Source of the DNA: Candidatus Binatia bacterium | GTDB lineage: Bacteria > Desulfobacterota > Binatia > UBA12015 | Assembly (NCBI GenBank): GCA_019749875.1 | Contig: JAIEPK010000309.1 | Span: 1-41,747 of the forward strand | Reading direction: 5' to 3' | DNA: 41,747 bases | In this document: positions 1-41,747 of the stretch, one piece after another | How the letters are laid out: every line of letters begins with the position of its first letter | Position numbering within the stretch: position 1 is the first letter of the stretch | The notes under the pieces: model-generated | Database searches by the model: none | The model's input: only the letters and a program-made list of their open reading frames with translations | Told to the model about the DNA's origin: nothing | Program-made: the position numbers and the translations under genes

Positions 1-84
1 GACGGCCTCGTCGCGCGCGTGCTCGTGACGCGCAATCGCGGTGGTCGCGGCAATCCCGGGCCGGTCGTCCTCGAGATCGCTTGA
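1..84 (+). CDS. C-terminal fragment of an upstream gene, possibly imuA
   Basis: The first frame of the window is open from base 1 to a TGA at 82-84 and encodes 27 residues ending in GNPGPVVLEIA. It stops 10 bases before the ATG of imuB, and its last bases run into the GGGAG that serves as imuB's ribosome binding site, so the two are probably one operon. ImuA, a RecA/SulA-like mutasome partner, usually sits directly upstream of imuB, and a basic tail followed by a short beta-strand fits that family. The identity rests on position only; too little sequence is present to prove it. Confidence 0.4.
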   Translation, partial: DGLVARVLVTRNRGGRGNPGPVVLEIA

Positions 85-94
85 CGGGAGCCGC

Positions 95-1798
95 ATGTCC
101 GCACGTGTCGCCTGTCTGCTCGTGCCGCGCTTCGCCGTCGCAGCGCTGCTGCGTGCGGAGCCCGAGCTGCGCGGCACGCCGCTCGTCGTCACCGCCGGCG
201 GAAACGTCGTCGACGTCTCGGCCGAGGCGGAGCGTGTCGGTGCGCAGCCGGGGCTCACCATCGCACAGGCGTTGATCCGGCATGCCGACCTCGTCGTGCG
301 CCCGCTCGACGTCGATGCGATCGATGCGGCCCGCGCAGCGCTCGTCGAGGTCGCGCGCTCGATCTCGCCGCGGGTCGAGCTCGTCGGCGAGAGCGGCGAG
401 GGCGGCGGCTCGCCGGCGAGATCGTCGAAGGCAGGCGTCGCCGGCGGCGAGCACCGCATCGCGAGTGCTGCGAGCTTCGCGCGCTGCCGCAGCGAGCGGA
501 CGCCGCCCGCAGCGCTCACGCACGTGCGACGCGCCGGCGAGGTGCTGCTCGACGTGTCGGGGCTCGAGCGCCTGTTCGGGTCACTGGCGGGAATCGCGTC
601 CGCTCTGCTGCGGCGTGCGGAGCGCGTCGGCTTTCCGGCGTCGGTCGGCATCGCCGATGCGCGCGCGACGGCCCGCATCGCGGCCGGGGTGGCCGCCCGG
701 CGGGGAGAGGCGATCGTCGTCGAGCCCGCTGGCGACGCCGCCTGGCTCGCGCCACGATCGCTCGCGGTCCTCGGCCGTGCCTGCGATCCCGGCGAGCGAG
801 CGGGGCGGCAGGGCTGGGATGCGGTCGTCGAGAGCTTGACGCGGCTCGGAGTCACGCGCTGCGGCGAGCTCGCCGCGATGTCTGCCGACGAGGTCGCGAG
901 CCGCCTCGGTCGCGTCGCGGCGCGCATGCGCGCGATCGCGAGCGGAGTCGACGCGAGCGAGCTGCGCGTGTCGACCGAGCCGCACGCCTACGTCGAAGGG
1001 ACGCGGCTCGAGTACGGCATCGGCTCGCTCGAAGCGCTGCTGTTCCTGATCCGCGGCATGCTCGATCGCGTGGTGGCACGCCTCGCGCTGTCGAGCCTTT
1101 CCTGCAGCGGCTTGACGCTCTCTCTGACGCTCGATGACGGCAGCCGTACGGACCGGACGATCGGCGTGCTCGCCCCGACGCGTGACGTCAAGACGCTGCT
1201 TCTCTTGACGCGAACCGCGCTCGAGTCGGCGCCGCCGCACGCCGCGGTCGAGGCGGTGCACGTGCGTGCGTTGCCCGATCGCGCGCGCGCCGATCAGCTC
1301 GATCTGTTCCGTCCTGCAGGCCCGCCGCCCGAGCAGCTCGCGACCACCCTCGCGAGGCTCGCCGCGTTGTGCGGCTCGGGGCGAGTCGGGAAGCCCGTAC
1401 CGCCGGCCGGCTACCGGCCCGACGCGTTTCGCATGGCGCCCTTCGATCCTGCCGCGGCCGGGCGGCGGCGCGCGACGTCCGCAGCAGCGCCCGACGACGA
1501 GCCGGCACTGGTCGGATCGTGCGCGACGCTCGCTCTGCGTGCACTCCGGCCGGCCCGCGCAGCGCAGGTGTTCGTCGAGTCGGGACGCATCGCGTACGTG
1601 CGCGCGCCGGGGCTCGGCGGTCGCGCCGTGGTCACCAGCGGGCCGTGGCGCATCGATGCCGAGTGGTGGACGTCGTGTCCGTGCCGGCGCGACTACTACG
1701 ACGTGCAGCTGTCCGACGGCGGCGTCTACCGGCTCTATCGCGATCTCGACGCATCCAGCGCCGACGCCAGCTGGTTCGTCGACGGCTGCTACGACTGA
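95..1798 (+). CDS. imuB: ImuB-like Y-family DNA polymerase homologue (mutasome)
   Basis: 567 residues. ImuB is a non-catalytic Y-family polymerase relative that links the error-prone polymerase DnaE2 and ImuA to the sliding clamp during damage-induced mutagenesis. Seen here: an N-terminal palm start (ACLLVPRFAVAALLRAEPEL) lacking the acidic FxDxD signature of active Y polymerases; the LLDVSGLERLFG block at about residues 151-162; helix-hairpin-helix text near 255-290; a clamp-binding-like QLDLF near residue 410; and a C-terminal domain with RRDYYDVQLSDG...YRLYRD typical of ImuB tails. ATG 95 is preferred over the in-frame start at 41 because GGGAG lies just upstream. Residues ~98-147 are an insertion not expected between SPRVEL and EVLLDVSG. 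The downstream gene is hisN, not dnaE2. Confidence 0.88.
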   Translation: MSARVACLLVPRFAVAALLRAEPELRGTPLVVTAGGNVVDVSAEAERVGAQPGLTIAQALIRHADLVVRPLDVDAIDAARAALVEVARSISPRVELVGESGEGGGSPARSSKAGVAGGEHRIASAASFARCRSERTPPAALTHVRRAGEVLLDVSGLERLFGSLAGIASALLRRAERVGFPASVGIADARATARIAAGVAARRGEAIVVEPAGDAAWLAPRSLAVLGRACDPGERAGRQGWDAVVESLTRLGVTRCGELAAMSADEVASRLGRVAARMRAIASGVDASELRVSTEPHAYVEGTRLEYGIGSLEALLFLIRGMLDRVVARLALSSLSCSGLTLSLTLDDGSRTDRTIGVLAPTRDVKTLLLLTRTALESAPPHAAVEAVHVRALPDRARADQLDLFRPAGPPPEQLATTLARLAALCGSGRVGKPVPPAGYRPDAFRMAPFDPAAAGRRRATSAAAPDDEPALVGSCATLALRALRPARAAQVFVESGRIAYVRAPGLGGRAVVTSGPWRIDAEWWTSCPCRRDYYDVQLSDGGVYRLYRDLDASSADASWFVDGCYD

Positions 1799-1922
1799 TC
1801 CCCACGTCGAGCTTCGCCGACCGCAAGCGGTGCCGGTACTCCACGAGCTCTGCGCGTCTTCCTCGGACGCGCCGACGTCGTGCGCGCTTGACGAGGCCCA
1901 TGACGCGTGGGCGAGTACCCGG

Positions 1923-2684
1923 ATGTCGTACGAAAGAGAGCTCGAGGTCGCGATCGCGGCGGTGCAGGACGCGGGACGCCTCACCCTGGAGTACTTCCGC
2001 GGCGACTTCGCCGTCGAGCACAAGGCCGATGCCTCCCCGGTGACGATCGCCGACCGGCGCGCCGAGGAGCAGCTGCGCGCGACCCTCGCCAGAGCTTTTC
2101 CGGACGACGGGCTGCTCGGTGAGGAGCTCGGTGCGCTCGCGGGCACGAGCGGCCGGCGCTGGATCATCGATCCGATCGACGGCACGCAGTCGTTCATCCG
2201 CGGCGTGCCGCTGTACGGCGTCCTGCTCGGGCTCGAGGATCGGGGGCGTTGCGTGGTCGGTGCCGTGGCCTTCCCGCCGCTCGGCGAGACCTACTGGGCC
2301 GCACGGGGAGCGGGTGCGTATCTGAACGGCAGCCGGATCGAGGTGTCGCGCGTGACGCGGCTCGCCGATGCGACCGTGCTCACCAGCGATGCCAAGCCCG
2401 AGCACTACGGCGACTTCTATCCCGGCTACGAGCGCCTGCTGCGCCGCAGCGCGCGTCACCGCGGCTGGGGCGACTGCTACGGCTACGCGCTGGTCGCGCG
2501 CGGTGCCGCGGACGTGATGGTCGATCCCAAGCTCAACCCGTGGGACATCGCGGCGATCCTGCCGCTGCTGGAAGAGGCCGGAGGCGCGTTCTTCGACTGG
2601 AGCGGCGAGACGCGCATCGACGGCGGCTCGGGCATCGGTACGACGAAGGCGCTGCGCGACGAGGTTCTCGCGACCCTCCGCTGA
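1923..2684 (+). CDS. hisN: Inositol-monophosphatase-family histidinol-phosphatase
   Basis: 253 residues, the usual length for this Mg2+-dependent phosphatase family. The metal-site motifs are visible: EELG near residue 66, WIIDPIDGTQSF near 80, and the late LNPWDIAAILPLLEEAGG motif. The block IDPIDGTQSFIRGVPLYG is closest to HisN-type enzymes, which convert histidinol phosphate to histidinol; a general inositol-1-phosphatase role is the alternative. It starts 124 bases after imuB on the same strand without a strong ribosome binding site. hisG and hisI lie about 8 kb away on the other strand. It ends 27 bases from the convergent photolyase gene. Confidence 0.82.
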   Translation: MSYERELEVAIAAVQDAGRLTLEYFRGDFAVEHKADASPVTIADRRAEEQLRATLARAFPDDGLLGEELGALAGTSGRRWIIDPIDGTQSFIRGVPLYGVLLGLEDRGRCVVGAVAFPPLGETYWAARGAGAYLNGSRIEVSRVTRLADATVLTSDAKPEHYGDFYPGYERLLRRSARHRGWGDCYGYALVARGAADVMVDPKLNPWDIAAILPLLEEAGGAFFDWSGETRIDGGSGIGTTKALRDEVLATLR

Positions 2685-2714
2685 CGGGGGAGTGCCCGCG
2701 CCGCGCCCGCGTCA
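2682..2714. terminator. Possible bidirectional terminator between hisN and phr
   Basis: Bases 2682-2690 and 2706-2714 can pair over nine positions with one mismatch, giving a GC-rich hairpin that includes the TGA stops of both convergent genes. There is no T-tract, so intrinsic termination is uncertain; in such a GC-rich genome the pairing could be chance. Confidence 0.3.
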
Positions 2715-4184
2715 AGCACGCTTCGCGAGCGGAGCCAGGATCGCGAGCGCGCGCGCGCGTCGCTCGGCGTAGTCGACGCACGGCGGTGGGTAGCCCGTGC
2801 CGGCGAGCAGCAGCGGCTCGCGCGTGGGCTCGTGGATCAGCGCCGCCGGGACGTCGCGCAGCTCCGGCACCCAGCGCCGCACGAACTCGCCGTCGGGGTC
2901 GAACTTCTTCGCCTGCGACAGCGGATTGAAGATGCGGAAGTACGGTGCGGCGTCCGTGCCGGTCGACGCGGACCACTGCCAGCCGCCGTTGTTCGCGGCG
3001 AGATCGCCGTCGACCAGACGCTGCATGAAGATGCGCTCGCCGGTGCGGTAGTCGACCAGCAGCGTCTTGGTGAGAAACATCGCGACCACCATCCGCAGCC
3101 GGTTGTGCATCCAGCCGGTGGCCGCGAGCTGGCGCATCGCCGCGTCGACGATCGGAAAGCCGGTCCGTCCGTCGCGCCACGCGGCGATCAGCCGCTCGTC
3201 GCTCTCGGGCCAGCGAAAGCCGCGAAAACCTTCCTGGAACGCGCCGCGTGCGACGTGCGGAAAGTGGAACAGGATCGCCTGGTAGAACTCGCGCCAGCAG
3301 AGCTCGTTGAGGAACGTGCCCGCCTCCGAGAGACGCCGCGCGCTCGCCGCATCGAGAGCGCGACCCGGCTTCTGGGGATCGAGCTGCGCGAGCTGTGGGC
3401 TGCCGATCGCCTCGGCGACGCGCGCGTACACGGTGCGCGGCGAGATCGTCCCGAACTTGAGGTGCGGCGAGAGGTGCGAGGTCGCGTCGAGCGCCGGCAC
3501 GTCGCGCGTGCTGCGGTACGACAGAACGTGCTCGTGCAGGAACGCGGCCAGGCGGTACTGTGCTTGACGGGCGCCGCCTGGCTCGATCTGCGCCTCGAGC
3601 GGAAGGCCGAGCTCGGCCGAGGTTGCGGGCAGTGGTGCGCTCGCGGCCTTGCGCGCCAGGCCGGCGGGCAGCGGTCGTAGGGTCGGAGCCGGCACCGGCG
3701 CGGGCTTCTCGACCGCACGCCAGCGGCGCGCAAAGGGCGTGAAGACGGTGTACGGCTTGCCGTCGTCCTTGACGCAGGCGTCGGGCTGGACGAGCACCAG
3801 ATCCGCGTGCCCGTGGAACGCGATGCCGGCGGCTTCCGCTGCGGCGCGCACGGCGGCGTCGCGGCGGCGTCCGTACGGCGCATAGTCGTCGTTGACGAAG
3901 ATGGCTTCCGCGCCGAGCGCGCGGGCGACGTGCAGGACCTCGTCGAGCGGGTCGCCGCGCCGCAAGACGAGCCGCGACCCCGCTTGCTCGAGGTCCCGCG
4001 CCAGGGCGTGCAGGGAGTCGAGAAGGAAGGCGACCCGTGGCGCGCCGAGGTCGGGGGCGCGCAGCAGGTGATCGTCGAGCACGAACAGCGGCACCACGAG
4101 GTCCGCGCGGCGGCTCGCGGCGAACAGCGCGGTGTTGTCCTCGACGCGCAGGTCGCGGCGGAACCAGTGCAGGGCGATACGCAT
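2712..4184 (-). CDS. phrB: Deoxyribodipyrimidine photo-lyase (CPD photolyase)
   Basis: 490 residues, normal for class I cyclobutane-pyrimidine-dimer photolyases, which repair UV dimers in DNA using blue light, FADH- and an antenna chromophore. The N-terminal Rossmann antenna domain begins ALHWFRRDLRVEDNTALF. The C-terminal FAD domain has WREFYQAILFHFPHV, the TGWMHNRLRM motif, and NNGGWQWSASTGTDAAPYFR, which carries the conserved tryptophans. The ATG at 4184 is chosen over the in-frame start at 4214 because the protein family begins here. It is transcribed divergently from the F420-type oxidoreductase gene and convergently to hisN. Confidence 0.95.
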   Translation of the reverse strand: MRIALHWFRRDLRVEDNTALFAASRRADLVVPLFVLDDHLLRAPDLGAPRVAFLLDSLHALARDLEQAGSRLVLRRGDPLDEVLHVARALGAEAIFVNDDYAPYGRRRDAAVRAAAEAAGIAFHGHADLVLVQPDACVKDDGKPYTVFTPFARRWRAVEKPAPVPAPTLRPLPAGLARKAASAPLPATSAELGLPLEAQIEPGGARQAQYRLAAFLHEHVLSYRSTRDVPALDATSHLSPHLKFGTISPRTVYARVAEAIGSPQLAQLDPQKPGRALDAASARRLSEAGTFLNELCWREFYQAILFHFPHVARGAFQEGFRGFRWPESDERLIAAWRDGRTGFPIVDAAMRQLAATGWMHNRLRMVVAMFLTKTLLVDYRTGERIFMQRLVDGDLAANNGGWQWSASTGTDAAPYFRIFNPLSQAKKFDPDGEFVRRWVPELRDVPAALIHEPTREPLLLAGTGYPPPCVDYAERRARALAILAPLAKRA

Positions 4185-4316
4185 GCGATTCGGGCGGGGC
4201 GTCTCCGCACGCACGCTTCACCATGGCCCGGATCGCCCGGCTGTCAACTTCGGGCCACCGACGGGGCAACGCGACGCCGCTGGTCTGCGCACTGCTTCGC
4301 CGCTAAGAGCAGCGGC

Positions 4317-5204
4317 ATGGACATCGGCAAGCTCGGAGTCTGGTTCTTCCTCGATCCTCTCTCGTCGAACGACGCGGCGACGTTTCTGCAGCGCCTCGAG
4401 AAGCTCGGCTACCCTGCGATGTGGCTGCCGGAAGCGGTCGGCCGCGAGCCGTTCGCGAATCTCGGCTGGCTGCTCGCGCGCACCGAGCGCATCGTGCTCG
4501 CGACCGGCATCGCGAACATCTGGGCGCGTGACGCGATGACCATGGCCGCCGGGCAGAAGACGCTCGCCGAGGCGTCGGGCGGGCGCTTCCTGCTCGGCGT
4601 CGGCGTCAGCCACCAGCCGCTCGTCCAGGGGGTGCGCGGTCACGACTACAAGAAGCCGCTCGCGTACATGCGGAGCTATCTCGAAGCGATGCAGCGCGCG
4701 CCCTTCCTCGCGGTCGGGCCGGCGGAGGCCCCGCCGATCGTCATCGGTGCGATCCGCCCCAAGATGCTCGAGCTCGCGGGGCAGCTGACGCAGGGCAGCC
4801 ACACCTACTTCGTTCCGCCCGAGCACACGGCGCGCGCGCGCAAGCTCCTCGGCCCCGACAAGTGGCTGTGCGTCGCGCAGGCCGTGGTCCTCGAGGAGGA
4901 TCCCGCGAAGGCGCGCGCGGCCGCCCGTCAATACATGCAGACGTACGTGCCCGCGCTGCCGAACTACACCAACAACCTGCGCGACCTTGGCTACGGCGAC
5001 GCGGACTTCGCGAACGGCTGCAGCGACCGCCTGGTCGACGACATCGTCGCCTGGGGCAGCGAGGAGAAGATCGTCGCTCGCTTCAAGGCGCACCTCGACG
5101 CCGGTGCGAGCCACGTCTGCTTCCTCCCGCTCCGGCCCGACGGCATCCCCATGGCCGACGACCGCGCTCTCGACGCCTTCGCCCCGAGCAAGCTCCGGCT
5201 GTAA
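4317..5204 (+). CDS. LLM-class F420-dependent oxidoreductase (TIGR03620-like)
   Basis: 295 residues of a luciferase-like TIM barrel. The start GKLGVWFFLDPLSSNDAATF, the segment LATGIANIWARDAMTMA, and GGRFLLGVGVSHQPLVQGVRG match the actinobacterial-type F420 oxidoreductase subgroup; family knowledge, not the sequence alone, assigns coenzyme F420. The substrate is unknown. It stands alone, reading away from the photolyase; the ATG at 4317 is preceded by CGCTAAG nine bases upstream rather than a clear ribosome binding site. Downstream is a repeat-bearing gap and the convergent short-chain dehydrogenase. Confidence 0.85.
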   Translation: MDIGKLGVWFFLDPLSSNDAATFLQRLEKLGYPAMWLPEAVGREPFANLGWLLARTERIVLATGIANIWARDAMTMAAGQKTLAEASGGRFLLGVGVSHQPLVQGVRGHDYKKPLAYMRSYLEAMQRAPFLAVGPAEAPPIVIGAIRPKMLELAGQLTQGSHTYFVPPEHTARARKLLGPDKWLCVAQAVVLEEDPAKARAAARQYMQTYVPALPNYTNNLRDLGYGDADFANGCSDRLVDDIVAWGSEEKIVARFKAHLDAGASHVCFLPLRPDGIPMADDRALDAFAPSKLRL

Positions 5205-5280
5205 CCGGACCGACCCGCCCTGTGGGACTCGGTCTCGTCGCGCCGTTCGACCGGGCGAGCGGCAGGTCGGCCGCCGCCCG

Positions 5281-5330
5281 GCACCGGTCCGGGGCGAAGG
5301 CGAAGCCGAGCCGCCGGCCGACTGGAGGGC
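5281..5330 (+). repeat. Degenerate copy of the ~100-bp-period intergenic repeat
   Basis: The stretch starts GCACCGGTCC and continues with GCGAAGGCGAAGCCGAG, GC-rich text similar in order to the copy at 5383 and to the near-perfect copies at 10407 and 10507. This is the most diverged of the four copies, so its assignment is tentative. Confidence 0.4.
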
Positions 5331-5382
5331 GGGGTGTTGGCGTTGATCGAGCAGAGGCGCCGTCTCCCCACGGGTCCGCTCC

Positions 5383-5440
5383 GCACCGGCCCCTCTGCGA
5401 AGGCGACGCCGAGCGGCCGACCGAAGGGAGCGCGGGAAGT
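5383..5440 (+). repeat. Copy of the ~100-bp-period intergenic repeat
   Basis: GCACCGGCCCCTCTGCGAAG followed by GCGACGCCGAGCGGCCGACC and GAAGGGAGCGCGGGAAGT. It matches the 10407/10507 copies at most positions, with a few substitutions, in the same orientation and in the same setting between convergent genes. Confidence 0.65.
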
Positions 5441-5443
5441 GGG

Positions 5444-5491
5444 GCCCCGTCGAGATTTGCTTGACGGGGCGAGGGGCGCGTGGCCCCTCGC
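5444..5491. terminator. Overlapping hairpins downstream of the SDR gene
   Basis: GCCCCGTC at 5444-5451 pairs with GACGGGGC at 5463-5470, and the alternative GCGAGGGGC at 5469-5477 pairs with GCCCCTCGC at 5483-5491. The second lies 2 bases beyond the SDR stop codon. Neither is followed by a clear T-run, so termination may be inefficient or Rho-assisted. Confidence 0.45.
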
Positions 5492-5493
5492 TT

Positions 5494-6252
5494 CTACGTC
5501 AAGTGCGCACCGCCATCGATGAAGTACGTCTGTCCGGTGACGAAGTGCGCGTCGTCGGACGCGAGGAAGAGCGCGACCGGTGCGAGGTCCTGCTCCGGAT
5601 CGGCGAGCCGGCCGAGCGGCCGCTGCTCGCGAATGTACTCCGCCATCTGCGGGTTTCGCTCGAAGAACTCGATGGTGCGCTTCGAGGTGGCGCCCGGCGC
5701 GATGCAGTTCACCAAGATGTTGTGCTTGCCCCACTCGCGGGCAGCGGTGCGAGACAGGGCGGCGATCGCCCCTTTGGTCGCGTTGTAGTCCGCGAGACCC
5801 GGCGCGCCGTTGAGCGCGTTGAGCGACACGAAATTGATGATCCGGCCGCCGCCCTGGCCTCGCAGATGCGGAAAAGCCGCCTGCATCGCCCAGAACGTGC
5901 CCTTCAAGCCGGAGATGAGGAAGACGTCGAAGTCGTCGTCGGTGATCTCCTCGAACGGCTTGTGCGCGTGCATGCCCTGCGCGTTGTTGACCAGCACGTC
6001 GAGCCTGCCGAAGCGCTCCACCGTGGTTGCGACCATGCGCTCGACCTCGGCGCGCTGCGCGACGTCGACGGCGAGGGGGAGGGCGCTGCCGCCCGCGTCG
6101 GCGATCTCCGCGGCGGTGCGCTGCGCGCGATGCTCCTTCAACTCGGCGACGACGACGTGCGCACCCTCCTTCGCATAGACCAGAGCGATCCCCCGGCCGA
6201 TGCCCTGGCCGGAGCCGGTGACGATCGCGACCTTCCCTTCGAGACGACGCAT
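5494..6252 (-). CDS. SDR-family NAD(P)-dependent oxidoreductase
   Basis: 252 residues, classical short-chain dehydrogenase. The cofactor motif TGSGQGIGRG (TGxxxGxG) is near residue 12, NNAQG near 85, and the catalytic YNATK near 150; the C-terminal FVTGQTYFIDGGAHLT closes the fold. The substrate cannot be told from sequence. NNAQG in place of NNAG is slightly unusual. It begins at ATG 6252; the region upstream to 6419 carries no gene. It is convergent with the F420-type oxidoreductase gene. Confidence 0.9.
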   Translation of the reverse strand: MRRLEGKVAIVTGSGQGIGRGIALVYAKEGAHVVVAELKEHRAQRTAAEIADAGGSALPLAVDVAQRAEVERMVATTVERFGRLDVLVNNAQGMHAHKPFEEITDDDFDVFLISGLKGTFWAMQAAFPHLRGQGGGRIINFVSLNALNGAPGLADYNATKGAIAALSRTAAREWGKHNILVNCIAPGATSKRTIEFFERNPQMAEYIREQRPLGRLADPEQDLAPVALFLASDDAHFVTGQTYFIDGGAHLT

Positions 6253-6383
6253 GACGGTGCTCCTCCGTGTCCGATCGGCGCACTCTAGAAGGCGCGACGG
6301 CGCGCCGTAAAGCGCGGCCGATCGGCGTCGTGCGCGAGTGCCCGGAGTCGGCGACCATTTTGCCCGCTTGCGGCGAAAATAAG

Positions 6384-6411
6384 TTGACAGCTTGGAGCGT
6401 TTGCCTCTAAC
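6384..6411 (+). promoter_or_regulatory. Sigma-70-like promoter of the 48-residue membrane protein
   Basis: A perfect -35 TTGACA at 6384-6389 is followed after 16 bases by TCTAAC at 6406-6411, in locally AT-richer DNA. A transcript would start at about 6418, two bases before the ATG at 6420, so the message would be leaderless or nearly so. Confidence 0.5.
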
Positions 6412-6419
6412 CATGCGCC

Positions 6420-6566
6420 ATGGCCGTGCGGATCGAGTTTCACCCGCCACCGCGAAGGCGCCGGGCGCCAAACGGGGATCGGCCATCGGCAATGGTCCTG
6501 ATCGGGATCGCCACCGCCATCGTCGGCACCCACATCCTGTTCTGGCTCGTGGGGCTGCTCGACTAG
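6420..6566 (+). CDS. Small single-pass membrane protein, 48 residues
   Basis: Not recognised. The ATG at 6420 opens 48 codons to TAG 6564-6566. The product has a basic, proline-rich N-terminus (EFHPPPRRRRAP) and then one hydrophobic helix from about residue 25 to 47 (MVLIGIATAIVGTHILFW), giving a predicted inside-N, tail-anchored layout. A promoter with a perfect -35 box ends nine bases before the start and there is no Shine-Dalgarno sequence, consistent with leaderless translation. The helix and promoter together support a real gene; its function is unknown. Confidence 0.6.
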   Translation: MAVRIEFHPPPRRRRAPNGDRPSAMVLIGIATAIVGTHILFWLVGLLD

Positions 6567-6886
6567 CGGGACGACCTGCAGCAAGCACCGGACGGATCCT
6601 GCCCAAGGGACGACCGGTGGATCGGCGCACCTCAAGGAGCAGTCGCAGAGCAAGAAAGTACGCCAGAGGATTCACATCCACGTTCGCTGTGAGCCGCCTC
6701 CCACCCCTCCTCCATTCACCTCTCCACCCCCGTCTCCTCGATCGTTCCCTCGGCTCCCGCTCGTGCGGGAATCTCGCAGAAATGCGGTTTCGGGGACGCT
6801 CGGCTCGTTAAGGCCGCACGGCGAAGCGCCGAAACAGATGCAGGCGCGACCCCTCGAGTGGGCGGCGAGAGAGCAGAGTAGAGGAG
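6567..6886. other. Gene-free stretch of 320 bases
   Basis: No convincing ORF in either strand. A pyrimidine-rich tract runs from about 6697 to 6755, less GC-rich than its surroundings, and is followed by mixed sequence. It probably contains the promoter of the kinase-like/NtrC pair, but I could not find a clear sigma-54 or sigma-70 box. Confidence 0.5.
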
Positions 6887-7618
6887 ATGCGGGCAGCCAA
6901 CGCACGAGTTCGGCGGGTACGGGGAACGGTCTCCCGGCGCCGCCCCGAAACGACCCAGTCTGCCACGGTGGAGTCCGCGGAGGAGGGGCTGTTGCGGGTG
7001 GACGAGGCGGTGGTGCACGACCTCTCGCACGAGCTGGGAAACTACTTCCACAAGCTCTACTACTGGACCGATCGCATCCGCTCGGGCGGTGACGATGCCG
7101 AGACCGAGGTGCCGCCCGCAGACGCGCTCGACGAGGCCCTGCACCGCATGCAGGGTTTCTTGAGCCTGGCGCTGAACTACTTCGACGCGGGCGCTCCGAA
7201 CCGGATCGCCATGCGGGGCGGCGACGTCGTGAAGGCGCTCGAGGCGATGCTGCACGGGGAGAACGCCGGCGCGGCGGTCGAAGTCGACGTCGTCCCGGAC
7301 GCGCAGAACGTCGCGCTGACCGTCGACACGAACCGGCTCGCGACGGGTTTTCGCACGATCGCGCGTCTGCTCGGCGCCGGCCCGGGAACCGTGCTGCGGC
7401 TCGAAGCCGACGTGGCGGCGGGCGGCGCGGGCGATGTCCTGCGACTCACGCTCTCGTCGAGCGGTGGGTCGCCCGAGGCGGCTGCGCGCCGTGCGCAACG
7501 GGTGGTGGAGTGGGCGGTTGCGGCGCGGATGCTCGAGCGGCACGGCGGATCACTGGAATCCAACGAACAGCGACCAGGAGCCGCGCGATGCGTCCTGACG
7601 CTTCCCCTCGCGAGGTAG
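6887..7618 (+). CDS. Degenerate histidine-kinase-like protein
   Basis: 243 residues. A DHp-like helical hairpin is suggested by VVHDLSHELGNYFHKLYYW (candidate phospho-acceptor His48) and a second helix at 78-100. The remainder resembles the edge of a HATPase domain, ending MLERHGGSLESNEQ...CVLTLPLAR, but the N-box asparagine and the DxGxG glycine box are absent. It may therefore be a phosphotransfer or pseudokinase partner, in the style of ChpT, for the NtrC-like regulator that starts 11 bases after its stop. ATG 6887 abuts GAGGAG; GTG 6998, nine bases after GGAGGAGGGG, is a strong alternative start that still keeps His48. Confidence 0.6.
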   Translation: MRAANARVRRVRGTVSRRRPETTQSATVESAEEGLLRVDEAVVHDLSHELGNYFHKLYYWTDRIRSGGDDAETEVPPADALDEALHRMQGFLSLALNYFDAGAPNRIAMRGGDVVKALEAMLHGENAGAAVEVDVVPDAQNVALTVDTNRLATGFRTIARLLGAGPGTVLRLEADVAAGGAGDVLRLTLSSSGGSPEAAARRAQRVVEWAVAARMLERHGGSLESNEQRPGAARCVLTLPLAR

Positions 7619-7629
7619 GACTGCACGGC

Positions 7630-9075
<1,446 letters not shown>

Positions 9076-9099
9076 TCGGCCGGCTATCCAGAGGATCCC

Positions 9100-9258
9100 A
9101 TGGCTCAGGACGATACCTCCTCGGGGCTGCTCAGCTTTCTGTGGCGGCACAAGATCTGGTGGCTGATGCCGGCGATCAGCGTGCTGCTGATCACGGGGCT
9201 GCTGCTCTACTTCGGTCGCTCCAGCGCCTCTTCGCCGTTCGTCTATACGCTGTTCTGA
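9100..9258 (+). CDS. DUF5989-type small membrane protein, 52 residues
   Basis: ATG 9100 to TGA 9256-9258. The sequence has SFLWRHKIWWLMPAISVLLI, one transmembrane helix, and ends SPFVYTLF. This matches the small DUF5989 family as I remember it: a K-x-W-W-L-x-P entry into the helix and an AxFIYTLF end. Members often occur near exopolysaccharide or surface-modification genes; no such genes are adjacent here. It begins 25 bases after the NtrC-like gene, with AGAGGAT as a possible ribosome binding site, and is probably co-transcribed. Confidence 0.75.
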   Translation: MAQDDTSSGLLSFLWRHKIWWLMPAISVLLITGLLLYFGRSSASSPFVYTLF

Positions 9259-9369
9259 TCGCGGTCGGCGCGCCGACGCCGGCGTCGCGCAGCGTAAGGG
9301 TCAAGCATCTCACGGGCTGGAACTTTTCCCTTCCGTGGGTCGGGCGTGCGCGCTATGGAGCCCGGCACG

Positions 9370-9657
9370 ATGCAGGACCAAGAGGCGTTCCGGCGCGAGG
9401 CCGACCAGCTCGTGCGGCTGTACGGCGAGATGGTCCGCCGGCTCGCGAATCGCGGCATTCGCGGCGTCGACGAGCTCGTGGCGCTGCATCAGCAGATCCG
9501 CGACGCGGTGGAGACCATCGCGGGACAGGAGATCGACTCCGCACTCCTGCAGATCGCGACGCTGCTCGACCGCCTGCGCTTGCTGTCGCGCTGTCTCGCG
9601 ACACTGGGCGAGATGAAGGTCGCCCTGGGAAGCTCGGAGCCCGATCCCGGCGTCTGA
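9370..9657 (+). CDS. Small helical protein of unknown function
   Basis: Not recognised. 95 residues from ATG 9370, which has GGAG nine bases upstream; in-frame ATGs at 9346 and 9355 are alternatives. The product is predicted to be all helical and soluble (EAFRREADQLVRLYGEMVRR, later IATLLDRLRLLSRCLATLGE), with no cysteine-rich or catalytic motif. It lies between the DUF5989 gene and another small membrane protein in the same direction, so it may belong to the same accessory block. Confidence 0.6.
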   Translation: MQDQEAFRREADQLVRLYGEMVRRLANRGIRGVDELVALHQQIRDAVETIAGQEIDSALLQIATLLDRLRLLSRCLATLGEMKVALGSSEPDPGV

Positions 9658-9682
9658 CGCAAGCTCGCGTCGCAGCAGGGGT

Positions 9683-9711
9683 TTGACTCCCCGAGGTGGC
9701 GTTGATAGCTC
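9683..9711 (+). promoter_or_regulatory. Possible promoter for the small membrane protein/ferredoxin pair
   Basis: TTGACT at 9683-9688 lies in the loop of a GGGG/CCCC inverted repeat (about 9678-9692). TTGATAG at 9702-9708 supplies a -10-like element; spacing is 14-16 depending on the hexamer chosen. The ATG follows nine bases after TGATAG with no ribosome binding site between, again suggesting a leaderless start. Confidence 0.35.
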
Positions 9712-9717
9712 GGGCTC

Positions 9718-9912
9718 ATGGAAGGCGACGTCCACGCATCGGCGATCCGCGAGTTCCTGGAGATGATGTTCCGGCCGGACAACGTGCCGATCGTCGGCAT
9801 GTTGTTCTTGGTCCTGTTCTTCACGTGGCTCGGCTTTCGTGAGGCACGACGGAACGACGAGCTGATCGCCCAGGGTCGCGAGGACGAGATCCTCAACGAC
9901 ATGCAGCGCTAG
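9718..9912 (+). CDS. Small membrane protein upstream of polyferredoxin
   Basis: 64 residues, not recognised. A single hydrophobic helix (PIVGMLFLVLFFTWLGF, about 24-40) is followed by a charged cytoplasmic-like tail, REARRNDELIAQGREDEILN. It ends 11 bases before the ferredoxin ATG, so the two are probably one operon; it could anchor the ferredoxin or a redox partner to the membrane. That role is inference from adjacency only. Confidence 0.72.
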   Translation: MEGDVHASAIREFLEMMFRPDNVPIVGMLFLVLFFTWLGFREARRNDELIAQGREDEILNDMQR

Positions 9913-9923
9913 AGGGACGCGCC

Positions 9924-10403
9924 ATGCCGTTCACCATCATCGCGGAGAATTGCACCGGCTGCAGCGCGTGCGAGAAGCGCTGCCCGACGCGCGCCATCAG
10001 CGGCGATCCAAAGAAGGCCTACTTCATCGAGTCGACGCTGTGCATCGACTGCGGCTCCTGCGGCGTGATCTGCCCCGACGAGGCCATCCTCGACACCTGG
10101 GGCAACATGACGAGCGTCCTCAAGCGCGCCGAGCGTCCGCTGGCCGTCGTCCACCCCGACAACTGCAACGGTTGCGGCGTGTGCATCGACGTCTGCCCCT
10201 TCGACAGCCTGAGCTCGGCATCGGGAAATCTCGCGACCTTCCTCGGCAAGGTGGTCGTCGAGGAGAAGACCTGCGTCGGCTGCAAGCTGTGCGAGGAGGT
10301 CTGCGGCTGGGACGGCATCTACATCATGCCCGGCGGCGAGAAGGAGGCCTTCCTCGAGGCCTTGGGCTACGACGCCGCCGAAGAATCCTCGGACGCCGCG
10401 TAG
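9924..10403 (+). CDS. Polyferredoxin with four [4Fe-4S] motifs
   Basis: 159 residues with four CxxCxxCxxxC motifs: Cys10/13/16/20, 40/43/46/50, 81/84/87/91 and 117/120/123/127. The first three are followed by proline as usual; the fourth ends CGW. This is two bacterial ferredoxin-type domains in tandem, expected to hold four [4Fe-4S] clusters and to carry electrons in the cytoplasm. There is no signal peptide. The neighbouring small membrane protein may be its docking partner. An electron donor or acceptor is not encoded nearby. AGAGGGA precedes the ATG at good spacing. Confidence 0.9.
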   Translation: MPFTIIAENCTGCSACEKRCPTRAISGDPKKAYFIESTLCIDCGSCGVICPDEAILDTWGNMTSVLKRAERPLAVVHPDNCNGCGVCIDVCPFDSLSSASGNLATFLGKVVVEEKTCVGCKLCEEVCGWDGIYIMPGGEKEAFLEALGYDAAEESSDAA

Positions 10404-10406
10404 CAC

Positions 10407-10473
10407 CGGCGCGCGCGGCATCGGCCCCTCTGCGAAGCCGAAGGCGAGCGGCCGAGCGAAGCGAGCCGGGGGA
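10407..10473 (+). repeat. Intergenic repeat, copy A (67 bp)
   Basis: This 67-base block is identical to 10507-10573, exactly 100 bases further on. Its core reads CGGCCCCTCTGCGAAGCCG then AAGGCGAGCGGCCGAGCGAA. Related, more diverged copies lie at 5281 and 5383. All sit between convergent genes, as REP/BIME-type elements often do. Confidence 0.85.
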
Positions 10474-10506
10474 AGTAAGGTCGGGTCCCACGTCACGACT
10501 CGACGT

Positions 10507-10573
10507 CGGCGCGCGCGGCATCGGCCCCTCTGCGAAGCCGAAGGCGAGCGGCCGAGCGAAGCGAGCCGGGGGA
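10507..10573 (+). repeat. Intergenic repeat, copy B (67 bp)
   Basis: Identical to copy A at 10407-10473 in the same orientation, with a 33-base unrelated spacer between them, giving an exact 100-base period. No ORF is supported in the repeat. Confidence 0.85.
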
Positions 10574-10584
10574 GTGAGGCTCCG

Positions 10585-10599
10585 CGCGGCTCCGCCGCG
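10585..10599. terminator. GC-rich hairpin downstream of hisG
   Basis: CGCGGC at 10585-10590 pairs perfectly with GCCGCG at 10594-10599 around a TCC loop, 31 bases past the hisG stop. It lacks a T-run, so it is only a candidate terminator. Confidence 0.3.
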
Positions 10600-10629
10600 G
10601 GGCGCGAGGCGGACAGAGTCCCCCTCGTC

Positions 10630-11535
10630 TCAACAGACCTTGTTGAGCGGGTACTCGATGATCCCGCTCGCACCGGCCTTGATGAGCTGCGGGATCAGGT
10701 CGCGCACCGTCGCCTCGGCGATCACGCTCTCGACCGAGAACCACTTCTCGCCGCGCAGGTGCGCGGTCGGGAACAGGTTCGACACGGTCGGCGCCGCGAG
10801 GCTCGGCAGCAGACCGATCACCGCGTCGAGCCGGGCCTCGGGAACGTTGAGCTTGATGCCGACCTTGCCCTGCGCGTCGAGGGCGCCGCTCAGCAATAGA
10901 GCGATCTGCTCGAGCTTCTCGCGCCGCGCGGGATCGGCCCAGGCGTCGTGGCTCGCGACCAGCTGCGGGTTCGACGTCTGCAGCTCGGCGACGATGCGCA
11001 GCTTGTTCGCACGCAAGGTCGAGCCGGTCTCGGTCACGTCGACGATCGCATCGACCAGCCCTTCGGCGACCTTCGCCTCGGTCGCCCCCCACGAGAACTC
11101 GACGTCGACGTCGATCTGACGTCCCGCGAAGAAGCGCTTGGTGACGTTGACGAGCTCGGTCGCGATGCGCTTGCCGCGGAGATCTTCGGGCGTCTTCACC
11201 GGCGAGTCGTCACGCACGACCAGGACCCAGCGCGTGCCTTGCAGGCTGACCTTCGAGTAGACCAGGTCGCGGATCACGTGGACCTTCGACGCGTTCTCGA
11301 TGATCCAGTCCTGCCCGGTGACGCCCGCGTCGAGTGCACCCGCCTCGATGTAGGCCGACATCTCCTGCGGCCGCATGAACGAGCAGCGGATGTCGGGATC
11401 GTCGATGCTCGGAAAGTAGCTGCGTCCGCTGGTGGCGATGCGCCAGCCGGCCTTGGCGAACAGCTCGATGGTCTGGTTCTCGAGGCTTCCCTTCGGGATG
11501 CCGAGCTTGAGCGGGGTCTTGAGGCGTGCGGTCAT
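10630..11535 (-). CDS. hisG: ATP phosphoribosyltransferase, long form
   Basis: 301 residues. HisG condenses ATP and PRPP in the first step of histidine synthesis. N-terminal LGIPKGSLENQTIELF and the PRPP-loop text DAIVDVTETGSTLRAN are diagnostic. The length and C-terminal portion (KVGIKLNVPEARLDAVIGLLPSL) indicate the long form with its own regulatory domain, so no HisZ partner should be needed. It starts at ATG 11535, 31 bases downstream of hisI in the same direction, with which it forms a small operon. Confidence 0.95.
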   Translation of the reverse strand: MTARLKTPLKLGIPKGSLENQTIELFAKAGWRIATSGRSYFPSIDDPDIRCSFMRPQEMSAYIEAGALDAGVTGQDWIIENASKVHVIRDLVYSKVSLQGTRWVLVVRDDSPVKTPEDLRGKRIATELVNVTKRFFAGRQIDVDVEFSWGATEAKVAEGLVDAIVDVTETGSTLRANKLRIVAELQTSNPQLVASHDAWADPARREKLEQIALLLSGALDAQGKVGIKLNVPEARLDAVIGLLPSLAAPTVSNLFPTAHLRGEKWFSVESVIAEATVRDLIPQLIKAGASGIIEYPLNKVC

Positions 11536-11584
11536 GCGTGCGGCTTCTTCTCGGTCGCGGCGCGCCTCAGGCGTGCGGCTTCTT
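11536..11584 (-). repeat. Short direct repeat at the hisI-hisG junction
   Basis: A 14-base sequence, AAGAAGCCGCACGC on the minus strand, occurs at the end of hisI (11571-11584, encoding KKPHA) and again immediately before the hisG ATG (11536-11549). Each copy is followed by one variable base and TGA, the second TGA being inside ATGA of hisG. It looks like a micro-duplication 35 bases apart. Confidence 0.55.
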
Positions 11585-11941
11585 GTAGACGTCCTTGGGG
11601 TCGAACACCCGCTCCTGCGTGGTCTGCCAGGCCTCGCCGTCGAGGCGGCGGAAGAAGCAGCTCCGGTATCCTTCGTGGCAAGCCGCGCCGCCGTGCTGCA
11701 CGACCTTGAGGATCACCGTGTCGCGATCGCAGTCGACCAGGATGTCCTTGACGTCCTGGTGATTGCCCGACTCCTCGCCCTTGCGCCACAGGCCGCGCGA
11801 GCGGCTCCAGTAGGTGGCGCGGCCGGTGCGCAGCGTCTCGCGCCAGGCCTCTTCGTTGATGTAGGCGACCATCAGGATCTCGCCGGTGGTGGCGTCCTGG
11901 GCGATGGCGGGCACGAGGCCCTTGCTGAAATCGAGCTCCAC
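11567..11941 (-). CDS. hisI: Phosphoribosyl-AMP cyclohydrolase
   Basis: 124 residues; monofunctional HisI without a fused HisE. It opens the adenine ring of phosphoribosyl-AMP in histidine synthesis. Visible motifs: [30 protein letters not shown], the metal-binding DCDRDT, and [17 protein letters not shown] with its conserved cysteines. A GTG start at 11941 is chosen because AGGAAGG lies five bases upstream. It precedes hisG and follows a small lipoprotein gene on the same strand. Confidence 0.92.
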
Positions 11942-11958
11942 GGGGACCTTCCTGCCTG

Positions 11959-12249
11959 CTAGCGCTCGCCGCGGATCATCGACTCGAGCACCTCGACGTA
12001 GGAGCGCCACGCCTCGTCGCGCGCACGCAGCTGTGCCACGCCTTGCTCGGTCATGCCGATCGACGCCTGTGGATCGCACGGCGGTACGAACGACACCGCG
12101 GGCAGCGCCGGCCGCGGCGGGATTTGCGGGCGCTGCGCGGAGCAGCCGGCGGTCGTGCCGAGCAGGGTCGCCGCGACGAGAAGCGAGGTCGCGCGCGGTG
12201 CGCGTCTCGGGGCGGTGCCGGCACGGCTGTGAAACGGACCGGTCTGCAT
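11959..12249 (-). CDS. Small predicted lipoprotein
   Basis: 96 residues from ATG 12249. The basic N-terminus is followed by [17 protein letters not shown], a signal peptide with a good lipobox (TAGC), then a proline-rich linker ([20 protein letters not shown]) and a short helical tail ([20 protein letters not shown]). It was not recognised. The layout is superficially like a phage Rz1-type outer spanin, but there is no partner or lysis gene. It lies 17 bases upstream of hisI and is transcribed divergently from lpxD. Confidence 0.65.
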
Positions 12250-12346
12250 TGCGCGTACGTATCGGCGGCTGTCGCGAAACGCAATCGTGCCTCCCGTGCA
12301 CCGGACGCTCGTGGAGATGACCGGCGCGGGTTGATAGAAGCGCGCG

Positions 12347-13387
12347 ATGCGGCTCGCAGACATCGCACGCCTCCTCGACGCCACCGTCGAGGGCGATCCC
12401 ACGCTCGAGATCGACGACCTGCAGCCGCTCGACGAGGCGGGGCCACGCTCGCTCTCGTTCGTCTCGAACCAGCGCTATCTGGCGCTGCTGAAGACGACGC
12501 GCGCGGGCGCCGTGATTCTCGGTCCGCAAGCGGAGGGGCCGGGCTGCGCCGTGCTCCGGGTCGCGAACCCGTACATGGCCTTCGCGCTCGCGCTCGGGCT
12601 CTTCGATCGTCCGGTCGATCCGCCCGCCGGCATCTCGCCGGCCGCGCACGTCGCCGCGACGGCGCACGTCGGCGAAGGGGCGCGGATCGCCCCGGGCGTC
12701 GTCATCGGCGAGCACGTGACGATCGGCGCACGGGCGCGGCTGCACCCCGGCGTGGTGATCTACCCCGAGGCGACGATCGGCGACGACTTCCTCGCGCATG
12801 CGAATGCCGTGGTGCGCGAGCGCGTCCGCATCGGCGCGCGCGTCACGCTCGGTCCGGGAGTCGTGCTGGGAGGGGACGGCTTCGGCTTCCTGCCTCTGCC
12901 GGGCGGCGGCATCTTCAAGCTGCCGCAGATCGGGACGGTCGAGGTCGGCGACGACGTCGAGATCGGTGCGAACACGACCGTGGACCGCGCGACGATCGGA
13001 ACGACGCGGCTCGCAAACGGCGTCAAGCTCGACAATCTGGTCATGGTCGCGCACGGCTGCCGGATCGGCGAGGAGACCATGCTGGCCGGCCAGAGCGGCC
13101 TCGCCGGCAGCACGATCATCGGCAAGCGGGTGCAGTTCGGTGGCCAGGTCGGCGCGGCGGGCCATCTGGAGATCGGCGATGACGTCCGCGTGGCTGCGAA
13201 GAGCGGCATCGACAACGACGTGCCGCCGGGCCGGGTGATCGGCGGCTACCCCGAAATGGACATCCGGCTCTGGCGGCGCATCGCCGCGGCGGTCCAGAAG
13301 CTGCCCGAGCTGCTGCGGCGGGTGCGGCGTCTCGAGCGGGCGCTCGGCACCGAAACGCCCAGGGCAAAGGCCGGCGAGGGCGACTGA
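12347..13387 (+). CDS. lpxD: UDP-3-O-acylglucosamine N-acyltransferase
   Basis: 346 residues, normal length. LpxD adds the N-linked hydroxyacyl chain in lipid A synthesis, so the organism makes lipopolysaccharide. The N-terminal uridine-binding domain ([20 protein letters not shown]) is followed by a left-handed beta-helix of hexapeptide repeats from about residue 100 to 300, including [18 protein letters not shown] with the catalytic histidine, then a short C-terminal helical region. The usual neighbours (bamA, skp, fabZ, lpxA) are absent. ATG 12347 is preceded by TTGATAG nine bases upstream and no ribosome binding site. Confidence 0.95.
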
Positions 13388-13477
13388 CGCGCCCACGGGC
13401 TCCACGGTCGAGCCGGATCGAGCATGCCGCGGCTTTCCGCCGCCGCATCGGCCCGGGACGCAAATCCCCGCTCCGGC
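13388..13477. other. Short gap between lpxD and the DUF177 gene
   Basis: Mostly GC-rich sequence with no gene. It leads into the promoter at 13478. Confidence 0.4.
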
Positions 13478-13506
13478 TTGGCTTTCGGGAGCGCGATCCC
13501 TATGAT
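13478..13506 (+). promoter_or_regulatory. Promoter of the DUF177-rpmF-plsX-fab operon
   Basis: TTGGCT at 13478-13483 and TATGAT at 13501-13506 are separated by exactly 17 bases, the best sigma-70 promoter seen in the window. Transcription should begin at about 13513, only 4-5 bases before ATG 13518, so translation of the first gene is probably leaderless. Confidence 0.65.
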
Positions 13507-13517
13507 CCGCTGTTCCC

Positions 13518-14054
13518 ATGAAGCTGCGCGTCGACCGCATCACCGACGAGTCCACCGAGAGCACGTTCTCGGTGCCGGCGGACGAGCTGAACCAGCGCCT
13601 CGAGACCGGTGCCACGCACGAGTTCCGGCTCGCGGCACCGCTCGAGGTCGACGTCCGCTACTACCGGGCCGGCGACGAGATCTACTTCGACGGCAGCTGC
13701 TCGACGGTGATGGAAGGGACCTGCGCGCGCTGCCTCGAGACCTTCAGCCTGCCGCTCGATGCACCGTTCGAGTTCGTGCTCACGCACGCGCCGAAGCTCG
13801 AGAGCGCGCAGGAGCTGCACACCGACGACCTCGCGCTGAGCTTCTACGAAGGCGACGAGATCGACCTCGGCCCGCTGGTCGGCGAGCAGGCGATCCTCGC
13901 CCTGCCGACGCGCGCCGTGTGTCGCGAGGACTGCAAGGGTCTTTGCCCGAGCTGTGGCACCAACCTCAACGACGAGACGTGCGCGTGCAAACCCGCACCG
14001 GCGGATCCACGGTTCGCCGTTCTCGCCAACGCGAGGGTGCGCTCGGCATCGTGA
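13518..14054 (+). CDS. DUF177 (YceD-family) metal-binding protein
   Basis: 178 residues. DUF177/YceD proteins are almost always encoded before rpmF and are linked to 23S rRNA accumulation. Here the cysteine pattern CARC in the middle and [23 protein letters not shown] near the C-terminus suggests a structural zinc. The next gene is rpmF, 126 bases downstream, which is the conserved arrangement. A near-consensus promoter ends 11 bases before the ATG and no ribosome binding site is visible. Confidence 0.88.
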
Positions 14055-14180
14055 GCCCGGAGTGATTCGCCCCGACTGACGGATCCGGCGCGCTGCCCGC
14101 ACGCGCCGGCGTGGACCTGCGGGCGCAGCGACCGGTGCAGCGATCCGGGGTGCCGCGCCCCTGGAAAGGATTCGAGAGAG

Positions 14181-14363
14181 ATGGCCGTTCCGAAGCGTAG
14201 AACCTCGGTGTCGAAGAAGAACAAGCGTCGCTCGCACCACGCGCTGACCGCACCGGCGTTCGTCGCCTGCCCGCAGTGTGGTGAGCCGCGTCTGCGCCAC
14301 CGCGCGTGTGCGAGCTGCGGCGTGTACCGCGGCAAGAAGGTCATCGAAGCCGCGGGCGAGTGA
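14181..14363 (+). CDS. rpmF: 50S ribosomal protein L32
   Basis: 60 residues. It starts MAVPKRRTSVSKKNKRRSH, the L32 signature, and contains CPQCG and CASCG, so this is the four-cysteine zinc-binding form. The ATG follows a GAGAGAG ribosome binding site. It sits between the DUF177 gene and plsX, the usual order in many bacteria. An RNA leader of about 120 bases separates it from the DUF177 stop codon. Confidence 0.95.
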   Translation: MAVPKRRTSVSKKNKRRSHHALTAPAFVACPQCGEPRLRHRACASCGVYRGKKVIEAAGE

Positions 14364-14398
14364 GCGCAGCGCAGCGCCACCGGATGCGGTACTGAAGC

Positions 14399-15721
14399 AT
14401 GCGGATCGCGCTCGACGCGATGGGCGGAGACGCCGCCCCGCGCGCGACCGTCGAAGGCGCCGTCACCGCGGCGCGCGAGCTGGGGCTCTCGGTCCTGCTG
14501 GTCGGGGATCGTGCGCGCATCGAACCCGAGCTCGCACGTCACCGGACGATCGGGCTCGACCTCGAGCTGCGCCACGCGACGCACGTGGTCGCGATGGACG
14601 AGGCGCCGACCGCGGCGCTGCGCAAGCCCGACTCCTCGATGGCCGCGGCGCTCTCCGCGGTGCGTGACGGCGAGGCCGGCGCGTTCGTGTCCGCGGGCAA
14701 CACGGGCGCCGGCATGGTCCTGGGCGCGCACCTGCTCGGCCGTACGCCGGGAGTGGAGCGTCCGGCGATCGCGGTTCTGGTGCCGTCGCCGCGCGGACAC
14801 ACGATCCTGCTCGACGCTGGCGCGAACGTCGACTGCCGGCCGATCCATCTGGCGCAGTTCGCGGTCATGGGAGACGCCTACGCGCGCGCGGTGCGGCAGA
14901 TCGCGGCGCCACGCGTCGGACTGCTCTCGAATGGCCTCGAGGACAGCAAGGGCAACGCACTGGTGCGCGCGGCCGCACCGATGCTGCGCCAGCTGCCGAT
15001 CAACTTCGTCGGCTACGTCGAGGGGCGCGAGCTGAGCTCGGGCGGCGTCGACGTCGTGGTGTGCGACGGGTTCGTCGGCAATCTCGTCCTGAAGAGCATC
15101 GAGGGCTTCGGCCAGCTGGTCGGCGACCGCCTGCGCGCGATGTTCGAGCACGGGCTGCGTTCGCGCCTTGCCTACCTGCTGCTGCGCCGCCACGTGGCGA
15201 GCCTGCGGCGTGAGCTCGATCCGCGCGAGACCGGGGGCGCGCTGCTGCTCGGGCTCAATGGAATCGTCGTCAAGGCGCACGGCTCGTCGGACGGGCACGC
15301 GATCCGCAACGCCCTCGCGGTCGCGGCAGGGCTTGCCGGCAGCGGTGTCACCGATCAGGTCGCGCTCGGCCTCGCCGCGACGGTCGGCCTCGAGCCGTCG
15401 CCCGGTGATGCCGTGCAGACGCCGCGCGCGCGACGCTTCTGGAATGCGCTGCGCGATCGGCTGCGACGCGACCGGGCGACGGACAGCGTCGACGGCGTCG
15501 AGCCCGTGACGCTCGCCCCGTCCGCGACGCCGATCGATCCGCCGGTCGCGGCGCCCGCGGCCTCTCGGCCCGAAACGCTCGGCGCTGCGGCACCACCGCC
15601 AACCGATCGCTCGCCGGCGCTCGGCAGCGCCGGCGAGCGGGACGGCGCCGAGCCGGCGCCCTCGGATGCGGACCCGCCGCACGGTCCAGCCGAGCCCGAT
15701 CACGACAAGGCGCCCCGATGA
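14399..15721 (+). CDS. plsX: Phosphate acyltransferase PlsX with long C-terminal tail
   Basis: 440 residues; PlsX converts acyl-ACP to acyl-phosphate for phospholipid synthesis. The start MRIALDAMGGDAAP and the segment PDSSMAAALSAVRDGEAGAFVSAGNTGA are typical, as is VCDGFVGNLVLKSIEG. The catalytic domain ends near residue 345. The remaining ~95 residues form a low-complexity Ala/Pro/Asp-rich tail absent from ordinary PlsX (about 330-350 residues). The stop overlaps the fabD start by four bases (ATGA). fabH, usually next, is missing. Confidence 0.93.
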   Translation: MRIALDAMGGDAAPRATVEGAVTAARELGLSVLLVGDRARIEPELARHRTIGLDLELRHATHVVAMDEAPTAALRKPDSSMAAALSAVRDGEAGAFVSAGNTGAGMVLGAHLLGRTPGVERPAIAVLVPSPRGHTILLDAGANVDCRPIHLAQFAVMGDAYARAVRQIAAPRVGLLSNGLEDSKGNALVRAAAPMLRQLPINFVGYVEGRELSSGGVDVVVCDGFVGNLVLKSIEGFGQLVGDRLRAMFEHGLRSRLAYLLLRRHVASLRRELDPRETGGALLLGLNGIVVKAHGSSDGHAIRNALAVAAGLAGSGVTDQVALGLAATVGLEPSPGDAVQTPRARRFWNALRDRLRRDRATDSVDGVEPVTLAPSATPIDPPVAAPAASRPETLGAAAPPPTDRSPALGSAGERDGAEPAPSDADPPHGPAEPDHDKAPR

Positions 15722-16653
15722 GCACGCCAGCGCTGCTGTTCCCCGGCCAAGGATCGCAACGCGTCGGCATGGGCGCCGATCTGTGCCGCGAGTTTGCCGT
15801 TGCACGAGAGACCTTCCAGGAGGCCGACGCAGCCCTCGGCGAGAAGCTGTCCGAGCTCTGCTTCACGGGTCCGGAGGATCGCTTGACGCTCACGGAGAAC
15901 GCACAGCCCGCGCTGCTGACGACGTCGCTCGCCGTGGCGCGCGTCCTGGCTGCGGAGGGCGGGCTCGTGCCGCAGATCGCCGCGGGACACAGCCTCGGCG
16001 AGTGGACGGCGCTGGTCGTGATGGCGGCGCTCGACTTCGGCGATGCGGTCCGTGCGGTGCGCTCACGCGGGCGCTTCATGCAGGAAGCGGTCGCACCGGG
16101 CGTCGGTGCGATGAGCGCGCTGCTCGGTGCGGATCTCGCAGCCGCCGAGGCGCTCTGCGTCGAGGCGTCGCAAGGCGACGAGATCGTGGTGGCGGCGAAC
16201 GTCAACGGTGCGGGGCAGATCGTCGTGTCGGGACACCAGGCCGCCCTCGCGCGGCTCGAAGCGCTCGCGTCCGGCCGCAAGGTGCGCGCGATGCGGCTCA
16301 AGGTCAGTGCCCCGTTCCACAGCCCGTTGATGGCGCCGGCGCGCGAGCGCATGGCGGCGCTGCTGCGCGACGTGCCGGTGCGTGCGCCGCGCGGCGTGGT
16401 GCTCGGCAACGTCGACGGCGAGCCCTACGGGGACGCCGACAGCGTTCGCGAACGTCTGTGCGCGCAGATCACCGGAACCGTGCTCTGGGAGGCGTGCGCA
16501 CGCGGCGTCGCCGCGCGCACCGACCGCGGCATCGAGGCCGGGCCGGGCAGAGTCCTGTGCGGGCTCTTCCGGCGCATCGCGCCGGAGTTTCGCTGCGTCG
16601 CGACCGACGACGTCGCGGGCGTGCGTGCAGCGCTCGAAGGAGCTCGGGCATGA
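15718..16653 (+). CDS. fabD: Malonyl-CoA:ACP transacylase
   Basis: 311 residues. FabD loads malonate onto acyl carrier protein. Visible: LLFPGQGSQRVGMG at the start, the nucleophile motif GHSLGEW near residue 90, RGRFMQEAV with the substrate-binding arginine, and SAPFHSPLM with the catalytic histidine. Start and stop overlap plsX and fabG by four bases each, showing tight translational coupling. Confidence 0.96.
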   Translation: MSTPALLFPGQGSQRVGMGADLCREFAVARETFQEADAALGEKLSELCFTGPEDRLTLTENAQPALLTTSLAVARVLAAEGGLVPQIAAGHSLGEWTALVVMAALDFGDAVRAVRSRGRFMQEAVAPGVGAMSALLGADLAAAEALCVEASQGDEIVVAANVNGAGQIVVSGHQAALARLEALASGRKVRAMRLKVSAPFHSPLMAPARERMAALLRDVPVRAPRGVVLGNVDGEPYGDADSVRERLCAQITGTVLWEACARGVAARTDRGIEAGPGRVLCGLFRRIAPEFRCVATDDVAGVRAALEGARA

Positions 16654-17408
16654 CGGCCGTCGCGAAGCCGCTCGCGGGACAGACCGCGCTCGTCACCGGC
16701 GCGTCACGCGGCATCGGTCGCGCGATCGCGCTCGAGCTCGCGCGAATGGGCGCGCACGTCGCCGTCAATTATCAGAGCAGCGAGGACGCGGCGCGTGCTG
16801 CGGTCGCGTCGATCGAGGAAGCGGGCGGCTCGGCCGAAGCGGTGCGCTTCGACGTCGGCGATCCCGAGGCGGTGGCGAGCGGCATCGCGGACTTCGTCGC
16901 GCGCCACAAGCGCTTCGACGTCCTGGTGAACAATGCCGGCATCGCACTCGACGGGCTGATCCTGCGCTACAAGACCGAGGACTGGCAACGCATCGTCGAC
17001 GTCAACCTGGGCGGCGTGTTCCACTGCAGCAAGGCGGCGGCGCGAAGCATGGTCCGGGCACGCTCGGGCCGCATCATCAACGTCACGTCGGTGGTGAGCG
17101 CCACCGGCAACGCGGGACAGTCGGCGTACGCGGCGACGAAAGCCGGCGTCGAGGGCTTTACGCGCGCGCTCGCGCGCGAGCTCGCGGGACGCTCGATCAC
17201 CGTGAACGCGGTCGCGCCCGGCGTCATCGATACCGACATGACCGCGGCGCTGAGCGAGGAGATCCGCGCTGCGTACGTCTCCGCGGTGCCGCTGGGACGT
17301 CTCGGGCGGGCCGAGGAGGTGGCGGCGGCGGTGGGATTTCTCGCCGGGCCGGGCGCGGGCTACATCACCGGGCACGTGCTCGCGATCAACGGTGGGATGT
17401 CGATGTGA
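16650..17408 (+). CDS. fabG: 3-oxoacyl-ACP reductase
   Basis: 252 residues, NADPH-dependent SDR. TGASRGIGRA binds the cofactor; NNAGIALDGLILR, the serine block NVTSVVS and the catalytic YAATKAG follow; the C-terminus YITGHVLAINGGMSM is typical of FabG. Being embedded between fabD and acpP makes the fatty-acid role secure. It overlaps fabD by four bases. Confidence 0.95.
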   Translation: MTAVAKPLAGQTALVTGASRGIGRAIALELARMGAHVAVNYQSSEDAARAAVASIEEAGGSAEAVRFDVGDPEAVASGIADFVARHKRFDVLVNNAGIALDGLILRYKTEDWQRIVDVNLGGVFHCSKAAARSMVRARSGRIINVTSVVSATGNAGQSAYAATKAGVEGFTRALARELAGRSITVNAVAPGVIDTDMTAALSEEIRAAYVSAVPLGRLGRAEEVAAAVGFLAGPGAGYITGHVLAINGGMSM

Positions 17409-17531
17409 GGCGGTCCGCGCGGCCGTCCCGAGACGCCTCCACGAGACCGCGACGAAGGTGGCGCGAGCCCGCGTCGCAGGGTAAAGCAGCCGAAATCACG
17501 CGCTCGGGCCCGGTAGGATAGGGAGAACTTG

Positions 17532-17768
17532 ATGGCTTCTGCAGTCGAGGCGAAGGTCAAAGAGATCGTTTGCGAGCAGCTCGGCGTCAGCGAGGACGAG
17601 GTGCAGCCGAACGCGTCGTTCATCGAGGATCTCGGCGCGGACTCGCTCGACATCGTCGAGCTCGTGATGGCGCTCGAGGAGGAGTACGACCTCGAGATCT
17701 CCGACGAGGAAGCGGAGAAGATCCGCACCGTCGGCGACGTCGTGACCTACATCGAAAGCCACAAGTGA
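17532..17768 (+). CDS. acpP: Acyl carrier protein
   Basis: 78 residues, acidic. [13 protein letters not shown] carries the serine that receives phosphopantetheine. A GGGAG ribosome binding site at 17520-17524 selects ATG 17532. TAGGAT at about 17514 could be a -10 element giving acpP its own promoter, as the 123-base gap after fabG also suggests. The next gene is glyA, overlapping by GTGA, whereas fabF normally follows acpP. Confidence 0.97.
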
Positions 17769-19015
17769 ACCCGATCGACGCAAGCCTCGCCGACGTCGAT
17801 CCCGCGATCGCAGCGGCGATCGCGCGGGAGCGTCGGCGTCAGGAAGACAATCTGGAGCTGATCCCGTCCGAGAACGCGGCGAGCCGTGCCGTGCTCGAGG
17901 CACAGGGATCGGTCCTGACCAACAAGTACGCCGAGGGCTATCCGGGCAAGCGCTACTACGGCGGGTGCGAGCACGTCGACGTGGTCGAGCAGCTCGCGAT
18001 CGATCGCGCGAAGACGCTGTTCGGTGCGGAGTTCGCCAACGTGCAGCCGCACTCCGGCTCGCAGGCGAACATGGCGGTGTACTTCTCGCAGCTGCAGCCG
18101 GGCGACACGATCCTGGCGATGAACCTGTCGCACGGCGGGCATCTGACGCACGGCAACCCGGCGAACTTCTCGGGCAAGTGGTTCAAGGTCGTGCCGTACG
18201 GCGTGCGCGAGGAGGACGAGCGCATCGACTACGATGCCGTCCGCGCGCTCGCGCGCGAGCACCGGCCGAAGCTGATCGTCGCGGGACACAGCGCGTACCC
18301 GCGCGTCGTCGACTTCGCGCCGTTCCGCGCCGCCGCCGACGAGGTCGGTGCCAAGCTCTTCGTCGACATGGCGCACTTCGCGGGGCTGGTCGCGGCGGGC
18401 GAGCATCCGTCGCCGGTTCCGCACGCCGACTTCGTCACGACCACCACGCACAAGACGCTGCGCGGCCCGCGCGGCGGCATGATCCTGGCCAAGGCCGCCG
18501 AGGAGAAGGCGATCAACAGCACCGTCTTCCCGGGCAACCAGGGCGGCCCGCTGATGCACGTGATCGCCGCGAAGGCCGTGGCGCTGCACGAGGCGGCGCA
18601 GCCGGCGTTCAAGGCGTATCAAGCGCAGGTGGTCAAGAATGCCCGCGCGCTCGCGGCGGGTCTGACCTCGCGCGGCTTCCGGCTGGTGTCGGGCGGTACC
18701 GACAACCACCTCCTGCTGATGGATCTGCGCAAGACCGAGATCACCGGGAAAGTCGCTCAGGAGACGCTCGACCTCGCGCGCATCACGGCGAACCGCAACA
18801 CGGTTCCGTTCGAGACGCGCTCGCCCTTCGTCACCAGCGGGCTGCGCATGGGCACGCCGACGGTCACCACGCGCGGCATGCGCGAGCCGGAGATGGACGA
18901 GATCGCGGACCTGATCGCGCGCGGCCTCGCGTCCGTCGGGGATCCGGCGGCGCTCGCCAAGATCGCCGAGGACACGACGGCGCTCTGTCGGCGCTTCCCG
19001 CTCTACCATCACTGA
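17765..19015 (+). CDS. glyA: Serine hydroxymethyltransferase
   Basis: 416 residues, GTG start overlapping the acpP stop. GlyA is a PLP enzyme that interconverts serine and glycine and supplies methylene-tetrahydrofolate. Visible: [35 protein letters not shown], the serine/PLP loop [21 protein letters not shown], and the PLP lysine in [14 protein letters not shown]. Normal length with all expected residues. Its place directly behind acpP fills the position where fabF-rpiB stand in related clusters. Confidence 0.97.
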
Positions 19016-19030
19016 CGCCGCCGACGCGCG

Positions 19031-19570
19031 ATGAAGTGCCCCGCCTGCCGTGACCTGAACAACCGGGTCATCGACTCCCGGCTCGGCAAGGACGGGGACG
19101 TGATCCGCCGCCGCCGCGAGTGCGAGAAGTGCGGCCGTCGCTTCACGACCTACGAGCGCGTCGAGGACTACCTGCCGGCCGTGGTCAAGAAGGACGGCCG
19201 GCGCGAGCCCTTCGATCGCCTGAAGATCGTCGCGGGGCTCACCAAGGCCTGCGAGAAGCGGCCGGTGAGCATCGAGACCATCGAGGAGCACGTCGACCGC
19301 ATCGAGCGCGCCCTGCTGGACCGCGCCGAGCGGGAAGTCCCGAGCTCCGTCATCGGCGAGGCCGTCATGCAGGCGCTCTACGAGCTGGACACCGTCGCCT
19401 ACGTGCGCTTCGCGTCGGTGTACCGGTCGTTCCAGGACGTCGAGCAGTTCATGAACGAGCTCGAGGATCTGCTGCGCGAGCGCCGCAGCCAGCGGGGCCT
19501 GAAGAGCCGGCTGGCGAAGGCGATCAAGCCGCCGCGACCGGCGGCGCGCAAGCCGACGCGGGACGGATGA
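19031..19570 (+). CDS. nrdR: Transcriptional regulator NrdR
   Basis: 179 residues. NrdR is a zinc-ribbon and ATP-cone repressor of ribonucleotide reductase genes. [17 protein letters not shown] and [12 protein letters not shown] form the four-cysteine zinc ribbon; [18 protein letters not shown] begins the ATP-cone. A basic C-terminal tail of ~30 residues ([20 protein letters not shown]) extends past the family core. The glyA-nrdR-ribD order is widely conserved. It overlaps ribD by four bases. Confidence 0.96.
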
Positions 19571-20679
19571 CGGCCCGCGACCACGCGAGCGCGCGCGACG
19601 CGGAGTTCATGCGCATGGCCCTCGCGCTCGCACGGCGCGGTCTCGGGCGGACGCGGCCGAACCCACCGGTGGGTGCGGTGGTGGTGCGTGGCGGGCGCGT
19701 GGTCGGCAGCGGGTGGCACCGGCGTGCCGGTACCGCGCATGCGGAAGCGATCGCGCTCGCGCAGGCGGGAAGTGCGGCGCGCGGGGCGACGCTCTACCTC
19801 ACGCTCGAGCCGTGCACGCATCAGGGACGGATGCCGCCGTGTGCGCCGCAGGTGATCGCGTCGGGCGTCGCGCGGGTGGTCATCGGCGCGATCGATCCGA
19901 ATCCGATCGTGAGCCGTCGCGGCATCGCGCAATTGCGCCGCTCGGGCGTCGCGGTGACCACCGGCGTGGAGGGCGAGGCCGCGCAGGAGCTGATCGCCGG
20001 CTTCGCGCGCCACGTGGTGAGCGGCCGTCCGTTCGTCCGGCTGAAGCTCGCCGCCTCGGCCGATGGCCGCATCGCGACGCGGACCGGTGCTTCGCGCTGG
20101 ATCACCGGAGCGCCTGCGCGCCGCGTGGTGCACCGCTGGCGCAACGAGATGGACGCGGTGCTGGTCGGCGTCGACACCGTGATCGCCGACGATCCCGAGC
20201 TGACCTGCCGGCGCGCCGGCGGGCGCGATCCGGTGCGCGTCGTCGTGGACGGCAGCCTGCGCATTCCGGCGCGTGCCCGTCTGCTGCACGACGGTCGCGC
20301 GCCGGTCTGGATCGCGACCCGAGCCCGGCACGATCGCGTACGCGCCGCGCGGCTCGAGCGCGCCGGTGCGACCATCCTCGCGATCCCGTCGCGCGGTCGA
20401 CACGTCGATCTGGGCGCGCTGCTCGTGGCGCTCGGCCGGCGCGACGTGACCAGCGTGCTGGTCGAGGCCGGCGCGCATCTGTCGGCCGCGCTGATCGCGG
20501 GCGGGCACGTGGACGAGCTGTGCTGGTTTTCGGCCCCGCTCTTGATCGGGGGCGACGGCTTGCCGATGATCGGCCCGTTGGGCGTGCGCTCGCTGCGCGG
20601 CGCGTTCCCGCTGGCGGATCTGCGGGTCGAGCGCGTGGGCGACGACCTGCTGCACACGGCGCGCGTCGAGGCCCGTTGA
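19567..20679 (+). CDS. ribD: Bifunctional pyrimidine deaminase/reductase RibD
   Basis: 370 residues. The N-terminal deaminase domain has the zinc motif HAEAIAL...[12 protein letters not shown]; the C-terminal reductase begins near residue 155 ([19 protein letters not shown], later [20 protein letters not shown]). It catalyses the second and third steps after GTP cyclohydrolase II in riboflavin synthesis. The [10 protein letters not shown] segment has Arg where most RibDs have Gly. ribE (riboflavin synthase), usually next, is absent and the RibBA-like gene follows after 7 bases. Confidence 0.95.
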
Positions 20680-20686
20680 GGCAAAC

Positions 20687-21958
20687 GTGAAGAGCAACAG
20701 CGACTCGAAGATCCGGATCGCCCGCGGCGAGCAGAGCTTGCAGGCCGCGATGGCCGATCTCGCCGCCGGCAGGATGATCCTGGTGGTCGACGACGCGGAT
20801 CAGCCGCGCCAGGGCGAGGTCTGCGTCGCGGCGCAGCTCACGACGCAAGAGCACATCGGCTTCATGGCGGTGCACGCACGCGGGCTGGTCTGCCTGGCCG
20901 TGTTGCCGCCGACGCTGCTGCGGCTCGGCATCCCGCTGATGCCGGCCGATCGTGCCGCGGCCGAGTACGTCGCCTACGGTACGTCGTTCGAGGCGCGCCG
21001 CGGCGTCTCGACGGGCATCTCGGCGGCGGACCGGGCAGCGACCATCCGCGTCGCGATCGACGAGCGCAGCGGGCCGGCGGACATCGTCATGCCGGGGCAC
21101 GTGCCGCCGATCCAGGTCGCGCCGGGCGGAACGCTCGAGCGTCCCGGACGCATCGAGGCGGCGCTGGACGTGGTCCGGCTCGCAGCACTCCGGCCGGCGG
21201 CGACGGTGTGCACCGTTCTCGACCGCGAGGGCGAGGTCGCGCGCGGCGCGCTGCTGATCGCGTTCGCGCGCAAGCACAAGCTCAAGATGGTCTCGGTGGA
21301 CGCGGTGGTCCGGCACCGGCTGCGCACCGAGCTGCTGGTCGAGCGGCTCGACGAGCGCGAGCTCGACAGCGCCTACGGCGGGCGCTTCCGTGCGATCGCC
21401 TATCGCAACAAGGTCGACGACTCGGAGCACATGGCGCTGGTGCGGGGACGTCCGAAGCGCGACGAGGCGGTGTTGGTCCGGGTGCACTCGCAGTGCTTGA
21501 CGGGCGACGTGCTGGGGTCGCGGCGCTGCGACTGCGGCGAGCAGCTCGAGGCCGCGGTGCGCATGATCGCCGACGCCGGCCGCGGCGTGCTCGTGTATCT
21601 GCACCAGGAAGGGCGCGGCATCGGCCTTGCGAACAAGATCCGCGCCTACGCCCTGCAGGACAAGGGGCTCGACACCGTCGAGGCGAACCTCGAGCTCGGC
21701 TTCACCGACGATCCGCGCGACTACGGCATCAGCGCACAGATCCTGCGTGACCTCGGCATTTCGAGCGTCAAGCTGCTGACCAACAACGCGCGCAAGATCA
21801 GCGGCCTCACCAGCTACGGGATCCAGGTGACGGAGCGCGTTCCGATCGAGGCGGCGCCCCACCCGCTGAACATCGGCTACCTGCGGACGAAGCGGGCGAA
21901 GCTCGGGCATCTCTTGACCGGGCTCGAAGGGGGCGGTCGCCCGGAAGGAGAAGCCTGA
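20687..21958 (+). CDS. ribA: RibBA-like: inactive-looking DHBP synthase half, intact GTP cyclohydrolase II
   Basis: 423 residues. The C-terminal GTP cyclohydrolase II domain (about 215-410) is complete: zinc cysteines 270, 281 and 283 in [19 protein letters not shown], and [20 protein letters not shown]. The N-terminal domain has the fold of DHBP synthase ([22 protein letters not shown]) but the metal and catalytic motif DDEDRENEGD is [10 protein letters not shown] (35-44), the histidine of GHTEA is Arg155 (GRIEA), and the late CEL glutamate is Thr176. I infer that this half does not make DHBP and that only the ribA activity remains. It is flanked by ribD and ribH, with no gap before ribH. 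Confidence 0.9.
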
Positions 21959-22432
21959 GTGCGCGAGATCGTCGGCAAGCCGTCGGGCGCGGGCGTGCGC
22001 ATCGCGATCGTGGTGGCGCGCTTCAACCGCTCGGTCACCGAGTCGTTGCTCGACGGTGCGCTCGAGGGCCTGCGTGCGCACGGCGTCGCGGACGACGCCG
22101 TGGACGTGCTGCGCGTCCCGGGCGCGTTCGAGATCACCGTCGCGGCCGAGCATTGTGCGGCGAGCGGCCGTTATGCCGCGATCGTCTGCCTCGGCGCCGT
22201 CGTGCGCGGCGAGACGCCGCACTTCGAGTTCATCTCGCGCGAAGTGAGCCGCGGCGTGAACGACGTCGCATGCCGGCACCGGATCCCGGTCGCGTTCGGC
22301 GTGCTCACCACCGACAACATGGAGCAGGCGCTCGCCCGGGCCGGTGAGGGGCACGGAAACAAGGGCTACGAGGCGGCGGTCACGGCGCTCGAGATGGCCG
22401 CGCTGCTGCGCGAGCACGCGCGGCTCGGCTGA
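21959..22432 (+). CDS. ribH: Lumazine synthase
   Basis: 157 residues, GTG start directly after the ribBA stop with GGAAGGAGAAG upstream. RibH joins DHBP and the RibD product to make 6,7-dimethyl-8-ribityllumazine. Motifs: [28 protein letters not shown], and [15 protein letters not shown] with the catalytic histidine. It needs DHBP, which must come from another enzyme if the upstream RibB-like half is inactive. Confidence 0.96.
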
Positions 22433-22447
22433 GGCCGGAGCGGTCCG

Positions 22448-22915
22448 ATGAAGGGGACGCTGAATGCCCGCCGCAGGGCGCGCGAGCTCGCCGTGCAGGC
22501 GCTCTACCAGATGGACGTCGCCGGCGTCGGGCAGGAGCAGGCGCTCGCGACGGCGCTGCGCATGACGGGCCCCGACGAAGCGCTGCCGGAGGAAGCGGCG
22601 CCGCCCGACGAGATCGACGTCGCGTATGCCGAGCGTCTGGTCAGCACGGTGAGCGCCGATCGTCCGCGCTACGACGCCCTGATCGCCGGCTCGCTCGCCA
22701 ACTGGCGCCTCGATCGCATCGGCCGGCTGGACGCACAGATCCTGCGCGTCGGTGCGGCCGAGCTCGCGAACCACCTGGCGCCGAAGCCGGTGGTCATCGA
22801 CGAGGCCGTGGAGATCGCGCGCGACTACTGCGGCGACGAGGCGCGCGCCTTCGTCAACGGCGTGCTCGACGGCGTCGCACGCGCACTGGAAGCGTCCGGG
22901 GAGATCCTCTCGTGA
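22448..22915 (+). CDS. nusB: Transcription antitermination factor NusB
   Basis: 155 residues. NusB binds boxA RNA with S10 in rRNA antitermination. It starts with the Arg-rich [17 protein letters not shown], and later [24 protein letters not shown] and [27 protein letters not shown] are family hallmarks. ribH-nusB linkage is common. The stop overlaps the leuS GTG by four bases. Confidence 0.94.
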
Positions 22916-25584
22916 GCCTTCGTTTCGATCCTGCCATCGAGCCTCGCTGGCGTGAGTTCTGGGCGCGCGAAGGCATCTTCCGCGCCGGGCGCCGGCCGGG
23001 CGCTCCGCGGCGCTACATCCTCGAGATGTTCCCGTACCCCAGCGGCGACCTGCACATGGGGCACGGCAAGAACTACTTCATCGGCGACGCGCTCACCCGC
23101 TACTGGGTGATGCGCGGCCACGACGTGCTGCACCCGTTCGGCTGGGACGCTTTCGGCCTGCCGGCGGAGAACGCCGCGATCAAGTTCAAGACCCACCCGC
23201 GCGCCTGGACCCTGCGCAACATCGAGGAGTCGAAGAGCTCGCTCGACATCGCGGGCATCATGTACGACTGGTCGCGCGAGGTGACCACCTGCGAGCCGGA
23301 CTACTACCGGTGGACGCAGGAGCTCTTTCTGCTGCTCTACGAGCGCGGCCTCGCGTATCGCGCCAAGGCGACGGTCAACTGGGACCCGGTCGATCAGACC
23401 GTGCTCGCCAACGAGCAGGTCGACGCCTCGGGCCGCAGCTGGCGCAGCGGCGCGCTGGTCGAGAAGCGTGAGCTGTCGCAGTGGTTCTTCAAGATCACCG
23501 ACTACGCGCAGCGGCTGCTCGACGACATCGACAAGCTCGATGCCTGGCCCGAGAAGGTCCGGGCGATGCAGCGCAACTGGATCGGCCGCAGCGAGGGCGC
23601 CGAGGTCGAGTTCGACGTCGCGGGTCGCGACGAGCGCATCACCGTGTTCACCACGCGGCCCGACACTCTGTTCGGTGCGACGTTCCTGGTGCTCGCACCG
23701 GAGCACCCGCTGGTCGCGCAGCTCGTGACCGATGCGAACCGCGCGGCCGTCGACGCGTACGTCGCACAGGCGCGCCGGCGCAGCGAGATCGATCGTCAGA
23801 GCACCGAGCGCGAGAAGACCGGCGTCGCACTCGGAGCGTCGTGCGTGAACCCGGTGAACGGGCGCGAGATCCCGATCTGGATCGCCGACTACGTGCTGAT
23901 GGGCTACGGCACCGGCGCGATCATGGCGGTGCCGGCGCACGACGAGCGCGATTTCGCCTTCGCGCGCACGTTCGGCATCGACGTCGTCCCGGTCATCGCA
24001 CCGCGCGGCGGCTCGATCGACGCGGCCTCGATGACCGAGGCGTTCACCGAGGAAGGCGTCATGCAGGCGTCCGGCCGCTTCGACGGCCAGGACAACCGCG
24101 AGGCGGGCAGGGCGATCGTCGCGTGGCTCGCGGAGAGCGGCCGCGCGCGTCCCAAGGTGACGTTCCGCCTGCGCGATTGGCTGGTCAGCCGTCAGCGCTA
24201 CTGGGGTGCCCCGATCCCGATGCTGCACCGTGCGGACGGCACGATCGTCGCGGTGCCGCGCGACCAGCTGCCGGTGCTGCTGCCGGCGATCGACGACTAC
24301 CTGCCGAAGGGCCGCTCGCCGCTCGCCTCGAGCGAGACCTTCGTGAACGCGCAGGATCCCGTCACCGGCGAGCCGGTGCAGCGCGACACCGACACCATGG
24401 ACACCTTCGTCGACTCGTCCTGGTACTTTTTGCGCTACGCCGATGCGCAGAACCAACAGGCGCTGTGGTCGAAGGACGCCATCGCGCGCTGGATGCCGGT
24501 CGACCAGTACATCGGCGGCGTCGAGCACGCGATCCTGCACCTGTTGTACTCGCGCTTCGTCACGAAGGTCCTCTTCGACGCCGGACTCGTGCCCGAGGAC
24601 GAGCCGTTCCGGGCGTTGTTCACGCAGGGCATGGTCCAGCGCCGCGTTCTGACGCCGCTCGAGGTTGCGCCCGACGGCCGCTTGATCGCGCCCGAGGAGC
24701 TGGTGAAGGCGATCGGTGTGTCTGCGGAGCCGCTCGCGCGCGACGAGATGGCCCGCGCGCTGCGCGAGCGCAGCTATGCGCTCGTCGACCGCGACGGCGC
24801 GCCCGCCGCGCAGAGCGGCCCGGTCACGATGAGCAAGAGCGCGGGCAACGGCGTGCCGATGGGCCCGTTCGTCCGCGAGCACGGCTCCGACGTCGCGCGC
24901 ATCACGATCCTCTTCGCCGCACCACCCGAGAACAACATGGAGTGGAGCGACGAGGGTGTCGGCGGCGCGGAGCGCTTCCTGAACCGAGTCGTCGCCTTGT
25001 TCGGCGGGGACCGCGAAGCCGTGTCGGCGCTGCGTGCCGAGGTCGGCAGCGACGGCCTCGATGCGATTCTGCTGGAGTCGTCGGGTCTCGACGACGCCTC
25101 GGCGGCGCTGCGGCGCCGGCTGCATGCGACGATCAAGAAGGTCACGCTCGACACCGAGCACTTCGGCTTCAACACGGCGCTCGCAGCGCTCATGGAGCTG
25201 CTCAACGAGGCGAGTCGCCAGCGTGCCGCGGCCGGGAGCGCGACGCGTCTCTTCTGCGCCACGGCCTGGACGTTCGCGCGCCTGCTCGCGCCCTTCGCGC
25301 CGCATCTCGCCGAGGAGCTGCACGCCTGGTTCGGAGGCCGCGGCTCCATCTACGACGCCGGCTGGCCGGCGTGGGACGAGGCCGCGCTGACCGCCGACAC
25401 GATCGAGATCGTCCTGCAGGTCAACGGCAAGCTGCGCGACAAGCTCGTCGTGCCGCGCGACGTCGCCGAGGACGATGTGAAGGCCCGCGCGCTCGCGAGC
25501 GCGAAGGTCCAGGAGTCGATGGGCGGCAAGCCGCTGCGCAAGGTGATCGTCGTTCCGGGCAAGCTCGTGAATCTGGTAGTGTGA
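22912..25584 (+). CDS. leuS: Leucyl-tRNA synthetase
   Basis: 890 residues, class Ia synthetase with a GTG start overlapping nusB. The HIGH motif is [14 protein letters not shown] (His48 to His51), the CP1 editing domain covers roughly 220-420 (including [20 protein letters not shown]), and the KMSKS loop is MSKSAGNG at Met640. It is a little longer than the common 820-870; extra residues lie between FTQGMV and MSKS (about 570-638). The C-terminal tRNA-binding domain ends [14 protein letters not shown]. Confidence 0.97.
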
Positions 25585-25589
25585 CGCCG

Positions 25590-26195
25590 ATGCCGGCACG
25601 TCTCGCTCATCGCGTCGTGGTCCTCGCGTGCACTCTCGCGCTGCTCGCGACGGCGGACTGTGGCTACCACTTCCCCGGCGAGGGGACGCTGCCGAACGGC
25701 GCGACCAGCCTGCACGTCGCGAAGTTCGACAACCGGACGCGCGACGCCGGCCTCGAGAACTACCTGCTCGAGGCGATCCAGACGGAGATCGCACGCCGCG
25801 GCAAGTTCACGCTCGAAGACGACCGGACGACCGCGCAGCTGACGCTCGAGGGCGCGATCCTGTCGATCGAGCGACGCCCGGTCGCGTTCTCCAGCAGCGA
25901 CGAGGCGCTGCAGTACCAGACCTTCGTGACGATCAGCGCGGTGCTGCGCGACACGCGCGACAACAAGGCCGTGTGGCGCATCGCGGCGCTGCGCGAGGGC
26001 GATTCGTACGGTGCGACCTCGAATACGGTGGTCACCGACTCGCCGGACTTCCTCACCGGCTCGACGCTCAACTCCAAGGACGTGGCGCAGCTCTCCGACG
26101 TCCAGCTCTCGGAATCGCAGGAGCGCGAGGCGCTCGACCGCGTGTTCCAGAACACCTCGCGCGACCTCTACAACGCGATGGTGGAGAACTTCTGA
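25590..26195 (+). CDS. lptE: LptE-like LPS-assembly lipoprotein
   Basis: 201 residues. After a hydrophobic signal (VVVLACTLALLATADCGYHF) comes the CGYHFPGEGTLP start typical of LptE, the outer-membrane plug of the LptD transporter; FDNRTRDAGLENYLLEAIQTEI matches the conserved central helix region. The residue before the lipobox cysteine is Asp, which is unusual for signal peptidase II. GTG 25581, overlapping the leuS stop as GTGA, is an equally possible start. The leuS-lptE-holA-rpsT order is conserved in many diderms. Confidence 0.85.
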   Translation: MPARLAHRVVVLACTLALLATADCGYHFPGEGTLPNGATSLHVAKFDNRTRDAGLENYLLEAIQTEIARRGKFTLEDDRTTAQLTLEGAILSIERRPVAFSSSDEALQYQTFVTISAVLRDTRDNKAVWRIAALREGDSYGATSNTVVTDSPDFLTGSTLNSKDVAQLSDVQLSESQEREALDRVFQNTSRDLYNAMVENF

Positions 26196-26215
26196 CGAAG
26201 ACGCGCGGCACCCCG

Positions 26216-27253
26216 GTGCGAGGCGGCGACGCGCGTGCCGGCGGTGCGCGCGAGAGCGGCGCAGCGAGCGGCGGCCCCGCCGCCGCGACGGGCAGCGTGC
26301 TGCTGCTCACCGGCGACGGTCTGCTGGTCGATCGTCGGCTCGCCGAGATCCAAGCGGGCTCCGTCGGTGCGAATCCGGCCTTCGGTGCGTTCGAGCTCCT
26401 GCAGGGTGATCAGGCGACGCTCGAGGACGTCATGACCGCGGTGAGGACGTTCTCGCCGACCGGCAGCAGGCTCGTCGTGCTGCGTCGCGCCGAGCGTCTG
26501 CGCGAGGAGGCGCAGAAGGCACTCGCCGCGGTGCTCGACGAGATCCCCGCTGGAGCACGGCTGGTGCTGGTCGCGCTCGAGCCGGACATGCGAAAGTCGT
26601 TGTTCGCGGCACTCGCCAAGCGCGGTGCGGTCGAGCAGCTCGAGCTCGGCCACGCGCGCGACGCCGCGGGCACGCGCCGCGCCGTGATCGCGCTCGCCGG
26701 AAAGATGGCGCGCGAGCTGAAGCTTCGGCTCGGCGCCGGCGCCGTCGAGGCGCTGGTCGACCACGTCGGGAACGAGCCGCAGCTGCTCGCGCGCGAGATC
26801 GAGAAGCTCGCGCTGCGCTTCCCGGACGTCGAGATCGGTCCCGAGCAGGTGCTCGACACGGTGAGCGGCGAGCGCAGCCCGGTCGCCTTCGCCCTCGAGG
26901 GCGCGGTCCGTGACCGGCGCGTCGCGCATGCCGTCGCCGCGCTGCGCCGGGCGCTGGGACAGGGAGACCGTCCGGAGCTCTTGGTCGGGCAGATCGCGTC
27001 CGAGCTTCGCGCGCTGCTGCGGGCGCGCGCGCTGCTCGACTCCGGCATGGACGAGGAGTCGGTGAAGCGCACGCTCGGCGGGCGCGGCTTCTATGTCGTG
27101 CCGCGCGCCCGGAATTATCGCCGGGCCGAGCTCGAGCGCGCACTGCGCGCGCTCGGCGAGGTCGACGTCGCGGCCAAGACGGGCGGCGGCGCGGTGCCGG
27201 CCCGTCTGGAAAAGGTCCTGCTCGATCTGCGCCCGCCGCGCGCGACGTCCTGA
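26216..27253 (+). CDS. holA: DNA polymerase III subunit delta
   Basis: 345 residues from GTG 26216, close to the family's usual ~340. HolA is the clamp-loader subunit that opens the beta clamp. VLLLTGDGLLVDRRLAEI opens the core; RLVVLRRAERLREEAQKAL, LLAREIEKLALRFPD and the helical C-terminal collar (PVAFALEGAVRDRRVAHAVA) fit. The start is uncertain because no ATG or good ribosome binding site is present; GTG 26297 is another option. It lies 20 bases behind lptE. Confidence 0.85.
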   Translation: MRGGDARAGGARESGAASGGPAAATGSVLLLTGDGLLVDRRLAEIQAGSVGANPAFGAFELLQGDQATLEDVMTAVRTFSPTGSRLVVLRRAERLREEAQKALAAVLDEIPAGARLVLVALEPDMRKSLFAALAKRGAVEQLELGHARDAAGTRRAVIALAGKMARELKLRLGAGAVEALVDHVGNEPQLLAREIEKLALRFPDVEIGPEQVLDTVSGERSPVAFALEGAVRDRRVAHAVAALRRALGQGDRPELLVGQIASELRALLRARALLDSGMDEESVKRTLGGRGFYVVPRARNYRRAELERALRALGEVDVAAKTGGGAVPARLEKVLLDLRPPRATS

Positions 27254-27272
27254 CCGGCGGGCCCGCGCGTCA

Positions 27273-27319
27273 GATGGAACATCGCTGCCAGTTCCATCCT
27301 TCGGGGCCGGCGAAGCCGG
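27273..27319. terminator. Hairpins between convergent holA and rpsT
   Basis: GATGGAAC (27273-27280) pairs perfectly with GTTCCATC (27291-27298) around a 10-base loop, and CCGGC (27307-27311) pairs with GCCGG (27315-27319) around GAA. Lying between two stop codons, they may end transcription in both directions; there is no T-run. Confidence 0.45.
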
Positions 27320-27327
27320 TGATGACG

Positions 27328-27591
27328 TCAGCCGAGCTTCGCGACCTGCTTGGCGAGGCGGGAGATGCGCCGGGCGGCCGCGTTCTTGTGCAGCACGCCC
27401 TTGCTGGCGGCCTTGTCGAGCGTCGACGCGACCTTGGGCAGCGCTTCGCGCGCGTTGGCGGCGTCGCTCTGGCCGACCAGCGTGCGAAGCTTCTTCACTT
27501 CGGTGCGGACGTGGCTCCGGACCGCCTGATTGCGGGCCGCGCGCTTGACCGACTGACGATGTCTCTTCTCTGCGGACGGATGATTGGCCAT
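27328..27591 (-). CDS. rpsT: 30S ribosomal protein S20
   Basis: 87 residues, strongly basic. MANHPSAEKRHRQSVKRAARN is the S20 start, and DKAASKGVLHKNAAARRISRLAK is its conserved C-terminal helix. The ribosome binding site GAGGGAT lies partly inside a perfect hairpin (see 27597). It is convergent to holA, as in many genomes. Confidence 0.97.
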   Translation of the reverse strand: MANHPSAEKRHRQSVKRAARNQAVRSHVRTEVKKLRTLVGQSDAANAREALPKVASTLDKAASKGVLHKNAAARRISRLAKQVAKLG

Positions 27592-27596
27592 GGATC

Positions 27597-27613
27597 CCTC
27601 GTTGGAAACGAGG
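27597..27613 (-). promoter_or_regulatory. Hairpin covering the rpsT ribosome binding site
   Basis: On the minus strand CCTCGTT, loop TCC, AACGAGG forms a perfect 7-bp stem whose 3' arm is the GAGG of the rpsT Shine-Dalgarno sequence; the ATG follows five bases later. S20 controls its own translation in E. coli, so a similar switch is possible. The proposed promoter start would fall inside the 5' arm, which weakens this idea. Confidence 0.4.
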
Positions 27614-27615
27614 CC

Positions 27616-27643
27616 GTTTAGCCTTTGGCGCCGGGGGCTTCAA
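27616..27643 (-). promoter_or_regulatory. Possible rpsT promoter
   Basis: Minus-strand TTGAAG (27638-27643) and CTAAAC (27616-27621) are 16 bases apart. The predicted transcription start is near 27609. Confidence 0.45.
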
Positions 27644-27686
27644 GCCATGGCGGCGCGCCTGCCCCGCAATGGTCGCACCGGCAGAA

Positions 27687-28454
27687 TCAACGCCCGGCCT
27701 TGACCACTTCCCAGCGGCGGTCGAGCTCGTCCGCGGAGAGCCCCTGCATCTCCCGGCCGTCGCGTCGGACCCCCGCCTCGAGGCGGCGGAAGCGGTCCTC
27801 GAAGCGGTCGACGGCGTCCCCGAGGGCGCGCTCCGGCTCCAGGCCGAGCTTTCGGGCGAGGTTCGCCGTCGCGAGCAGCAGGTCGCCGAGCTCGGCCGAG
27901 ATCCGGTCGCGAGCACCCGTGCGCAGCGCCTCGCCGAGCTCCGCGCGCTCCTCGTCGACCTTGCGCAGCACGCCGTCCACGTCGGGCCAATCGAAGCCGA
28001 CCCGTGCGGCCTTGTCGCCGATGCGCTCGGCGCGCTGCAGGGCGGGTAAGGCGCGCGGCACGCCGTCGATCACCGAGGCATCGGCGCCGCGCTCGCGCTG
28101 CTTGATCTGCTCCCAGTTGCGCACCACGTCGTCGGCGCCCGAGACGCTGACGTCGCCGAACACGTGCGGGTGGCGGCGGCGCATCTTGTCGACGATGCTG
28201 CGGCAGACGTCGTCGACGGTGAAACGTCCGGCCTCGCGCGCCATCTCGGCGTGGAACACGACCTGCAGCAAGAGGTCGCCGAGCTCGGCGCAGAGCTCGC
28301 GCGGGTCGTCGTGATCGATGGCCTCCGCTACCTCGTACGCCTCTTCGATCACGTACTTGCGGATCGAATGGTGCGTCTGCTCGCGGTCCCACGGGCAACC
28401 GCCCGGTGCACGCAGCCGGGCCATGATCGCGATCAGCTCGTCGAACGACTCCAT
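27687..28454 (-). CDS. mazG: Nucleoside triphosphate pyrophosphohydrolase MazG
   Basis: 255 residues, the two-domain form. MazG removes pyrophosphate from (deoxy)NTPs and limits non-canonical nucleotides. APGGCPWDREQTHHSIRKY, the metal-binding EEAYEVAEAID and ELGDLLLQVVFHAEMA form the first domain; FDWPDVDGVLRKVDEE and ELGDLLLATANLAR form the second. ATG 28454. It is divergent from the glutaredoxin gene and upstream of rpsT. Confidence 0.95.
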   Translation of the reverse strand: MESFDELIAIMARLRAPGGCPWDREQTHHSIRKYVIEEAYEVAEAIDHDDPRELCAELGDLLLQVVFHAEMAREAGRFTVDDVCRSIVDKMRRRHPHVFGDVSVSGADDVVRNWEQIKQRERGADASVIDGVPRALPALQRAERIGDKAARVGFDWPDVDGVLRKVDEERAELGEALRTGARDRISAELGDLLLATANLARKLGLEPERALGDAVDRFEDRFRRLEAGVRRDGREMQGLSADELDRRWEVVKAGR

Positions 28455-28570
28455 CGGGTCTCCTTGCTGCGACTGCGCGACTCGGCCGCGCGGCGGTACG
28501 CACGCGCGAGCCGCGTTGCTCCGTGTCGGCCACCGTACTACCTAGGCAAGCGAGAGGTGCGAAGCACGCG

Positions 28571-28828
28571 ATGGCCGAGGTGAAGATCTACACGACGCGC
28601 TACTGCCCGTACTGCCACGCGGCGACCGCGCTGCTCACGGAGAAGAACGTCGCGTTCGAGGAGATCGACGTCACGGGCGACTCCGCCGCGCGCGCCGATC
28701 TCGCGCAGCGCACGGGCCGACGAACGGTGCCGCAGGTGTTCATCGACGGGGAGCCGGTCGGCGGCTACGACGACCTCGCGGCGCTCGACCGCTCTGGACG
28801 CCTGGACCAGATGCTCGACGCAGGGTGA
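28571..28828 (+). CDS. grxC: Glutaredoxin
   Basis: 85 residues. The thioredoxin-fold active site CPYC is at residues 12-15 in TTRYCPYCHAATALL, with cis-proline TVPQVFIDGE and GGYDDL, the standard GrxC pattern. It reduces disulfides using glutathione or a similar thiol. It overlaps pyrD by four bases (GTGA). GAGAGG precedes the ATG by about 14 bases. Confidence 0.93.
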   Translation: MAEVKIYTTRYCPYCHAATALLTEKNVAFEEIDVTGDSAARADLAQRTGRRTVPQVFIDGEPVGGYDDLAALDRSGRLDQMLDAG

Positions 28829-29919
28829 GCACGATCTATCGTCTCCTGCGCGGCGCGCTGTTCCGGCTCGACGCCGAGCGCGCGCACCATCTCGCGATCG
28901 ATGCCGCCGCGCTGGCCGAGTGGATGCTCGAGCACGGTGCCGGCTCGCTCCTGCATGCGCCGCCCGCGGGCGAGCCCGTGCAGCTGCTCGGCAAGACGTT
29001 CGCCAATCGCATCGGTCTTGCCGCCGGCTTCGACAAGAACGGCGTCGCGCCGCACCTGTGGTCGCACCTCGGCTTCGGCTTCGCGGAGCTCGGCACGATC
29101 ACGGCACGCGCCCAGCCCGGCAACCCGCGGCCGCGGATGTTCCGCTTGCCGGCCGCGCGCGCGGTGGTGAATCGCCTCGGCTTCAACAATCTGGGCGCCG
29201 AAGAGGTCGCGCGCCGCTTGCGGAAGCGCCTCGCGCGGCGGCCGCGGATCCCGATCGGCCTCAACATTGGTTGCTCGAAGGTCTCGGTGGGCGACGAGAC
29301 GGCGGAGCGCGAGGACTACCGCACGTCGACCCGGCTGCTGGCGCCGCTCGCCGACTATCTCGCGATCAACGTCAGCTCGCCGAACACGCCGGGATTGCGG
29401 AACCTGCACGAGCCCGGGCGTCTGTGCCGCCTGGTGGACGTGGTGGTGCGCGAGATCGATGGGCTGGGGCTCGCGGCACCCGTTCCGGTGCTCGTCAAGC
29501 TGTCGCCGGACCTCGCGGACGACGACATCCCCGCGATCTGTGCCGCGGCCCGCGACGGCGGTGCTGCGGGCTTCATCGCGACCAACACGACGGTGTCGCG
29601 TCCGCGTGTCAGCGGGGCCGCGGCTGCAGAAGCGGGCGGGCTGTCCGGACCGCCGCTGCGCCCGCGCGCGACCGAGGTGCTGCGCCGGGTCAGGGCCGCG
29701 GTGGGCGACGGCGTGCCGCTGATCGGCGTCGGCGGTGTCGAGAGCCCCGACGACGTGCGCGAGAAGCTCGCCGCGGGGGCCGACCTGGTCGCGCTCTACA
29801 CCGCGTTGATCTATGCGGGCCCACTGCTGCCGCGGCGTCTCGCGCAGGCGATCGCGCGACCGGCGGCCGGCCGGATCAGCGCGTCCGTGCCGACGGAATC
29901 CGCGTCAGCAGGTCGTTGA
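28825..29919 (+). CDS. pyrD: Dihydroorotate dehydrogenase (quinone), class 2
   Basis: 364 residues, GTG start. It oxidises dihydroorotate to orotate at the membrane and passes electrons to quinone. The N-terminal helical extension (YRLLRGALFRLDAERAHHLA) is the membrane-docking region of class 2 enzymes. The FMN barrel has GLAAGFDKNG, NRLGFNNLG, INVSSPNTPGLR with the catalytic serine, and the phosphate-binding LIGVGGVES. Its last 44 bases overlap, antisense, the 3' end of the next minus-strand gene. Confidence 0.95.
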   Translation: MSTIYRLLRGALFRLDAERAHHLAIDAAALAEWMLEHGAGSLLHAPPAGEPVQLLGKTFANRIGLAAGFDKNGVAPHLWSHLGFGFAELGTITARAQPGNPRPRMFRLPAARAVVNRLGFNNLGAEEVARRLRKRLARRPRIPIGLNIGCSKVSVGDETAEREDYRTSTRLLAPLADYLAINVSSPNTPGLRNLHEPGRLCRLVDVVVREIDGLGLAAPVPVLVKLSPDLADDDIPAICAAARDGGAAGFIATNTTVSRPRVSGAAAAEAGGLSGPPLRPRATEVLRRVRAAVGDGVPLIGVGGVESPDDVREKLAAGADLVALYTALIYAGPLLPRRLAQAIARPAAGRISASVPTESASAGR

Positions 29920-30322
29920 CCTCGCCGAACAGCTCGCGCCGCGGCGCTTGCGCTCCGCTCGTGGTGGCCTCGGCCGGTGTCGCCGGATCTTCGTCCGGAT
30001 CGGCATCGCCGCGCAGGTCGATCTCCGTGCTGCGGTCGAGGTGGATCGCGAAGTCGCTCACGGCGGCTTTGCGGTGTCCGGCCTCGTCGCGCGTCTCCGA
30101 TTCGGGCTCGCGTGCCAGGATCGCGCGCGTTGCCGTGGCGATCGACCGCAGCGTCAGCGCCACATAGACCACGAACACGAAGCCGAACAGGCCGAGCGTC
30201 GTGGTCAGGGCCTCGGGCGGTGGCGCGTCGCTCGCGAAGCCCATCTCGGCGGCCAGCCGCAGCGCCACGACCCCGAGCAAGGGAACTGCTCCGAGCACCA
30301 GAAGCAGATCGCGCAGCGTCAT
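29876..30322 (-). CDS. Two-helix membrane protein of unknown function
   Basis: 148 residues from ATG 30322. Two hydrophobic segments (LLLVLGAVPLLGVVALRLA and LGLFGFVFVVYVALTL) are followed by a ~90-residue acidic soluble tail (STEIDLRGDADPDEDPATPA) ending LLTRIPSARTR. Not recognised. The 3' 44 bases overlap pyrD in antisense orientation. It is divergent from the coiled-coil gene at 30508. Confidence 0.7.
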   Translation of the reverse strand: MTLRDLLLVLGAVPLLGVVALRLAAEMGFASDAPPPEALTTTLGLFGFVFVVYVALTLRSIATATRAILAREPESETRDEAGHRKAAVSDFAIHLDRSTEIDLRGDADPDEDPATPAEATTSGAQAPRRELFGEVNDLLTRIPSARTR

Positions 30323-30507
30323 CCCCGTTCCCCTTCCGCGAGTCGTCGCGCCTGCGCGTCCCGTACGTGCGGACCGGCACGAGGTCAAGTCGTTCCGCCC
30401 GAGCATCTTGCTTCGCTGCCCGGCGATCTCTACCGTCGCGCGTTGCGAGATTGCACGGGGAGGTTGGAGTTGTGTGCTCGCCCGAGCCTCGAGGTGGAGA
30501 CCCTCCG

Positions 30508-31023
30508 ATGGACCCAGCGCGGAACGGCGTGAACGACGGCGACGAACGGTCGGTGGAGCGACGCGAGTTGGCGCAGAGATCGATCCGGCGAGTCGCTCTC
30601 GTCCTGCCGTTCCTGTGCTTCTTCGTGGCTGGCTCGAGCCACGCCGCGGGCACACCGAAGCCGTCGCCGACGCCGAACCCGATGATCGCACAGCTGGACG
30701 GGGTGATCGCCGAGCTGCGCGAGATCAACGCCACGATCGCGTCCTTGCGCACCGCGGTGAACGAGCTCGGCGGACGGATCGACAAGCTCGAGCAGGTGTC
30801 GAGCGACGTCAACGACGTCAAGGCGACGGTCGTGCCGATGCGCGAGGAGGTGCGCGGTCTGTACGTCGAGACCAGCAACGTGCGCAGCGAGATCTCGCGG
30901 CTCGAGGAGAAGAGCGTCGCGGAGGCCGAGTCGCTGGGCAAGAGCCGCTACGTGTTCACGCTGCTGCTGGTCGCGACGATGGTCTTGCAGGTCGTGGTCC
31001 TCGCAGCGCTACTGCGCCGGTGA
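30508..31023 (+). CDS. Membrane-anchored coiled-coil protein
   Basis: 171 residues, not recognised. A basic N-terminus leads to a hydrophobic signal-like segment (VALVLPFLCFFVAGSSHAAG), a Pro/Thr linker (TPKPSPTPNP), a ~75-residue coiled coil (AELREINATIASLRTAVNEL and onwards to ISRLEEKSVAEAESLG), and a C-terminal membrane helix (FTLLLVATMVLQVVVLAALL). It would expose a rod-like coil outside the cytoplasmic membrane. GGAG precedes the ATG. The final 15 bases overlap the convergent gene at 31009. Confidence 0.72.
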   Translation: MDPARNGVNDGDERSVERRELAQRSIRRVALVLPFLCFFVAGSSHAAGTPKPSPTPNPMIAQLDGVIAELREINATIASLRTAVNELGGRIDKLEQVSSDVNDVKATVVPMREEVRGLYVETSNVRSEISRLEEKSVAEAESLGKSRYVFTLLLVATMVLQVVVLAALLRR

Positions 31024-31443
31024 CGGCGTCGGTGCGGCCGCGACGTCCATCAGCGTCAGGAACGAGCTGCCGGCATTCAAGTTGCCGGTGATCGTCAGCC
31101 GCGTGCCCGGCTTCGCACCAGTGATCTTCGCGATCGCGCCGTCACGACCCTCGACCCGGAGCGGCGGCGGACCGGGGCCCAGCGCGCTGAAGATCTCCGG
31201 CGCCATGGCGGGATTCCCGGTCATCTTCTGCGCCGCGAGCACGCTGTACGGGATGCTCTTGGCCCCGATCGCGAGCGTCAGATCGCCGACGCTTCCCGGC
31301 ACGGCACTCTCGCCGATCACGCCGTCGAAGCGCACGACGTCGAATCCGGCGAAGCTCGGCGCCGCGTGGCTGATGAAGATCGCCGCGGACAGTGCGATCA
31401 CGACCCCGAGGGCGCGCTGAAGAAACCGACGCGGATGGCTCAT
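31009..31443 (-). CDS. Secreted protein of unknown function
   Basis: 144 residues from ATG 31443. A signal peptide (LGVVIALSAAIFISHAAPSFAG) precedes a small, probably beta-rich domain that includes GVIGESAVPGSVGDLTLAIG and GAKPGTRLTITGNLNAGSSF, reminiscent of an OB- or DUF5666-like strand pattern but not identified. It is divergent from the glycosyltransferase gene and overlaps the coiled-coil gene at its 3' end. Confidence 0.7.
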   Translation of the reverse strand: MSHPRRFLQRALGVVIALSAAIFISHAAPSFAGFDVVRFDGVIGESAVPGSVGDLTLAIGAKSIPYSVLAAQKMTGNPAMAPEIFSALGPGPPPLRVEGRDGAIAKITGAKPGTRLTITGNLNAGSSFLTLMDVAAAPTPSPAQ

Positions 31444-31486
31444 GCCGCCTGATATCGGGGAGTGCGCGAGCAGACAATCGTCCGGT

Positions 31487-32182
31487 GTGGCGACGCCGGC
31501 GTCGCCCAGCATCTCGGTGGTGGTGCCGGCCCTCAACGAGGCGGCGACGATCGTCGAGGTGCTGTCGTCGGCCCGGCAGCGCGGCGTGAAGGAGATCGTC
31601 GTCGTCGACGGCGGCAGCAGCGATGCGACCGTCGCGCGCGCGCGCACGGTCGCGGACCGGGTTCTCACCGCACCCCGTGGACGCGCGGCACAGATGAACG
31701 CCGGAGCGGCGGCGTCGAGTGGTGACGTGCTGCTGTTCCTGCATGCAGACACGCAGCTGTGCGCGGGCTCCGCCGACGCCGTGCGAAGGGCGATCGTCGG
31801 CGGTGCCGTCGCCGGGCGCTTCGACGTCCGTCTCGACGGCGAGCACGGCTTCTTGCCGGTGATCGCATGGCTGATGAACTTCCGGTCGCGCTGGACGGGG
31901 ATCGCGACCGGCGATCAGGCGATGTTCGTCCGGCGCGACGTCTTCGTCGCCCTCGGCGGCTTCGCACCGCTGCCCTTGATGGAGGACGTCGAGCTCTCCA
32001 GCCGGCTGCGGCGTACCGGGCGAATCGCCGCGCTGCGGAGCCGGGTCGTGACCTCGGCCCGGCGCTGGGAGGAGCACGGCGTCGCACGGACCATCGTGCT
32101 CATGTGGGCGTTGCGCCTCGCGTACGCGTGCGGCGTGCCGGCGGACAGGCTCGCGCGCTGGTACCGCCGATCGAACGACTGA
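31487..32182 (+). CDS. TIGR04283-type family 2 glycosyltransferase
   Basis: 231 residues from GTG 31487. GT-A start SISVVVPALNEAATIVEVL, the VVVDGGSSDAT nucleotide-sugar pocket, FLHADTQL in place of a classic DxD, and PLMEDVELSSRLRRTG are typical of TIGR04283 ("transferase 2, rSAM/selenodomain-associated"). No radical SAM partner is nearby. The upstream ATG at 31442 is rejected because it would overlap the divergent gene's start codon; GACAAT eight bases ahead of the GTG may be a -10 element. Confidence 0.85.
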   Translation: MATPASPSISVVVPALNEAATIVEVLSSARQRGVKEIVVVDGGSSDATVARARTVADRVLTAPRGRAAQMNAGAAASSGDVLLFLHADTQLCAGSADAVRRAIVGGAVAGRFDVRLDGEHGFLPVIAWLMNFRSRWTGIATGDQAMFVRRDVFVALGGFAPLPLMEDVELSSRLRRTGRIAALRSRVVTSARRWEEHGVARTIVLMWALRLAYACGVPADRLARWYRRSND

Positions 32183-32207
32183 GCCGCCGCGTACCGTCGG
32201 ATCTGCG

Positions 32208-33779
32208 CTAGATGCCGTCGTCGCGCAGCGCGCGACCACCTCGCCAGCCGGCCGAGTGCAGCGGCGGCGTCACCGCGTCGGCGGCGCCGAACAACGCGGT
32301 CGACTCGTGCTCGATCGCCCGGATGTGCTCGGCCTGCTGCTTGTGGCTGCGGTGGTTGACACCGATCGCGAACGAAACCGGCAGTCCGGGGCCGAGGCTC
32401 TCCGGGGCACTCGGCTCGAACTGGCTGACGTGGAAGAACAACGTCCGGTTGTCGTCGCCATAGGAGATGAAGCCGAAGCCGCGATCGGCGAAGTAGTTCG
32501 CCACGTGCCCGGTGACGCGTGGCGGGGCCTGCTCGCCGAGCACGGCCGCGACGTCCGCGGGCAGCGGCGCGTCGACGATGGCCCGCGCCGTCTCGCTCGC
32601 ACCCGACTGCACGAGACGCGCCCGCGTCTGCTCCAGGAGCGTGCGTGCCGGCTCGTCCTCAGAATCGTGCTCGGCCGCGGCCTGCAGGTGCTTCAGGGCG
32701 TCGGACGGGCGACCGTAGGCGAGCAGGATGCGCGCGAGGCGGGTCTCGACGTCGACCGCGAGCGTCGACAGGGGAGGCACCCGTCCCGCCGCGAGGCGCT
32801 CGAGCTCTTGTACAGCGGTGGCCGGCCTGCCGAGCAGCAGCTGCAGCTCTGCGAGCTCGATGCGGATCTGCACCTCGCCCTGCGGATGGTCACGCAGCGC
32901 ACGGCAGAGCGAGCGCGCTGCGTCGACGTTCCGCCCGGCTCGCATCTGCATGCGAGCGAGCGCGATCAGCGCGACCGCGCCCTTGGGCAGCTCGCTGGCG
33001 CGCTCGATGGCCGCTTCCGCCTCTTCGAGACGGCCGGCGAGCTCGTACGCGCGGCCGAGTCGCTCCCAGATCACCGCGGAACAAGGATCGATCTCGCGCG
33101 CCGCCTCGAGCTCGCGCAGGGCGGCCGCCGCGTCTCCGTCGCGCAGGTACGTCTCGCCGTAGCTCGCGAGACGGTGCTCCGGCTTGATGACCTTCTCGTG
33201 CAGGCGGTCGTCGAGGGCCGCGCAGGCGTCCAGCGCCGTGCGCGCTTCGTCGGTGAGCCCGATCTCGCGCAGGTTGCGCGCGAGATGGAAAAGAATCTGC
33301 ACCTGGATGCCGCGGCTGCGCTCGCGCTGGTCGGGCGGTGCCTTCTCGAAGGCGGCGCAGGCCAGACGCAGTGCGGCCACCGCGCCGCGCGGCCGGTGCA
33401 GCCGCTCCAGGCAGTAGCCCTTTCGGAACAGGCACAGGTGATAGCCGGGAAACGTCTCGAGCGCGCGGTCGTACCACGTCAGTGCGCGTGCCCAGCGCTT
33501 CTTGCGCTGGAAGAACCAGCCGATCTGGCAACGGTACAGCGCGGCTCGCCGTGGGTGCAGCTGCGCGCAGCGCAGAAAATACGTCTCGACCTTGGCGTCG
33601 TTGCCGACCAGCGAGTACGTGCGCGCGATCTCCAGCACCAACTCGACGTCGTCCCAGAGCGCGCCGCGCTCCTGATCGATCGCGCCGTAACGCGCGAGGA
33701 TCTGCTTCAGGTCGCCGCGCTCGCGCTGCGCACGCACCGTCGCGAGGCGTTGCGCCGCGTCGGGATCGTTGCGCGTCAT
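32208..33779 (-). CDS. TPR protein with C-terminal cold-shock domain
   Basis: 523 residues. Helical TPR-like repeats occupy about 20-400 (for example ALTWYDRALETFPGYHLCLFRKGYCLERLHR and VIWERLGRAYELAGRLEEAEAAIERA). Residues ~424-488 form a cold-shock domain: RNP1 GFGFI at 434-438, RNP2 LFFHVSQ at 447-453, and the closing strands LPVSFAIG and AEHIRAI. I expect a cytoplasmic protein that binds RNA or single-stranded DNA and partners through the TPRs. The architecture is unusual. Its ATG overlaps the purN stop by four bases, so it is in the same operon. Confidence 0.85.
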   Translation of the reverse strand: MTRNDPDAAQRLATVRAQRERGDLKQILARYGAIDQERGALWDDVELVLEIARTYSLVGNDAKVETYFLRCAQLHPRRAALYRCQIGWFFQRKKRWARALTWYDRALETFPGYHLCLFRKGYCLERLHRPRGAVAALRLACAAFEKAPPDQRERSRGIQVQILFHLARNLREIGLTDEARTALDACAALDDRLHEKVIKPEHRLASYGETYLRDGDAAAALRELEAAREIDPCSAVIWERLGRAYELAGRLEEAEAAIERASELPKGAVALIALARMQMRAGRNVDAARSLCRALRDHPQGEVQIRIELAELQLLLGRPATAVQELERLAAGRVPPLSTLAVDVETRLARILLAYGRPSDALKHLQAAAEHDSEDEPARTLLEQTRARLVQSGASETARAIVDAPLPADVAAVLGEQAPPRVTGHVANYFADRGFGFISYGDDNRTLFFHVSQFEPSAPESLGPGLPVSFAIGVNHRSHKQQAEHIRAIEHESTALFGAADAVTPPLHSAGWRGGRALRDDGI

Positions 33780-34381
33780 GGAACTCCTCCGATCACGCGC
33801 CGTCCGACGACGCGCAGCTCGCCGCGCGCAAGGCGCTGCAGTGCGAGTGGGTAGATCCGGTGCTCCTCGGCGAGCAGGCGCTCGGAGAGGGTCTGCTCGG
33901 TGTCGTCGTCGAGCACCGGGACGACCGCCTGCGCGATGATCGGCCCATGGTCCATCTGCTCGTCGACGAAGTGCACGGTGACGCCGGCGATGCGCGCGCC
34001 GTACTCGAGGGCCTGCCGCTGCGCGTGCAGGCCTTTGAAGGACGGCAGCAACGCCGGATGAATGTTCACGACGCGTCCGGGAAAGGCACGCAAGAAGATG
34101 CCGGTCACCAGCCGGTCGAAGCCGGCGAGCGCGACGCTGTCGACCCCATGCGTGCGCAGCTGAGCCACCAGGGCCGCATCATACGCTTCGCGGTCGGGAT
34201 AGGAGCCGTGCTCGAGCACGGTGGTCGGGACGCCCGCTTCGCGCGCGACGTCGAGGCCGGCAGCGGCCGGTCGATTGCTGAGCACCAGTCGGATGCGTGC
34301 ATCGAGCTGCCGATCACGGACCGCCCTCAGGATGGCTCCGAGGTTCGACCCTCGACCGGAAATCAGGATTGCCAGCTCCAC
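33776..34381 (-). CDS. purN: Phosphoribosylglycinamide formyltransferase
   Basis: 201 residues, GTG start at 34381. PurN transfers a formyl group from 10-formyl-THF to GAR in purine synthesis. LAILISGRGSNLGAIL at the N-terminus, LAGFDRLVTGIFL, the catalytic IHPALLPSFKGLHA (conserved Asn replaced by its neighbours' pattern NIHPALLPS) and VHFVDEQMDHGPII are diagnostic. It is followed by the TPR/cold-shock gene with an ATGA overlap. Confidence 0.95.
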   Translation of the reverse strand: MELAILISGRGSNLGAILRAVRDRQLDARIRLVLSNRPAAAGLDVAREAGVPTTVLEHGSYPDREAYDAALVAQLRTHGVDSVALAGFDRLVTGIFLRAFPGRVVNIHPALLPSFKGLHAQRQALEYGARIAGVTVHFVDEQMDHGPIIAQAVVPVLDDDTEQTLSERLLAEEHRIYPLALQRLARGELRVVGRRVIGGVP

Positions 34382-34428
34382 CGTGTGCGTCCCCTCGTCC
34401 CGCTCTCCTCCGCGTCAAGCCGTGCTCT

Positions 34429-34457
34429 GTCGTAGCCCTACGAGCCCGGCCGGGCAA
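34429..34457 (-). promoter_or_regulatory. Possible purN promoter
   Basis: Minus-strand TTGCCC (34452-34457) and TACGAC (34429-34434) are 17 bases apart in the 104-base gap between the methyltransferase gene and purN. The -10 match is weak. Confidence 0.3.
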
Positions 34458-34485
34458 GCGTTTTCCACCCCTTCAGGCAAGAAAT

Positions 34486-35058
34486 TTATACCTTACGAAC
34501 GGCGATCGCGGCGAGGTGTGCCGCGTCGTCGCCGTGTCCGACCAGTCCCTCGTGCATCTCGACGATCTCCACCGCGACAGCCGTCGCGCCGCACAGTCGC
34601 GCGAGCTCGCCCGGCTCGAGACAGAACGAGCGTCGCGGATGACCGGTGGCCTCGTACTGCGCGACCAGGAACGTCTCGATCAGCAGCTCGCCGCCGCGTA
34701 CCAGCAGCCGAAGGAGCTCGGGGATGATCGCGCGATCGAGGAAGCGTGTCTGGACGATCAGCGCGAACGTCGTGGCGCGAAAGGGCAATGCGGCGGCGTC
34801 GGCGACGACCGCAAGGATGCGGCCGTCGTCCTCCGCGACGCGCCGGCACGCGCTCGCCGCGTAGTCGAGCGCGACGGTGCGAAAGCCGTGCTCCGCGAGC
34901 AAGATGGAATGGCGGCCCGACCCACACGCGAGGTCGAGCGCCGGTGCTCCGGGCAGGCGTCGCGCGACGCGCGCGGCGTGGCGGGCGACGAAGGGGGAAG
35001 GGGCGCTGCGCTCCGGACGAGCACGATGCCGCTCGTGCCACTGCGCCCGATCGCTCAT
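34486..35058 (-). CDS. Class I SAM-dependent methyltransferase
   Basis: 190 residues from ATG 35058. The SAM-binding motif I is ALDLACGSGRHSILLAEHG; AVVADAAALPFRATTF is motif II, and LLVRGGELLIETF follows the usual post-motif. It resembles TehB-like small methyltransferases, but the substrate is unknown. Its ATG overlaps the comF stop codon (ATGA), which places both in one minus-strand operon. Confidence 0.85.
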   Translation of the reverse strand: MSDRAQWHERHRARPERSAPSPFVARHAARVARRLPGAPALDLACGSGRHSILLAEHGFRTVALDYAASACRRVAEDDGRILAVVADAAALPFRATTFALIVQTRFLDRAIIPELLRLLVRGGELLIETFLVAQYEATGHPRRSFCLEPGELARLCGATAVAVEIVEMHEGLVGHGDDAAHLAAIAVRKV

Positions 35059-35789
35059 GCGCGCGCCCGCTGCACCGCCGCACGCGGCGGTGTGCGCGCG
35101 AAGGTCCAGACGTCGATGCGCGTCGCGCCGGCGGCGAGGAGGGCGGCGCAGCAGGCACGCACCGTCGCACCGGTCGTGACGACGTCGTCGACGAGCAGCA
35201 CCGATCGACCGGTCAGGCACAAGCCCGGACGTGCGGTGAAGGCGTCGTGAACGTTGCGCTGCCGCTCGATGCGTCCGAGGGTCGCCTGGGACGCCGTCGT
35301 CACGTCGCGCTGCAGGGCATCGACGGCGATGCGCTCGTGTGGACGCGCGAGCGCACGTGCGAGGACCGCGGCCTGATTGAAGCCGCGCTGGGCGAGCCGG
35401 CTCGGGTGGAGCGGAACGGGCACGACGACGTCATAGCACTCCGCGTGCGGGCTCCTATGCTCCGCGAGCAGCGTCGCGATGGCCGCACCGACGACGTGAT
35501 CACCGCCATACTTCCAGCGCTGCAGGAGTCGGCTCGAGAGATCGTCGTCGCGGTAGACCACGCATGCGCGCGCGCGTCCGAACGGCGGTGCTTCACCGCA
35601 GCAGCGCGCACAGAGCCGGCTGCTGCCGGGCTCGCTGCACCGCGGGCACGCGTCGGTGTCGCGCAGTGGTGTGAGCGTGCCGCGGCACGATCGACAGAGC
35701 TGCGGTCGGCGGGGCGAGTGCAGCGCCCGGTCGCACGCGGGACAGCGTGGTGGGTAGAGAAGGCTCAGCAAAAGGTCTACGCTGCGCAC
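35055..35789 (-). CDS. comF: ComF-family phosphoribosyltransferase-like protein
   Basis: 244 residues from GTG 35789. ComF proteins take part in DNA uptake in competent bacteria. The N-terminal zinc ribbon has CPACDRALH, CRSC, CPRC and CARCC; the PRTase fold includes VVPVPLHPSRLAQRGFNQA and the PRPP loop VLLVDDVVTTGATVRACC. The start is uncertain: the GTG has no ribosome binding site, but minus-strand GATTAT nine bases upstream may be a -10 element. Competence is not shown by this gene alone. Confidence 0.9.
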   Translation of the reverse strand: MRSVDLLLSLLYPPRCPACDRALHSPRRPQLCRSCRGTLTPLRDTDACPRCSEPGSSRLCARCCGEAPPFGRARACVVYRDDDLSSRLLQRWKYGGDHVVGAAIATLLAEHRSPHAECYDVVVPVPLHPSRLAQRGFNQAAVLARALARPHERIAVDALQRDVTTASQATLGRIERQRNVHDAFTARPGLCLTGRSVLLVDDVVTTGATVRACCAALLAAGATRIDVWTFARTPPRAAVQRARA

Positions 35790-35867
35790 GACCGCCGCAT
35801 AATCGGGGGGATCGGGTGTGACCAGGGCACGGAATGCAGAACCGTGCCCACTGTGGGAGGGGGAGCG

Positions 35868-36062
35868 ATGTTCCGCTTCATCCTGGGCGTCGTCGTCGGA
35901 GGGGTGCTCACGTTCTGGGGGCTCACGGGACAGATCCCGTGGCGTGACGAGGTCGAGTCGTGGTTTGCCCGCGCGGCGTCCTCGTACACGGCGCAGGAGC
36001 ACCACCGCGAGGCGAACAACGTGATCGCGGGCGAGCAGCCCGCCGCGAAGCCGAAGCGCTGA
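35868..36062 (+). CDS. Small single-pass membrane protein
   Basis: 64 residues. A strong ribosome binding site (GGGAGGGGGAG) precedes ATG 35868. One N-terminal hydrophobic helix (FRFILGVVVGGVLTFWGL) and a charged soluble tail (HHREANNVIAGEQPAAKPKR). Not recognised. It is divergent from comF and 95 bases ahead of greA. Confidence 0.72.
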   Translation: MFRFILGVVVGGVLTFWGLTGQIPWRDEVESWFARAASSYTAQEHHREANNVIAGEQPAAKPKR

Positions 36063-36157
36063 GCTGCGCGAAGCACGCGCGAGGTGCGCCTGCGCGACGA
36101 GCGCGGTAGAGCAACCGGCTTGCGCAATCCCGCGCGACGCGTCAGGGAAGGTTTCGC

Positions 36158-36655
36158 ATGGAGCTACCGATCGTCAGCCGACTCAAGCGCGAGCTCGCCG
36201 AGCTGCAGTACGAGCTTTCCCACGATCTTCCGAAGCGACTCGAGGAGGCACGCGCGCACGGTGACCTCCGCGAGAACGCGGAGTACGACGCCGCGAAGAA
36301 TCGGCAGGGCATCCTGCGCGCCCGGATCGGCCAGATGAGCGAGCGGCTCCGCGAGCTGTCGACCTACAGCTTCGCGCGGATTCCGAAAGACAAGATCTCG
36401 TACGGCAGCCGGGTGAAGCTGTCGGACGTCGATTCCGGCGAGGAGATCGAATACCAGCTCGTCTTTCCGGAGGAGGTCGACGCCGCGGCGGGACTGGTGT
36501 CGATCAATGCACCGATCGGGCAGGCGTTGATGAACAAGACGCCCGGCGATGAGGTCACGGTGCAGACGCCGCGCGGACGGAAGACCTACGAGATCATGGA
36601 CCTGTCCACCCTGCACGACCGGATGCCGGAACCGGAGAGCACGCCCGGGGAGTAG
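36158..36655 (+). CDS. greA: Transcription elongation factor GreA
   Basis: 165 residues. GreA stimulates RNA cleavage in backtracked RNA polymerase. The N-terminal coiled-coil has the acidic tip GDLRENAEYDAAKNRQG, and the C-terminal FKBP-like domain contains INAPIGQALMNKTPGDEVTV. GGGAAGG precedes the ATG. The acyl-CoA synthetase gene follows 31 bases later. Confidence 0.95.
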   Translation: MELPIVSRLKRELAELQYELSHDLPKRLEEARAHGDLRENAEYDAAKNRQGILRARIGQMSERLRELSTYSFARIPKDKISYGSRVKLSDVDSGEEIEYQLVFPEEVDAAAGLVSINAPIGQALMNKTPGDEVTVQTPRGRKTYEIMDLSTLHDRMPEPESTPGE

Positions 36656-36686
36656 CCGTCGCCGGGACGGCGAGCGACGAGGGAGC

Positions 36687-38513
36687 ATGGAGCCAGCGGC
36701 CGAGAGCGGGACCTTCCAGAGCCTTCCCGCGATGTTCTTTGCGCGTGCGGCGCGCTGGGCGGATCGCCCGCGCTACCGCGTCCACCGCGACGACGCCTGG
36801 ACCGAGGTCGACTGGCGCACCATGGAGCAGTCGGTGCGTGAGATCGCGGCCGGGCTGGTGAGCCTCGGCATCGAGCGCGGCGACCGCATCGCCATCTTCG
36901 CCGCGACCAGCCCGGAATGGGTCGAGATCGATCTCGCGATCCAGGCGGCGGGTGGTGTCACGATCCCCATCTACCACTCGAATCTCGCGAGCGAGGCGGG
37001 CTTCATCCTGCTCGATTCGGAGTCGCGCATGGTTTGGGTCGACGGGGACAAGACCGTCACCAAGGTGCGCGAAGCGCTCGCGAGCGGCGTCGAGCTCGAG
37101 GGCGGCGTCGCTCCGCTGCGCCTCGATCGGATTCTCGTGCTGCACGGTGAAGCGGTCGGAGCAGAAGACACCCTCGGCGTCGCCGAGCTGCGACGTCGCG
37201 GGCGTGACGATCGCGCGGCGCAGGAGGAGGTGCAGCGCCGCGTGGCGGCGCTGCGGCGCGATCATCTCGCGACCATCGTTTACACCTCCGGGACGACCGG
37301 TGCCCCGAAAGGGGTCGTGCAGACGCAAGGCAATCACCTCGCGATGATCGAGAACACCGCGGCGCTCGGCGTCGTGCGCGAAGGCGAGGTCGACTTCTTC
37401 TTCCTGCCGCTCGCGCACTCCTTCGCGCGCATGATCGCGTACTATGGGCTGTACGTCGGCAGCGTGACGGCGTTCGCGCGCAGCATCGACACGCTCAGTC
37501 AGGACATCGCAGCGACGAAGCCGAACGTGATTCCTGCGGTGCCGCGCATCTACGAGAAGATCCATGCGCGCATCCATGCGACGCGCGACGCCGGCAGTGC
37601 GCTCACGCAGAAAATTTTCGATTGGGCGCTCGAGGTCGGCAAGCAGCGCAGCACGTACCAGCAGGCGGGCGAGAGCGTTCCACTGTGGATCCAGGTGCAG
37701 AACGTGGTCGCGCGGAAGCTGGTGTTCGAGCGCGTGCAGCACCTTCTCGGCGGCAACGTGCGCGTGATGATCTCCGGGGCATCGCCGATCGCGCGCGAGA
37801 TCCTCGAGTTCTTCCACGCCTTCGAGCTGCTGATCCTGGAAGGCTACGGCCTCACCGAGACCACACCCGCTCTCACCATCAATCGGGCCGACGACTACAA
37901 GTTCGGTACGGTGGGCAAGCCGATCCCGGGCTGCCAGATCACGATCGCACCGGACGGCGAGATCTTCGCGCGCGGGCCCAATGTCGCCCTCGGCTACTAC
38001 AAGCGGCCGCACGAGACCGCCGAAGCGTGGGACGACAACGGCTGGTTCCACACCGGAGACATCGGTGAGTTCGACAGCGAGGGCTTCCTGCGCATCACCG
38101 ACCGCAAGAAAGACCTGATCAAGACCTCGGGCGGGAAGTACGTCGCGCCACAGAAGATCGAGAACCTCCTCAAGACGCAGCCGCACATCAGCCAGGCGAT
38201 CGTGATCGGCAACAACCGGAAGTACTGCACCGCCCTGATCTCGCTGGACGAGGACAGCGCCCGGAGCTTCCGCGAGCGCCATGGCATCGGCCCTGGCGAA
38301 CGCCTGGACCGGAACCCGGAGGTGCTGCAGCTGGTCGAGGCGGAGGTGGCCGACGTCAACCGCAAGCTGGCGTCGTTCGAGACCATCAAGTTCTTCCGGG
38401 TCCTGCCGGCCGAGCTGTCGGAGGCCGCCGGCGAGCTCACGCCGTCGCTGAAGATCAAGCGGAAGGTCGTGGAGGCACGCTACGGCGACCTGATCGAGGA
38501 AATGTACGGCTGA
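36687..38513 (+). CDS. fadD: Long-chain acyl-CoA synthetase
   Basis: 608 residues, AMP-forming adenylate enzyme. The P-loop TIVYTSGTTGAPKGV, LILEGYGLTETTPALT, GWFHTGDIGEFDSEGFLRITDR and the lysine near GELTPSLKIKRK are the standard motifs. The size and the YYGLYVGSVTAFARSIDTL region fit long-chain (FAA/FadD15-type) ligases. It activates fatty acids for oxidation or lipid remodelling. ATG 36687 has GAGGGAG upstream. It follows greA by 31 bases and is closed by a strong terminator. Confidence 0.92.
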   Translation: MEPAAESGTFQSLPAMFFARAARWADRPRYRVHRDDAWTEVDWRTMEQSVREIAAGLVSLGIERGDRIAIFAATSPEWVEIDLAIQAAGGVTIPIYHSNLASEAGFILLDSESRMVWVDGDKTVTKVREALASGVELEGGVAPLRLDRILVLHGEAVGAEDTLGVAELRRRGRDDRAAQEEVQRRVAALRRDHLATIVYTSGTTGAPKGVVQTQGNHLAMIENTAALGVVREGEVDFFFLPLAHSFARMIAYYGLYVGSVTAFARSIDTLSQDIAATKPNVIPAVPRIYEKIHARIHATRDAGSALTQKIFDWALEVGKQRSTYQQAGESVPLWIQVQNVVARKLVFERVQHLLGGNVRVMISGASPIAREILEFFHAFELLILEGYGLTETTPALTINRADDYKFGTVGKPIPGCQITIAPDGEIFARGPNVALGYYKRPHETAEAWDDNGWFHTGDIGEFDSEGFLRITDRKKDLIKTSGGKYVAPQKIENLLKTQPHISQAIVIGNNRKYCTALISLDEDSARSFRERHGIGPGERLDRNPEVLQLVEAEVADVNRKLASFETIKFFRVLPAELSEAAGELTPSLKIKRKVVEARYGDLIEEMYG

Positions 38514-38566
38514 GCCCGCGCGGCCGGACGCCATGCCGGCCGCCGCGAACTTTTCTTCAGAGTTTC

Positions 38567-38607
38567 GCGTGCTTGCGGCCCGTCTGGGGTCGTGTTAGGA
38601 AGCACGC
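38567..38607. promoter_or_regulatory. Inverted repeat enclosing promoter-like boxes
   Basis: GCGTGCTT at 38567-38574 and AAGCACGC at 38600-38607 form a perfect 8-bp inverted repeat with a 25-base centre. Within and overlapping it, TTGCGG (38573-38578) and TTAGGA (38595-38600) are 16 bases apart. It could be an operator or promoter ahead of rimP, but a terminator lies right after it. Confidence 0.35.
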
Positions 38608-38621
38608 ACCCTCGGCCGTCC

Positions 38622-38649
38622 AAAAAGTGGGCCCCCGCCCGCTTTTTTT
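38622..38649 (+). terminator. Strong intrinsic terminator
   Basis: AAAAAGTGGGC (38622-38632), loop CCCC, GCCCGCTTTTT (38637-38647): an 11-bp stem with one G-T wobble, followed by a total of seven T residues (38643-38649). It works in both directions by sequence. It most likely ends the greA-fadD transcript; alternatively it attenuates the rimP operon. Confidence 0.85.
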
Positions 38650-38694
38650 GTTTCTGGAGCAGATTTTTCGAGATCAAAGGGGTCGCTCGATCGG

Positions 38695-39204
38695 ATGGCC
38701 GGGGGCGAGCGCATGGGCAGCAAGCACGTTTCCGACATCGTCATGGATCTGGTCGAGCCGGTCGCCGAGGAGCACGGTCTCGAGCTGGTCGACGTCGAGT
38801 ACCAGCCGCACGGCCGGCACTCGGTGCTGCGCCTGTACCTCGACCGCCCCGGCGGCGTGAGCCTGGACGATCTCGCGGACGTGAGCCGCGAGGTGAGCGA
38901 CGTGCTCGATGCGCACGACGCCGTGCCCGGGCAGTACACCCTCGAATGCTCGTCGCCGGGCATCAATCGTCGCCTTCGCAAGCCGGAGGACTTCGTCCGC
39001 TTCTGCGGCAAGTCGGTCCGCGTCCGCACGTCCACACCCATCGCCGGCTCGCGTAACTTGAGCGGTCTCCTGCTGTCCGCCGACGCGGACGGCATCGAGA
39101 TCGAGGACGAGTCCCGGGGTCGTCTCGCGGTTCCGCTGCGCTCGATCGAGCGCGCCCACTACGAGCACGACTTCGCGGCCGAGCTTCGCGGCGGGCGATC
39201 CTGA
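38695..39204 (+). CDS. rimP: Ribosome maturation factor RimP
   Basis: 169 residues (or 163 from Met at 38713). RimP assists 30S assembly. ELVDVEYQPHGRHSVLRLYLDRPGGVSLDDLADVSREVSDVL and LECSSPGINRRLRKPEDFVRF are family hallmarks; the C-terminal SH3-like half follows. It is the first gene of the rimP-nusA-ylxR-infB operon, and lies 46 bases after the terminator. Confidence 0.95.
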   Translation: MAGGERMGSKHVSDIVMDLVEPVAEEHGLELVDVEYQPHGRHSVLRLYLDRPGGVSLDDLADVSREVSDVLDAHDAVPGQYTLECSSPGINRRLRKPEDFVRFCGKSVRVRTSTPIAGSRNLSGLLLSADADGIEIEDESRGRLAVPLRSIERAHYEHDFAAELRGGRS

Positions 39205-39229
39205 GGAGCCCCAGGAGGGAAGCCATCAT

Positions 39230-40645
39230 ATGGACGCACAGCTCAGTCGCGTGATCGAGCAGGTCAGCAAGGAAAAGCAGATCGATCGCGAGGTCATCAT
39301 CGAAGCGATCGAAGGCGCCATGCTGCAGGCGGCGAAGCGCCAGTTCGGCCTGAACCGTCAGATCGAGGCGAAGTACAACCTCGAGATCGGCGAGGTCGAG
39401 CTGTTCGAGATCAAGCGCGTCGTCGACGTGGTCGCCGAGCCGGACAGCGAGATCACCCTCGAGCAGGCACGCCGCGAGTACGACGAGGAGGCGGAGGTCG
39501 GCGACGAATTCCTCGCGAAGCTTCCGAAGCCGGACGGCCGCATCGCCGCGCAGGCGGCGAAGCAGGCGATCATCCAGAAGGTCCGCGACGCCGAGCGCGA
39601 GCTCATCTACAACGAGTTCAAGGACCGCAAGGGCGAGATCTTCTCGGGCATCGTGCAGCGCTTCGAGAAGAAGAACATCATCGTCAATCTCGGCCGCACC
39701 GACGCGATTCTGCCTGAAAAGGAACAGATCCCGCGCGAGCGCTACCGCCAAGGCGACCGCATCCGCGCGTACATCTTCGACGTCGATCTCACGGCCAAGG
39801 GGCCGCAGATCGTGCTGTCGCGCACGCACCCGAACCTGCTGATCGAGCTGTTCCGCCAGGAAGTGCCGGAGATCTACGAGGGGATCGTCGAAGTGAAGGC
39901 GGCCGTGCGCGAGCCCGGCGGGCGCGCCAAGATCGCCGTGGTGTCGCACGACCGCGACGTCGACCCGGTCGGTGCGTGCGTCGGCATGCGCGGCACGCGC
40001 GTGCAGGCGGTGGTGCAGGAGCTGCGCGGCGAGAAGATCGACATCATTCACTACACGCCGGATCCGGCGGAGTTCGTCTGCCGCGCGCTCGCGCCGGCGA
40101 AGGTCTCGAAGATCATCCTCGACGAGGAAGATCACGCGATGGAGGTGATCGTTCCCGACGATCAGCTCTCGCTCGCGATCGGCAAGAAGGGCCAGAACGT
40201 GACGCTCGCGTCGCGGCTGACGGGCTGGCGGCTCGACGTTCGGGGCGAGTCGGAGGCCGACGAAGAGGCGCGTCGTGCGCGCGCCTCGCTGACCGGGATT
40301 CCGGGCGTGAGCGACGTGACCGCCGAGCTGCTGATGCAGCACGGCTTCAAGTCGGCGGAAGAGATCGCGGAGTCGGACGTCGAAGCGCTCGCCGAGGTCG
40401 AGGGTATCGGTCCGGAGCGCGTCGTCGGCATCCTCGAGGCCGCGCGCCAGCACGTGCAGGAGAAGCGCGAGCAGGAGGCGGAAGCGGAGCGTGTCGCGGC
40501 CGAGCTCCGCGCCGCGGAGGCGCAGGCGGCGCTCGACAGTGGTGAGCTGATCGGCGGCGACGAGGACTTCGCGGCCGGCTCGACCACCGCCGGCGAAGAC
40601 CATGCGGCGATCGACGCGATCTCGGAGAACAAGGAAGAAGCTTGA
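39230..40645 (+). CDS. nusA: Transcription termination/antitermination factor NusA
   Basis: 471 residues. The N-terminal RNA-polymerase-binding domain (1-125) is followed by S1 (about 130-200), and KH1/KH2 (about 205-345, with GACVGMRGTRVQAVVQEL and LSLAIGKKGQNVTLA). Then a helix-hairpin-helix (ELLMQHGFKSAEEIAESD...VEGIGPERVVGIL) takes the place of E. coli-type acidic repeats, and an acidic, Ala-rich tail ends the protein. AGGAGGGA precedes ATG 39230. The stop overlaps the ylxR TTG start. Confidence 0.96.
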   Translation: MDAQLSRVIEQVSKEKQIDREVIIEAIEGAMLQAAKRQFGLNRQIEAKYNLEIGEVELFEIKRVVDVVAEPDSEITLEQARREYDEEAEVGDEFLAKLPKPDGRIAAQAAKQAIIQKVRDAERELIYNEFKDRKGEIFSGIVQRFEKKNIIVNLGRTDAILPEKEQIPRERYRQGDRIRAYIFDVDLTAKGPQIVLSRTHPNLLIELFRQEVPEIYEGIVEVKAAVREPGGRAKIAVVSHDRDVDPVGACVGMRGTRVQAVVQELRGEKIDIIHYTPDPAEFVCRALAPAKVSKIILDEEDHAMEVIVPDDQLSLAIGKKGQNVTLASRLTGWRLDVRGESEADEEARRARASLTGIPGVSDVTAELLMQHGFKSAEEIAESDVEALAEVEGIGPERVVGILEAARQHVQEKREQEAEAERVAAELRAAEAQAALDSGELIGGDEDFAAGSTTAGEDHAAIDAISENKEEA

Positions 40646-40929
40646 AGGCGAACCACGTTCCCGTTCGCACCTGCGCCGGTTGCGGCCAGCGTGCCGTACG
40701 CGGCGTCCTGCGGCGCATCGCACTCGATGCGCGCGGCGGCATCGAGTGGCGGGACCGTGGTGGCAGGGGTACGTATCTGCACGACGACGAGGGCTGTGCG
40801 CGCGCCTTCGCGGCCGGGAAGCCGGTGCTGCGCGGACTACGCGCGCGGGTGAGTAGACAGGCGCGGGAAAACCTCCTTGCATCCGGAGCGGCTGTCGAGC
40901 TCGGGTTGGGGAACGCGAGAAGGACCTAA
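40642..40929 (+). CDS. ylxR: YlxR-family (DUF448) nucleic-acid-binding protein
   Basis: 95 residues. VPVRTCAGCGQRAVRGVLRRI and the GRGTYLHDDEGCARAF segment are the YlxR signature. It is thought to bind RNA or the rnpB RNA, and the nusA-ylxR-infB order is conserved. The TTG start at 40642 overlaps the nusA stop (TTGA) and has AGGAAGAAG just upstream; no ATG or GTG is better placed. Confidence 0.88.
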   Translation: MKANHVPVRTCAGCGQRAVRGVLRRIALDARGGIEWRDRGGRGTYLHDDEGCARAFAAGKPVLRGLRARVSRQARENLLASGAAVELGLGNARRT

Positions 40930-40933
40930 GAGT

Positions 40934-41747
40934 ATGCCGAAGCGGATCACCGAGTTGGCGCGCGAGTGGGGGTTCCAGCAGCCCAAGGATCTCGTCGCCA
41001 AGCTCGAAGAACTCGGAATCCGGGGGAAGCGCTCGCAGAGCAGCCTCACCGACGACGAGATCACGCGCGTCGAAGCGCGTCTCGGGTTCGGCCCGAAGCC
41101 GACGGTCACCGTCGGCAGTGAGCGCGTCGTCGGCGAGCGTGTCGTCACCGAGCGCGGCGGCGCGGGTGAGGTCACCGCGCGCGAGCAGATCGTCGAAGCG
41201 CGCGTCCGTCCCAACGTGATCCGTCGTCGCACCCAGCGCGTCGAGGAGGTCGTGAAGCCCGAGGCCGAGGCCCCGGTCGTCGCGCCCGCGAGCGACTTCT
41301 CCGACGACAGCGCGCTCTTCGATCTGCCCGAGATGGACGCGGGCGACGCCGGCCTGTTCGAGAGCGATCTCGGTGGCGGCACCGCATCGTTCGACGATGG
41401 AGACTTCGGTGCGCCGACCTTTGCCGCGCCAGAGCCGCAGGCGGAGGAGCCGCCCGCGCACGTCGCGGAGTCACCGACCACGCCATCGGAGCCGGTCGCA
41501 CCGCCGGTCGCGACCGCCGCGCCGGCAGCGGACGGAGCAGCGCAGCCGCGGGTGGCAACCCCGAAGGCACCGCCGGCGGTCGAACCCGCGCCCGAAGTGA
41601 AGCGTGCCGAGGCGCCGCGCGTGCTCGGTCGAGCGCCTTCATCGGCCCCCGTGCTCGACGACGGCATGCGGCGCGTGCAGGTTCTCGGCAAGATCAACCT
41701 CAAGAAGCCCGAGCCCGCACCGGCGCGTCCGCGCCCGGCGGCCGGCG
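40934..41747 (+). CDS. infB: Translation initiation factor IF-2, N-terminal part
   Basis: Open from ATG 40934 through the end of the window (271 codons). The first ~50 residues (MPKRITELAREWGFQQPKDL, KLEELGIRGKRSQSSLT) form the IF2 N-terminal domain. The rest of the visible part is the long disordered linker, rich in Ala, Pro, Glu and Val, which contains an acidic patch (FSDDSALFDLPEMDAGDAG). The GTPase domains lie beyond the window. It starts four bases after the ylxR stop. Confidence 0.9.
   Translation, partial: MPKRITELAREWGFQQPKDLVAKLEELGIRGKRSQSSLTDDEITRVEARLGFGPKPTVTVGSERVVGERVVTERGGAGEVTAREQIVEARVRPNVIRRRTQRVEEVVKPEAEAPVVAPASDFSDDSALFDLPEMDAGDAGLFESDLGGGTASFDDGDFGAPTFAAPEPQAEEPPAHVAESPTTPSEPVAPPVATAAPAADGAAQPRVATPKAPPAVEPAPEVKRAEAPRVLGRAPSSAPVLDDGMRRVQVLGKINLKKPEPAPARPRPAAG

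Follow-up and report, generated by a model that had tools for sequence, protein, structure and literature searches.

A degenerate DHBP synthase domain in the RibBA proteins of Binatia may complete the active site of a catalytic paralogue

The riboflavin operon on contig JAIEPK010000309.1 of Candidatus Binatia bacterium (assembly GCA_019749875.1) encodes a RibBA protein in which the DHBP synthase (DHBPS) half has lost its catalytic residues. This raises the question as to what such a half is kept for, and which protein supplies DHBP to the pathway. A preliminary description, made from the letters of this 41,747-nucleotide stretch (here, the window), proposed that the half is a pseudo-enzyme, perhaps regulatory or structural for the GTP cyclohydrolase II (GCHII) to which it is fused, and that DHBP is made by another gene.

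Results

The RibBA of the window lacks its own DHBPS residues

The gene in question, here called A, lies on the forward strand at 20687..21958 and encodes 423 amino acids from a GTG start. It sits in a ribD-A-ribH operon, all on the same strand, with the deaminase/reductase gene ribD immediately 5' (19567..20679; TIGR00326, 341.6 bits against a cut-off of 156.35) across a gap of 7 bases, and the lumazine synthase gene ribH immediately 3' (21959..22432; TIGR00114, 161.6 bits, cut-off 84.6). Two domains make up the protein: the DHBPS half (20744..21313, forward strand; Pfam PF00926, aa 20-209, 184.6 bits) and the GCHII half (21344..21844, forward strand; Pfam PF00925, aa 220-386).

Residues are numbered here as in E. 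coli RibB for the DHBPS half and E. coli RibA for the GCHII half. The first half of A aligns without gaps to residues 16-206 of E. coli RibB (1G57/1IEZ) and carries the substitutions R37Q, E38P, N39R, E40Q, D42E, H153R, T154I and E174T, so that all seven cis residues by which a DHBP synthase may be recognized (R37, E38, E40, D42, H/Q153, T154 and E174) are replaced. The changes lie in loop 1 (20789..20818), where another ten-residue stretch replaces DDEDRENEGD, in GRIEA in place of G(H/Q)TEA (21146..21160), and in CTV in place of CEL (21209..21217), each on the forward strand. This alignment bears out the loss of catalytic residues and the three motif changes (in loop 1, GHTEA to GRIEA and CEL to CTV) given in the preliminary description and, judged by the half's own residues, supports its view of a pseudo-enzyme. 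The substitution of His153, listed there among the active-site residues, is real but not diagnostic by itself, since this position is Gln rather than His in 94/107 otherwise intact RibBA from other bacteria; we therefore dropped it as a test. Gln prevails here in intact RibBA although a role in binding metal and phosphate is described for His.

Profile scores were likewise dropped as a test of death. The half is predicted to have the DHBPS fold and scores 155.5 bits on TIGR00506 (ribB), below the cut-off of 177.45, which is not decisive because 16 A-type proteins of other genomes lie barely above it; those that we read still lack the cis residues. The GCHII half appears intact, with C54, C65, C67, Y105, D126, R128, T149 and K154 all present and a score of 246 bits on TIGR00505 (ribA; cut-off 205.85). 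Alignments to E. coli RibA, including 2BZ0, place the three zinc cysteines, whose retention had been noted from the sequence, at C270, C281 and C283 of A (21494..21535, forward strand).

A second RibBA-like gene carries the reciprocal lesion

Exactly one further DHBPS match is present in the genome that contains the window. This gene, here called B, is not adjacent to A and lies at ~23.6-24.8 kb of another sequence record (G000:C680), which also holds the riboflavin synthase gene ribE (G000:C680:77200-77742), outside the ribD-ribBA-ribH operon and ~53 kb from B. The DHBPS half of B has RENEGD, GQTEA and CEI and all seven cis residues, and in its GCHII half the three zinc cysteines are replaced by Tyr, Arg and Thr. 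Its scores mirror those of A, with TIGR00506 passed (256 bits) and TIGR00505 failed (88.7 bits). Given the intact DHBPS residues of B, RibH should receive its DHBP from this protein, acting either by itself or jointly with A, in agreement with the earlier expectation that another gene carries this activity. The same genome encodes a third GCHII-like protein (L081, G000:C256:2500-5500) with the unusual zinc motif HSSCVTSE...CDCDC. Its score falls far short of the RibA cut-off, and other Binatia have similar genes (e.g., L082).

The paired lesions are conserved across Binatia

We surveyed 140 Binatia genomes from 70 genera and read active-site residues in 90 A-type and 85 B-type proteins. DHBPS matches were found in 140/140, almost always two per genome, and the GCHII results agree; the simplest account of the genomes with a single match would be that contigs are missing. 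Degenerate DHBPS residues are likewise seen in a genome of the same genus (94% identity) and in the other Binatia A-types read, and in 39 relatives within the class the one-sided lesion is the same in every A-type and every B-type protein read. The A-types form one clade in our trees and the B-types another; their positions among the outgroups, which bear on whether the duplication took place inside Binatia, are weakly supported.

The pair is absent from the sampled relatives outside Binatia. Of the 37 other genomes sampled from the phylum, 35 carry a RibB match above the cut-off, usually one, and the single RibBAs read from these phylum members are intact. The only intact bifunctional RibBA in the Binatia sample (L173, G107:C163) stands where B would be expected, accompanied by a normal A-type gene, and may reflect horizontal replacement or contamination.

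Several unusual arrangements were also seen. One genome (G008; L017 and L042) has two A-type copies, both with dead cis loops and a retained lid. A record titled as a Klebsiella pneumoniae MAG (L094, CAMBFS010000014.1) holds a clear Binatia A-type gene and is probably mislabelled. In two genomes of one genus of the window's family (G012 and G013; L086 1-897 and L087 1-897), the C-terminal part of riboflavin synthase is fused with an extra DHBPS domain that is mostly intact (DREGEGD, TGVS, PGHVF, GHTEA and CEVM).

A retains the residues that cross the subunit interface

DHBPS active sites lie at the homodimer interface, and in the Vibrio cholerae enzyme one monomer contributes loops 1-3 and the other loops 4 (103'-111') and 5 (132'-138') (PMC5228156). 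Its Thr108 is strictly conserved and has Asp114 as hydrogen-bond partner, and the equivalent Thr-to-Ser change inactivates the M. jannaschii enzyme, as cited in the same work (PMC5228156). E. coli numbers are those of V. cholerae minus one, so that Thr108 corresponds to T107; the trans role that we assign to T107 and D113 comes largely from structures and simulation of this other species' enzyme.

Both trans loops are retained in A. Loop 4, the lid, is a 13-residue stretch at 20996..21034 (forward strand) with T109 and D115 as the equivalents of T107 and D113, and loop 5 is MPGH at 21089..21100 (forward strand) with H138 as the equivalent of H136. The residues that the preliminary description had listed as fold signals are lid residues of the active site that cross between subunits. 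Their retention in the dead half is the main point, and that description had missed it.

To compare the two sets of residues, we aligned the 90 A and 85 B proteins with the 107 intact RibBA, of which 104 have T107. Binatia fall into two lineages: families f2 and f12 make up lineage II, and all others, with that of the window, belong to lineage I. Each lineage is one clade in the A tree and in the B tree. Among lineage I A-types, T107, D113 and H136 are each present in 73/73, R37 in 0/74 and E174 in 3/74. The corresponding counts for B are T107 3/70 (G011, G088 and G097), D113 65/70, H136 57/70, and both R37 and E174 70/70. At position 107, lineage I B proteins have S, R, H, G, N, A, L, K or E, with Ser the commonest (33/70). 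Met133 of loop 5 (M135 of A) is derived, A-specific and conserved in 71/73.

When lid columns were excluded from tree building, A was found to have changed 0, 0 and 0 times at positions 107, 113 and 136, versus 27, 26, 21, 14, 17 and 17 times at 37, 38, 42, 153, 154 and 174, whereas B has changed 20, 4 and 3 times at the first three positions and 0 times at each of the other six. Entropy of loop 4 is 0.31 bits in A versus 1.30 in B, although A is the more variable protein elsewhere (1.60 versus 0.84). Of the positions conserved in intact enzymes, 16/16 informative cis-loop positions favour B and 6/6 trans-loop positions favour A (Fisher p 1.3e-5, with positions that are not independent of one another). 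Lineage II serves as a control and shows the opposite outcome: T107, D113 and H136 are present in 15/15 B proteins, and A has T107 in 0/16 and D113 in 0/16. The lid loop is thus fully kept in A only where B has lost it, and its loss from the lineage II A-types indicates that the loop is dispensable for the fold of A and for GCHII. The contrast between lineages represents one evolutionary split; within lineage I, position 107 has changed about 20 times in B and never in A. A reciprocal composite GCHII site was also sought, and at the GCHII active-site positions A keeps every residue and B uniquely keeps none. At sequence level, then, the reciprocal loss, its conservation throughout the class and the opposite fates of cis and trans residues are established.

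The three intact enzymes outside Binatia that lack T107 have Ser there. For two of them, the genome has another DHBPS copy, which bears T107, and the match in the third genome carries an internal stop. The two-copy genomes outside Binatia, each with one Ser107 copy, are represented by L226, L227, L325 and L327 (G173/G201) and by L324 and L326 (G200); in G201, the copy without Ser107 also has a partly degraded GCHII half. These cases possibly represent early stages of the process that gave rise to A and B, and this small sample fits the idea of a composite site.

The degenerate half is predicted to fold and is under purifying selection

The single-chain model of A has a pLDDT of 88 and a pTM of 0.83, with values above 90 across most of the DHBPS half. 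A fold search with this model ranked Mycobacterium tuberculosis RibA2 first and Acinetobacter baumannii RibBX next, along with many RibB structures, so that a DHBPS fold is still predicted for the dead half. For B, the model (pLDDT 80) is confident in the DHBPS half and poorly defined in the GCHII active-site region. In four close pairs of A-types, omega is 0.04-0.19 for the pseudo-DHBPS half versus 0.02-0.10 for the GCHII half, which indicates purifying selection; these pairs exclude the window's own genus, as synonymous sites were saturated.

Discussion

Our data suggest that Binatia divided a bifunctional RibBA between paralogues, with GCHII assigned to A and DHBPS catalysis to B, and that in lineage I the two would share a composite DHBPS site; we put the probability of this reading at roughly 60%. 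A and B would pair through their DHBPS halves to form one productive site, to which B would contribute loops 1-3 (R37, E38, E40, D42, R150, Q153, T154 and E174) and the pseudo-half of A would contribute, in trans, lid loop 4 (T107 and D113) and loop 5 (H136). The opposite site, built from the cis residues of A and the trans residues of B, would be doubly dead. In lineage II, B has the full set and presumably acts as a homodimer, and the lid of A has decayed. Since A keeps the subunit-crossing residues and B has lost the one that matters most, the DHBPS of B is the most likely beneficiary of the half, and a pseudo-half that lends its lid to a catalytic B appears the simplest reading for lineage I. 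Several points weigh against a composite site: three lineage I B proteins keep T107, the A and B genes are not neighbours, a single split underlies the contrast between lineages, the trans role of T107 and D113 is largely derived from another species' enzyme, and Ser, the commonest replacement at position 107 of B, might be tolerated, although the equivalent change is reported to abolish activity in M. jannaschii (as cited in PMC5228156). We favour by a narrower measure the further proposition that the heteromer is obligate, with A's dead half donating the trans half-site to B, and that the first two committed enzymes of riboflavin synthesis are in this way physically tied across the class.

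The alternative that survives best, although we consider it doubtful, is that the dead half has no role beyond scaffolding or regulating the GCHII fused to it, as first proposed for this gene, and that B is a self-sufficient DHBPS homodimer that tolerates a relaxed lid. No A-type read lacks the half, purifying selection acts on it, and there is a precedent in the X domain of Shewanella RibBX, which is reported to influence its RibB domain (PMC10012899). However, this alternative leaves unexplained both the 0 changes at subunit-crossing residues of A, compared with 14-27 at six cis residues, and the loss of T107 from B only where A keeps it. As a leading idea a role for the half in GCHII is unsupported, since the residues kept at 100% reach the DHBPS site of the neighbouring subunit.

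It is improbable that the half merely survives from the duplication as a passive relic, decaying without a current role. The lineage II A-types, which have lost cis and trans residues alike, look like such a relic, but T107, D113 and H136 are perfectly kept across 73 lineage I sequences, and purifying selection and the lack of any A-type read without the half also speak against it. Even less probable is that the half still makes DHBP, or catalyses a new reaction, with rearranged residues. Its model retains the DHBPS fold, and R150 and E155 are often present; yet the replacements of E174 and of the acidic loop 1 are diverse and vary by family, and no new conserved constellation appears in the pocket, the A-specific conserved residues being only I80, G96, M133 and L176. 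Finally, the source genome is fragmented (680 contigs), but a sequencing, assembly or contamination artefact is ruled out for the lesions of A by their equivalents in 90 A-types from independent genomes, some of them single-contig assemblies.

Parts of the arrangement have parallels in known systems. B resembles RibBX of Shewanella, Bradyrhizobium and Aeromonas and of A. baumannii (6MNZ, the second match of B by PDB sequence) in its predicted combination of a live DHBPS half and a GCHII-like half without zinc cysteines; A is the reverse. RibBX functions have been described (PMC10012899), and in A. salmonicida a monocistronic ribA provides GCHII separately, and the RibB half functions alone (PMC10012899). 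In Binatia, by contrast, the source of GCHII would be another RibBA whose DHBPS half is dead, and B lacks the lid threonine, unlike A. baumannii RibBX, which retains TTGIS. Among solved two-domain structures, M. tuberculosis RibA2 (Rv1415, 4I14) is the nearest to A and B in sequence or fold; it differs from both in having the two active sites present in sequence.

Reciprocal one-sided losses are also known from Arabidopsis, where assays and E. coli complementation established that RIBA3 has lost DHBPS and RIBA2 has lost GCHII (PMC3509567). A shares with RIBA3 the loss of DHBPS residues and the retention of those of GCHII, a working likeness given that A belongs to its own Binatia clade. Arabidopsis retains the bifunctional RIBA1 as its main enzyme, whereas nearly all Binatia genomes are without a bifunctional enzyme, and we saw no cis/trans active-site reciprocity reported for RIBA2 and RIBA3 (PMC3509567). 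A mechanistic analogy for the dead half is offered by the trypanosome prozymes of deoxyhypusine synthase and AdoMetDC, dead paralogues required for the full activity of an impaired partner (PMC3663545, PMC5201418); the likeness of A to such an activator is drawn from reciprocal residue conservation. The prozymes are eukaryotic and belong to other enzymes, and in Binatia the dead half is part of a polypeptide that also carries a different riboflavin pathway enzyme, which is live. In the literature that we searched, which includes few subscription papers, we found no relevant report of a DHBPS heteromer or heterodimer or of a riboflavin pseudo-enzyme.

The annotation "bifunctional RibBA" is wrong for both A and B in Binatia. 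If our main reading is correct, this would be, within that literature, the first case of a DHBP synthase whose activity requires a heteromer with a pseudo-enzyme. It would also provide an unusually clean record of how duplication turned a homodimer into an obligate heteromer, a record that rests on two sister lineages with opposite outcomes and on the separation of cis and trans roles at the level of single residues. Such an arrangement would link both entry enzymes of riboflavin synthesis, which are required in a fixed ratio.
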